From Akebia trifoliata (taxonomy: Eukaryota; Streptophyta; Magnoliopsida; Ranunculales; Lardizabalaceae): 64,000 nucleotides of DNA. The position numbers and the translations under genes were made by a program. The notes beneath the pieces were generated by a model that saw only the letters and a list, made by a program, of their open reading frames with translations, searched no databases and had not been told where the DNA came from. This document shows, piece by piece, positions 1-64,000 of this stretch; positions within the stretch are counted from its first letter, which is position 1; every line of letters starts with the position of its first letter. The stretch spans positions 35,592,721-35,656,720 of the forward strand of contig CM030708.1 of assembly GCA_017979445.1 (NCBI GenBank). The letters are read 5' to 3'.

Positions 1-289
1 AGGTGAGCTCAACAACCATTAGTTAGATTTGAAATCATACTAAGTTAACGCTTGGGTTTTAGCAATCGTTGAGCGAAATCTTTTAGTGAAAATTACTTGA
101 TGAACACTGAAGGAGGGGTTTCTATCTAAAAACCCCAATTTTATTTTGTGATAGCTTGATAGTCTATTTGGTAAAAACTGAAGGAGGGGCATGCAATCAA
201 TTTCAAAACACAGGCTATCTCTAACATAGACTAAAACGTGAGAAGGTAAACTATATTTTAAATTAGATCCATTTAACTAATGAGTTAAA

Positions 290-662
290 GGAAGTGAAGC
301 AAATGATCTGGACATGCTGGACGGGTTTTGGGTGGGCTGGATCCATAAACCCATGCCTGAGTCTAACCCGTGACTCATCTATAGATCAGGCTTTGGGCCA
401 GGCTTAATTGCATTATATATGGTTAAAAATTATTTTTCTTTTGTTTTCTTTTACAAGACGTTAAGGCAAGTTGAAAACAATGAATTGAATCTAATTTATC
501 ATTAGAGTTTGAAGATTACTAATTTTCTTTTTTGGGGTTTATCGGGTCGTGTTGGGCTTTATAAGTCCCAGGCCCAGCCTGTCCATCTGTAAATGGGCTT
601 GAATTGGGTTTGGGTCCGGAAAAGTCAGGCTGAGCCACTGTGGCCAGATTTGCATCCCTGGT
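290..662. repeat. degenerate hAT-like MITE
   Basis: The right end, read on the minus strand, starts AGGGATGCAAATCTGG, which resembles hAT-type MITE termini. The left end (GAAGCAAATGATCTGG) is a weak match. The interior is rich in GGGCTT and GGCCCAG words on both strands, as in other MITEs of this kind. No target-site duplication was recognised. Confidence 0.4.
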
Positions 663-1671
663 TAAGACGATTTTAAGAATCACTTAGAAGGGAATGCATA
701 TTCAAAGACTTTCCTGAGAGCTATCTTTGGAATCGTTTCCTCTACTTCACTCTCCTATTAGTTTTGAATTTGCTCATATAGACGATAAATATCCCCACAT
801 GAATCCTTGATTCATGATCCAGAATACTATATGATTGTCACCATTTGAAGCATATTTTACCTAGCACATATAGTAGTAAATCGAGTAGAATTGTCTCTTA
901 TCATCTAAACGAGGATCCTAACCCAAACCAGTCCAGATCTCTTGGACCCAAATTCAGCCCATACTATAAAAATGAATCCAATTCAAATATCGAGATTGGT
1001 GTGGATCAGAACTGACCTGGATCATTTCATGCTCTAATGCGTGCACTGCCCTTTTTTTTTTTTTTTTTGGGAAAATGACATTTTAATAAAATTGCATGCC
1101 ATATTGATAGAGAGAAAGTAATCACAATTGACAGGTATGAAGGACCACGGCCCATGAAAATAAAAATAATATATCGAGGTTGTCTACATTCATCCGCCTA
1201 ACAAAATTGGATTAATGTCCTTGAGATTCTTCTTCTCTTAATAATATTAAAAAAAAAAAAAAAAAAGGAACAATATTATAATCAATGTGATTACAGCAAG
1301 AAAATATTGATTACTAATTAAAAAAGGAAACTCAAGCTAAAGCCACTGTTGGCAAGATTTGATTTGATGTACAATGTGGGTATGCTAAACTCGGCTCTAA
1401 TTAGAGAAGAAGATGCCTAAAAGTTAGACAGCTTGCATGCTTTACTGTACTCTGATATAGAAATGGGGAACTTTCTTTGAAAATCTTTGTACTTACCAAC
1501 CCAAGCTTGTAGTTGTATTGTAAACCACACACCAACTCAAAAAGAACCCACAATGCTTTTTCTTTTTCTGACTTTTGTTCCTTTGTTCTTCATTTTTTAG
1601 GACAGACCAATTAAATTTACCTGGCTAGTAGTTTCGCAATCAATATTGAATTATAGTTTTAGAGTTGTGCT

Positions 1672-1757
1672 GGGGTGACACAATGACATGGTGGTGAGAT
1701 ACGAGTAAAAAAGTACCTACGTTCATGTGCACGCCACCACGTCCTTTGTGTCACCCC
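1672..1757. repeat. short inverted repeat
   Basis: An arm of about 24 bases beginning GGGGTGACACAATGACATGG at 1672 is matched in inverted orientation by an arm ending TGTGTCACCCC at 1757. The arms flank a loop of about 37 bases. It could be a foldback remnant or a transcribed hairpin; no coding capacity. Confidence 0.55.
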
Positions 1758-2131
1758 TGTGTCCCCGTTTGTGTCATTCCTGCATTAGTGATAGTTTTAA
1801 GATGTCAAAATCATAGCTGGCTCTCCATGGGTTAAAATGTTACCACTACATTGTACCATATATGACATGTACATCACTTATTGCTATCAGTCGCTCTCTT
1901 AAACAATTAACGTAACTTCTTATAACTTGCTCTTAATGATAATATGGTTCGTTCCCTGTTATTCAACTCGAACTTAGAGAAATACCTAACTTAGTCATTC
2001 CTTAAACGACAGGTAGTTTAGTTTTATTTATATATTTATGTATGTATTACAGTACTCATCCTATTGACGACACCTCTTCCGTGATTTGGTTGAAACTACA
2101 ATGGTAAATTGGTAATACCTAACTTAATATC

Positions 2132-2171
<40 letters not shown>

Positions 2172-3048
2172 CTCAACATCTGGTTAATCTACAAAATTTC
2201 TTAAAGCATCTACTAACAAATTTTGATTTCATAACAATTTGAGTCTTATTTAAATTAAAAAAAAAAAAAAAAAGGTTCATGGATTTTGTACACTATCTTT
2301 TTTCACTTATCTTCCTCTTTTTTTGGTATGCAAACTGGGTGGTTAATGAATTGATCAATAGTGCTAAATATATGGTTGAATACAGGTTTTGAATTGAACA
2401 ATTTGAGCACTTGGCTCACGTAACTTATTGAAATCCAAAATGATGTCTGATCAATGCTATGGATAAAAATTATGACACTCCTTCAAATTACCTTAATGAG
2501 ATAGAATTCATTACTTATAATTAGTAGAACCCATTACACAATTCATTCCAAAAAAAAAAAATTATTTGCTTAACCCCATTGTACTAAAGAGACTAAAATG
2601 TCCCTACGAGATCAATCATACTTCTTAGCAAAAAATATTTTGGGTCCAAGACATAATCTAAACAATGTAATTGCCATCTTTATTTTGAACAACAACAACA
2701 AAAAAAAAATGAATATCACTAAAGGGATTTGAGATTTCTCCCAATTGCAAGAATTAGAGATCTATATGGATTGGATGGGTATTTTGTAAAGATGAAGATG
2801 GATTTTTTTGGAGAGAGATACGAAAGAACAAAAAGTTGGGTACTGAACAACTAAACATGTTGCGGTCAAATTGTAAAGCAGAGGACCATAACATTTGCTT
2901 TTAAGAAAGTTTTACCAACATTAGGTATCATTTCCCACCATGCTACTTCGGTCAATCTCAATCATCCATATTGATCATGATGAGTCTAGAACCCTTTGAA
3001 GATTCCCTTACAATATTTTCATCTCAATTCTCTAATGTTTGCTCCTAC

Positions 3049-3055
3049 TATAAAT
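3049..3055 (+). promoter_or_regulatory. TATA box of the small gene at 3126
   Basis: TATAAAT lies 71-77 bases before the ATG at 3126, a normal distance for a plant gene with a short 5' leader. Confidence 0.55.
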
Positions 3056-3125
3056 TGGAGAGAGTGTTGTTGTCATTTAAATCAGAAACATTAAACACTG
3101 GCTGTGTAAGACAAAAAAGAGAGTA

Positions 3126-3392
3126 ATGGGAGGCAACAAGCACAAGAAGACTTCTTCCTTGTTCTCAATTTTCAACATCTTCAAGTCTAGGAGGTCTCGT
3201 GACAGGGACTACACGGTATGGGATGAACCAGTTAGTGTGCGAAAAGTACGTCCTAGCGACTATGACAAACGGGGATGGGTGGCTGAACCAGACATTGACA
3301 TGAAAGCCTCAGCTTTCATTGCTAAATTTCATGAAAGTCGTGTCTCTGACGCTGATCGGCAAATGGTTGCACCGGTTCAACTGGATGATTAG
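3126..3392 (+). CDS. small plant-specific protein of unknown function (88 aa)
   Basis: An intronless 88-residue frame. The N-terminus is basic and Ser-rich (KHKKTSSLFSIFNIFKSRR). The C-terminal half carries VRKVRPSDYDKRGWVAEP followed by IDMKASAFIAKFHESRV. From memory this order (KVxPSD-D-WVAEPxID-KASAFIAKFH) is typical of a short plant family of unknown function, like Arabidopsis At3g11600/At5g06270; I could not check this by search. There is no signal peptide or membrane segment. A TATA box sits about 75 bases upstream, and A/T-rich polyadenylation-like words (AATAATTAAAAGAATAA) follow the stop near 3515. No function is proposed. A chance ORF is unlikely given the family-like motif order and the promoter spacing. 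Confidence 0.8.
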   Translation: MGGNKHKKTSSLFSIFNIFKSRRSRDRDYTVWDEPVSVRKVRPSDYDKRGWVAEPDIDMKASAFIAKFHESRVSDADRQMVAPVQLDD

Positions 3393-3399
3393 GCATATT

Positions 3400-5395
3400 C
3401 TTTGCTCTGGACGGAACTTTATTATTCAAACCAACTTGTTTCTCACCATTTGTTATGCTAGTTTTCTTGTAATTACTTCAAAGTGCGCTCTCTATCTCTA
3501 GCTTGTGAATTTCATCAATAATTAAAAGAATAATATATATAAAGGATTTATTTATGTTGAAGCCTTCTTCATACCTTGTATTATTTATTTCTTTTATCCT
3601 TTTTTATGAGTTGGAACTGAGACAATATGGTCTCCCCCGGTGGTTGCAAAATCTAAATGGGTCTGTATAAAAATAAAAATAAAAGTGGGTCAGTGGATCT
3701 CATCGGTACATAACGTTGTGATTTATCATGTTGTGTACCCTTCACATGATATGAACTTATGATCCAGTTCGAGATGGATTTCTGGATTTTAGTTTATAAG
3801 CATACCAGTGGTTATTTTATAGCTAATTTTTCTGAATATCTCTATATATAACACTATGATGTGTCCATGAATGATCTAAAAGGTACTGTTGTACAAGATG
3901 TACAAGAAGGTCATGGTCTATTATATATGATGTTGGAAATTTCAATAATCAGCACTTAACAAATGATTTAATTACTAGTGCCATCAGCTGCAAGATGACA
4001 ATGAGATTAACCATCACGAAAAAAATTCCAAATGACATGCAATTACAATTGTTTATTCGATCTGAATTTTGGCATATGACTCATTCAAGATAATTGAAGA
4101 CCCATAAACTATTCTCAACGTCTCGTCAGTGTTATCTATGTATGGTGTAGCTGTGCCGCAACAACTTGTTATATTTGTGCCTTGTTTTCTGTTGGAGGTA
4201 GCTTTGTATTGGCAATAGGGACTGTACACCAAGGAGTGGATACCATGGGTCCAACTGCTACATATTCATTCCCAATGTCTCAAATTTATTCAATTTTGCA
4301 ACTTTTGCTCTATGGGCAATTTCATATTTGTAAGGTTTAACTACTCATATCCAAGTTGTTTTAGGGGAAGATTTTAAGTTTTTCTGAGTGGAAGCAAGAT
4401 TGAGAGATTGTAACCCTGGTTTTCACTGTTATATCTAGAGAAAGGATCTTATCATCACCAGTGGTCAGGCAATCTCGTGGAACTAGGTAATAATTACAGC
4501 ATTTTATCGTCATTTCTCACAAAGGATTTTCTTCACAACTGAATGTCAAGTTCATAATAATTACAGCATTTTAGAGTTGGTTAGCAAGGAAAACCATAAC
4601 AATTTCTTTAAATTTGGAACCTTTACATGAAAGGGATTATAGTTTCTTTCACAATCATTGTACATTGTATGCACGGGTTACTTCTTTAGATTTTCACTAG
4701 GGGAAAGAAATCTTTTTCTTTTGAGAATATATGCTTCTCTAGCAATCCCCCACCTCCTTTTTTTTTTTTCTTGTAAGAAATATTTTTGTGAGTGCACCAT
4801 GTAAAAAAAAAAGAATGGTTTAGTATTGGCTTGAATGTAAATGGGGACCAATAATTTAGTCTAAACTACATGATCTTAGGATTGAGATTGGCTTCATCTC
4901 GATCCTTATCGAATTCTAGCAATTTCTCTTAGAACCATACTTAACCAAGATGGAGATCCATATGCCATGGTACTTCTGCTTTAACATTGCAAAAAATTGG
5001 AAAATTATCGTCACAAATCATTGTCTGACTCGCTTGATGGAATACTGGTGACCCCCGACACTGCGGTCAACATCACAAAAAGTTACCTTTGCAACAAAGA
5101 ATCGCATATAGTGTTAACCGGTGGGTTGCTTAGAAACCAATGGTGAGGGTTCTCTGGGCACTTCTCAGTGAACTTAGTAAGGTACCAAATCGTGCAAGGG
5201 AATGTGCCTTTAGCATCTTCTTCAATAATAAGCAACATTGGTACTCAACAATTTATTTTTGGTAATTGTCCCTCACAAACCTCTTTTCATGTTATGTCTC
5301 CAGGTGAATATTTCTACAATTGTTCATATTCTCTCATGTATGTTGGCGTACGTGTACCTAGTTAGTGCCTTATTCCAAAAATATTAGGGCGGCTG
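3400..5395. other. intergenic region, nothing recognised
   Basis: AT-rich sequence without a gene, long repeat or RNA-like structure that I can support. Confidence 0.6.
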
Positions 5396-5760
5396 AACAA
5401 TTCATGTTCCTCAATTCAATTATATCTCATGAAGCCACATGTATTGACATTTACTTGGTAATTTAAATTGGAATACAGAAAAATTTAGGGACCGATTTCA
5501 TTATCATCATGGCAAGATGAATGAATCTTGTTCCCCCATTCACTACTATCGAAAGCCATGTCTACTGGCACTATTTTACTTGGTTATTTTGGTTGGAATA
5601 CGACGAAAAAATCTTGCACCATGTCATTATCATTGTAGTATAAACGATAAATCATGTTCTTCCATTGAATTCTGTCTGAAGCCATGTATATTAACATTTA
5701 ATTGGTAATTTTGATTTGAACACGAATAAAATGTAGTGACTCATGTCATTATCATCATTG
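5396..5760. repeat. three-copy tandem repeat, unit about 122 bp
   Basis: Three diverged head-to-tail units start near 5396, 5514 and 5640. Each runs through a 'CATGTTC-TCCATT' block, then 'GAAGCCATGT', 'CATTTAATTGGTAATTT', 'GGAATACGA-AAAA' and ends in 'CATGTCATTATCATC'. Unit length stays near 120-125 bases. The open frame at 5517 is an accident of the second and third units. Confidence 0.75.
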
Positions 5761-8084
5761 TAAGACCAATGTTTTTGGTCGGACAATAATCCGGACTCCA
5801 ATGGAACCTAATGCTGATGCAGGCCAACTCATGGCTAACCCTTGATACACGCCTTAAGAGAAGTCCTGGCCTCTAAAATAGGCTTCTTTTTAGTAATGGT
5901 TTAAAGACATATATAGAAGACAACCCATATGCTATTTATTGAAGGATTCTACTCTTCACTTTCGCTCATCTTTGCTTTTCTTTCTTTGAAATTTAAGTGA
6001 AAAAAGTCACTTTCACCATGCCAGGCATAAATCTCATAAGGGCCTGGTTTCTTTTTGTGGAGCTACATGGAAGGACCATCCATCTAAGTAATTGGAAGGG
6101 ATTCCCTTTTCTTAGATCCTTTTGGAGTCTCTTTTGGTGGTTCTACCATGTGAAGACTTAAACGACTGATGGTCTTAAACCCACCTTTCTACTCCACTAT
6201 GTAATGAATCTCTTAGCATTATTTTTGTTGTTTTAATTAATTTTTACCTCTAATACACCTTTGATTCAATTTGAACATTACAAAAAAGTTTAGGTGTCCC
6301 AACCACAGCTTCTACCTGAGCAAAGTATCTTAAGGGAATATCAAATACGTAGGAACTTAAAAACAAGAGTACTATGGCCCAATTGCATTTTTCTCAATCA
6401 ATTATTTGCCCTTTCTAAGTTATTTTCCTGTAGGGACGGTTCATTTTTTCAAGCAAAGTTAGAAAATTCTAATACCAATATACATGCTCTAGCAAAATCC
6501 ATTTATGAGAGAGAATATTTTCTCAGCAATCAGATACACCTTCGGGACATTTTTTCAAGCAAAGTTAGAAAATTCAGATATGATTATTAGTTTTAAACAA
6601 ATCCTAGATACACTTATATAAAAATATATACATATGCAAGTAGACAAATATTTGCGCAAAATTAACCTAGAATAAACTTGCTTGAAATAAAATAAAAAAT
6701 TGACAAATTACAAATTAAAATTCCTTCCAATTAAGGTAAAATTTGAACTTTAAAACCCTCTACGGTACATGTATTATATCAAAATGACAAAATTCAGTAA
6801 TCCTTTTTCTTAGTTTTCCTTTATTGATCTAGTAGTGCCTTGGACTGTTCATTCAAAGACTCTAAGTAGACCTCAGTCCACAAGATTCAGTACTTTTAAT
6901 AATTATTAAAATAGAGGTACCAGCGGCCAGCAGTAAATCATTGAAATTCAACTAGAGATCTTTTTACTGCTTTGGTTGGTGATGCTTAAACAACTAGAGA
7001 GATTCCTCATTTGAATTCGATCCCTACAAATTAAAAATCAGGACTTGTTCAAACTTGAGAAGGAGGAGGGAATCATGTCCAATCATTGGCTGTCTTGCAG
7101 TTTATAATTTATTTATTAGATGAAGATATATGCATCCATTAATTAGTATTTTTTTAATAAAATATCTCATTTGTCTTTTAGCTGTGTTCGACATTAAAAG
7201 TACACCAATGCTTCCTCAAAAGTTAATAATAGTACAGAGAGATCACGATCATGCTTTTCTTTTAACTTTATTCCATGAGCTTTGTGTATGAGAGATTAGT
7301 TAATAATTAAATTACTTTTTTTTCTTTAATTACTCAAGTAATCTAATCTCTCTCTTTTATATCTGTAGACCAGTTGTTCAAAGTATACTTCACACTTCTC
7401 ATTAGTAAATATCTCGTATTATTTAATAACTATCTCCAGACATTCTTTTGGTTGTTTATTGTGATTCTTTCTTGGCAAACAATTCTTTCTAGAAGAGGGG
7501 AAAAAAAATGGAGGCTCTAATTTTATTTGGATCTGAAATGGGCTTTTTGGATATTAAATGAAACCACTCCACACGTAGATGGGCTTTTAAGCTTGTCTCA
7601 TTAATCTGATCTTTTATGCTCATATGATATACAGGCACAGTGGATTTGGCTGGTCTTAATCTTGAGGCCTTCTATATAAATGGACCACGCTTGAGCTCTA
7701 AGCTTTACCAAAACTGTTTATGTTATTCGTGAGCTGTGAAGGGACTTTAATTTCCTTTCCTTTCCTTTCCTTTTAAATATGTATATTTTGGGAATTTCCT
7801 ACGGGAAATAATATACTTAATTGTTGTTAAGTAACATACAGACAGAATGCAATTTATATCCTAAGTCCTAAGCATGTAATTGCAGGTTCATTTATCCATT
7901 GATTGAATCATGAGGTCGTCACGAGTGAGGGGTCTCCATTTGACAGTCACGATCATGTGATTTGCATTTCAAAATTTTGTATGGACTACCGATTTTTAGT
8001 TCTCACAATTATCATATTCAACTTGTATTTAATTAAGATTTCTTTCAGCGTCGTCATCAAAGTTTTATCCTAAAGGTAAGGTAT
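5761..8084. other. intergenic region with minor repeats
   Basis: No gene recognised. A 26-base word (TTTTTTCAAGCAAAGTTAGA plus AAATTC) occurs twice, near 6446 and 6549, within the spurious frame at 6294-6590. A (TTTCC)n run lies near 7752-7772. Confidence 0.55.
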
Positions 8085-8310
8085 CGGTAACCCCAAGGGT
8101 TGGCCCAATGGCAAGCTAAGCCTTAATAAGCTCCTCAAGAAGGATAGGTTAAGTGTTCGAAACTCCACAGAACAATGAACTCCTTGGGGCTATCCTCCAA
8201 GGTCTGATTGACCCTTGACTCAACCAATTGCACATAGGACTTTTCGAGGGGGCAGTGTGTGTGACCGTGAGATTAGTTTCACCCAAAGGGTAAGGATACC
8301 CACGATTAGC
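8085..8310 (+). mobile_element. tRNA-derived SINE-like element
   Basis: A box-like TTGGCCCAATGG (8100-8110) and B box-like GTTCGAAACTCC (8155-8166) lie about 45 bases apart, the spacing of a pol III internal promoter in a tRNA-derived SINE head. A body of about 140 bases follows and ends in a (CA)n run at about 8311-8327. No target-site duplication was identified. The minus-strand frame over this element is not a gene. Confidence 0.55.
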
Positions 8311-8329
8311 ACACACACACACACAAAAT

Positions 8330-10380
8330 GTACCTGCAGAATGGGTCCTATCCTTCATTTTCCATTCTCTTGAAAGCCTTGTTTTCTATCAATTCAAGAG
8401 CATGCATATTCTCCCTTAGTACGTGGATCAGTGATTTTTAGTCATCTTCCCTTCCTTTTAGAATCTTTAGTTTGTGCATCTCATCTAATTGAAGCTTTAA
8501 ACGGTATTTGTGCTATGTGCTCCAACCATTTCAATTGGCTTTTTCCCAGTTTATTACCTGTTGGAATATTTGTTCTTACATTTTCACAAATGTATCTATT
8601 TCTAGTTTTATCTTCTTTTTTCACTCATCCATCTTGGCATCACCATTTATACTACATTCAATCTATGAACATGTTGTACTCATTTCTTCTTACAATTTTT
8701 TTATTGGGATGGATGCTCCTTAAATCATCCTGCTAATTCACATCAACCTCAATTTATCTAGCTTTATAAAATTAAGGTGGGTTGATGCACAATTAGATGA
8801 GATGAGTTGATTAAGCCATTAAACAATGTGAGAAAGCCCATATTAGATGGCCCAAGGTCGTCTAATATCATAAAATTGGACAGACCAAGGCATCAAAATT
8901 TTCATTGTTGTTTTATTTTTACGAGCCAAAACCATCAAATTAATGAGGATAAATCCAACGGCTCTTAGCCATCGAATTAGGGAACATTAAAATTTTCAAT
9001 GGGTAGAAGCCATTGAAATTCTGTTTCAAAATTTTTTGGGCCTTGGCCTGTCGAGTTTTCCATTTTTCATGTAGTGTAATCGGTAAAACTTATCCCCATC
9101 ATTCCAAAAAGAGGAGACTGAATCAAACCAGTCTCTCACTTTAATTTAATTTTGTATAAGTTGTAGTATGTTTTGTTGCATACATACATATACATTACAT
9201 GAGTCACACTTTTTTATACAAAAATCATATTAGTAGGATTGTAGTGATTGATCAATCTTAACCATGATGCAGAGTGAAACAATGAAGGAACAAAGAAAAT
9301 TTAGAATCCACCAGAAAAGACTTTTAATTTTTTTTTTTATTAAATTGAAGATGATTTCTACGTTGTAGTTACAATTCTTATATAGGGGAAAAAAAATTCT
9401 AATTCTTGTCAAACATGAAAATAGCAAAAATTACTAAAAATAATAAAAATGAACTAAGCATGCAAATAGATACTACATAACTTTAGAAATAAGGCAGAAT
9501 CAAGAAGAACAAAGATTTACTGTTTAGAAATTTATGTGCTAAGCTTATGAATCAATCGCATGAAGCCTCAAAATCAAACACAGAAGGGAAGGGGCTCATC
9601 TACTACAAAATCATACTTTTCAAACATTGCCACTGCTCAATCCACCCCTACAGAAAGTTATTTAGGAGACGAAAACTATGTCAAGAAAGTGGGACTAGCG
9701 TATTAAGAAAACAAGTGTGATTGGTTAGGGAGAGAATTTCAAAGCAGTTGTAAGTGTTTGATTTTACTTGCTTTTTCAATACATATGGCGTCATGCGATT
9801 GGTTCATCAGCTTAGTACATAGATTTCAAAACATCAAACCTCTGTTAAATCAATAGTGCATGATTCTAACTTCCATAACTACAGTTATAAACAAAACGAA
9901 AAAATTTTAAAATAGCAAAATTTCTTTAAAAAGGGAGTAAACGAAGGAATCAAGCTTAAAAAAATAAAAATGAAAAGACCATAGCTTTGCTATGGATCTT
10001 GAAGATTTCAATATTTCCATTCAAGAATAAGTCTCACGGAAGATTCTAACTCTGTACCAATTAAGGTTAGTGGGCTTAGGCCTTCCACTTGGACTTTTGG
10101 CAATCGCTTTTGTGACTTGTTCTACATCAAAACTAAAAAAAAAAAAAAAATTTAAGTAAAAGTTACCGGCCACCATGCATCATAGATATATGACCCATCC
10201 AAGAGTTGATTGAAGACTCCTGATCTTGATTGCCACATGTTGGTCCATGACACTAGGCTCCAACAAGGAAGGGCCTAAAACTCATGCACCTCCTCTCTCT
10301 TTTTTTAATTCATGTTTAATCTCAATTTTGAAATTTAAATTAAATAATAGAGTAGGAGAAGAATAAGAAATAGCCAAAAG
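8330..10380. other. intergenic region, nothing recognised
   Basis: AT-rich DNA. Open frames at 8431-8736 (+) and 9230-9427 (-) are low-complexity, lack motifs and are treated as chance. Confidence 0.6.
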
Positions 10381-10381
10381 T

Positions 10382-10723
10382 TTGACCAGAAAGTTTTAGA
10401 TTGCCTTTAAAGCGGCAAAAATAGGCGTACAATACAACAGCATTCACCGTGGACTTGACCAAGCCACTTAATGGTGGGCTCTAGCCCATGATAAACAAAG
10501 GAATAGAAATCATCAATCAATTAAGTTTACTTAACTTAACCTAGGTGTATAAGTCCACACATAAAAATACAATCGAGGTCGAGGTGAGATCAAAATTATA
10601 TATGTAGTATAAGTGGCAGTTTTCTACCTCCCCTAGATACATCAGCGGGAGTAAAGGATCTGCGCAGTCCCACGTCCTCTCCCTTTACTAATTAATATTT
10701 CAACTAAAAACTATATATAAAAG
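10382..10723 (+). promoter_or_regulatory. chitinase promoter: W-boxes and TATA box
   Basis: TATATAAAAG at 10714-10723 lies about 90 bases before the chitinase ATG. Two TTGACC words (10382-10387 and 10455-10460) match the W-box core bound by WRKY factors, which commonly drive defence genes. The function of these boxes is inferred from the match only. Confidence 0.5.
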
Positions 10724-10811
10724 GAGTGATATGTTTTGAATCTCTCATTCTGATCAAATGAAATAGAGCCACCCCTAAGGAGTAAGGCCAAGTCAACTAA
10801 CCCCCATTTCC

Positions 10812-13800
10812 ATGGCCTCCTCTTCTTCTTCAGTTTCTTTCCTCTCATTCTTCTTCTACTGCTATCTCTTATCCATTGTATCGTTAAGCGCAGAGGCCCG
10901 CCAGTCCACCATCCCCATATCTTCTATCATTACTAAAGAGCTTTTCAGCTCCATCTTTCTGCACAAAGATGATGCTGCTTGCCCTGCAAAGGATTTCTAC
11001 ACCTACAATTCTTTCATCCGAGCAACAAGTTGCTTTTCTACATTCGGAACTACTGGTAGTATAGGAACTCGTAAGCGAGAGATTGCAGCCTTTTTTGCTC
11101 AAATCTCTCATGAAACCACAGGTACACACTTTTCTCTTTTATCTATCTATCTATCCATGCAATTTTACTTGTTATATAAAATGCTTTGGTGAAATTTTTA
11201 ATAAATAACAAGGCATCTTTGTTTCCTCTCTAATTAGTCTCACATTGAATATGTAGACTATCCTTCTTTCTTGTATATATAAAAGTCTATCATCCATTCT
11301 TAGTTAGTTATTCAAGTGTGATATGGGGCTAAAAAATTGCTGAGATCTTGCATTATTGTGTACAAACTAGGCATGATCCAACGGCTAACTTGGTGTGTTG
11401 ATTCTGTTAAGTGTTGATTTCCTTGAAATGATATATTAATTGGTCGGACTATCTTGTGTTTATTAATTATTAAGGGTGTCCGAGTTAGCTGCAGATTCAA
11501 CCTTAACAAAATTTGTTTTAAAGAAATCGTAATTGTTCAAGCCTCGACACATATATATATTCTTGGAATATTTGAATTAAATTAAATGGATGATTTTTAA
11601 GTGAGTGTACACTGTTTGAATGAAGGAGGATGGCCAACAGCACCTGATGGACCGTATGCTTGGGGTCTATGCTATAAAGAAGAATTGAGTCCTCAAAGCG
11701 ACTATTGTGATTCCAGCAACAACGAATGGCCTTGCTACCCTGGCAAATCTTACAATGGAAGAGGACCCATTCAACTTTCTTGGTAATTTTAATCCCTTTT
11801 TTAATCTACATTATTAGTTGTTCGTAATTAATATTGAATTTTTTTAATTTTGTTTTCTACCCCCATTAATCAAGCAATTTGGACAGGAAAATGAATTCCA
11901 AATATGATGATGCACAATCATATACTTGAAATTGCATTTTCCTAGAAAAATCACTTTCTGCCCATTTCATACATACTGTACATTAGGGGTGTTAATGGGT
12001 CAATATTGGAAACCAAAACAAGAATCAATAATTTTTCTCTATTCTGGTTCCTAGTTGTTCCGATTTCGATTCTCAAATCAATGGAACAAGAGCTGGAACT
12101 GTAAAAAAAAAAAAATTCTCTTTGAACAGTTCTGGTTCTTGGTTTCTATTAGTTTTGGATCTCAATCAATTCGGCTCCAAGAGACCCAACTCTTAAGTGA
12201 TTCTAATAAAAAGGCAGTCCACAATAGAATTTTGGATAGAATACTTAAAAATTTTCAAGAGGTAGAGGTTATAAATATATTTTTTACCCTTTAGATTCAA
12301 TGCTTAATGATTATGGATTAATTGGGAGAAAAATCTTGGCCGGACGTTGAAGATGGGATAATTTAGGTCATTTTTAATTTTCACTGGACTTTATAAGTTT
12401 ACACACACAAAACCAAACAGAAAATAACAGAAGGGTGAGACGAAATTTGTTAAAATAAAGAATAATGATGAATGCACGCAATCTTGTAACGCGGTTGGAT
12501 ACACGGCTGACGTGGCAAAGGCACAAAACTGTACTTGTGTATCCCAATGAAAATGATCTATGGTTTTGCGCCCTTGCCACATCATTCGCGTACCCAACCA
12601 CATTCCAACACCGCGTGCTCATAAATAAAAGAGGGAGAGGTAAATCCTAAGATAAACACTTGCCTTACTAACTTAATAAGATTTTGAATCTTACTTAATA
12701 TCTGCGAACTCAAATGGATTATCAAATTGGAATCGACCACAACAGCCCTCTAGATTTCATGGAAAAACAAAGATCCAAAAAATAATAATAATTTTTGGAC
12801 TTGATCCAAGGTTTTGAAAATGGACAGCTATTGCATTCCCACAAAATTCTCAAATTTAAAATTAAAATTTAATGGTAAATAATTTTCATTTTTAAGATTT
12901 TTTTTTATAAAAAATTCATAGAATTTTGTTTTACATCTTTGTCACATCAGATCATGTTTTTTGGATGCCACAAGATGAGTTCAATGAGCACCCTTAATAA
13001 GATTTGAAATCTTAGTGAGTGAGTAAGGCTAGACTTACTCAAATCTTAATAGTTTAAAATTAAATATATGGAGGTTTTTCAAATCCTTGGTGATTATTGA
13101 CGGTGATATTAAAATAATACCATTTAGAAAAGACAAAATTCGAAAATGAAATATATTTTGTTTAACAAACGAAGGAGGCTATCTCACTTTTCATTTCACT
13201 TAAATAAATAAGAAAAATCAAACAAACTCAATTATAAAGTAGAAGATCTGTCTCTTCCGTTTAGACACAAAAGCTACTATCTGCATGCATGATTCAAACA
13301 AATAGCATTTTAATAAGATGTTTACTACACTACAGGGCGGCAGAATACTGTATGATTCGGCCATTATTCAAAGTCGTGTGTCTTTTGCTGAAATGGCTAA
13401 ATAAAATGTTGATAGAACACTATTATTCCAACCCCGTATTTATTAACAAAATCAAAACATAAATCCCTAAAAAATAAATCCCTTATGTTTGGCCTTGATT
13501 GATGGATATCTAATTGAGCCCTAAAAAAAACTAAATTCAGTTGAAATCATTTGACATTGACTCTCCTCAAATAGGAGTCCAATCTCCATCCCATTTGAAT
13601 CGATTAGTCAGGGTAGTAAATGTGTTATTGTATAATATGTTTTTTGATTTTTTTAATAAAATAGTCCATCTAATTGTTTATTAATAGGCAGAAGCGGACA
13701 TTATTACTTCCATTTAATGGATTAGAAAATTTTAACCCACCAATCCCCTCAAAATCAAGGCCTTTAATCCTTATTTTTGAGGTGTCGTATTCACACATTT

Positions 13801-14330
13801 GGGGCACACACCAATGCATTTAAAATGTTGGGGTGGGTTGTATTGCTAATTCTGCCTATTAACAAGAACAGTGAACAAAGATTACGAAGCATATATTGTT
13901 AAAGTTGTAACCATATATTTGTTGTTTCTAGGCTTATGAACTCATAGTTGAAAATGTTAGCAGGAATATCAACTATGGTCCAGCAGGTGAGGCATTGGGG
14001 TTCGACGGATTGAGAAACCCAGAATTGGTTTCTAACAATTCCCTAATTTCATTCAAAACAGCTCTCTGGTTTTGGATGACAGAGCAGAAGCCTAAACCCT
14101 CTTGCCACAATGTGATGGTCGGACGGTATATCCCTACAAAGCCTGACTTACAAGCCAATCGGACAGCTGGTTTCGGGTTGGTCACTAACATAATCAATGG
14201 TGGCCTCGAGTGCGGTATATTCAACGACGGCCGTGTCAGTGATCGGATTGGCTACTTTCGGAGATACACTAAGCTATTTAACGTTAGCACTGGATCTAAG
14301 TTGGACTGTGCTAATCAAAAACCCTTTTAA
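10812..14330 (+). CDS. class II chitinase, glycoside hydrolase family 19
   Basis: Three exons, 10812-11121, 11626-11782 and 13964-14330, join in frame (phases 1 and 2) to a 277-residue protein. It should hydrolyse beta-1,4-GlcNAc bonds of chitin outside the cell. A signal peptide of about 29 residues (hydrophobic core, then SAEA) leads directly into the GH19 domain with no Cys-rich hevein domain, hence class II. The catalytic pair is present: Glu101 in SHETTGGW and Glu123 in CYKEE, 22 residues apart as in the barley enzyme (Glu67/Glu89). RGPIQLSWN (149-157), [11 protein letters not shown] and [11 protein letters not shown] are also intact. The C-terminus NQKPF lacks an obvious vacuolar extension. 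Oddities: an extra Cys (Cys74) and Thr in place of the usual Cys in the 'RYCDILG' motif. Intron 2 is 2.2 kb and repeat-filled. Confidence 0.93.
11994..12300 (+). repeat. truncated hAT-like MITE in chitinase intron 2
   Basis: The left end TAGGGGTGTTAATGGGTC matches the terminus of the intact element at 15542. The interior ('GGAACC-AAA', 'GATTCTC', 'GGTTCTTGGTTTC') is of the same type. I found no matching right end, so this is probably a truncated copy. Confidence 0.5.
12470..13030. repeat. foldback-plus-tail repeat, copy 1 (chitinase intron 2)
   Basis: Bases 12470-12640 fold back on themselves: GGTTGGATACACG...GACGTGGCAAAGGCACAAAA pairs with the inverted copy TTTTGCGCCCTTGCCACATC...CGTACCCAACC. 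About 80 bases later a 300-base 'tail' runs from 'ACAACAGCCCTCTAGA' (12740) through 'GGACTTGATCCAAGGTTTTG' to 'GATGCCACAAGATGAG' (12964). The same foldback and tail modules recur near 17.2-18.5 and 25.4-26.0 kb. Confidence 0.65.
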
Positions 14331-15000
14331 CACTTAAAATTTGGACATTATTATGGTATTAATGTGGGAGCTTCTTGTAGAAGTGCTTGAATAAGATTTT
14401 ATTCGTTTGAGAAATGTGAGTAATATATCAAACAGAAGTATGCAATTGTAAGTAGCATATATTCATCTAAGATAAGATTATTATTTTTGAGAGATGCGAA
14501 TATCCCAGTCAACCATTAGATGTTAGCTACTAGCTATACCCTAAAATCAGGGTAAAAAGTGGAATTAGTGTCAACATTTGGTACGATCAACCCGAGTTGG
14601 AATTCAGGTTAATCAAGACCGTGGTACCTCTACTCGATAAGCTTTCATTTATCAAAATGGGAGAGTATATTTCCATATCCCGAGAATCACAAACAAAAGG
14701 ATTCGGAGAAATTGGATGGTCATGGAAGGTAAGAAATTTATAAATAGGAAAGGGATCACAAGAGGAGGATTTTTGGATTCTGTGATTGAGAAACCTAATA
14801 ACCTAACATGAGGAAGGTACCTTATTAATGCCATGCCCTAGCTAAGAGGAAGTACAAAGGATAGTCATTAAAGCTATTATTCGAGGTGAAAGACAATTTA
14901 ATCGAAAGAGACCTCTATTAGAGGTATTTCAAAAATAATTATTTTTTGCAATCACGTGATCATTTCCAAATTTACCTTCCCTAGTCTTTTAATTGATTAT
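14331..15000. other. intergenic region, nothing recognised
   Basis: Presumed chitinase 3' UTR followed by AT-rich sequence. The minus-strand frame at 14652-14834 shows no motif. Confidence 0.55.
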
Positions 15001-15525
15001 AAGGATGCAACCTACGCAGGCTAGCCCAAACTCAACCTGATTGATGGGCTGGCATGGGGCGAGTTATGTGGAAGATGAGCTGAGCTTGAGATTGAATATC
15101 TCAACCCAACCCCAATTTGAGTTGAGGGGTAGAGCAATCCAACTCAACCTGAACATAATGTTATATATTAATAGATAAATATTTTTATATTAATTATATA
15201 TTTTTTTTATTTATTCCATATTATTATTATGGGTTGTGGACAATTAGATATTATTAATGTGAGTTTTGGTTCAAGATTTTTTATCTAAATATTTTCTCAA
15301 TGATAAATTAACTGAAAGTTGTATGCTATTTTATTTATTAATCAAAATGAAATCAGGGTTATTCAATTAGCACAACTCGCGCCAATCTGATTAAATAGCC
15401 TAACATTCCCTAATTCGGGCTAACTTGAATTCAACCCAATTTTTTAAGATGAAGCTCAGGATAAGAGTTTTGTTACTTGGGTTGAGCCTGAGTTTACCCT
15501 CCGTTCTACCCAGGTTGCAACCCTA
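15001..15525. repeat. MITE with terminal inverted repeats
   Basis: The left end AAGGATGCAACCTACG and the inverted right end TTAGGGTTGCAACCTGGG form imperfect terminal inverted repeats. The interior holds paired 'CCAAACTCAACCTGA' and 'GGGTTGAGCCTGAG' words. The target-site duplication is not clear. It lies immediately left of another MITE. Confidence 0.5.
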
Positions 15526-15541
15526 ATTAATTCATCTCAAC

Positions 15542-16097
15542 TAGGGATGTCAATGGAAACCCATTTACCGGATATTGGAAACGAAAACACTAGTTATGAT
15601 TCCTTTTTTATTGGAATCGATTAGAGTCAAGTATAATATGAAACCGAAACCATTAGATTATATCTGATGGGTACCCGTGACAACTTGGAACCAAATTATT
15701 TTGTCATTTATTTTTTACATTATATATGACTTAGGATTTCCCTATATTTTAAAATGAACCTATATTATATAAAGTTTTTCAATTTTTAAATCATATTTTT
15801 AAAGTCATTAAATCATATTTTTAGTGGAACTAATTATAATTAAGTTAATACTATGTAGATAATATGTTATGTTATTTTTTAGAAGAAAAAAATTATAATA
15901 ATTTTGAAATATTTTTTTCCCATTTGATTCTCAAGAACTGAAACAAACAAGTGCCAAAGATTCTTGTTAATTTCGATTTCGGTTCCACTTATTTTAAAAT
16001 TTGAATTGAAACTGATAAAAATTGGAAAGGAAAAAATAATGATTATGATTCTAATTTTGTTAGGAACTGATCTGTAACCGACCCATTGACACTCTTA
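15542..16097. mobile_element. hAT-type MITE with 8-bp target-site duplication
   Basis: The left terminus TAGGGATGTCAATGG and the inverted right terminus TAAGAGTGTCAATGGG form terminal inverted repeats. The 556-bp element is flanked on both sides by the exact 8-base word ATCTCAAC (15534-15541 and 16098-16105). An 8-bp duplication is the hallmark of hAT transposition. There is no transposase, so it is non-autonomous. Confidence 0.8.
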
Positions 16098-16105
16098 ATC
16101 TCAAC

Positions 16106-16545
16106 ATCCCATCTTTGTTTGTCTAATAAAATTAAAATTTTCTTTTAATTTTAATCATTATTACTATATATAAAAAAGAATGTGTTAAATTATTAATTTG
16201 ACCGTTCTTTTAAACCAAACATTTCGCTGTTGATTCTTAATAATTAATTAATATTTTTGTTACTTGAAATGAGCTCTATCCTTGGAAAGAAGTTTTGAAT
16301 ATGATAATATGAGCAACCCTTGATTAAGTATGCAACAAGCGGTATATTTTCTAAAAGGAGAACATCAGTTATTTGTATTTATAAACAACAACAAATTTGC
16401 GTCCACTTCGCATAGGTTTTCTCACTTTAGTTCACATTAAACATGTTATGTTTTTATTTAGTTATCCATTGAATTTGACACCACAACTTTTTCTTGAGAC
16501 ACCCCAATTAAAAAAAAAATAGGGGATGAATTACCATTTCATGTG
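16106..16545. other. intergenic region, nothing recognised
   Basis: AT-rich spacer between two transposon-like repeats; no gene or structured element seen. Confidence 0.5.
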
Positions 16546-16551
16546 CTGAAT

Positions 16552-16915
16552 ATGACGAAATTTCGAGTCCGATATATGATTCATATATAATTCCGAAAAC
16601 ATACATGAATCATTTTTCAACAAATTCATTGGTAGGATTTTTAATTTAAAGTGATGAACTTATTAATAAATAATCAACAACTTTTCCATTAAAAAATAAG
16701 GATATTTTATCTTTAAATTTACTTATGAATTTCATCAATTTAAATCAAAGATATTTTGACTTAGAATTTACCAATGAAGTCATCACTTTAATATCAACAA
16801 ATTCATCACTTAAAATTAAAAATATCTACGAACAAATTTATTGGAAAATGATTCATGCATGTTTTTGAAATTAATATGAACAATGAACTGGACTTGGAAT
16901 TCCGTCAAAAATTGT
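16552..16915. repeat. long inverted repeat (foldback MITE)
   Basis: Arms of more than 100 bases face each other. The left arm contains ACATACATGAATCATTTTTC, ACAAATTCATT and TTTAATTTAAAGTGATGAA. The right arm, inverted, contains ACATGCATGAATCATTTTCC and TTTAATTTTAAGTGATGAA. The interior is AT-rich. No coding capacity. Confidence 0.7.
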
Positions 16916-17224
16916 TCAAAACAAATTATTCCTGTTTTGGGATATGTCTCACAAAATATCTCAATTATTGGGAATAACTAAAAATTGGGATGAGATAGAA
17001 TCTCTCTCTCTCTCTCATTAGATTTCTATTTACTCCTAATTGCTAATTACTGCTGAAGTTGTTTGAATGTATTTTAATGCTGTGTAATGATGAGGTAATA
17101 AATTGAGCTAAACTTTTGAAGCATACGTGTTGTAATCTGTAACTAGGGTGTAATAAATAATTTATGATATTTGGGTGTAAATATAGAAGATGGTGACAAT
17201 AGCAACTCTAATTCTGAAACACTT

Positions 17225-18140
17225 GCTTGTCATTTAAAAACCGCCATGGACCAGTTGCCCATCCACGTGGCGTAATTACAACCATACACACACTCAAAAT
17301 TCACTCACTTGAGGCGGTATGTGCACAGAACCAAGGATTTGTTTTCTCGGGATATACATGGAAAAAACGTTTGGTTTTGTCTGTACGCATGCCACGAGTG
17401 AATTTTGAGCATTGTTTTCGAGTCCGATAAATAGATCCTAATGTATTCACTCGCTTGACAGTGGCACGAGAACAGAACAATGGCTTTGGATTAAGGCTGA
17501 AGTGACCCCAAAATTGTTCCTCGTATGGCACATCCCTGACATGGAAGCGTGCAAGAACCTTAGATGCTTTTCATGGAGATACGATGATTCCTATTCACTG
17601 GGCTGGCTTAATGATGGCACGAGAACAAAAGAGATTTAGAATAATACTGAATTGACCTCAAAATTATTCCTCATATCACACATCCCTTACATCAAAGTGT
17701 GTCAGACCAATAGATGTATTTCACCAAGATATAGGGAAAAAGTATTTATGATTCCTACACTTACATTTGGGATTGTAAGATATGAAGTAGAATCGTAAGA
17801 TCACTCTAACATAACTCATAGATTTGTTTCAAGCCACTAAATTGACACGCCAAACTTAAGGCTCATGGTGAGGCGTTGCATTAAAGCATGATTAATGCTG
17901 AGAGACCTCAACGAGGGAAAAATGGGAGACATCTTAACGTGGTGACTCGTACATACCCCTAGATGTGTTTTCTCCTACATACAAATAGAACGCATCTACA
18001 AACGTACATGGACGCACCACCACATCAAGATATCTCCATCCCCGACTGTAGCAGCACGACTCTCTAAAAGAGTATATCTTTTTCTTTGGGATACGCAAGG
18101 AAAACGATCTGTGCACAAGTCAAGTGAATAGCTTCAGGTT
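17225..18140. repeat. foldback-plus-tail repeat, copy 2: foldback part
   Basis: Degenerate foldback segments related to 12.47 and 25.45 kb. TTCACTCACTTGAGGCGGTA with GGATATACATGG is mirrored near 17390-17480, and further partial copies with 'GATACGCAAGGAAAACGATC' run to 18.14 kb. Open frames here are products of the repeat. Confidence 0.45.
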
Positions 18141-18214
18141 TGCGAGTCAGGTTTAGATAAACCTTTTCCTTACCTTACCAACAACATAGTAAAATTCGTT
18201 TTGCTCAATTGCCT

Positions 18215-18490
18215 CATCACATCAGCAATCCGACACCACAGCCCTCTTAAAGTTTCTTCTTCTAAAAATTCCGATAGAAAACAATTTCTTTTGAATTTTA
18301 TCCAAGATGTTGAAAATGGATGATTATCGAACTTTCACATATAACTACCAAACTCAAAATTGAAATTCAACGGAGAAAAATAATTATTTTTGGAATTATA
18401 TTTTCAAAGTCGATAGAATTTAGTCATCGGATGGTGAATTAAGATGCCACAAGGTGAGTCCTTACCCTTAGCAAAGGACTTAAGCGAGTG
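18215..18490. repeat. foldback-plus-tail repeat, copy 2: tail module
   Basis: Runs from 'CATCAGCAATCCGACACCAC' through 'TCTTTTGAATTTTATCCAAG' to 'GATGCCACAAGGTGAGTCC'. It aligns by eye along its whole length with 12740-12990 and 25690-25960, and sits just downstream of an RCI2 gene, as at 25.7 kb. Confidence 0.7.
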
Positions 18491-18819
18491 AATTTTTTCG
18501 AGTTACGTACCACAATTCATTTAGGTTTTAGAGAAGAACAGAGAATGGGATCCTGACCATGAGAAAACACCATCAACAACAAAATAAGAATAATAGATTA
18601 CGGTAAATGGGAAAATTTTGTTCTGGAAAACCTTCCAAACAAAATAAACTAAAATCCCCTAATTAATTACAGAGAAAATAAACAAAGCACACACACACAC
18701 GGAAAGTAGAAATAAAGGATCATCAGGTGAGAAATCCACGACAGGAGTTACAAGATCATAAACCCCTTGAAAGTTGAAACAGCCAGATAGACGTCTCTAC
18801 TACAGAGTAGAGATATAAA

Positions 18820-19107
18820 TTACTTGGTGATGATGTAGATAGCATAGATGATTCCAGGGATGTACCCAAGTATTGTCAGCAAAAGACAGATCCAAAACTC
18901 CACCTGCAACGTTGCAACCCAAACAAATTAACTAAAATTTTATTTTATTTTCTTTTCTTTTCTTTTTGAAAAATAATAATAATAATGAAAACTAATAATT
19001 AAATTAATTAAGCAGAAACAAACCTGGCATCCGAACTTGAGAAAAACTCCAAGGGGAGGAAGGATGATGGCTAAGATGATGTCTAAGCAGTCTGCAGTCC
19101 CCGCCAT
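18820..19107 (-). CDS. RCI2/PMP3-type plasma-membrane proteolipid, copy 1
   Basis: Two exons on the minus strand, 19107-19024 and 18903-18820, are joined at phase 0 across a 120-base GT-AG intron. They encode 55 residues, the usual size for RCI2A/B, LTI6 and yeast Pmp3. Two hydrophobic segments carry the family motif: CLDIILAIILPPLGVFLKFG (residues 7-26), then a Cys-Gln turn and VEFWICLLLTILGYIPGIIY (29-48), ending AIYIITK. These small membrane proteins are known to influence membrane potential and Na+/K+ balance and are induced by cold, salt and ABA. The intron falls exactly after Gln28, as in copy 2. Four residues differ from copy 2: Asp6, Leu8, Leu19 and Ile52 here. Confidence 0.95.
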
Positions 19108-19238
19108 TTTTAATTTCTATTCTTTTCTTTACAATCTTAATTTCACCAAAAATATAAATAGAACTTCTCTGAGACTGAAAGAGATAGAGATAGATATTTC
19201 TAAGAGATAGATATATCTGAGTAGTGTGATCTAGAGTC

Positions 19239-19337
19239 CCTTTTATAGAACTGAAACCACGTGGCAACCCATTATTAGATTTGATGCTCCAATCCACTCG
19301 TTTGCTTCGTTGTGTAAACCGCCTTTCGATTGCCGAC
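19239..19337 (-). promoter_or_regulatory. RCI2 copy 1 promoter: TATA box, G-box, DRE/CRT core
   Basis: For the minus-strand gene, a TATAAAAGG box (19239-19247) lies about 135 bases before the ATG. A palindromic CCACGTGG G-box/ABRE core is at 19257-19264 and a GCCGAC DRE/CRT core at 19332-19337. All but the exact TATA form are kept in copy 2, which argues that the boxes matter. They fit ABA and CBF/DREB control, the known regulation of this family. Confidence 0.6.
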
Positions 19338-19479
19338 TGATATGATTCCTGCAAAGCGTGTCAAGTTTAATTACTATCTAAGTACTATGTTTGACCTTTG
19401 GTTTAAGATGGAAAAATAAATCTGCCTTTGTGTACCGCACTAATCTTTTGGAACAGAGTCCTCATAAATTTCGTCCAAT

Positions 19480-20033
19480 GCAAAGAAAAAAAAACTTTGA
19501 AGCGGTCAGGCTGCTTCAAAATTTTGAAAGAACCCTCTTCATTGGATGACACATGGCATTTTCATAGGTATTTCAAATTTAATGTAAATTAAGGGCGTGA
19601 AATATTTTTAAAAACGCCACGTGTTTTATAACGAAGAGGGTTCTTCAAAATTTTGAAATGGCCTGTCCGCTTCAAAGTCGGACTCCATTAGATGGAGGGT
19701 ATCACACTTGATGTGCTGGATTTTATTTTGTCAAACCTTACTGACAAAAAGATGGACACGTATTGTATACTTCCCTTCCCTATGCTTACGCTGCAAGCAG
19801 AGAGAACTGCACAACTGGAAGACAGACGCCCATGTTCTACCTTAATACACTGCAACCGACCCACAATGTTGATTGTTGACTCTGCTTTCTTCATTGGATA
19901 CGCACAACGTGGCAGATTTCCAGGGGTTGCTTAAATGGGAAATTGCCAAGTGTCCACACCCATTTTAATATGAGAACTTTTATTGCCACACCAACTTTTA
20001 CTTGTAGCAACTAAGAAATTTGTTAATTCTTTA
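19480..20033. repeat. segmental duplication arm 1 (upstream of RCI2 copy 1)
   Basis: From 'AAGTCGGACTCCATTAGATG' (19674) through 'CTTACGCTGCAAGCAGAGAG', 'CCATGTTCTACCTTAATACA' and 'ACACAACGTGGCAGAT'-like words, this segment aligns by eye with 30.50-30.80 kb. 'ACTTGTAGCAAC' (about 20.0 kb) aligns with 31.08 kb. It is intergenic DNA copied together with RCI2. Frames at 19692-19934 (+) and 30493-30693 (+) both come from this segment and are not conserved as proteins. Confidence 0.75.
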
Positions 20034-21253
20034 GACGCTGTTTGCTGACGCTTTTCAATCGCGCTTTTAAACCATTTTTGCTTTTCAACCATAATTAGGT
20101 GACGTTCGTTTGGCATTTGATTAAAAAATCTAACAAAAAATTAGAGCTTTTCCAATTTGTGCTTGCGGGAGAAGCAAATGACGAATTTTAAGTTAAAATA
20201 AAATGACCTTTATACCCTAATACTAATTACCAAAAGACAATAAATATCCCACAATCAAAATAAACTCATCTTTCCTATAGTAAACCCTTATCATTATCAA
20301 GCTCGAACTTTGCTGTCATTATTGCCATTCGAACGTCGAGTGACGAAAAACACAAGAACGATCGCAAATTATTCAAAGGTGATTCAAAAAAAAAAATATA
20401 TATATATATATATATTCAATTTGTGATTTCTTTCGATTTGGGATTAATGTTTGTTTTGATTGCGTGTCTAATAAAGTTATGGTTTGGTTGTAATGACTTC
20501 ACAATTTGGGTGTTAAAAAGTTCACGATTTTGGGTTATAAGTTTTGAGGGTTTAATAGTTTGGTTGTAATGACTTCACAATTCGGGTGTTAACAACTTTT
20601 ATTATAATAGATTCGTAGCACCAATTGTAATGGATTCACTTTAAATGGGTTTAGATTCACACTTAATGGTTTGCATTGTAATAGATTCAAGATTTAGGAA
20701 AATCGATTTCTTGTATATTTGATCATTTTTTTATGAACTTTATAGCAAATAAACAATGTATTATATATATTTGATTAATATTTCTTTGATAAAATCGAAA
20801 TTAACCTTAATTTCATGTTCAATTCATATTTAACTAATTTAGTTTATCGAATTTAAATATGTGGATGCCATGCAATACATGTTTTTGTTGTTCATGTACA
20901 TGTTTATTCATTAAATGGGTTTTGATGGTGATCATTGTTAGATGGATGTTCATAATGGAAAGGGCCACAAATAAATTTTATAATTTTATAATATAAATTT
21001 ATTATATATATATATATTACGGCATTTGATCATTTTTGGTGCATTATCAACATTAAAGGTATTTTGATTATTTTACTAAAATCTAGCAGTTGTATCAAAT
21101 AATAATTATCAAATTTTGATAAACAGCACAATTCTTTTACAAGACTCTATTAAACAAAATTTTCAGTATTCCAACTTTTTACAGTTGTTTTTTACAACTA
21201 TTTTTAATTACAGAATCTGGTAGCAAAAGTTGTCAGTATTATCAAACGGGACC
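20034..21253. mobile_element. non-autonomous hAT-like insertion in duplication arm 1
   Basis: About 1.22 kb is present in arm 1 but absent from the matching place in arm 2 (about 31.12 kb), where flanking sequences are joined. Left end GACGCTGTTTGCTGACGC and inverted right end GGTCCCGTTTGATAATAC are similar. The 8-base flanks match only partly. Inside, a direct repeat of 'TTTGGTTGTAATGACTTCAC' occurs twice (about 20482 and 20557). No transposase was seen. Confidence 0.55.
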
Positions 21254-21411
21254 TTATTGATTTCATCTGAAATGGCGTGCTTTCAATAATAATTGGTGTG
21301 ACATTAGAACAATAATACCCATCCTTTTCTCACTAGCTAAAGTAGTAAAGAAGGAAAGCTACTTTTGTAATTTAAAATGTTAATTAAGGTGACTTTACCA
21401 TACGTACCTAG
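21254..21411. repeat. segmental duplication arm 1, distal part
   Basis: 'CCCATCCTTTTCTCACTA' and 'AAAGCTACTTTTGTAATTTA' here match 31.18-31.24 kb, showing that the duplication continues beyond the 20.03-21.25 kb insertion. Confidence 0.65.
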
Positions 21412-21617
21412 CCTTTCTTTGATTATAATAGTAAGAATTCACTATTACTTTTGAAATTTTCAAAAAGTATTAGCAATCAGTATAATTGTAATAATAAAGG
21501 TTTAATAGCATTTTTGTAATTTTCAATAAATATTAACCAATGAGTATTTGCATTAATAAAAAATAAATGATGTTTTTGTCTTTTACTTTAACCCCTTAAA
21601 ATCTAGTTTCTCCCCAT
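21412..21617 (+). repeat. 200-bp dispersed direct repeat, copy a
   Basis: The segment containing 'AGCAATCAGTATAATTGTAA', 'TAAAGGTTTAATAGCAT' and 'AAAATCTAGTTTCTC' is repeated in the same orientation at about 23075-23265 with few differences. Confidence 0.75.
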
Positions 21618-22272
21618 ATGAAGTCAGAAGTAGAGCGACGAACTTTCCTTGAAAGAAGCACAAGCAAAACGATACCTAGATTAGACTAGAAAACTATAAT
21701 GTTACCATTTTTTAAAATTAAAGTTTTGCTTAGGCCACATGCTTAGATTCAACAACCAAGTTGTAAACTTATCACGCTCTACTAGACTGCACAAGACCAG
21801 TCAATTATATCGACCCTTTCTCCACCCCCTTCTTTCTTCTTATTAGAGGCTAAGGTGTTGTTTGTTCAACTGAAAAAAAATAAGTGTTGAATAGCATTAA
21901 GCACTGAAACTTATAAGCGCTAGATTTAAGTGTTGAAAAAGTTGAATCATGTTTGTTACACATGGCTGAAGCTGGTAAATTGTTTTTGTTACCCTTACAA
22001 TCATATTATACATTGTTTGCATGTTTCAAATGTTTATTTCTTATCAAACACAATAAAATATATTATTTCTTATAAAATTAAAATACAATTCATTTTTAAA
22101 TAATAAATAATACTCAAATCTTCAATTTATAAATAATAATTTCTATTTATAAAAACCCACAAATTTCAAATTAAAAATAATAATGTCATACAAGTCATCA
22201 AAATTTGAAATCAACATTAAAAGAACTTAATTTTAGATGAATAATTTTTTATGGAATTAAAGGATGTGTAAT

Positions 22273-22774
22273 TATAAAAGTACCCTATAAATTAATAAGG
22301 ACAACCCACATCATAGTCAATTTTTTTGTTTTATATGGGTTAAAGTTTTTGAAATGAGCAAATTTTTAGTAAAGATGGTCTATATGGTCTAGAGATTATT
22401 TTCACAAAAAATCACTCCATTTTGAAACTTTTAACTCGTCAAAAATAGTTTTCAAAAAAAAAAAAAGGACGATTTACGGTTCTTAAACTTGTTTTGATCG
22501 GGTTAAAAGTTTCAGGATGTGCTGATTTTTTTGTGAGGATGATCTCCTCTTTGTAGAAATCATCCTCATCAAAAATCAATTTATTTCAAAACTTTTAACC
22601 TATATAAGACAAATAATTTAGCCATGGTGTGGGTTTATTAATTTGTGGGGTGCTTATATACTAATGAGGAAATCATCCTCACCAAAAATCAACTCATTCC
22701 AAAACTTTTAACTCATATAAGACAAATAATTTAGCCATGGTGTGGGTTTATTAATTTGTGGGGTGCTTATATAC
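22273..22774. mobile_element. foldback element of the (TA)n family, divergent copy, with duplicated right end
   Basis: It has terminal inverted repeats (left TATAAAAGTACCC...AAATTAATAA; inverted right TATATAAGCACCCC...AAATTAATAA) around a degenerate double-hairpin core with 'GTGAGGATGATCTCC' and 'ATCATCCTCACCAAAAATCA'. That core is the one seen at 27.2-30.3 kb, but the ends are of a different type. The right end from about 22557 to 22660 is duplicated in tandem at 22669-22774. Confidence 0.75.
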
Positions 22775-23074
22775 TTATCCATGGGATATAAGAGGTAATA
22801 TCTTTTTAAGAATAAGGGCATACTTGTCCATGCTCAAAAAAACGAAGGGCATACTTGTCCGTGTCGAAAAAAGCGAAGTGCTTACCGTTTCAGCACTTTT
22901 TTTCAGAATCAAAATAGTGCTGAATTTTTTTCACTTATTTTCAGCAATAAGCACTGAAAATATAGAGTAAATAAACGCTCTATTTTGACACAAAGTGCAT
23001 AATTTAATTTTTTTTAACAATAAACGCTGAAAAATAATGCAAACAAATACTGCCTAAGTGACCCTTTTTTTATT

Positions 23075-23265
23075 ATATTAGTAAGAACTCATTATTACTT
23101 TTGAAATTTTCAAAAAATATTAGCAATCAGTATAATTGTAATAATAAAGGTTTAATAGCATCTTTGTAATTTTCAATAAGTATTAACCAATGAGTTTTTG
23201 AATTAATAAAAAACTAAGGATGTTATTTTTTTTTTCTTTAACCTCCTAAAATCTAGTTTCTCTCA
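23075..23265 (+). repeat. 200-bp dispersed direct repeat, copy b
   Basis: Second copy of the segment at 21412-21617, same orientation, about 1.66 kb apart. Confidence 0.75.
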
Positions 23266-23279
23266 TGTGAACCCTTCAT

Positions 23280-25120
23280 TCTCAAATGATTATCCATTTG
23301 ATACACATTTAGTAGAGTTGTTTTTTGTTCACATAATTTTTGCTCATATACTCCTCAATGCTTGCCACGTCAAGCATACAAGGGTAATTTTGTAATTTTA
23401 TAAATAATATATATTAGATTATATTAAAGTATGAGATTATTATTAGAAGTTGTTGAGTAAATCGTTGAAATAGAGGGGGCTTATGTGTGGATAGTTTTAA
23501 ATATTTTAGGAGAAGTTCTCGTTATCCGCATTAAAGATTCTTTATCTTTAAAGAAAAATTTTATTGACAAGCCAAGAATCTTTGAGGGACCTCCAAAGTG
23601 GAAAAAAGATAAAAAAATTTTGGCACTCGTTCCCCCTCTCTTCTTTTTCTTCTCTTATCTACCTCTTCTCTTAATTTTTTTCCTCCTCTGATCTCTTTCT
23701 CCTTCTTAGTTTTCTTTTTCTCCGATCACCCACTTCTCTCAGTTTCCCCCCCCCCCCCTTCGATCTCTTCTCACTATCATTTGTCTTCTTCTCATCCTCC
23801 TCATTTAACACAATAAACTAAAATGGTGTATGATCTGTGTCATATATGTACTTTTGACACAGATGAAAACATGTAGATATAAGCAACAAAGATGGAGGAC
23901 TCTTAAAGATGGAGTATTCTTAATAAAATAGTTAAATATTTGAGGTGCGCAAAGAAATTGAAAGGCTTTTAGAGATTGATAGCATGTAGATATAATTTCT
24001 CATATTTAAATTGCTTTTGAAGTTGGGATCTGTTTGAATGCTTGAAAGTTCAATTTTCATAGATTTTGAAATCCATGAAACAATGGTGGTGAAAAATGGG
24101 TGAGATTGAAAAATAAAATTAGGTGTATTGATTACAACCGGAAAAAGTAATAATAAGAAAAAATAGAAAAAAGAAAAAGGAAAAGAAGAATAAGAGAGAG
24201 AGAGAGAGAGAGACGAAGAGTAAACAAAAGAAGAAAAAGAAGATGATGAAGAGGAAATCAAGAGAACGATTGGAGCCGAGTAGGTTGGGAAGAGGAAGAA
24301 AAAGAAGATGGGGGATGGTGACTGACTGAGATGACGATAGATGGTGGCAATGAAGAGCAATGGTCAATAGTAGTGATTATGGTAAGGGTGGGGAAGAAGC
24401 AGAAAGGTTATTAGGGTTTGATTTGGGATTGGATTTCATTAGTATAGATGGAAAAATGAAATGTACAATTTGTTGAACATTTTGAAGAGGACTGAAAAAT
24501 ATTTTATATGACAAAAATTAATTAAAGGCAGGGAAAATATATTTTCATCATATTTTCCATGGACGATCAAACATACCCTTGATGAAGATGCAAAGAGAAG
24601 TCTTATTGAAATACTTAATTTGTTAGATTTTAGGAACTGAAACCTTGAATGGATCTAGGAGGTCCAATCAGCCTCAACTCAAATCCCTTTATTTATCTTC
24701 CTCATCTTGTTTATTATTTTTATTTTTATCTTTCAGGTACGTAGCACCATCTCTGATAAACATTCTATTTCAAATCACACCACATACACATAATCAGGTA
24801 ACCACGAATATTGAAGAGCGATAGTGATTGAATGTTTCATTAGAAAGTAAAGAAAATAACCACAGCTACTATCTCAAATCACACATAATCAAATAAGTGA
24901 AGAAAATAAGAAAAGAAAGAAGATGAAACCCTCCTCCCAACCCCATGCCCACGCTACCCCACCTGACACAGACGTAGCTTGACTGACAAAAGGCTATGGC
25001 TTGATTAATGGTAACTCCTTGACCATTATCATTAGGTTCTACAAACCATTACAAATGTAATTCATGGGCTTACAAGATTGAAACGCAAATTAAATTAGGT
25101 TTCACAAATCATAACAAATT
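23280..25120. other. intergenic region with homopurine/homopyrimidine tracts
   Basis: A pyrimidine-rich block (about 23.63-23.80 kb, with a 13-base C run at 23746-23758) and a purine-rich block (about 24.15-24.32 kb, with (GA)n at 24192-24212) dominate. The overlapping minus-strand frames at 23932-24367 read poly-Ser/Phe/Leu and are artefacts of the purine tract. No gene recognised. Confidence 0.6.
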
Positions 25121-25127
25121 AAATTGC

Positions 25128-25225
25128 AAGGAGCTGACCCAATGGCAATTTCGGATTGATGAGATAGCAAAAGTAGTTAATGTTGTAGGTCTTGAGTTTA
25201 ATACCCAATATGAGCATTAATTCAC
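25128..25225 (+). mobile_element. possible degenerate tRNA-derived SINE head
   Basis: 'GCTGACCCAATGGCAAT' resembles a pol III A box and 'GGTCTTGAGTTTAATACCC' a decayed B box, about 55 bases apart. No clear 3' tail or target-site duplication. Confidence 0.3.
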
Positions 25226-25439
25226 TATTCACTTTAGAGTGCTGATTTTCTAATAAGAAAGTTTTCATTTGGTTAATATTTGGCTGACGTGGCATGTTGG
25301 TCGAGTATTGACCTAGTGAAGACTTTCTAGTTAGAAAATCAACAGTCTTAGTGAAAATTTCAAATTAGAAAGTCTTCACTCAATTAATACTTGATTGATG
25401 TGACACAAACACGATCATAAATCTTTTTTCTCAAGATAT

Positions 25440-25990
25440 ACAATTTCACATCGTTTTAGAACTATGATAAATCGATTGGACAAAACATACCGATCTTTAC
25501 AAAGATGACATGGCAAGGGCACATAACGATAGGTCTTTTCTTTAGAATACACAAGGAAGAAGATCAATGGTTTTGTGCCCTTGCCTTGTCAATCGTGTAC
25601 GGACCATATGTTATGCCGCATGGATTTATCATTGGTCTAAAATCTTCAGTGTTAATTAGTAAAAGTCGTTATGCTAAAATGGCTTAAGACATCAACAATC
25701 CAACGCCATAAAGCTCTAAAGTTTTTTCGAAAAATTCAAATATATATAAATAAAAAATAATTTCTTTTGAACTTGATCTAAGATTTTGAAATTGAATTGT
25801 TGTCGAACTTTCACATAACTCCCAAACTTAAAATTGGAATTCAATGGTGAAAACTAATTATCTTGAAATTGTTTTGCAAAGTAGATAGAATTTAATATTT
25901 TACAATCCCAAAGCATCCGATTGCGTTTTTTGAATGCCACAAGGTGAGGCCGAGGACCCTTAGTAAGGGTGAAATCCTTGCTAGCTTAGT
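25440..25990. repeat. foldback-plus-tail repeat, copy 3
   Basis: Foldback: GATGACATGGCAAGGGCACA (25505) pairs with the inverted TTTTGTGCCCTTGCCTTGTC (about 25573), with outer arms around 'ATGATAAATC' and 'GATTTATCAT'. The tail module follows from 'CATCAACAATCCAACGCCAT' (25692) to 'GAATGCCACAAGGTGAGGCC' (about 25932). Copies 2 and 3 sit in the same position relative to the two RCI2 genes and so were duplicated together. Confidence 0.7.
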
Positions 25991-26400
25991 AAGAGTAGAT
26001 AAATCTGTTTCTTAGGGAAACACAACCAAAAAAGATCTATGATTATATGCACACGTCACGTCACGTCAAGCGAGTGGATTTTTTAAAGTCAGGTTTTCAC
26101 GATTCATTTAGATTTTAGAAAGGATAAGATTAGAACATCAACAACAACAACAAAATAAAAATAACAAATCACGCGGTAAATGATAAATTTTTGTTCTGGA
26201 AAGTCTTCCAAACAAAATAAAATACCCTAATTAATTAATTAATTAAAGAGAAAATAAACAGACACACACATGGAAAATAGAAAAAAAAGGCTCATCAGGT
26301 GAGAAATCCACGACAGGAGTTACAGGATCATCATCAAACTCTCAACAGCTTCGAAGCAGTCCGACACCTCTACTACACTACTACAGAGTAGAGATATAAA

Positions 26401-26701
26401 TTACTTGGTGATGGCGTAAATGGCGTAGATGATTCCAGGGATGTACCCTAATATTGTCAGCAAAAGACAGATCCAAAACTCCACCTGCAATGTTGCAAGT
26501 AACCCAAACAAATTAACTAAAATTTTCTTTTCTTTTCTTTTTGACAAATATAATATAATACCCAAAAAAAAAAAAAAAAAAAAGAAGAAGACTAGTAGTA
26601 ATTAAGCAGAAACAAACCTGACATCCGAACTTGAGAAAAACTCCAACGGGAGGAAGGATGATGGCTAAGATGATGTCTATGCAATTCGCAGTCCCCGCCA
26701 T
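26401..26701 (-). CDS. RCI2/PMP3-type plasma-membrane proteolipid, copy 2
   Basis: Two minus-strand exons, 26701-26618 and 26484-26401, encode 55 residues, with the intron after Gln28 exactly as in the copy at 18.8 kb. The protein has the two hydrophobic segments of the family (CIDIILAIILPPVGVFLKFG and VEFWICLLLTILGYIPGIIY) and ends AIYAITK. Relative to copy 1 there are four substitutions: Asn6, Ile8, Val19 and Ala52, all but the first conservative. The intron (133 bases) and both UTRs still align with copy 1, so the duplication is fairly recent. The likely role is in membrane-potential and ion homeostasis under cold, salt or ABA, as known for RCI2A/B. Confidence 0.95.
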
Positions 26702-26850
26702 TTTTAATTTCTATTCTTTTCTTTGAAATCTTAATTTCACCAAAAATATAAATAGATCTTTCTCTGTGAGAGACTGAAAGAAAGAGACGGAGATAGATAT
26801 TTATGAGAGAAGAGATATTTATGATGTAGAGTCCCATTTCATTTCATTTA

Positions 26851-26962
26851 ATTTATAAACCTGAAACCACGTGGCAATCCATTATTAGATTTAGATTTGT
26901 GCTCCACTCCATTCCTCTCCACTCGTTTGCTTCGTTGTCTAAACCACCTTTCGACTGCCGAC
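26851..26962 (-). promoter_or_regulatory. RCI2 copy 2 promoter: TATA-like box, G-box, DRE/CRT core
   Basis: A TATAAAT-type box (about 26851-26858), CCACGTGG (26867-26874) and GCCGAC (26957-26962) occur in the same order as in copy 1. The G-box is 166 bases before the ATG, against 150 in copy 1. Confidence 0.6.
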
Positions 26963-27240
26963 AGATAAGGTATGGGATTCGTGCCAATTTTAATTAATTA
27001 GTATCTATCTACTTACTATACGTGTTTGACCTTTAATGAATGTCCCATCCAACGAATAGTTTCAGGTAGGAAAACAAATTCCATCTCTCAACGTTTCGTT
27101 GGACACTCGACGTCCAACGACGTTGGTTTTGATTTTCCTTTCACGTGGTTTCGTTTTCTTCCAGGAGATGATTTTGCGGTCCACAATTATAATTCAATGT
27201 TTATACTTTGTCGAATATATATATGTATATATATATATAT

Positions 27241-27604
27241 GGGTCGGGTTAATGCGACACACATATAGACAACGTGTTTGTTTTATATGGATAAAAATAT
27301 TTGGAATGGGCTGATTTTTTGTGAGGATGATCTCTGTGATGAGGGAATCATCCTGGCAAAAAATCATCACATTCCAAAACTTGTAACCCCATCAAAATTA
27401 ATTTACAAAAATTAGACGGTCTATAATTTTTCAACAAAAATTGGACGGTCTAGGAGTTTCATAATGAGCTGATTTTTGGCAAGGATGATCTCATCACCAC
27501 AAAGATCATCCTCACAAAAAATCAGCCCATTCCAAACATTTTTACCCATATAAGACAAAACACGTTGTCTATATGTATGTAGAAATGGTTGTCGTTTGAA
27601 CCTG

Positions 27605-27608
<4 letters not shown>
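27241..27608. mobile_element. foldback element A (terminal type 1)
   Basis: Ends GGGTCGGGTTAATGCGAC and, inverted, GGGTCAGGTTCAAACGAC, followed on both sides by TATAGACAACGTG and then the hairpin core. Flanked by (TA)n on both sides; the right-hand run is 42 bases. Confidence 0.8.
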
Positions 27609-27650
<42 letters not shown>

Positions 27651-27653
<3 letters not shown>

Positions 27654-28016
27654 GGGCGTTCAATGGCCAACTTTTTGGCAAAACATTTTTCAAAACATGA
27701 GTTAGAGGTTTTGGAATGGGCTGATTTTTGGTGAGGATGATCTCTGCGGTGAGGAGATCATCCTTACCAAAAATCAGCCCATTCCAAAACTTCTAACCCA
27801 TGTTTACAAGCTTAAAAATCGTCGACCGTCCATTTTTTGTAAACTGTTTTTGATGGGGTTAGAAGTTTTGGAATGGGCTGATTTTTGGTGATGATGATCT
27901 CCTCACCGTAGAGATCATCCTCACCAAAAATCAGCCCATTCCAAAACCTCTAACTCATGTTTTGAAAAATGTTCTGCCAAAAAGTTTGCTAAAAAGTTTG
28001 CCCTTGAACGCTACCC
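27651..28016. mobile_element. foldback element B (terminal type 2)
   Basis: Left end GGGGGGCGTTCAATGGCC then AACTTTTTGGCAAAACATTT. The inverted right end carries GGGTAGCGTTCAAGGGCA. Two hairpins in the core. (TA)n on both sides. Confidence 0.8.
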
Positions 28017-28031
28017 ATATATATATATATA

Positions 28032-28409
28032 AGGTCCGTTCAACATCCTAAGCTTTACCATACATTTTAACAAACGTGTTTTATCTTATATGAGTTAGAA
28101 GTTTTGGAATAGACTGATTTTTGGTGAGGATGATTTTTAGGATGAGAAGATCATCCTCACTAAAAATCAGCCCATTTCAAAATTTCTAACCCCATAAAAA
28201 ATGATTTACAAAAAATGGACGGTTCACAAATTTTAACTTGTAAATATAGGATTAAAATTTTTGAAATGGACTGATTTTTGATGATGATGATCTACTAATC
28301 ATAGAGATCATCCTCACCAAAAATCAACCTATACCAAAACTTCTAATCCATGTAGGACAAAACACATTTGTTAAAGTGTAAGGTAAAACTTAGGGTATTG
28401 AACATTTCC
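28032..28409. mobile_element. foldback element C (terminal type 3)
   Basis: Left end AGGTCCGTTCAACATCC then TAAGCTTTACCATACA; right end ...GTAAGGTAAAACTTAGGGTA. The core is more diverged than in its neighbours. (TA)n on both sides. Confidence 0.8.
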
Positions 28410-28424
28410 ATATATATATATGTA

Positions 28425-28775
28425 GGTCCGTTCAGCAACAAACATTTTGGCAAAACATTTTTTAAAACATGGGTTAGAGGTTTTGGAATGGGCTGATTTT
28501 TGGTGAGGATGATCTCTACGGTGAGGAGATCATCATCACTAAAAATCAGCCCATTCCAAAACTTCTAGCCCCAGTTTACAAGTTGAAAAATCGTGGATCG
28601 TTCATTTTTTGTAAATTATTTTTGATGGAGTTAAAAGTTTTGGAATGGGCTGATTTTTGGTGATGATAATCTCCTCGCCGTAGAGATCATCCTCACAAAA
28701 AATCAGCCCATTCCAAAATCTCTAACCCATGTTTTGAAAAATATTTTGTCAAAATGTTTGTTACTAAACATTTCC
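28425..28775. mobile_element. foldback element D (terminal type 2)
   Basis: Left end GGTCCGTTCAGCAACAAAC then ATTTTGGCAAAACATTTT; the right end mirrors it with TTTTGTCAAAATGTTTGTTA. Both hairpins intact. Confidence 0.75.
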
Positions 28776-28792
28776 ATATATACATACATATA

Positions 28793-29112
28793 GGGTCAGG
28801 TTCAAACGACAACCATTTCTACACACATATAGACAACGTGTTTTGTCTTATATGGGCAAAAATGTTTGGAATGGACTGATTTTTTGTGAGGATGATCTAT
28901 GTGATGAGGAGATCATCCTTGCCAAAAATCAGCTCATTATGAAACTTGTAGGGGTTAGAAGTTTTGGAATGGGCTGATTTTTGGTGAGGATGATCTCCTC
29001 ACCGTATAGATCATCCTCACCAAAAATCAGCCCATTCCAAAACCTCTAACCCATGTTTTGAAAAATGTTTTGCCAAAAAGTTTGCTAAAAAGTTGGCCAT
29101 TGGACGCCCCCC
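28793..29112. mobile_element. foldback element E, apparent type 1/type 2 chimera
   Basis: The left half (GGGTCAGGTTCAAACGAC, then TATAGACAACGTG) is a type 1 end. The right half (AAAAAGTTGGCCATTGGACG then CCCCCC) is a type 2 end like inverted element B. The join lies at about 28952, where the inter-hairpin spacer is missing, giving a short element of 320 bases with unlike termini. Confidence 0.75.
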
Positions 29113-29134
29113 ATATATATATATATATATATAT

Positions 29135-29513
29135 GGGTCCCGTTCGGCACCCTAAGTTTTACCACACACTTTAACAAACGCGTTTTGTCTACATGGGTTA
29201 GAAGTTTTGGAATGAGCTGATTTTTGGTGAGGATGATCTCTATGGTGAGGAGATCATCCTCACCAAAAATCAGCTCATTCCAAAACTTCTAACCCCATCA
29301 AAATTGATTTACAAAAAATTGACGGTCCACGATTTTTCAACGTGTAAACATGGGGCTAAACATTTCGGAATGGGCTGATTTTTGGGGAGGATGATCTTCT
29401 AATCATAGAGATCATCCTCACCAAAAATCAGCTCATTCCAAAACTTCTAACCCATGTAGGACAAAAAACGTTTGTTAAAGTGTGTGGTAAAACTTAGGGT
29501 GCTAAACATTCCC
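29135..29513. mobile_element. foldback element F (terminal type 3)
   Basis: Left end GGGTCCCGTTCGGCACCC then TAAGTTTTACCACACACTTT; the right end mirrors it with AAAGTGTGTGGTAAAACTTA. Better preserved than element C. Confidence 0.8.
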
Positions 29514-29530
29514 TATATATATATATATAT

Positions 29531-29908
29531 GGGTCCTATCCGTGGCCAACAGTTTGGCAAACATTTTGGCAAACACTTTTTCAAAACATGGGTTAGAGGT
29601 CTTGGAATGGGCTGATTTTTGGTGAGGATGATCTCTACGGTGAGGAGATCATCCTCACAAAAAATCAGCTCATTTCAAAATTTCTAGCCCCATTTTACAA
29701 GTTGAAAAATTGTGAACCGTCCATTTTTTGTAAACCATTTTTGATGAGGTTAGAAGTTTTGGAATGAGCTGATTTTTGGTGATGATGATCTCCTCACCAT
29801 AGAGATCATCCTCACCAAAAATCAGCCCATTCCAAGACCTCTAACCCATGTTTTGAAAAATGTGTTTGCCAAAATGTTTGCCAAACTGTTGGCCATTGAA
29901 CGCTACTC
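29531..29908. mobile_element. foldback element G (terminal type 2)
   Basis: Left end GGGTCCTATCCGTGGCC then AACAGTTTGGCAAACATTTT; the right end mirrors it with CCAAACTGTTGGCCATTGAA. Almost identical to element H. Confidence 0.8.
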
Positions 29909-29931
29909 TATATATATATATATATATATAT

Positions 29932-30310
29932 GGGTCCCTATCCGTGGCCAACAGTTTGGCAAACATTTTGGCAAACACTTTTTCAAAACATGGGTTAGAG
30001 GTCTTGGAATGGGCTGATTTTTGGTGAGGATGATCTCTACGGTGAGGAGATCATCCTCACCAAAAATCAGCTCATTCCAAAACTTCTAGCCCCATTTTAC
30101 AAGTTGAAAAATTGTGAACCTTCCATTTTTTGTAAATCATTTTTGATGAGGTTAGAAGTTTTGGAATGGGCTGATTTTTGGTGATGATGATCTCCTCACC
30201 ATAGAGATCATCCTCACCAAAAATCAGCTCATTCCAAGACCTCTAACCCATGTTTTGAAAAATGTGTTTGCCAAAATGTTTGCCAAACTGTTGGCCATTG
30301 ATCGCTACCT
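29932..30310. mobile_element. foldback element H (terminal type 2)
   Basis: Near-identical to element G over its whole length, including terminal 'GTGGCCAACAGTTTGGC' and both hairpins, so one of the pair probably arose by recent tandem duplication of element plus (TA)n. Confidence 0.8.
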
Positions 30311-30325
30311 TATATATATATATAA

Positions 30326-31245
30326 TGGTCATATGATTATCCACCCATTTTCATTTGAATGGATAAACTTGAAGGCAAAATTTTGAGAGAAACACCTCTC
30401 TCTCTCTATTGGATTACACATGTCATTCTGAAGGATGTGTTCAAAATTTAAAAAATAAAGGAGTGTGAAATAGTCAAGCCACCTGTCTTATAATGAAGAA
30501 GGTACTCCAAAGTCGGACCCCATTCCATGAAGGGTATCTATCACATTTGATGTGCTGGATTATATTTGGTCAAATCTTATTAAAAAAAAACAATAAAAGG
30601 ACACGTGTTGTATGCTTCCCTCGCTCTATGCTTACGCTGCAACCAAAGAGAACTGCAAACTTAGAAGGAAGACGCGCCCATGTTTTACCTTAATAAACTG
30701 CAACCGACCACTCGCAACGTTGATTGTTGTTGACTCTACTTTCTCGATTGGATACACACAACGTGGCAGATGTCAAGAGATTACTTAAACGGAAAGAAAA
30801 GAAGTTAAATCAAAATACAGTGATACATTTATATAAAACTTCTACTTCAACCCCTTTCTTTTGACTTTCAATCCGGATTTTCGACTAATCCTTAATTCTA
30901 ACGTTTTCTTCGTTAATTCATTCATTCTATTTTGAAGCTGTTATTTTAAAGTTAGAAGTAAATCTGACACAAATATATATGGCTTTGAATTTATTTCATT
31001 CCCCTACATTTTCATCAAAATTTGAAACACTGCTTAAGAAATACCACATGTAATTCAATGGAAAGAGTTTTTACTTCAAAGTTTACTAGTAGCAACCAAG
31101 GTGTTGGTTAATTCTTTTTTGATTTCACTTGAATTGATATGTTCTTAATAAAAGTTGGTGTGGTAGTATGTTAACAATACCCACCCTTTTCTCACTAAAG
31201 TAGTAAATATGTAAATTAAAGCTACTTTTGTAATTTAAATTGGAG
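30326..31245. repeat. segmental duplication arm 2 (upstream of RCI2 copy 2)
   Basis: Matches 19.5-20.03 kb and, after the place of the arm 1 insertion, 21.25-21.41 kb. Landmarks: 'GATGTGCTGGATTATATTTG', 'GCCCATGTTTTACCTTAATA', 'ACACAACGTGGCAGATGTC' and 'ACCCTTTTCTCACTAAAGTA'. No gene. Confidence 0.7.
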
Positions 31246-31311
31246 TCTAGATCGTTTGCACCACCCATGGTGGAGGACTCCTCCCAGGCTCCCACACTTC
31301 AATATATGCCA

Positions 31312-31480
31312 CTAGGGCTGGAAATGCATCGGTTCGGTATCAGATCAAATATCAAACTGATCCGAATTATTTTATTGTATGATCCGGATCCACCACTAAA
31401 TTATTGAAGCAAATCAATTAATCCAAAACCCATCCGAACTGTAATACACCGAACAATATGAATTTTTACCCAAACTGATG
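31312..31480 (+). repeat. possible truncated hAT-like MITE
   Basis: It begins TAGGGCTGGAAATGCATCGG, a typical hAT-MITE-like start, followed by GATCCGGATCC/ATCCGAA words. No matching right end was found. Confidence 0.3.
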
Positions 31481-32330
31481 GCCTCAAAATTTTGAAAGTC
31501 AAATATTTACCATGTGGCAATCAAGGAATTTGGATGTTAGTTTGCAATCCAACACCTATGAGTACTTGATCTAGACCCTTGAAGGCTTGAATTTGGCTGT
31601 GAGTCTGTGTTGCGTGAGAGAGAGAGAGACGTCTCAAATCGTTGAATATCATCGTCTACAGATCCTTTTGTTCAAGTGTTTCTGCGAATCCTTTCGTACT
31701 CTGATGTAACGTCCATTTTCTAAATTCCTAATGGTTCTTATGGTGTTGCTTCAAGATGATTGAAGTTGGGACTCCTTTTCCATAATTGGGCTAGCCCAAT
31801 TACTTTGGACATTGTTAGGATCATGTTATCTTTCTTCTTCTACACATAATTTGAAGTGGGCTTGGGATTATTAGGAGATTCGAGAAACGATGATGGTGGG
31901 CTTGTGCTTGATGGATTAGACATTTGTAAACTTTAAAAGGATTGATTACTTGGATTTGTATCATTCTCACCTATTTGAGCAGAAACTTGACCTTTAGTTT
32001 GATCTCACACATTCTAATCTAAATATGATGATTCTTAGAGCATTATTTGATGCCCCCACAACTAAGTGCAAAGATGGGATTGGAGGGATAATTGTAATTG
32101 CCCCACCCCCTCGACTCTAATGTTTTGTTTGGAACCTGAATTTTTAACTTCTATATAGCCCCCAATATCATAAATTGGAGTTGCTAACTTTGCATCCGTG
32201 CCATCCAATGCCACTCAGTCCAACTCCAGCATAAAATCCTTGAAAACTCCTTATTGGTTTCTGAGGACTAATTTCTTCTCTTATAAATAAAAACAAATAA
32301 ATTGGGGGCTTTTGAAATCTATATATGTAA
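31481..32330. other. intergenic region upstream of the PPR gene
   Basis: No gene recognised. It contains a short (GA)n run near 31618-31630. 'TATATATG' near 32320 could act as TATA box for the PPR gene about 60 bases on. Confidence 0.45.
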
Positions 32331-32380
32331 GGTGGTGTGAACCTTAAAAGTAAGGTTGGAATTTTGTATTATTATGAATT

Positions 32381-34540
32381 ATGAAAGTTCTCTTCCCTTC
32401 AAAATATCACACAAGAAGTTTTAATACAACTCTTCACTCAAATTTCATTTTTCTTAAATTCTTTCATAGAGCTCATTGCCCAGCTGCATCTCTCACTCCA
32501 ACTCCTACCCATCTCAACACTCTCCTAAATACAACAGTTCAGATCAAAAACATTAGACATGCAACCCAAATACATGCCCAAATCATCACAAACAACTACA
32601 CCTCCCTCCCTTTCCTCCTCAACAACCTCATCAACTCATATGCCAAAATCAGTCAACTCAATCAAAGCCTCCTCATATTCTCAAACACCCCAAACGATGC
32701 TAAGAACATTGTCACTTGGACCTCACTCATCACACATTTGTCCCATACCCACAAACCCTTTGAAGCCTTGACCCTTTTTAATCAAATGAGGAGAACAGGA
32801 GTCTACCCAAACCAATTCACCTTCTCTGCCATCCTACCTGCTTGTGCGGACACCAACATCGTATCTCATGGAGAACAAATCTCTTCTCTAATTCGTAAAC
32901 ACGGGTTCGAATCAGATCTCTTTGTAGGTAGTGCTATGATTGACATGTATGCCAAATGTTCTGACATGGAATCAGCAATGAAAGTGTTTGATAAAATGCC
33001 TGACAGAAACCTTGTTTCTTGGAATGCGATGATTGTGGGCTTCTCGCAAAACAAATTATATGATAGGGCAATTGGGGCTTTCAGGGATGTTCTCAAAGAG
33101 AAGTCAATTAGTCCTGATCAAGTGAGCTTTTCGAGTGCATTGAGTGCTTGTGCCAACATGGGTAGCTTTTATGTTGGGAAGCAATTCCATGGAGTTGTGA
33201 TTAAGAATGGTTTGATCACTTTACCTTATGTGAAGAACTCCCTTTTGGACATGTACAGTAAATGCGGGTGCTTTGAAGATGCTGTCCAATTATTTACAAC
33301 TATGGGAGATAGAGATGTTGTTACATGGAATGTTATGGCTATGGGGTGGGCACAAAATGACTGTTTTGAGGAAGCTTGCAATTTTTTTTGGGTCATGAGG
33401 AGTGAAGGGATATCGCCGGATGAGGCATCGTTCTCAACTGTGCTTCATGCTTCTGCTAATCTTGCAGCATTGGATCAAGGAACTTTGATCCACGATCAGA
33501 TAGTCAAATGTGGTTTTATGGGGAATTTGTGTGTGGGGAGTTCATTGATAACAATGTACGCAAAATGTGGGAGCTTGGTTGATGCGCAGAGAGTGTTTGA
33601 AGAGACTGAGACTCGGAATGTGGTGTGCTGGACTGCCATAGTTGCAGCTTGCCAACAACATGGCTGCGGAGACCAAGTGATCGTACTGTTTGAGCAAATG
33701 CTGGATAAGGGGATTGAACCTGATCATATCACTTTTGTTTGTGTTCTTTCAGCTTGTAGTCATACCGGGCGTATAGAAGAAGGATTTAACTACTTTGATT
33801 CCATGAGTCGTGTGCACAAGATGAAACCCAGGTCTGAACACTATGCCTGCATGGTTGATATGCTCGGTCGAGCTGGTTGGTTGGATGAAGCGAAAAGGTT
33901 CATTAAATCTATGCCAGTTGAGCCGGACCCATCAGTGTGGGGAGCTTTGCTTGGGGCTTGTAGGAATCATGGGAATCTTGAGATTGGTAAAGAAATTGCA
34001 GAGAGGCTTTTTGAGATGGAACCGGATAATCCAGGGAATTATGTGCTTCTTTCAAACATCTATACACATTATGGAAGGTTGGAAGAAGCCAACAAGGTAA
34101 GGAGAATGATGGGGGTGAATGGGGTGAGAAAGGAGCCGGGGTGTAGCTGGATTGACATTAAGAACTTAACTTACGTGTTTACTGTGCATGACAAATCACA
34201 TCCTAGGACAGATGAGATCTATGAGATGTTGCGCAAATTGGCCGAGTTAGTAAAGAAGAAAGGGTATGTTGCAGAAACCCAATTTGCTGTTAACAATGTA
34301 GAAGAACACAAGGAACAAAGCTTGTGGTACCACAGTGAGAAACTAGCGCTTGCATTTGGGCTGCTGGCCTTGCCAGTTGGTAGCCCAATTAGGATAAAGA
34401 AGAACCTAAGGACATGTGGTGATTGCCATACAGTTATGAAATTTGCTTCGGAGATTTTTGATCGAGAGATTTTTGTCAGGGATATCAACCGGTTTCACAA
34501 ATTTTCCAGTGGTTTATGTTCTTGTGGGGATTACTGGTGA
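32381..34540 (+). CDS. PLS-DYW pentatricopeptide repeat protein (organelle RNA editing factor type)
   Basis: An intronless frame of 719 residues. The first 50 or so are rich in Ser/Thr/Phe with scattered basic residues, as in an organelle transit peptide. Tandem PPR motifs of the P-L-S kind fill about residues 100-515 ('VTWTSLI', 'VSWNAMIVGFSQ', 'VTWNVMAMGWAQ', 'VCWTAIVAACQQHG', 'LIDMYAKCG'-like units). An E/E+ region follows from about 519 (VWGALLGACRNHGNLEIGKE) and a DYW domain ends in CSCGDYW. The cytidine-deaminase-like signature is complete: HSE at 651-653 and CGDC at 679-682. DYW PPR proteins bind specific organelle transcripts and carry out C-to-U editing, in mitochondria or plastids. 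I cannot name the ortholog or its target site. The ATG at 32381 gives the full transit region; no better upstream start is in frame. Confidence 0.95.
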   Translation: MKVLFPSKYHTRSFNTTLHSNFIFLKFFHRAHCPAASLTPTPTHLNTLLNTTVQIKNIRHATQIHAQIITNNYTSLPFLLNNLINSYAKISQLNQSLLIFSNTPNDAKNIVTWTSLITHLSHTHKPFEALTLFNQMRRTGVYPNQFTFSAILPACADTNIVSHGEQISSLIRKHGFESDLFVGSAMIDMYAKCSDMESAMKVFDKMPDRNLVSWNAMIVGFSQNKLYDRAIGAFRDVLKEKSISPDQVSFSSALSACANMGSFYVGKQFHGVVIKNGLITLPYVKNSLLDMYSKCGCFEDAVQLFTTMGDRDVVTWNVMAMGWAQNDCFEEACNFFWVMRSEGISPDEASFSTVLHASANLAALDQGTLIHDQIVKCGFMGNLCVGSSLITMYAKCGSLVDAQRVFEETETRNVVCWTAIVAACQQHGCGDQVIVLFEQMLDKGIEPDHITFVCVLSACSHTGRIEEGFNYFDSMSRVHKMKPRSEHYACMVDMLGRAGWLDEAKRFIKSMPVEPDPSVWGALLGACRNHGNLEIGKEIAERLFEMEPDNPGNYVLLSNIYTHYGRLEEANKVRRMMGVNGVRKEPGCSWIDIKNLTYVFTVHDKSHPRTDEIYEMLRKLAELVKKKGYVAETQFAVNNVEEHKEQSLWYHSEKLALAFGLLALPVGSPIRIKKNLRTCGDCHTVMKFASEIFDREIFVRDINRFHKFSSGLCSCGDYW

Positions 34541-35276
34541 ATGGTGATTGGGTGTCCCATTATTTGCTCAAACTAAGAGCACCATTTGAAAGATCTGTTT
34601 TGTATTATTTATCATATTGAAGTACATTTTGAAGATTGAAAGATCTCTTAGCTTGCTTCCGAGTAAAATAAGAAGAAAAGAGATCGCTTGGTCAGGAATC
34701 AAAATCACTGAGGGTTTTTGGACTAGGACATTAATTAGGTGTATATATTTTCCAATTTGATGATCTTGATCAATGTGAATGTCCATTACAGACACTTAGG
34801 TAGTGTGATGATATCTCATAATTAACTTACATTTATGCAACCAGATCAAGATGATTGCATCCGTGTGAGTGCATCTGCCACTTAATTAGGGTCCCATTCA
34901 CTAAACCCAGGGGATTAAGGCAACACTCTCCGGTTGTGACACGAGGAAAAGGAGGACCACAAGCACTTAACAAAGTAAAATCACAAAAGGAAAAGTTAAA
35001 AAAAAAAAAAATGAAGATCATACCAATCTTCCAATATCTTTATAACTATTTATACTCATTGTCTATGATGAGTTTCTACCAAGTTCTGAAACATATTGAA
35101 CCACTATGACCAAAAAAGACATGTATATCTATCTTTTGAGATGTATATATGGCTGTACATCTATAATCCAACAAATTTCACACCATAGTTTTGGGTTTCT
35201 CTAGAATTCCATACAATATAGTAAGTGAGTGAGTGAGAAGACTTGTATCAAGGATGGATGGAAGGATGGGTAAACA
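34541..35276. other. convergent intergenic region between PPR and Aux/IAA genes
   Basis: Presumed 3' UTRs of both genes. No further gene or repeat recognised; a short poly-A run at about 35000. Confidence 0.6.
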
Positions 35277-36337
35277 CTAGCATTTATCTGCCCTTGTGAT
35301 CTTCAGTCTTTTCACGGTGGTCAAGAAAATCCTGCAAAAGCAAAATATAAGTAACTTTATCAATTAATGTGAAACATGGGGATAGAAAAATCAGAGATAT
35401 GTGACAGAGGAGTGTATTATAAGGTTCAGCTTACTCCCAAGGAACATCTCCCACCATCATCCAATCCCCCTCCATGTCTTCGTAAGTTAACACATGGGTT
35501 TGATCAGAATGGACTCCATCCATGTCAGGGGCTGCATATAAAAAAATAAAAAATAAAAATTGAAGGAAAATACACCCATAAAGTGATCCAATACAGCTTT
35601 GAAGAATACGATTCATTCAGATATAATGCTAGATGAATTTAGCTTAAAGTTTCTCCCTCACACACTTTATCTACAAACTTACATAAAATGGTGGTCCTGA
35701 ACATATGCCCAAGCGTCCTGATTAGGCCATCATAATCACCATGGGAGAACAAATCCAGTTTCCTGCCAATTGGTATTCCGTCCATGTATACCTTGACGAA
35801 AAAGACGGGTTGATGTTGGTTAAATTTTCTTCTCAGGCACGGTTTGAGTGGTGGCCAATCTGAATTTTGTTCCCTAATTATATGCCAAATAAGAGATTAA
35901 TGAAAAATGAAACTTAATTTGTAGAATGAGAAAATGAGTTTGGAATACTCATGCTGAGTAAAGAAAAGTAAGATATAGTTGGCTATGAATGTACTTCCTT
36001 CCACAAGAAGGGCGAAAACTCGTGAAAATATATATATGGGAAGGACGATCATATAATAAGTACATAATGAAGAAAAGTAAAGATAGACAGAGATATCAAA
36101 TGGGCAAATATTGATTTTAAGTAGATTTCTGTCAACATTGAAGAAGGAAAAAAAAAAATAGAATTAATTGCAGGTGTTGTACCTTGAACTAGAAGAGGAT
36201 TCGTCATGTTGTTGATAGATTGAATTAATGCTGAGTCCAAGCCTTAGATCTGTACTTAAGTCTCTGTGTGGAGGGAGAGAAGATGTATTAGTACTACTGC
36301 TATCAATTGATGAAGAAGAATTGCTACTTCTCCTCAT
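35277..36337 (-). CDS. non-canonical Aux/IAA protein, IAA20/IAA30/IAA31-like
   Basis: Four minus-strand exons, 36337-36183, 35873-35683, 35531-35435 and 35331-35277, join in frame (phases 2, 1, 2) to 165 residues. Aux/IAA proteins bind ARF transcription factors in the nucleus and repress auxin-responsive genes. Domain [11 protein letters not shown] (EAR-type LRLGL at 31-35, recruiting TOPLESS). C-terminal PB1 domain: [17 protein letters not shown], then the acidic OPCA stretch [20 protein letters not shown] and basic [11 protein letters not shown]. The domain II degron core GWPP is replaced by DWPPLK (57-62), as I recall for the IAA20/30/31 group, so TIR1-auxin recognition is expected to be weak or absent. 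The intron before the final IFL... exon is where Aux/IAA genes normally have one. Which of the three Arabidopsis genes is closest is undecided; '[16 protein letters not shown]' favours IAA31. Confidence 0.93.
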
Positions 36338-36371
36338 TATTTATTTATGATTTGTGAAAGGAGATGAAGTT

Positions 36372-36432
36372 AAAGAAAGAAAGAAAGAAAGAGAGAATGT
36401 TTGGCTGCCACCTTAGAGGCTTAAATAGCTGT
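36372..36432 (-). promoter_or_regulatory. Aux/IAA 5' leader purine run and TATA-like box
   Basis: An AAAG/GA-rich run (36372-36397) lies in the presumed leader. TATTTAAG, read on the minus strand near 36419-36427, could be the TATA box, about 85 bases upstream of the ATG. Confidence 0.4.
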
Positions 36433-36619
36433 TATGTGGAAAGAGTTGAAACTTGTAAGAAGAGGAGGGAGGGGATGATGTCGACCAGTTGGTTTCAAAT
36501 GTCATGAGAGTGGCAGACATGCTGACGTGGAAAATGCAACGTGGCCTGATTAAAAAGCAACTTAGGCTTATTAGTCTTAACTAATAAGTGTAATATCTTT
36601 TGATTCTGGATCTTATGCA

Positions 36620-37065
36620 TCCAGGGTGGAGGATTGAAACCCTCCTTCCACAGTTCAATACACATACACGGAAGTGGATCCTCTGTAGCACACGGTTCAT
36701 GAGGCACCTGTACCACAGATCCAACAGATGAGAGAGAGTTATCTTAGAAAAAAAACAATTAACATCTCAACCTCTTGTTGTGATCACGATTTAGATCTGA
36801 TTTAAAAAATACCCAATATTTTTAGTGTGGGCCGGGATCTAAATATATGACTGATGTGATGTTCTTCCAACCGTTGGATCTTTGCTACATGACGCTATAA
36901 GAACCGTGTGCTATAGAGGATCCGCTTCTTCAATATACACCCCACGTAACCCATAATTCAAGGAATTAATGCCTATGTGGCAAGGAATTAAAATTTCTTG
37001 AATTATGGCTTATGTGGCATGTATTGAGGCATAGGAGGAGGATTTCAATCCTTCACCCCGAATGC
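36620..37065. repeat. nested inverted repeat (foldback element)
   Basis: Outer arms: GGTGGAGGATTGAAACCCTC near 36625 against the inverted segment around 37028-37065 (GTATTGAGG...GAGGAGGATTTCAATCC). Inner arms: AAGTGGATCCTCTGTAGCAC (about 36671) against CTATAGAGGATCCGCTTCTT (about 36912). A similar end occurs near 31.27 kb. Non-coding. Confidence 0.6.
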
Positions 37066-37107
37066 AGACAATCTGTGGACTCAATGTCAACGTTCTTGAA
37101 AAAAGAG

Positions 37108-37205
37108 CTCATTCACTGCCAAAACAAGACCTTAAGATTTGCCATTAATCTTGAGATCTTGTTTTGAATCTTAAGATATTGTTTTGACGGTGCATGAGCC
37201 TTAGA
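37108..37205. repeat. compact 98-bp foldback
   Basis: Almost the whole segment is self-complementary. AGAGCTCATTCACTGCCAAA then ACAAGACCTTAAGAT pairs with ATCTTAAGATATTGTTTTG then ACGGTGCATGAGCC. A second internal copy (AATCTTGAGATCTTGTTTTG) sits at the tip. Probably a tiny MITE; a transcribed hairpin is possible. Confidence 0.65.
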
Positions 37206-38207
37206 AAGGCTAGTCGACCTCTACCATTTAACGGATGAAATTTTTTGGATGAAAATTTCCCATTTCCTAGTGCCAAGGACTAATTTTGACTCAAAACTCA
37301 TCGTTGCACGCTCTTTCAGGTCCACGGAACTCAAATGAATGGAGAGCGAATCCACTTAATCACTTTTTAGTTATAGTCGCAGGGGCAGATCCAGGAAGGG
37401 TTCAGAGGGGGCAACTACCCCCCTCCCCTCAACCTTTTGGTTGTTTTAAACACCCCTAGATTTTGGTTATTATTTGAGATACACCATGTTTTCAAGTTGA
37501 TGACATGCCCCCTGTGACTTTGATTCCCACCCCCCAATTCAATTTTTGCCTGCCCTCCATGTTATAATTGATTTAGATAGCACCCTACAATTTGTTAAAT
37601 ATTTGAGATACCCCCACCTATCAAACTATTGACATGAACTTTTTGACCTTGTTGTCCCCCACCTTTTCAAAAAAAAAATGGGCGATTTAGGCACTCCTCT
37701 TTTAAATTAGTGAATATTTTATATATCATTTGTTTTTATACTAATGGCATGCCTTCTCCTACTTTTTTAGACTAACAAAAATCCAAATATCTTCATTCTT
37801 AACCTAAGACCCCATTTTTCTCCATAATATCAGACATCTTCAAACTCTTCTACCTCTTAGTACAGTAATTTTGATTTATTTAAGTTCATCTTCTAGCCAA
37901 CGTTTTGAACATCATCCTAAATCTCTTGTAGAAAATCTTAGAATTTTCTATCAAAATTAAAAATCTCACCATCTTCTACTCTTAAAATCCTATCTAGTTC
38001 TTAGATTTGATGATTAAAGTAGATTAACTTAAAGTTGAAAACTCAATTTTACCAAAGAGGTTGAAGATGACTGATTTTGCAAAAAGAAATTGAAGGATTT
38101 TTTGTCTTAGGTTGAAGATAAGGGAATGAAGTCATTTGTAGAAGACTGAGGTCAAGAGAGCATGTAAGTGTTTTAGTGAAATTTGAGATAGAATGGTGAT
38201 TATCTAA
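37206..38207. other. intergenic region, nothing recognised
   Basis: AT-rich sequence with repeated 'CACCCC'/'CCCCC' words near 37.4-37.7 kb; no gene or clear element. Confidence 0.5.
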
Positions 38208-38397
38208 CTTAGGCATGTGGCATACTCAATTAACACCCCTGATGTGACAGGCTCGAAAATTGTAAATCTGCTCTCTTGAAGATACAAAAATATGGTTCCT
38301 CATAAAAAGATGTTTTTTTGTTTCCCAAGGAGAGCAGATCTATGGTTTCTGAGCCTATCACTTCAGGGGTGTATATTGAGTACGCCCTGTGCCTAAG
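38208..38397. repeat. 190-bp foldback element with about 75-bp arms
   Basis: The left arm (ACTTAGGCATGTGGCATACT, CAATTAACACCCCTGATGTG, ACAGGCTC, AAATCTGCTCTC) and the inverted right arm (ACTTAGGCACAGGGCGTACT, CAATATACACCCCTGAAGTG, ATAGGCTC, AGATCTGCTCTC) match along about 75 bases around a 40-base loop. No coding capacity; target-site duplication unclear. Confidence 0.75.
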
Positions 38398-38399
38398 TC

Positions 38400-40340
38400 A
38401 GATTAATCCGACTCTTTGAGATAAGCTATGTTTTGAAAAGGAATAGACTGGACTCTTCACTTGAGTCTTCTCTCATAGACTAATGGGAAATGACCTCAAT
38501 GTCCTTTTCTTCAATCAAACTCTAAATGTCCTTTTGAAAATATTATAAACATGAGCATGTTATATATTATCATACAACAGCAGCTTAAGAATGGGAAAAT
38601 AGAAAAAAAGAAAAATGGTAGCCCATTTGATGTATTATGCGACCACTAACTTTATAAAGCTAAGCTTTATTATACCTTCCAGGCCTATATGTTCAAATAT
38701 AGCATACCTACTACTGTTTCTGGAGTGTATTTTTTTTTTTTTTTTTTCTTTTGCTGGTATAAGCAAGTGGGTTAGTGGTCATTGTTTCTAGGTTAAGCAT
38801 GCCAACATACGTGGGTGTGGCTCCTCCTGCAAACGGTCAAGATGCAGATTTGCTCCATGGGTGATATTTTGATATTATTGTGGATAATATTTCAATTCCT
38901 ATTAGAAAGAATGTGCTAAGTAAATATTGAGTGTACATTTTTCTCCACTCGCAAGTGTATCATACCCTAGTTAACCCTCATGACCCTCTTATGTCCATAG
39001 TCCACCCCCTCTCCAACAGACTGGTCTTTTGGAATAATTGGTTGTCTTACAGTTAAAGATACAAAGGGAGGCGACACTAAGAAAGCTGATCAAGATATTG
39101 GAGATGGACATAATTGAATTAACAGAAGATTCAATTAATTTCAGACAAAATTCGTTCTCTTGATCCCAAAGTCTTGAGATAGAACTTTCATGATGATCAT
39201 GACGACGACTTAGGACACAATGTTCCTGATTCGGTTGGTTGTTAATCTCATAGAGGGGCCAACTTAGCTTGCAAGGGTTATGAAGGTCTGGGCTGGCTTT
39301 TTGCACGTACAAAATTATACATTTCTGCACAAGAGGAGTCCATGAACCCCCTCCCTCCCACACACACAAAAAAAAAACAAAAAAACAAGAAAAGCAGGAT
39401 AGGACCACAAACCCACACAGGAAAATGGAGACATAGTTGCACTGGCATGTCATATTCCCCACCCAACTTAAATTGTGATTATGCTGTGGACACTAGAGTC
39501 TATTTCGAATCAGAAACCCTTGGTTTCTGTCTCCATGCATGGCCCGACTGTCCTCCTCTTGGGACCCAACGTCGTACATGCCCAGAAAGAGAGTGCCAAC
39601 CAATTTGGCATAACAATTAGTGTCCACACTTGCTTTGCTTCAATTCAACAATAACTAATTTAGCTCCCATGTACCGAATTTTTTAAAAGGTAGTAAATTC
39701 TGCATGACATATTGTTTCAGCAGCATATGAATCTTCTTTTTTCCATTTTCTATATTTATAAATTAGGCAATATTTTCAAGCAAGGTATTTTTCCTCTTAT
39801 ATTACCTGAAGGTACTCCTCACAGTTACTGTCGTTCGACTCCTACGTGCATGTCATGATCTTCCAATAAAAAAGAAATGTAATTCAAGTTATTACTTTTG
39901 AACCTAGCTCCATGTACAAATTAAGTTCCTGCTGCCATATATAAGTTGTAGGGGTAAATATCGCTGAATCAGTCCGATCACTGGATCAAACCATTATCAG
40001 TTTTTAATGGTGTCAAACACTATTAAACTTGTGCAATGAAGAGAGCATGTGAAGTAGGAGAGAATGAGAAGATTTGACTAATTAATTAGGGGGTTAAGGT
40101 TAGGTCGAGCGATGTCAAAAGTAGAGAGTTAAAGTTTTCAAGGAGTCATCTCCCTTCCTAGAGGTCTAGGGGCCCTTTATAAAAATGTGATCAACTATGA
40201 AAGGACAATGATGTCAAAAGCTTATTATCACTAGTCTTATTGGCTAGGGGCTTGATGACACATGGATAAAGTGATAACCTAATCGTTCAAGCCTGATATA
40301 TCATCAGCTCTTTCTCTATGAGTGATCTTGCATGGATATA
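38400..40340. other. intergenic region, no supported gene
   Basis: A poly-T run at about 38730-38748. The largest frame, 157 residues on the minus strand at 38989-39462, is dominated by Cys/Phe/Val low complexity and has no motif; I do not call it a gene. Confidence 0.5.
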
Positions 40341-40344
40341 TATA

Positions 40345-40615
40345 AAAGACTGTTCGGAAACTATAAAAAGAGCCAAACATTTTTCAATATATGGTGTGGG
40401 AGTGATCTCCATGGTAAGAAGATCATCCTCTCAAAAAATTAGTCCATTCTAAAACTTCTAACACTAATTTACAAGTTGAAGAATTATGGACAATCATTTA
40501 TTTGTAAATCACTTTTGATGGGGTTAGAAGTTTCAAAATTGACTGATTTTTTCCAAAACTTCTAGCTCACATAGTAAAAAATGATTAGGTCACTTTAGGG
40601 CCTCTGAATGCTCCT
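40345..40615. mobile_element. degenerate copy of the (TA)n foldback family
   Basis: 'AGATCATCCTCTCAAAAAAT', 'AGTCCATTCTAAAACTTCTA', 'TTTGTAAATCACTTTTGATG' and 'GGGGTTAGAAGTTTCAAAAT' are recognisable parts of the core and spacer seen at 27.2-30.3 kb. The ends are eroded and no long (TA)n flanks remain. Confidence 0.65.
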
Positions 40616-43600
40616 CCCTTAGCACCAAACTATACCATTTGCCTTCGTGGTTATATGAAGATGACATTACTGGACACAAGTGTAATATTTGTTAGGTATT
40701 GCTTGACTTCATTAGTCCACATGACAATCTAATTCGCATTTTGGTGACCTAACTCATGTGCCAGTTCATAAGATGTGGTGTAAATGTGTACGTGATACCC
40801 ATTTTTTATTTTTATTTTTTGATAACGTTGTGATACCCAAAATTTTGTTACATATATACAGTACTTTTCATCATTGTTTTCAAGGAGAACAGATTATCTC
40901 TGTTTTTTGTAGGATGCTATGAGCATCCAACTAGCTAGGTGTGACATTCAAGTTATTTCAACCCGAAAGATTAAGGGTGTGTTTGAAAACGGAAAGTTGT
41001 GTGCGAGAGTCCATGACTCGCACTAGTTACTTTAAATTGTGTGTTTGATAAAATTAACCCTCACAAGTAATGGACTCTCCTACTTTACAACTATCGGTTT
41101 TACACGAATTTCAACTTTTATTGATTTTGATGAAAGTTGAGCACTATCAAGCTCACCAGGTATTCTCTCTCTCTCTCTCTCTCTCCCCAGCCCATGCTTT
41201 GCTCCCCGTCTCTGTCTCTCTTTCAAAACCAACAACCTTGGTCTTCAAGCATTCCAACCTCTGCTTCATGGTCTCCATCTCTATCCCCATCTCCATAACC
41301 CAACCTCAAGCTTCACCACTAGCCTTGGATTCCTGCATCTTACATCCACAAATCAGGGGAACGTCTCCCTCCTCACTCCTCTCTATCATCTAATCAGATT
41401 GATCAGTAAGATCCTCAACAATGGTCTTGATGAGCTAAAATCATGGAATGAATATCTTGCTTCCCAAATATGGGTTTTCTCGTTCTAGAGCCATTATGAA
41501 AGGTAAGCAACTCCGATCGAGTCTTGTACCCAGTTCGAAAATCGGAACTAGTGCTATTCGCTTCTTGAGTGTATATTCTGATAGTTCTATAAAAAGGGGA
41601 AGAATGTCGAAGGAAATTTTCTTTACATCTTCTATGTTGTCAAACACCCAAGTTAAAATTATCTTACAGAAGTTGAAGTGTCATGAGTTCAACTCTCATT
41701 TCCCAAACACACACTAAATTGCTGTTTGTCTCTTCCACCCTTGGTAGGGCCGGGATACAAAATTACAAACTACCCCTCCCTCTGGCCTCTACTATTGTAT
41801 TTGTACGGGTTTCCCGTTTTTTCTTCTTTCTCACTCATGAAAATTTGAAAACAAAGCCTTTATATTAAGTTTCTTTTCAAAGCGCCCAATCAAATCAGGT
41901 TTGATTTGAATTACTGAGTCGATCTAATGAGACTGAACCAAGAAAAACAGAGTCAGAGCCAATGCCTTGGGGGTGAGTATAGATTTGCAGTTAACAAATG
42001 AATTGTGCTATATTGAAGTTGTTTGTCAGGTACAGATAAAATTAACGAATGAGGTACGTATGCATGGTGAACATGCTGAAGCTAGATTTTAGATTTTAGT
42101 ACGTGTGTGATTTGTCAAACAGCAAATCATCAAAATAGTATCTCGGGTCCATGTTGTACGTGTGTGATGTCACCTGCCCTAGGATGATATGTCCCTTTAA
42201 TGTGGTGTTTAAGGTCCCCACATAAACATTGGTTCAATAAGTTATGTGTGTGTGTCGCTTATGACGTAATTATATATTATTATTGATCAAGATACTAACA
42301 ACTTATATCAATGGATAAAGATTGACAAAACCTATAGTTTTTTGTATTAAATTAATACAATGTAAATGCAACTATTGTAGAAGATATAAACAGTGGTCAT
42401 TTAGGGGGAGTTGTAATATTGATTAAGACAAGTTGGTAGAAAGAGAAAAAGGAGGGGAAGCTGTTCTGTTTTTGTTGAGTTGGAGGAGACAAAGTGGGCA
42501 ATGGGTTTGAAAATTTTCAGATTTGGACAAAAAAGTGCAAGTTTGAGTTGATGGAAGGTTTGAACTTTGAACTCATTTCAAAAGAAAAGACAAACAAAGA
42601 CGTCCCCAGGAGAAATGCACTCGATTTAATCCTAGACACCTACCTAACTGGATACAAGGTTCAAATTCAATATTGTATACTCCTCAATTCAACCTCTCTT
42701 CTTTTCTTCTCTCTCTCTCTCTCTCTTTCAACATTTGCATTGGCCCACTTATTTATGTGAGATCGTGTCAATCGAAGCACATGAAAACCTTGTGTCAAAA
42801 TCAAACGAATAAGTGGTGAGGAAAAAATATCAAAAGACAATGGACGTAATTCTAGATTTTTGACTACAGGGATTCATGTCTACATTAATGAGTAAGACCC
42901 CCCCCCGGCGGGCAGGGTGGTTGAGAAGGTTGAGAAACTCATTCCTATTAGAGATTTTGTAGATTGATATATAGATAACTTTATCACAGAGTATAGTGGC
43001 CTAATAACATCATATACACCATTCCTGGTCTACATGACCAATTTGGATATGTTTAGTGTGCGAAAGTGATTACTTCTCTGAGGTAGCTTGCACATGATCA
43101 AAAGCCAATGATGAGGGAGAAAATTGCTTACCTTATGACTTTGTGCAACCTCTCTCCCCTTAGCATTCCAAAGCACAAATAATCAAACACCAAACAAAGG
43201 ACAATTAAGGAGAAGATTTGATGTGGGCATGATGTTAAGAGATGGGAGTATGGACTACCCTCCCAACAATATCATTGCGTTGTCCCCATTTCTCCTTACT
43301 AGGTTTCATCGATTGGAGAACCCAATAAATAAAGTTCATTGCAAGAACCTTCTATCCTCTTCAGCGTGTCTAATCCCCCTCCTGTTTTTGTTTTGATTAT
43401 TCTTTTCTCAGTCAAACGTAGAAGGAATTAGTGTTTGATTTTCACATGTAAGCATGCCCCCATGATGAGTTACCACGTGGGAGTAGGGGGCATGATCCCA
43501 TTTTCAGGCTTGCTTTATGAGAGTACCTCAACACACATTCCTTTAGAATGTTGGGTTTGGGCTTGAAAAACGTGTTCATTTTGTTGAGTAGATGGATATT

Positions 43601-44206
43601 GGGTCAACAAAAAGCTCAATAAAATTGTGTTAGGCTTGTTTCCCCTTTTTTATCAATATATTATACTTTTCAAAACAAAAAAAAAATTCACTTTAACATC
43701 AAAATCATTCGAACAAACTGAGATTTGCTCCCAAAGGTCTATAGCATGGAATGCGCCTTTTACCAGTTTGGCAGGGGCGCATGTTCTTGTTTTTCTACCT
43801 TACTAAAAGAAAAAGAAAAAATAAATAAATAAATACTATACAGGAGGTACAGTAACAGTACTACCTCTCATCCTAGTGCATGCCATAATATTCACTTGAG
43901 ATTCTTCCTAATCCACAATCTAAAAAATACTACTAGGATGACCTTTCATCAGTAGTGAAGAGATATGCTTGTAATAGGTCTTTCTTCTTTTAGGCCAGGC
44001 CAGGCAGGAAGGGCTTAAACTATATTTCAAAAGATGAGAAAAGCTCAGATTCTTCCATACAAAACCAAAACAAGAAAAATTAAAATAATAGTAAGTACAA
44101 GACACATTTATAGATAAGATGAAACAAAAACTGGTGAAGGAAATCTCTCCAGAAAGTACATCAAATTTTTTTTTTTTAATGCATGTATACCAGCAATAAG
44201 GTGTTT
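40616..44206. other. intergenic region, no supported gene
   Basis: Contains (CT)n runs at about 41165-41185 and 42710-42728 and a small hairpin of GCATGCCCCC/GGGGGCATG near 43451-43491. Frames at 41070-41393 (+), 41448-41717 (+) and 42494-42760 (+) lack recognisable domains. The stretch 41390-41660 looks less AT-rich and less repetitive than its surroundings and could be a fragment of something I do not recognise. Confidence 0.5.
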
Positions 44207-47200
44207 TTACTTGAACGAATACTTTGACAAAAATTTAGATACCTCAACTGCACTCTCATAAGCACCCTCCACACATCGACCCAGGGCTACCCCTGATACA
44301 TAATTGCCCCCAAGAAATAGTCCCTCAAACCCACCATCTCCGAGAGCACCTTTAGCAGATTCAAGGAGATCGAGATGGCCAATCAAGAACTGGGGTATGG
44401 CTTGTGGCCACACACGTACTCCAAGAACAAGAGGATCAATTGCATTTGGATTTATAAGCATCTTTCTAAGGTCTCGATCAACTGCCTCCACAAGCTCACT
44501 CTCGGTCTGCAATCAATATATAACATGATTTATTTATAATTTAAAAAAAATGGTCAGAAAGAGCAAAAAAAAAAAAAAAATTGGTTGTAGAAATTAAGAC
44601 TCTAGACAGCCACAAAAGAATACATAGGTTGGAGAACATTAATCCCAGTTACACAGCCACAGGAGAAGTGCAATCCAAACTATAAAATGGATAGTTTGGC
44701 ATGGAAGATCTCCAAGGTAGGTCAAATCAAATGGTAGGATCTACCGACCAGCTTCACGGCCCATGTAATTGTCAGTCAACAGTCCTACAAAGACTGCTTG
44801 ATGGGTAATTTAGATTCCTCTAAAGAGAAACATAAGTTTAATCTTTCTGTCTACAAGTTCTGTACATTATCTCAAATAGATGCTGAAATTATGCATTCCA
44901 CCACAAACTAGTAATACTCAGTGATGATGTGCTACCTTGGACAAGATTCCAGGATTGGTAGCGCCTCCTATATAGTTCAAAAGCAGCACCCTTCCAGGTG
45001 GCGCTCGGTTTGGAAAAAGTGATGAACTGTATATTGTTCCTGCATGCATTAAGAAAATATCAGCTTCAGTGATCATTTTTCTTCCACATCTTTTCAGGAA
45101 CATCGTTCAATCTTTTTTTTTTTTTTTTTGAAAAGTAACCTAATATTATAAGTAGAAATGTGAGAAGTTCGGTAAGCAGATCTGTCGATTGAGATACAAC
45201 AACCGGCCAGTAAACTTCTCTCTTTGTAAACATTGTTCATTCTTCAATGCATGTGTAGCGTGTAATTTTATTAGGTAATGGTAGTGGAGGAGTGAGGGGC
45301 AAGGATCCTGATTGTTCAAAAGAAAAAAATCGTACCTAAAGTCTCCACTCCTTGACTGCGTGGGTGCAACTGGCCAAACCCTTTCAATTCGCCATCTACC
45401 AAACACTCCTTTCGAATTGCTTCCTTTGGATATGAAATAGAAACTGCTGCAACTGGTGGGTAATAAAACTTTGAAAGTGCATCTGCAGCAGGGCCCTGCC
45501 AAGTCAAGGTTACAACCTATTAGCTGTAACTGATTAGCAATGACGATGATGAATAATGACTCCTACATTCATCCGGTATTTTTTTTTCCTATTCTTTAAA
45601 CAATACAAAAATTGTAATCTGGTAGGTGCTTCTACTAATTACACATCACCTAACCAGAATGGCAAGAAATGCATGCCCATAATGGGATCATCAAGTAGAT
45701 TGTTTTTTTTATTTGATAAGCAAGTAGATTGTTTTGTCATCATTTGCAAATGCAAGGTGGCAACCAATTCATGTAGAACTGTTGCACAAATATTTCACCA
45801 GTTGTAGGAGATAAATATTCCAAAAAAATAAAAAATTGGATCCCACAATCTTAAACCTAATAGTCCAACATTTTTGACAAATTTAAGGAACAAAATTGAC
45901 ACAGTTTCATTCATTAAAGTATAATTTCTAATAAATTGAGCAAAAAGATTTATTTGAGATAATAAGCCACAATGCATCCAAGCCATGCGGAAATGAATGA
46001 GTCCAACAATCCCCATACACTCATCCAATTTGAAAACCACATGTATTGACCAGTTTATCCAAATTACGACTGATCCACATTCCTTAAATGCAACTAATTC
46101 GGAAGTTCGTTTTGCATCAATTGACAATATACAATCTGAACCAGAGCAGATGAGGAGATGGGAAAGAGGAACATACAGAAAGTGGGCGTAACAAGCTACT
46201 GGCAACATGGGATGGAACAGTCAGGACAACACTTTTTGATTGGACTGAAATCAAGCCTTCTGGTGTTTCGAACGTCAAAGTATATCCCCCACTCTCCAAT
46301 TTTTCAATGCTTGTAAGTTTCCAAGATACCTTAACTTTGCCTCCCAACCTGAAAAGATAAATACAACTTCATCAGAATCATAAAAGAAAAAAATTCACAA
46401 GGAGCCAATGGTGTAAAAGAACCACTGTAGTGGTATTCTTTAGATTAAAAGGGGACCTGATAGAAATTGCATCTGGCAACATAGAAAGCCCTCTCTTAAA
46501 AGATCCAACTGTCTGTCCCTTTGGTTTTGGCAATCGCCTGCATGTTAACTCAGTTCAAGACAATGGAAAAATACACTGAAGTAAGCTACAAGCAAGATAA
46601 GCTGCAATGCATCAACTATATTACGGATCTCGAGGTGGTTTGGGATTTTTATTCTTCTCCTGAACTGTTTTGAAGGTGCCACCAATAATACTACCGCCAA
46701 TTTGTTCTAGCTTCCAAACTCTTCCAAATGCTGCTTTCATGCTCAGCTTTGAAGGATCACCCGCATAAACACCTGCATAAGCCATTTTCTCATAAATAAA
46801 ACTAAAGTCACCAACCTAAGAAAAAACAAAAAAAAATTTGCGTGCAAGGAGGTGAAAGTTTACACGGCAGACAAGCATAACCAAACAAAAAATGACAAAA
46901 ACAGTACTGCCACATACTCAAATTCTACAAACCACACATGGTAAGATTGAATTTCTCAGAAATTAAAAGACCAACAATCAGCACATATATATGTTAGAAA
47001 AGTGTGTGTGTGTGTGTGCGTGTTGGGGGGGGGGGGGGGGGGGAGGGGTTGAAGGGGTTCAAATTCCTGTACACTCTATTCATCATCCATGGATTGGACA
47101 CCTCAGCTTCACCAAGAGCTGAGGTCCACCTGTGATAGTCAAGCACCTCGACTGCTTCTAGAGGCTGAGGTAATTCGACGAAACTTTCCAAAGATGGTAC

Positions 47201-50200
47201 CTTAACCTTAGCATGGTCGAAGGTACTATGAACCCAAAATACCTCGGCTCCATCACGGTCAAGGTAGTTGGGTTTAGGAAGTATAGATTTATGTTAAGGG
47301 TGAAACCACCTAGGGTCATTCAACTCCCTTGGGTATGTTCATGACTGGCCAAATTTACATATGTCGTACCTTCGTTCAGCTCGATCCGAGCTCCAACGAG
47401 CAGGAGGCTGCTAGTCAACTGGCAAACCAGCCCCTTTTAAACCCCCCCCCCCCCCCCCCCAAATTAAAAGGGGTGGGGTTGTGGGGAGGGGGAGGGGGGC
47501 TTGGTTCTGGCTCATTAACACAACTGAGAGACCAAAAGTTCTTTCCCAAAATTGAATACTCTGTGGCCCCCTTCCATCCTCAACTACATTATCCCCAGCT
47601 TACTTACTTGTCGGGCTGTCTTTGACAGGCACCATACCTGTGTCCCACAGAAGTGACTTCACCGAAGAAGAAGAAGACAATCTGGCAGAGAAAAAAAAGA
47701 AAAACCAGAAGGTTTTGTTGAAGAAGAAAACCTCTACTGACACTACATCTCAAGAAGTGCATGACTGGAGAAGTCGCCACATTATACAAGATAAACGACT
47801 ATAATATTATAACTTTAAGCAAGTCTTGTGTGTGTGTGTGGGGGGGGGGGGGGGGGTGGGTTTGTTCTGGCTCATTAACACAACTGGAGAGACTAAAAGT
47901 TCTTTCCCAAAATTGAATACTCTGTGACACCCTTCCATCCTCAACTACATCATTTCCAGCTTATTTACTTGTCGGCCTGTCTTTGACAGGCACCATACCT
48001 GTGTCCCACAGAAGTGACTTCACCAAAGAAGAAGAAGACAAACGGGGAGAGAAAAAAAGAAAAACTAGAAGGTTTTGTTGAAGAAGAAAACCTCTACCGA
48101 CAATACATCTCAAGAAGTGCATGACTGGAGAAGTCGCCACATAATACAAGATAAACGACTGTAATATTATAACTTTAAGCAAGTCTTGTAAGAAAAATAG
48201 TTATACACTCTCAAAGGTATATGTATAGGATGTTTGATATGTAAGGTGGTATGACCGTGATCCATTACATATAGTCCATCAAAGCATTATGGTCTGGAGG
48301 ATCACACTTCACATTGAGATGATAACGCCAGACTTTAGAGACTTCATGCAGGAGAAATGACAGGAGCTCTTTAAAACATGACATTTATGATGAACTTTAG
48401 CATCCATAATCTTCAACATGCATGCACTCTTTTTGATAGAACTGAATATTAAAAACTATGTTACTGCATATGCATATTTAGTTCCATTGTTCTTGAGCTC
48501 TCTGCATATGTGTCAATGACACCAAAGATTATCCATGTCCAATTAATAAGCGTGATGCCTATCTATGGAACTGCTGCACATATTTCCTTCTCAGCACCAG
48601 AGAATAAAACCTCCTGAAACAAAACCAAATATATACAATTGTTTCTCCACAAAAAGTCAAATTTCGTGTTGTTAACTTCGATCTTTGATGAAAAACTCTG
48701 ACAAACATTAGAACCAATAGAAATTCATATAAGAGTGCAGATCTAAACAAGTTAGGTAAAAATTAGAAGGGCACTGAAAACATTAGCTATGCACCTGAAC
48801 AGAATGGCTCTATAAAGCGTTCAAAAACCTCATCACCAAGATTACGACGCACAAACTCTTCAACTGATTCCTCATGATCCTGTAACCTTTGTCAAAAATT
48901 AATACATGAGAAAACCTATTCAACAATGCACAACAAGCCTACAAACAAATGGTTGATGAATTTATAAGCAACCATTTATTATAAAGGAATTTATAAAGAG
49001 AAATGATTAGGACAAACTGGTGGAGGAGGCCGAATGCCAATAGCACCAAATCCAGCCCGGAGCTTCCCAGGAATGCTCATCAAGTCAAAGAAAGGCAGAT
49101 CAGTTGGTTTTGAAGGAACTGGCCTCAATTTTCCATCCCACAATACAAAACGCGGAGCATCAGGGTCTCCCAAAACAAGATCATCCTTTAAACCACTATC
49201 CACCTGCAACAAGAAGAGGTATTACAAGTTATATATAGTAATGAAAATTCATTTCAGCAAGAAGAATGTGATCATTTATATTAGCTATTGATACAAAGAA
49301 AAGCATGGCAACGGTATATTTGCAACATCGCCGAAAAACATTTATTAAACATTCTTTCCACGTAAAACAAATGCCTAGAAAGGCATAAAAGAAAACTAAG
49401 TTGCAGAGCTGTTAAATGAAAACAATTGTCTGGGTAATTATTACAACCAGGCCTACCATATCAATCTTGAGGTGTGTTACCATTGACTTACCAAGGTTAA
49501 CACTACTGGCATGCCTCAAAAGATGAAGAATGAGATCATCACTCCTCAAATTACAACCAGGCCTACCATATCAATCTTGGATTTAGGAAGTTGGGTTCTT
49601 TGAATGGAGCTTTGTTAGGGAAGTGGCTTTGGAGGTTTGGTGGGAGAAGGAAGGGTTACGGCGTAAGGTGATTGCGGCGAAGTTCGAGGAAGACTCATTT
49701 GGGTGGGAAAGTGGTGAGGCTAAGAATCCTCATGGGTGAAGGGTGTGGAAAGGTATCCTTAAGGTTCTCCCTCAATTTAAGAAGAGGGTGGCCTTTAAGG
49801 TGGGAAGGGGTGATAGAGTTAAATTTTGGGAAGATTCTTGGTGTGGTGTGGGTCCCTTGAAGGAGCGGTTCCCTTCGTTGTATGTCATTTCTAAAAAATG
49901 GAATCTTTCGATAAGGTTTCGTGGAATGGGGATGGAGGTCCAACTTGGGATTTGGGTTTCAAGAGGTCTTTGAATGATTGGGAGTTACCAGAGGTTTCAG
50001 AGTTGTTGGATAGTTTTGATAATATTCCCCGGGGGCCATTTGGTGATGATTCAAGATTTTGGGTTGCTAATAACAAAGGGTTTTTTTCGGTGAGAGAGTT
50101 CTATAATGATTTGAGTAGGAGTTGTGATGATTCCTTCCCTCGTGTAGTTGTTTGGGGGCCCTAGGGTGCCTTCTAAAGTGGTTTTTTTTGTGTGGACTGC

Positions 50201-52033
50201 AGTTAAGGATAGATCTCTAATGCTAAATCAATTGAGAAGAAGGGATTTTTGTGGACTGAATTTATGTTAATTGTGCGTGGGTAATGAGGAGTCAGTTTTT
50301 CATCTTTTTGTGCAATGTCTAGAGGCAAAGGAGGTGTAGGATCACTTCTTCTCCCTGTTCGGAGTGGAGTGTTGTTTACCAAGTTCGATGAGAGGTGTCT
50401 TTGAGGAATGGCCTCAGTTGGGGATATGCTTTTGTTTATCCAAGAGGTTGATTTGGAGTTTAGCTTCATTCAAGGTTATGTGGGGCCTTTGGAAGGAAAG
50501 AAATGCTAGATTGTTTGAAGGGAAAGCTCAAGCCCCTCAAGAGTTATTTCTGTAAATTCTTGGGTTTTTATTTTTAAAGTGTAAGATCTTCAAGGAGTTC
50601 AAAGGAGGATTTTCTTGTCCGTTGAGATTTTGTTTGTAATTGTCGGAGCCTTAGGTTCTCTTGGAGAAGTTTTTCTGTCTTTGTTTACTTGTTTTCTCTT
50701 TGTAGGTCATCTCGATCTACCATCTATATTTAATTTTCCCCTTATCTATTAAAATAAAATATGCTTAATGTTTAAGGAAAACGGAAATTGGTCAATCATC
50801 TTTAACTTATATTGTAAATTGGCTGAATAGATTTGGAAGCATATTTTAATATTTTTTGGAGTGTATTGAGTCTCCCCTCGAGTATTATCAACTTAGTTTC
50901 CCAAAGGGATTATAGGGACATATCCATATTCTTTTGAAGTCTTCTTTACACCCAATTAGGAATCTAGGAAGAAAGAAAGACAAGGATCTTTAAAGATAAG
51001 CTTCTAATTCAAGCAATGAATTGAAAGAAAGAATCAAGTTGAAGAATTCCAGTAGGTATCAATTCATTATTCAAGGAATTTCAAAAACTTAGTTATAGTG
51101 ACACCTTTTAAAGATTGGATCTCAGCCATTTGATATTCACTTTACTCTATTTTCATCCAAAAGGAGTGGTGCCTTCTGAGAAGGATGAAGTAAAACTCAA
51201 TTCTAATGTTTCATGTTCGTTATCTTGGCAAGTTCATCCCCAACTAAACCGGCAGTGCTTTCCAAAATTATGATGGACTCTTTATGTTTCCTACTTGTTC
51301 AAGAGATTACTGCCTCCAGTACCCCATTAATGACCCCATACATAAAAACACTTAAAACAGTTGGGATTAGGTCATAATATTCTTCGATTAAAAAATAAAT
51401 AAATGAAATTTTTCTTAAATTTATAGTGGAGAAACTTAAAGTTAAATACACAATTGAATTACATGCCAAGATTGAGGATTTGCCATCGAAACTGGAATGA
51501 AAGATTTCGAAGATAATCTTAGGGAGCAAAATATCAAAGACAAGAGAGGGGGAAAATAAATAATATACCGCCATGGTAAGCATGGGATCGGACGGTTGAA
51601 AACTGTTGGGACCTTCTTCCCAAAGGTATCCATCCCTCTCCACCGTTGTGATGTTCCCGCCAACGCGATCTCTGGCCTCCGTAACCAACACCTTTTCTGC
51701 AATTTCACCATGCTTGGTTGCAAGAGCTTGAGCAATGCAGAGACCACTAATTCCAGCACCCACGACTACACAGTCGACAGAGTAACCGTTCGATTTGTCT
51801 CCATCGACATTTAAAGGAGAAATTGTGGATTCTTTCGCGATCGAGCACCGAAAACTCGAGCGAGGGCCTTTGGTTCCTTTATCTTTTGAGGATTTCAGAG
51901 TTAGAGAAAAGGATGAGGAGAAGTTGAGAGGGAGGAACCACGTAGTAGACGATGTGGAGAGGTTTTGGCGAAAATTGATGACAGGGGAGCTATGGCGGAT
52001 AGAGAAAAGAGGAAGATCTGTAAGTGTGGCCAT
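44207..52033 (-). CDS. PPOX1: protoporphyrinogen IX oxidase, plastid type
   Basis: Nine minus-strand exons: 52033-51569, 49203-49018, 48879-48795, 46772-46625, 46537-46457, 46348-46177, 45495-45336, 45039-44936 and 44506-44207. All GT-AG junctions keep frame and give 566 residues. The enzyme oxidises protoporphyrinogen IX to protoporphyrin IX with FAD and O2, the last step shared by haem and chlorophyll synthesis, and is the target of diphenyl-ether herbicides. A Ser/Thr-rich transit peptide (about 1-60) precedes the dinucleotide fold [10 protein letters not shown] (90-99; GAGISG at 92-97) and [11 protein letters not shown]. Downstream come [91 protein letters not shown] and [20 protein letters not shown] near the C-terminus. 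The sequence follows Arabidopsis PPOX1 (HEMG1) from end to end. Introns 1 and 3 (2.4 and 2.0 kb) hold repeats. Confidence 0.97.
45508..46176. other. PPOX intron 6
   Basis: Spacer between exons 7 and 6. The minus-strand frame 45795-46208 is intron read-through from exon 6, not a gene. Nothing else recognised. Confidence 0.6.
47025..47043. repeat. 19-base G run after (TG)n in PPOX intron 3
   Basis: A (TG)n tract from about 47002 leads into 19 consecutive G at 47025-47043. Similar tracts: 19 C at 47442-47460 and 17 G at 47840-47856. Confidence 0.9.
47427..47475. repeat. C-tract hairpin in PPOX intron 3
   Basis: CAGCCCCTTTTAAA before a 19-base C run faces AAATTAAAAGGGGTGGGG after it, so the tract can sit in a hairpin loop. 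Confidence 0.5.
47500..48190 (+). repeat. tandem duplication, two units of about 330 bp, PPOX intron 3
   Basis: Unit 1 (about 47500-47830) and unit 2 (about 47860-48190) both run from 'GTTCTGGCTCATTAACACAA' through 'GGCACCATACCTGTGTCCCA' to 'TATAACTTTAAGCAAGTC', with only scattered differences. A (TG)n-G17 tract separates them. The matching frames in the two units are not evidence of a protein. Confidence 0.85.
49440..49579 (+). repeat. 30-bp direct repeat, 110 bp apart, at the LINE boundary
   Basis: The 30-base word that begins ATTACAACCAGGCCTACC and ends ATATCAATCTTG occurs exactly at 49440-49469 and 49550-49579. The second copy abuts the first LINE-like codon. Confidence 0.85.
49576..50760 (+). 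pseudogene. decayed LINE (L1-type) ORF2 C-terminal fragment, antisense in PPOX intron 1
   Basis: Plus-strand reading gives, across several frameshifts and stops, [57 protein letters not shown] and [19 protein letters not shown], then [17 protein letters not shown]. This is the region after the reverse transcriptase in plant L1 LINEs (zf-RVT, Cys/His-rich). The intact relative in this window is at 58.2-59.3 kb, which has the same blocks in the same order. It begins abruptly (5' truncation) and ends near an 'AAAATAAAATA' stretch at about 50751. It lies antisense to PPOX and is not functional. Confidence 0.85.
50761..51568. other. rest of PPOX intron 1, nothing recognised
   Basis: AT-rich intron sequence between the LINE fragment and exon 1. 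Frames seen here are read-through of exon 1. Confidence 0.6.
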
Positions 52034-52057
52034 GGCGTGGCCGTGGATAGATCACCG

Positions 52058-52084
52058 CTCTCTCTCTCTCTCTCTCTCTCTCTC
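52058..52084 (-). promoter_or_regulatory. (CT/GA)n run in the PPOX 5' leader
   Basis: A 27-base CT repeat lies 25 bases upstream of the PPOX ATG, so it reads as (GA)n in the transcript leader. GA-rich leaders are common in plant housekeeping genes and can bind BPC/GAGA factors; a role here is inference. Confidence 0.5.
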
Positions 52085-52089
52085 ACGTT

Positions 52090-54480
52090 ATCCTTTTGAA
52101 GTTGTACGGGAAGTCTGTTGGTGGCGCGACTTGTTGGAGGGAGATATGCTACGCTGGCAGATAAATGAATATTTGGTAATTCATGAAACTTATGTCTAAG
52201 TAGAATCAAAATACATATTTTCAACAATAAAAATGGCTTATGAGTGATATAATAATTTTTATTTTATTTTTATAAGTACAATATATTGATGAAAAGAGAA
52301 AAAATAAAGTACAAGGAAGTCGAGGGAACCTCTATAAAAAAAATAATAAAAAAAAGAAAAATAAAAATATCAATGATGACATAAAAAATTTTATCTAAAA
52401 ATAAAGTCATCAAAAATAACTCCCGTGAATTCTATATTTTATTTCAATGAAAGATACAACAAACTCAAGATCTCCACAAAACTACCATGAAACCTTCTCA
52501 TTTTATCATTGAACATCCTGTTATGAGTGATATCAGAATTATTGAATTATAATTTAGTTCTAGCACTTTAAAAGACTTGGTAAAAATTTATGAAACATTT
52601 CAAATGATAATTATGCAAAAAAACATTAATTATACCAGCATGGCGCTCAAAATCATCATTAGGTGTCATGTGTACGTTGAACTAGAAATTTTATGAATTA
52701 CTATATTTAAAAAATTGACAACAAAAAAAAGAATTTTTTATTATTGCATTTAAATTTAAATGTGAGAATTCACTAACTGTCTATTTTTAAATTCAAGATC
52801 TAATTAAAAAACAAAAAATTTCAAATCCATTCTAAATCGCAGATTAAAGGGGTTGAGGTGCCATTTGAGCCAAGGTTGCCATGCAACATGTTCCTTATAA
52901 CATATACAATAATTTATTAATAATAATGATAATAAACTCATAAATAAATAATGTACCAAAGTGATTTTTTTCAAATCATATATCTGACACTCCCCCCTCA
53001 TACAACCTCAGTACCATTCTTTGTCTTTAAATGAAGCCAAACATTTACTTCCTTTTCAAGTTCCATGGTTTGGGTTTGTCAATAATCAAACTTCATCTCT
53101 CCATAAAAGTTAAATTGAATGTACCATCAAAATTACATTTAATAAATATGAATTTTCATTACAATTAAGTAAATCTAAATAGATGATTGACTCCAAATAA
53201 GATTGATCATCATAAGAAAATAACATTAAGTTTTATCTTAAATCAATGAAACCAAAACCAAATGCTCCATGAGGCCATGGTTTTAAAACTCATTTCAAAG
53301 TCAAATCTCATTCATGAATCAGACCGTATCATCCCGTTCAACAATGACACAATAAATTGATTTTTGAATAACACATAAAGTTTAAGACGACTTGTCAATC
53401 CATCTTGAACGAGATGTAATACCATGCGTGGGACACCCATTTCAATAATATTGCAAAAAAATGAACCTATAATTGACAAAATTAAAACTAAATCCCCCCA
53501 CCAAAAAAAAAAAAAAAAAAAATTTAACTAGGGTTGAAGAAGTTTGAATTGGGGTTTTGACAAAATATACCGTAAGGCCATTTCCGTAAATGTACCATCG
53601 AAGCCACTGGGTGAAATGCACTTTATCAATCGTAACACGTGCTTACTACACAGTGTGGATATGTGTTGCTTTGTTCCATCTTGTCATATCCAGCTTGATA
53701 CGAAGCTTCGCATCAAATTCAGACTTATAAGCAGTAACTTCAATCGTTACACTCAACGTACTTCATTTTCCCGCTTCGTCTTCTGTTTGTACGTCTTTCC
53801 AACCGCGCGCAGCCTCTCTCTCTCTGTCAGTTCCTTCGTCTATGCATTTTTCAGAATCCCTAACTTCTCTCAACGAAGAACTATTGATTCCGAGACATTG
53901 CTCGAAGGTTTAGCCTGAGATTTCTGCATAATTGTATTAATGAAACTCGTTGATCAGCGATGAAGAACATGTTATAGGAGGTTCCTCCAATCTCTACTCG
54001 TTTTTTGCTCCAAACTTGTTTAGTTATGCCTTATTTTCTTGATCTGGAAGTAATTCAGTTTAGTTTACTTTGATTATATCAAATTCACCATAATTCAAGC
54101 TTGTTCTGGTTGATTTAGTTGTTTTCGTTGCTTTTTGGTCAGATTTCAGCTCATGGACAACTTAGCCTTGAAAAAACCCTAATATTTTAAAATCATATGA
54201 AATGATCTGAAAAACCAATGTGTGTTAAATGCATATAAGAAAAATCGAGCTCCTTAAGAAAATATTTGGAGATGTAGATCTTTACTGGTATTTGTTTTTT
54301 CTATGTTTGATGTAATTGAACTACTTATAAAGAAAAATGTAATTGAGGACTTGTTACAGAAGTACTGAGGGATCTACTTTGATACCAGATGCTGTTTCTG
54401 CGGATGAATCATTTAATTCTCTTGTGAATTGTGATTTGTATTTCTCAATATAAGATGTATGTTATATGGTTGCTTTTTCA
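52090..54480. other. divergent intergenic region between PPOX and ASY3
   Basis: About 2.4 kb shared by two divergent genes. 52.2-53.5 kb is very AT-rich with no gene. A possible ASY3 5' UTR exon lies in 53.8-54.0 kb, because 'TGCTTTTTCAG' at 54471-54481 looks like the acceptor of a leader intron just before the coding start. The plus-strand frame 53544-53918 shows no motif. Confidence 0.45.
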
Positions 54481-54534
54481 GGTTCTTGGTGCTTATGGTG
54501 TTGATCTTCTATTGATAGAAACTTAGATTACAAA

Positions 54535-57500
54535 ATGGAGGTCACTCAACAGAGCAATTTACAAGATGTAAGTATTGACTTTCCCAAAGATCATTCTAGA
54601 CGAGATGAGCTTCGATCCAAATCTGACCTTATCTAAGTTAATTTTCTTCTATACTTTTCTCTCTCTGTATTTCTTGCTAGTATAAAATATATTTTACTGA
54701 TTTGGTTTTGATAATTATATTTTACTGAATTTAGAAAGATAGAGCTGTGTTTGGCTGAAAAAAATTACAATGCTTTGGTTTCTGTAAAATTTCTTATGCT
54801 TTCCCTTTTACGAACATATGGTTACTTTAGAATGTACTTTCTCCTTCATTATCGAGCAATGTTATCTATTAGATAGTTGATCTGATGAAAAAAAAAAAAA
54901 TCTTTTAGGATCAGACAAGTGACTATAGGAGTTTCGGCAGCAGTCACCTTCCTTGTTGCCAGTCACGGAAAATCTCCATTGGAATTATGGCAGAAGCACC
55001 AGCAAAAACTGCATCTGGAGCTAGAGAGGAAGATGGACCTGCATTGTCTAATACAGAAAAAGTAGCTCATTCCGAAAGGTCGTTGATGAAAGAAAACTGC
55101 AAAGGTTCAGAATCAATAGTTTCCTTGAAAGGAAAACAATCAGAAGCTCCAAGGAAGGATACTTCCCCATGGATTTCTACTAGATCTTTACACCAAGAAA
55201 CTCCAATGACAAAGACAGTTGAGTTTTATGAAAACGGAACTTCAATTCAACAATCAGCCAATGGTGTGCAGAAGAAATCCAATATCGTAACAGAAACACC
55301 TAGAACAAAGACAGTTCAGTTTTATGCAAACCGGACTTCTATTTTACACTCAGAAGATGGTGTGCAGAAAAAATTTGGCAGTATCACATATGGGTGTACA
55401 AGAAAGATGGGTGGAAGCAAGAAAAGGATGGAAGAATTTGCGTTTGCAAGTGCGCGGGAAGTTCACTTGTTGGATAAAGGAGCAGAAGAAGAAAAAAATG
55501 CAGCCCAAAAAAGCAATGAAGCTTTGAGGAGTAAGCTTTGGGAGATATTAGGAACTGCTCCATCACAGAATGAGCAGAATTTGGGCTCTCAGACTCATGA
55601 GGTGGTAGCAAATGATTTGAGGCCAGAGGGTCAGTTTGATCAAAAGGGTGGCAATGCTGCAAAGCTTAGACAGAACTCGGACACAATAGAGACTGATTCT
55701 GAAAGTCCAAATCAAACCATTCGGAGACCAGTAACTCGTTCTTTAACTCGAAAGAAAGCTCCAACTGCAGCGGGATCAAAGTTCAACTACAAGATCGGCA
55801 GTCAGGGAAATTTGCCACCTTCTCCAAGAAATAGATGTGGACAACAAGAGAAGAATATATTCTCCTTTGATGAAGTAGAAGGATGGTCAAGGAGTGTGCG
55901 TGGTACCGTCAATGGCAGTTCCTCTGCATTTATGCGTAAGATGAGTGAGAGAAAGAGTAGAGTTGAGCCACAGAAAATTTGCTTTTCTGGTAAGGGTAAT
56001 CCAGAAAGGAGCCAGCAAGGTTCTGAAAGGGGAAAAAAATCACCACCAGCTATGAAAACGGCATCAGATAGCAATAAAATTTTTTACAGTCGTCCATCTC
56101 AAAATAACAGGGAGTATCTCCAGCCAAAGAATGGAGTTGTAGAAGAAGAACTCGACACCCCAGCAAGGAAGAAGAAAGATCAACAAGAAGATTTAAACAG
56201 TCGAAAATTACCACACGGAACAGAATCTCAAGAAGATTTTCGTAGCTCGTCCTCAAAGAAGAACGCAGATCCCCACTATGATGTCAACAGTCCAACATTT
56301 GGCATGGTAACACCCATCAAAAACTGTTCTCCTAGCCCGCCACCTGCAAAAGGTAAATCAATAGAGCAAGGTGTTCAAAGTCCTTCACCGACCGATAAAA
56401 AATCAATGGAAGAAGGTTTCTGTGGCTTGAGGACTTCCACGACTTCAAAACGTGGTTGTTTTGGGTTGGACACTCAAACAGATTTCTCTGTATCCTTTTC
56501 TCTTCATTGATTTTTCCTACTGTTAAATTTTTCGGATACTTCTGCTGGTTTAGAAGCTGCTGCATAGTTTTTTGCTTTTAGTCTTCTGTCATTCCTTATT
56601 AATCTTCTAGGATGATACAAGAGAGCTTAATGAGTCACCCATCAGGGAATCATTGCCTGTTATGGAAGAGAAAGGATCGGAAGCTAGGCCATCTCAATCA
56701 TCATCACCATCAGATCAGGATGCTGAGAGCTCAGAAGAAGATCCACCCATCAAGAAAGGTTATACTGTTAAAAAATATGGATACATCAATAATCAGACAA
56801 ATATGCATACATATGTACTTGCATATAAAATAATGTTCAACTTCATCGAAGGAAAAAAAAATTACTATGAAATAAGTTGCTTTGACAAATGTATTTATTA
56901 GAGGTCATACTGTTAAAAAATATGTATACATCAATCATCAAACAAATATACACACATGTACTTGCATATAAAATAATCTTTAACTTCATCAAAGGCAAAA
57001 AAAATACTGGGAAATATGTTGCTTTGACATACGTATTTAGTTGATATCAACTGACCATAACCCCTAACTAATAATAGTTTGCCAGAATGTTCTAGCATTC
57101 ACATATTCCTCAACGCAGAACATTATACCATCTCTCCTTATTAGTGCATTCTTCACTCACTGTCATTCTTGTTTCCAATCTGAAATACTAGATATATATT
57201 GGTAATGTCGTCGAATAGTAAAAATTGTAAGGAGTGGGATTTGATTCTAATCATGATTCATCTTTTTGGATTGCGTGATTTGTAAAGATTTCCTAATAAC
57301 TAACTTGGGGGAAAAAAACAGATAGCATTCAGGAAAGCTAAAATATTCATAACATGACCATATCCTCCATATTCATCACATAGAAACATACTTCTGTAAC
57401 AGTCCACACCACCAAATATTGATTTCAATTCAGTATGGAAATTTAAAATGCAAGATTATGATCTAATGTGGGTGTTATGTTATGACTTTCAAATCATTTC

Positions 57501-60500
57501 CATTTCAAGTGATAGTTTCTCTCCTTTTTTTTTCCTTTACCCCCCAAATCAAGCAAACTTCTAAGTAGGTTTGATCTAAAATAGAGAGGGAATACATCCT
57601 TAATAAGAGAAGAATATAAAGTGAATGCCCAAAATGTTTGTCATTCTTGTAGATTTAATTTGTTGTTTTTGCTGAAATGTATTATTATTTCTTTTTTCAT
57701 CTGTTTTGCTTGCATGTTCTACGGATATTTTCCACTCATTAAAACAGTGAGGAATGATGCAAAAATCTTGCATGCAATTTGGTATGGTCCCATTAGTTTG
57801 GTAATGAAGTATTAACTGACAGTCTTTCAAATTGTGAGCCTGAACATGAATTCTTTCCCATCCATGCTAGTTGATTTGTGATAAGAAAAAAAAATGCCAT
57901 GAACATTTTTTCCAATAAAACTATATTGGAAGGGGTTGGGGACACTCTATATCATAAATAAATAAAAAAACTAGAAGAAAATAGAAATTTTATATTTCCA
58001 TTTTTAAAAGAAACCAAATGCCTCAAAATAGAGAAAATAGACTAGAGATGGTGCCTTTATCCGTAGCATGTTTTTTAAGAAAGATTCCATCAATTTCATT
58101 TCCATAAGACTGACAATTCAACTTTTCTTGTTGGGTGCCTTATTAACTTCTTTTAAATACTTGAAGGCATCTGTAACTTATATCATATAAAAAAAGTAGA
58201 AAATGTAGGAACATGTAACAAAGACATGAAATTTTTGTGGAATGATAAGAATGGTGGTAAAAAATATCATTTGGTGAAATGGAAGGTGGTTTGCACTCCA
58301 AAAAAGAATGGGAGTTTGGGGATTAGAGGGATCAGGGTAACGAATAAAGCTCTCCTAGGCAAGTGGCTTTGGAGATTTGGTGAAGAAAGAGACAACTTGT
58401 GGAGGAGAGTGGTTCAGGCTAAATATGGAGAAAAGACTTATGGTTGGTATAGTGACGAGGCCAGAGGAACCTATGGGTGCAGTGTGTGGAAAGGTATTAT
58501 GAAGGGTGTTCATGAGTTTGATAGGGAGATTAGATTTAAGGTTGGCTCGGGGGACAATGTGAGATTTTGGGAGGATTGGTGGTGTGGTACTTCACCTTTG
58601 TCTACTCAATTTCCATCCTTGTACTCTTGCTCGTTGAAAAAAAATAATCTGGTTAGGCAGTGTTTGATTCAGGACGGGAACACAGATTCTTGGGACCTGG
58701 GATTTAGGAGAAACTTCAATGATTGGGAATTGACGGAGGTTACATCTCTTTTAGGTCTCCTTTATTTGATTCGACTCAGAGAGAATGAGCAGGACAGGAG
58801 AGAATGGTTCAAGGCTAAGGATAAGAAGTTTTCTGTCAAATCTTTCTATAAATGTTTGCTTCCGCCTAGCAAGATTTCTTTTTCTCCATCTATAATTTGG
58901 TCCGCTTTTATTCCTTCGAAGGTGTCTTTCTTTGTTTGGTTTGCCTGTTTGGGTAGAATTCTCACTTTGGATAGCTTGATCAGACGGGGGTGGGTCACTC
59001 CGAATTTTTGTTTTCTCTGTTCGAGAGATGGGGAGTCGGTTAATCATATTCTTATTCATTGTTCCTTCTCTAGGGTTATTTGGATGTTCTTTTTATCCCG
59101 TTTCCAGGTGGATTGGGTCGTTCCTTTATCTTTTTTTGATCTTTTGGAGGGGTGGAGTTTCAATATATTCTCTTCTAGAAAGAGGCATCTTTGGGCTATC
59201 CTTCCTTCAGCTATTGCTTGGGGTCTTTGGAAAGAGCGCAACAACAGGGTTTTTCATAGTAAGGAGAGCTCGTCCCACACAGTGATTTTAGAGATTATTG
59301 GGCTTCTGTTCTTGTAGTCCAAGATGAGCAAAGATTTTGAGGATGTGTGCTACCGTGATTTCTTATTTAATTGGGAGAACATTTGTGATTAGCTTACACC
59401 TGTGTAGTTAATTTCTTTTGATCTTTTGTTGTTTCGCTTGTTGTGTTGTTGGGGGCTACCTCAGCCTTCTTCTCTTTGTTTCATTAATAAAAGTTTATAC
59501 TTATCAAAAAAAAAAAAAAGACTGAATTGAATGGAGGAGCAGGATAAATCAGACCACCCCTAATTTTTGGATAAGGCTTTGACAAGGATGATGGAAAAAG
59601 TAGAAAAACTAAATAATGACTTTGGTTGAATGTTAAACCATATTAGGATGATATTTTGCTTGTGTAGAAAACACATAGTAGGAATCATGTTATAAATTTG
59701 TTTAATTACAAAGAAGAGATACTGATATACTTGGTACTTAATGTCGAGGGAAAACCAAAAGCACAAAAGTAAGAGATGTTGTTTTCATCCAAAAATATGT
59801 TTTATTTCTCAAATCAGACCGGAAGAACTGAGAAAACCATAAGGTTCAAATTATGAATCTTAGCCGAAAGCGTAAGATTCTAAAAAAAAATGTCACAGTA
59901 TTTTTTGGTGAGGGGAATGATCTATGTTTCAAAATGTATGGATCAAGAATCCAAGGATTTTGAAAAGACTACGTATGGGCTTGTTATTGATAGATTGATG
60001 TGGTGCAGAGGTTCAAAGTTAAAACCTAGGGGTCAAAAAGTGGAATTACTTACAACCATTTTCTAGATACCATAAACATTGCTTCTTTATGTGGCCACTA
60101 GTACAACATAGAATGTAGGAAAACAGCTTATCTTGTAATATGTATTAAACAGCGCCTTTCTGATAATGAAAGATGTTTTCATAGGAACTATGGTTTCAGA
60201 TACCTTTGGCCGTACTTGCATTCCACCCAAACTATCCACTGCATGGAAAAATTTCCCAATCCTTTAGCCACTTTGTTTTTGTAGCTGTAGGAACTTTAGC
60301 TTCTATTTGTATGGTCAAGATTGTCTGATCTATATGATATGTGGGCTATGGACCCAGTGAATGGCCTGGATTGATTAGTTGATATGCAGGCTGGGCTGTG
60401 TATGGTGCATGCCACATATGTTTCCTTAAATAGTTTGTCAGTTAAAAGGGCATGAAAAGGAGAAAAATCAGTGTCTTTGATTCCTTTTTTTCATTTTGGA

Positions 60501-63500
60501 AAAGTATAAGATTTACTAGTAAGGAAAATGAAGACTGAAGGTCTTCGATTCCTTATTAAGGATATAGTGGTCTCGTGCAGGTTGCAGGAAAACAGCGACA
60601 TGGACTCCAGAAACCGATAGCACTGAGAAACCACCATTCATGCTTCGTCCAAGCAAAAGGCTCTGCAGCCAAGAAGGCATTGAAATTAATGAACTTAGTC
60701 CCACATCACCATCCCAGAAAGGCACACGTCCACTATTTTATCAATTTCCTCTGCTCCCCCATCTCTGTATCAATTTTATTCCCTTTTCTAGTGTAATATC
60801 TTTTTTTTTTCCATACCCTAAATTTCAGGTACTGAAGAGAGTAATGAGTTACTGGGACTTTCAGACCAAAACCCGAAAGATGGCTTGGCAAGGTTTTTTC
60901 TTTCTTAATAAATAGTCTCATCTGTCATAAAGCAATAATCGACTCACGTGGGATACAAAATGTTTTGATATGCTGTTTTGGGTTGTTAATTTTCTTTTTC
61001 CCTTTACAATGTCCCAGGGCTGTTGCACTATTTTCTTTGGCCTTGGAAAGGTTTAAAGCCAAAATGAAGTCACAGACAAGCAAGAAATGCTCTGAGATCC
61101 TGTCATTTGTTGCTGAGGGAATACAGTTGCAGCTAAAGAACATCGAGTCTCATATTCAAACGGATGTGTAGGCCTCCCAACCTCATTGTTTCCAATTCAA
61201 GGAATGGGTAAATGAGGATGATTCTTTTCTTTTGCTTTGTTTTGCAGAGGAAAGTTTACAAGCCTTGGTAAATCTAAGAGAAAACGCCTGGAAACAAGAT
61301 TCCAAGGTAACAAAATTTAATCTTACATGGACGAGTTGACTGAAATAGACTGAGTCCATATCTGATGACCGATCAGTATTCCATATCTCCCCATGTTGAC
61401 CTGACCACAATGCCCTTTGGAATGATCAACCTTCTTTTTGGAAATGAGATAGGGGTTGCTAAGAAACCACTGATTTGGTCTGTATCCTTTATGGTATGAT
61501 GACCTCTATCTACACAATAGCGGTTGTTATGTTTGTCTGAGAGCCTCAGCACACAGAGGAGGTGCATTAACTCTTTTCATTGAGGCTGTTACAGTCATTA
61601 TTCAGAGCTGTTCTGGTCAATTCAGAGAAGATTGTGCTCTATTTCTGGTACTTGACTGGGTGAATTTTGATGCAGAGCAACAAGAACAACTAAAACTCAT
61701 ATTTGAGAATTTCAAAGAAGAGGTTAGTCAGCATCTCCAGGACTGCGAGACTACTCTTGAAGAGCTGGAAGTCTACCAGAGAGAATTAAAAGGAACTGCA
61801 GACAGGCAAAGTACGATTATTTTCCTTTATTGTAATTATCCTCAGACCCTTCTTTTTTTATATCGGTAAAGCCTGTTTTTAATGAGATCAGTAACTTGGT
61901 GCTGGCGGGAATCGAATTAGGTCTATGGTATCATCACCCAAAGACTTAACCAACTAAGGTAGCTAGCACCTGCTTATCCTCGGACCTTTGTGTATGTATG
62001 AACATGCGTCAGGTGGCACGATATCTCAAAACTGTACTATGGTACCCTAGTTCATACTAGTTCCACATGGCTTACATGCAGAATGGTCCGGACCATCCAT
62101 TGATGGGCATTCTCTTAATTTTCCCATTACCCATCTGACCAACCTGATCAGATGGTTATCATCCTAGCCACTAGATAAATGAACTTTTTCTAGGATATCC
62201 CATTAACGGCCCTGAAAAATCTATCAGTAGTTTACTTCATCTGGTTTGTCAAGTTTCCGCATAAAAAATACAAATGTGACTTGATAAATGGACTTTTTCT
62301 AGGATGACCCTTTAACGGTCCTGAAAGAGCATTCAGTGTTTGAGTTTGTCTGGTTTGTCAAGTTTTGGGAAAATTAAATACGAACGTAAGAACGAGGGAT
62401 CAGATTATCCAGCCTGAAGTATGCCAAGTGAGGTATGGTGTGCCTCAGTATATGGGAGCGATAAAGTTCTACTGTCCCAGTATGGCATCAAAAGGGTGTC
62501 TTGAAATCTATACATGGGAAGGCAGGTCCATAGAATTTTGGGGGAATATTCTCCTGACATGTCATGTGTGCCTCACCTCCCATGTGGAGTTGGCGATTCC
62601 TTAGCTTGCTAGTCACCCTCTTGATCTTAAAAAAGTTTTTCCAAAAGTTATTATTACCACAGAAATTTTTTATGAAGGATATTTTTATCAAAATTTTGAT
62701 AAAAGCCTCCCAATATGCCACACAACATTCTTTGTGCTCACTAAGCTTATGAATTTTTGAATTTGGGCCACCTCTTCGTGGACCTACACATGAAAATCAG
62801 TATCACTGACAACTTTTAGCTGCTGGATTCAAGCACTTCTGAGTTCTGACCAATGATTTTTAGCCTCTGTATTTTACCATTTTTTGGGGATACTCAAATC
62901 AGTGTCCATAAATCACCAATCAGTCCGCTTTTTATTAAGTCCACCCAGAGGTGGTCCACCATAAGGTTAGTTGGCCCTAAGATTGTGAGACATGGCATTT
63001 TGTAAACTCTTGTCAAAATCCAAACATTGTCACCATACGTGGGTTCAGTCGCATCATGGCTGCAAAGATCTAATCAGCCATCATGAGATTGAAAATCACC
63101 AAGCAAGAAAAGAATTTTAACCAAATTTGAGGCCTGATATAACAGAACACAGCTTACATCAACCCACGCACCTGGTGTGTCTTTCCATCCCACAGCCCAC
63201 ATTAGTTTTGGGCCTTTTACTTCCCCTTGGCCTCTGGCCTCTGGCTTCTGGCCACTGCTTCTGACTAGCAAACCCTTCCTTTTTCTCCTCATTGACCATT
63301 GACGAAGCTGCAGTTCTTGCAATTTCCTTTTTTGTGAGTCCCAAGCTTCCTTGGTATATTTACAAGCAAATGGAAGTCTTTTGATATATATCATGATTAT
63401 TGCATGCAGTTCTAATATAATTTGTTGATTCCTCTTTATGATCAGAGGCATTGCACCAGAAGCTTCTCTTGCAAGTTGAAGAAGCGATTGCGATTCAGCT

Positions 63501-63537
63501 CAATGATGCTGACAGAAGAATCATGGCCGTCCACAAG
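54535..63537 (+). CDS. ASY3: ASY3/PAIR3-type meiotic chromosome axis protein (3' end outside window)
   Basis: Nine exons in frame: 54535-54567, 54909-56489, 56611-56758, 60581-60721 (or 60727), 60829-60892, 61018-61167, 61248-61306, 61676-61810 and 63446-63537. They give about 801 codons; the last exon lies past 64000. ASY3 is a coiled-coil axis protein that binds the HORMA protein ASY1 and is needed for normal synapsis and crossover formation. Family blocks: TSDYRSFGSS...SQSRKISIGIM (about 14-37), LRSKLWEILG (217-226), NSDTIETDSESP...RRPVTRSLTRK, IFSFDEVEGW, NSPTFGMVTPI, then ARAVALFSLALERFKAKM and a long C-terminal coiled coil (FKEEVSQHLQDCETTLEELE). The middle is disordered and Ser/Lys-rich. 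Exon 2 has a tandem repeat of about 27 residues. The final donor is AAG|GCAAGT, so the last intron appears to be GC-AG. Confidence 0.92.
55197..55373 (+). repeat. internal 96-bp tandem repeat inside ASY3 exon 2
   Basis: Residues 108-134 (ETPMTKTVEFYENGTSIQ...NGVQKK) and 140-166 (ETPRTKTVQFYANRTSIL...DGVQKK) align without gaps, 32 codons apart. The frame is kept, so this is a real coding expansion. Confidence 0.85.
56759..58202. other. ASY3 intron 3, left part
   Basis: Intronic DNA before the LINE insertion. A segment of about 110 bases around 'CATACTGTTAAAAAATATG', 'TACATCAATAATCAGACAAA' and 'CTTGCATATAAAATAAT' (56762-56880) is repeated in tandem at about 56905-57020. Nothing coding recognised. 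Confidence 0.55.
58203..59519 (+). mobile_element. 5'-truncated LINE (L1-type) in ASY3 intron 3
   Basis: An open frame of 363 residues (58226-59317) is the C-terminal part of a plant L1 ORF2: FLWNDKNGGKKYHLVKW and [11 protein letters not shown], then WRRVVQAKYG and FKVGSGDNVRFWEDWWCG. The zf-RVT domain has the Cys/His set CFLCSRDGESVNHILIHC, followed by [13 protein letters not shown]. About 190 bases of 3' UTR and a 14-base A tail (59506-59519) complete the 3' end. The reverse-transcriptase and endonuclease domains are missing, so it is dead on arrival, yet the frame is uninterrupted. That suggests a fairly recent insertion compared with the decayed copy in PPOX intron 1. It lies in sense orientation in ASY3. 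No certain target-site duplication was found. Confidence 0.9.
59520..60580. other. ASY3 intron 3, right part
   Basis: Intronic sequence up to exon 4; no gene or element recognised. Confidence 0.55.
61898..61970 (-). repeat. tRNA-like sequence (SINE head or tRNA pseudogene) in ASY3 intron 8
   Basis: A minus-strand segment of exactly 73 bases starts GGTGCTAGCTACC and ends CCCGCCAGCACC, so GGTGCT can pair with AGCACC as an acceptor stem. It contains an A box-like TTAGTTGGTTAAG and a B box-like ATTCGATTCCC. The T and anticodon stems are not well paired, so a working tRNA is unlikely. A tRNA-derived SINE head is the favoured reading. Confidence 0.5.
61971..63445. other. ASY3 intron 8, right part
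   Basis: Intronic sequence. 'TAAATGGACTTTTTCTAGGAT' (written here less its last base: TAAATGAACTTTTTCTAGGA and TAAATGGACTTTTTCTAGGA) occurs twice, near 62174 and 62285, followed each time by 'CCTGAAA'. This marks a short local duplication of about 110 bases. No gene seen. Confidence 0.5.
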
Positions 63538-64000
63538 GCAAGTCAACTGTGCTTTCTAAATGGCAATTTAGTAGATAATTCACCAATATATGGCAGTATG
63601 TGATGTGAATATCATGTGATCTTCCATTTACGAGGCCGTGTTTTGGTGGTAGGGACCTTAAAAGGATCTGTTACCATCTGTTAGGATGATTCCCCTAGTT
63701 TAGTATGATGTCTGTTTAGAAGCATGGTATCAGTATATTTACATACTTAGGGGATTGGAACCTACCATTCAATGGGTCCTTCCTTGGAAAATCCTAGGTC
63801 AAAACCAACCTAATACGATCAGTCTTTTTTATCCCTCAGTCATTCACCAACTTTTGCCATGCCTTCAAAAGAATGTTGTTGATCCAACTGCTGTGATCAT
63901 TAGGTCACATAATGTTTTGACCTAGGAATTTGATTGGTGGCTCCTGGCCCCTTGCATTTAGGCACTGTGTCCTGATATTGTGTTCTTGGACTGTCATTTG
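63538..64000. other. start of the last ASY3 intron, runs off the window
   Basis: Begins GCAAGT directly after the exon 9 end. No further ASY3 coding block is present before 64000. Confidence 0.6.

Follow-up and report, generated by a model that had tools for sequence, protein, structure and literature searches.

Elements of the Mutator-like (MULE) superfamily generate target-site duplications of 8–11 bp, usually 9 bp, and possess long terminal inverted repeats. Several small plant elements found next to microsatellites have been assigned to it, the argument being that nine-base duplications combined with long inverted repeats are the mark of a Mutator-like element (PMC4486113, PMC5907723 and PMC8449440). 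In pineapple, the microsatellite-associated MITEs Ac-mMITE-1 and Ac-mMITE-2 number in the tens of thousands and form non-nested clusters, with (TA)n on the flanks of about 74% of the copies; 1,435 copies carry 9/10-bp target duplications, and the autonomous element was not found (PMC8449440). The SaTar elements of guayule, rice, sorghum and citrus are small non-autonomous MULEs arranged in modular arrays without nesting, where microsatellite tracts separate them, including a cluster of eight in sorghum, and in many families show 9–10 bp duplications outside microsatellites (PMC5907723). MuTAnT of Medicago truncatula is a foldback of 292 bp, made of four similar segments and with inverted repeats of 144 bp, which targets (TA)n, shows duplications of 9 nt where copies lie outside perfect TA, is related to a putative autonomous MULE (AutoMuTAnT), and has only 218 copies (PMC4486113). 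Finally, Micron of rice is about 380 bp long, is TA-flanked in 492 of 510 copies, and has ends similar to those of a rice MULE (PMC5907723).

I describe here an array of eight related elements in a 64,000-nt stretch of Akebia trifoliata DNA (C5:35592721-35656720, hereafter the window), from an assembly of 652,546,730 bases in 878 contigs. The array elements very probably belong to a non-coding, non-autonomous, MULE-derived MITE family of about 370 bp, which would target TA tracts and stacks mainly by separate insertions. Compared by description and not by sequence, nearly every feature of Ac-mMITE is shared with this family, although the double-palindrome core found here is not mentioned for Ac-mMITE in the accessible part of the report (PMC8449440). 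SaTar, likewise compared by description, resembles it in array plan and in the presence of fusions, but unrelated families and non-TA flanks are often combined in arrays of SaTar, whereas the window array holds one family, with several subfamilies, and TA flanks. MuTAnT shares the four-segment foldback, the (TA)n targets and the 9-nt duplications; it has however far fewer copies, arrays are not described for it in the accessible part of the report (PMC4486113), and the end mask published for it, GGGGTTTGCTAGAACA, is by eye different from the array family ends, GGGTCCCGTTC/GGGAAATGTTC. Micron is similar in size and TA flanks, again by description and not by sequence.

The initial annotation, which proposed a mobile family piling up in (TA)n, noted no known family with a double-hairpin core. 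MuTAnT is however a four-segment foldback (PMC4486113), and SaTar and Ac-mMITE form the same arrays (PMC5907723, PMC8449440). The proposed model is essentially right but not new, elements of this kind being known from pineapple, guayule, rice and Medicago. Four core words of the family had no occurrence in open-access full text, and a search of the literature on Akebia genomes and MITEs gave no paper on the family among the matches listed. The sequence family therefore appears new only insofar as these four words are absent from the searched literature, the relatives having been compared by description.

Organization of the array and of its elements

The array occupies positions 27215–30324 of the window, and consists of eight elements of 320–379 bp (E1 to E8) located between (TA)n tracts. 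Its components, and two dispersed copies of the same family in the window, are as follows.

about 22264-22782, + strand, decayed dispersed family copy (profile match 22307-22637, E 1.2e-54; ends approximate)
27215..27240, no strand, left border TA tract with one G interruption
27241..27608, + strand, E1, end type A, 11 aligned columns missing at the left end
27609..27650, no strand, (TA)21 linker E1/E2
27651..28016, - strand, E2, end type B
28017..28031, no strand, TA tract E2/E3
28032..28409, + strand, E3, end type C
28410..28421, no strand, TA tract E3/E4
28422..28775, - strand, E4, end type B
28776..28792, no strand, imperfect TA tract E4/E5, ATATATACATACATATA
28793..29112, - strand, E5, fusion of an A-type half (nt 1-154) and a B-type half (nt 159-315)
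29113..29134, no strand, TA tract E5/E6
29135..29513, + strand, E6, end type C
29514..29530, no strand, TA tract E6/E7
29531..29908, - strand, E7, end type B'
29909..29931, no strand, TA tract E7/E8
29932..30310, - strand, E8, end type B', 97.6% identity to E7
30311..30324, no strand, right border TA tract
about 40347-40616, - strand, decayed dispersed family copy (profile match 40395-40551, E 4.9e-33; ends approximate)

The array is modular and non-nested, its eight elements being uninterrupted, and each of the nine borders is a TA tract, 12–42 nt long. The alternation of eight foldbacks with (TA)n noted in the initial annotation is thus real; among the tracts, the one separating E4 from E5 is imperfect, and a single G breaks the first. 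The window contains 11 pure TA runs of at least 12 nt, eight of them within the 3.1-kb array; in 200 dinucleotide-shuffled versions of the window, such runs averaged 0.01 and never exceeded 1, and runs of this length are therefore not due to chance. The first of the two decayed copies has an internal 113-bp tandem duplication and is without (TA)n flanks, while the second has a short TA run on its left side only; a search for target duplications around both gave none above shuffle level.

Once E2, E4, E5, E7 and E8 are turned, E1–E8 can be aligned from one end to the other as a single family. Each element is composed of an end, a palindrome and a half spacer, followed by the inverse of this unit, and is therefore a long palindrome in which each half is itself palindromic. 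This is the four-segment foldback plan of MuTAnT. The arm word TTTTGGAATGGGCTGATTTTTGGTGAGGATGATCTC is present four times per element, giving 32 arms of 36 nt in the array with 0–7 mismatches, and the left half is 0.70–0.86 identical to the reversed right half across the eight elements, defining long inverted repeats. The hairpins had been read as two per element, built from one conserved word; the words are present, but in a DNA energy model the lowest-energy fold of the whole element is one long stem in all eight cases, and not two separate hairpins. In a wider sample of 96 TA-bounded segments, from 38 loci of contig C1, the test used detected two hairpins in 69 segments, one in 17, three in 4, four in two, and none in 4.

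To compare the conservation of the different parts, I used 144 near-full copies from 46 loci, comprising the 38 C1 loci, one further locus (L079) and seven arrays, namely the window array and six others chosen for their likeness to it. Mean pairwise identity is 0.913 for the first hairpin (H1), 0.866 for the spacer and 0.896 for the second hairpin (H2), but 0.72–0.73 in the subterminal regions and 0.67–0.68 in the outermost 16 nt. For seven of the window elements, the corresponding values are 0.89 and 0.86 for the hairpins, against 0.80 for the spacer. The core is therefore not, as had been claimed, kept far better than the spacer: the advantage of the hairpins is modest (0.91 and 0.90 against 0.87), and it is the ends that form the variable part. 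In addition, arms within one hairpin (0.891, n=16) match each other no more closely than those from different elements do (0.893, n=448), which gives no sign of selection on pairing, a reading dropped for this reason. With a core only slightly above the spacer, and arm pairing that bears no such sign, the argument that the core is the functional part is weak.

Both ends are of the same type in 84 of 88 complete copies when assigned by clustering, and in 80 of 88 when assigned by seed words, seven being 'other' at both ends. In 71 of 73 cases, core identity predicts which end type is carried by the nearest copy from a different locus, indicating that the end types are ordinary subfamilies. The occurrence of several end types per core had first hinted at the swapping of ends onto a shared core. 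This was rejected, as subfamily divergence suffices to account for both the 71 of 73 and the end identities: left and right ends of type C are as similar within an element (0.818) as between elements (0.820), and those of type B' are 0.841 and 0.800 identical, respectively. Among the 88 complete copies, the median identity to the nearest copy in another locus is 0.974, and the best is 0.997, values inflated by the inclusion of loci chosen for likeness to the window array, two of which form the best pair. Such high identity between loci suggests that part of the amplification of the family is probably recent.

Abundance, flanks and target sites in the host genome

A first look at the genome with the array gave 13,806 candidates, of which 40 were scored. 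The genome-wide search with the core, suggested in the initial annotation, identified 13,341 exact copies of a 32-base core word (6,729 + 6,612), against 0 for the reversed control. Exact core words number 172 per 235 profile matches in the 46 loci, and 7 per ten copies in the window. By extrapolation from this biased sample, the family has roughly 15–20 thousand copies, or about 1% of the genome. The exact core pattern was found in 0 viral contigs and 0 prokaryote contigs, as expected of a plant repeat.

Flanks were analysed in the 38 loci, located between 0 and 3.0 Mb of C1 around 100 exact core words listed, which beyond 1.16 Mb are forward ones only. This sample is not random, as it comes from the initial 3 Mb of a single contig and each locus has an exact core word; two further arrays (L077 and L078) lie outside it. 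The 38 loci contain 151 profile matches, of which 93 were counted as full-length (at most 60 model positions missing per side, and both flanks inside the locus), the other 58, partial or cut, being outside the flank count. With the criterion of a (TA)4 or longer within 45 nt of the predicted end, 71 of these 93 copies are flanked on both sides, 18 on one side and 4 on neither, against a background of (TA)4 or longer at 2.5% of the positions that lie further than 100 nt from a family match. As for SaTar, the majority are thus microsatellite-flanked on both sides. Copies outside (TA)n had been put forward as evidence against the proposed targeting; they do occur, in that a (TA)4 is missing from one side or both in 22 of the 93, but the isolated non-TA copies carry 9-bp duplications, as do those of the published relatives. 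A family neighbour is present within 120 nt for 138 of the 151 matches, the longest run of consecutive TA-bounded segments is 13 (in L043), and a narrow test for nested insertions flagged none in the 38 loci.

Target-site duplications were best seen in isolated copies, defined as near-full copies with no family neighbour within 150 nt, of which there are eight among the 46 loci. In five of these (L040, L041, L046, L049 and L059), a script found a perfect repeat of 9 bp directly abutting the GGG/CCC tips (GATATGATA, ATTATATAT, TAAAAATAT, TTCATCTAA and TATCTTATA). A sixth (L075) has the 9-bp repeat ATTTTAGTT, observed apart from the script, which missed it because one tip reads GAG. The remaining two (L053 and L069) sit in TA runs, so that all six isolated copies outside long TA tracts show a 9-bp duplication; when flanks were mispaired as a control, a flush repeat of 8 or more was found in 2 of 56. 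A wider test over 143 elements gave repeats in 38, with a mispaired control of 15%, and is uninformative because the ends of neighbours inside arrays yield false repeats. Both target-site duplications and long terminal inverted repeats, two features of the MULE superfamily, are therefore present, which points to a Mutator-like family.

For an autonomous partner, expected to encode a mudrA-type transposase and to have the same ends, I considered the matches to PF10551 in the genome, 150 of which were scored among 587 candidates. Of these 150, I examined four loci over 7 kb each, of which three rank in the top five and the fourth has the longest frame listed; the family ends were absent from all four (best profile E 0.66), which bears little on whether a partner exists. 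A profile search of 7.5 kb inward from a half-element (L054), made with the same aim, retrieved only further short family copies. Within the window, 73 open frames of at least 80 aa lie outside the array; a scan of 66 gave no MULE domain, and the other seven overlap the PPR and ASY3 frames. The ASY3-like protein has its best matches in Macleaya, Tetracentron, Ranunculus and Papaver. For the PPR protein, the highest identity is to Macleaya (82% over 81%), while Macadamia comes first among the named near-full-length matches.

Origin of the arrays

In the 46 loci, the median identity of adjacent pairs (0.812, n=96) is no higher than that of copies from different loci (0.817, n=2,854), which argues that arrays grow mainly by separate insertions. 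The orientations of adjacent pairs are spread 28/27/22/19, and the C-type junctions of the C1 loci (10 c1-c2, 3 c1-c1 and 2 c2-c2) are near 2:1:1. In the window, E7/E8 are the only neighbours that are also sisters in the tree of the copies, the others differing by subfamily or orientation, so that the array, like those of SaTar, is consistent with independent insertions, E7/E8 excepted. Together with the flank counts, this bears out the earlier proposal of a mobile family, mostly in (TA)n, whose copies pile up by separate adjoining insertions.

The alternative of a satellite-like, tandem amplification of a unit made of one element and its TA, driven by unequal crossing over or slippage, would account for the 97.6% identity of E7 and E8 and the similar TA linker, and these two probably do represent a local duplication, judging from their sequence. 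There is also a small excess of near-identical neighbours (at least 95% identity in 14 of 96 adjacent pairs, against 9.5% between loci), suggesting that some local duplication occurs. As a sole cause, tandem duplication is however largely refuted by the mixed subfamilies and orientations of array neighbours, by an adjacent median that equals the between-locus median, by the existence of isolated single copies with 9-bp duplications, and by the unequal divergence of the elements; I consider it highly improbable. The last point concerns a single block duplication of E2-E3-E4 into E5-E6-E7, which is not supported: E2/E5B differ at 7 of 157 positions and E3/E6 at 57 of 375 (Fisher p 0.0004), although the comparison with E4/E7 (30 of 323, p 0.07) shows no clear difference. 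The initial annotation had itself named an array explained wholly by tandem duplication as the outcome that would undo its model, and apart from E7/E8 this was not found.

E5 differs from the other elements in that its nt 1–154 are 96.1% identical to E1 reversed, and its nt 159–315 are 95.5% identical to E2, with the spacer mostly lost. On this evidence it is a fusion of two elements, with the pattern left by a deletion from one element into its neighbour. Fused elements derived from deletions between neighbours are described for the guayule clusters (PMC5907723).

Separate insertion into TA tracts could proceed as follows. A Mutator-type transposase, presumably from elsewhere in the genome, would move the elements, which would insert preferentially into (TA)n tracts; the same insertion into A+T-rich sites that are not microsatellites would leave a 9-bp target duplication. 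As a new copy would remain TA-flanked, its flanks would offer fresh targets, and copies would stack side by side. Occasional local duplication (as for E7/E8) and deletion between neighbours (as for E5) would then reshape the array. The TA tracts may have pre-existed or may have expanded after insertion, and either way this is a step that I infer.

Compatible with this scheme is the possibility that the elements make the TA tracts themselves, through Mutator insertion into short A+T-rich sites and growth of TA during gap repair, which would create new targets. Four of the six 9-bp duplications contain TATA or ATAT, and expansion of this type is cited for recent maize insertions (PMC5907723). 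It is also the case that 113 of the 117 TA runs of at least 12 nt in the 38 loci adjoin an element, but this proportion is expected to be high because the loci were selected for holding the family. Since free TA runs exist (three in the window outside the array), and since the empty sites reported for Medicago average nine TA repeats (PMC4486113), I regard this course as possible but on balance doubtful. Another proposal is that neighbouring elements, such as the C-TA-B' pair E6-E7, sometimes move as a composite unit, so that arrays spread partly as blocks. Pairs like E6-E7 do recur, in the same order and orientation, with 92–98% identity and different neighbours, and one stands alone within 1.75 kb (L085); they were however picked by similarity to the window array. 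In the C1 loci, 13 dimer pairs are at least 95% alike on both members, against 4.1 expected, and 2 reach 97% on both, against 0.3 expected, but the 13 are not independent and come from few loci, all eight of those printed involving L039. The C1 loci have only four b2 tips, with one b2 junction (b2-c2), which leaves the junction test of composite movement nearly empty, and no identical clusters were found in pineapple (PMC8449440). Composite movement therefore seems rather unlikely. A joint reading of these two proposals, in which the elements would build their own landing pads (A+T-rich 9-bp entry, and later TA expansion), the family would have made a large share of the long TA microsatellites of the genome, and the arrays would be self-propagating with some two-element blocks as composites, is likewise improbable.

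Separate insertion of Mutator-like elements, mainly into TA tracts, thus remains the preferred explanation for the array. With this family, an early-branching eudicot joins the plants whose MULEs stack in microsatellites, and the extrapolated copy number (roughly 15–20 thousand) is similar in magnitude to that published for pineapple. Since the family includes both near-identical and old copies, as well as isolated ones that have clean 9-bp duplications and runs of up to 13, it lends itself well to testing whether such elements seek TA tracts or enlarge them.

Genes in the neighborhood of the array

The array of foldback elements shares the window with a PPR-DYW gene, an ASY3-like frame and a snoRNA.

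32381–34540, + strand: PPR-DYW gene, open frame of 719 amino acids
54987–56510, + strand: frame for an ASY3-like meiosis protein
45156–45232, − strand: snoR109 H/ACA snoRNA (65 bits)

The PPR-DYW gene starts ∼2 kb downstream of the array end, and Macadamia and Protea rank first among the named near-full-length matches to its protein. For the ASY3-like frame, the top match is from Macleaya cordata.

Other repeats and a probable transposon remnant

Four further features were identified in the window.

22556–22775: 113-bp tandem duplication (94% matches)
38202–38403: foldback with arms of 89 nt, 78% complementary
47483–48189: 360-bp unit, two copies in tandem (93% matches)
58226–59317, + strand: frame with a zf-RVT domain

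The 113-bp duplication lies within a decayed, dispersed copy of the array family, and since its units show 94% matches, it is probably much younger than the copy that holds it. The array profile gives no match to the foldback at 38202–38403. The zf-RVT frame is probably the remnant of a non-LTR retrotransposon.

Recurring pairs and extra hairpins

An element of end type C, a TA linker and an element of end type B' form a pair that is found again at several loci, with constant relative orientation. It was seen at L084–L091, at L073 and in the array itself (29135–29908), but most of these loci were picked by similarity, and their number is therefore no estimate of frequency.

Across the 38 C1 loci, each carrying an exact core word, 6 of the 96 TA-bounded segments possess three or four hairpins. 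At L050 (C1:763900–768100), exact core words are spaced 156–157 nt, three successive times. Segments with three or four hairpins probably represent fusions or internal module gain.
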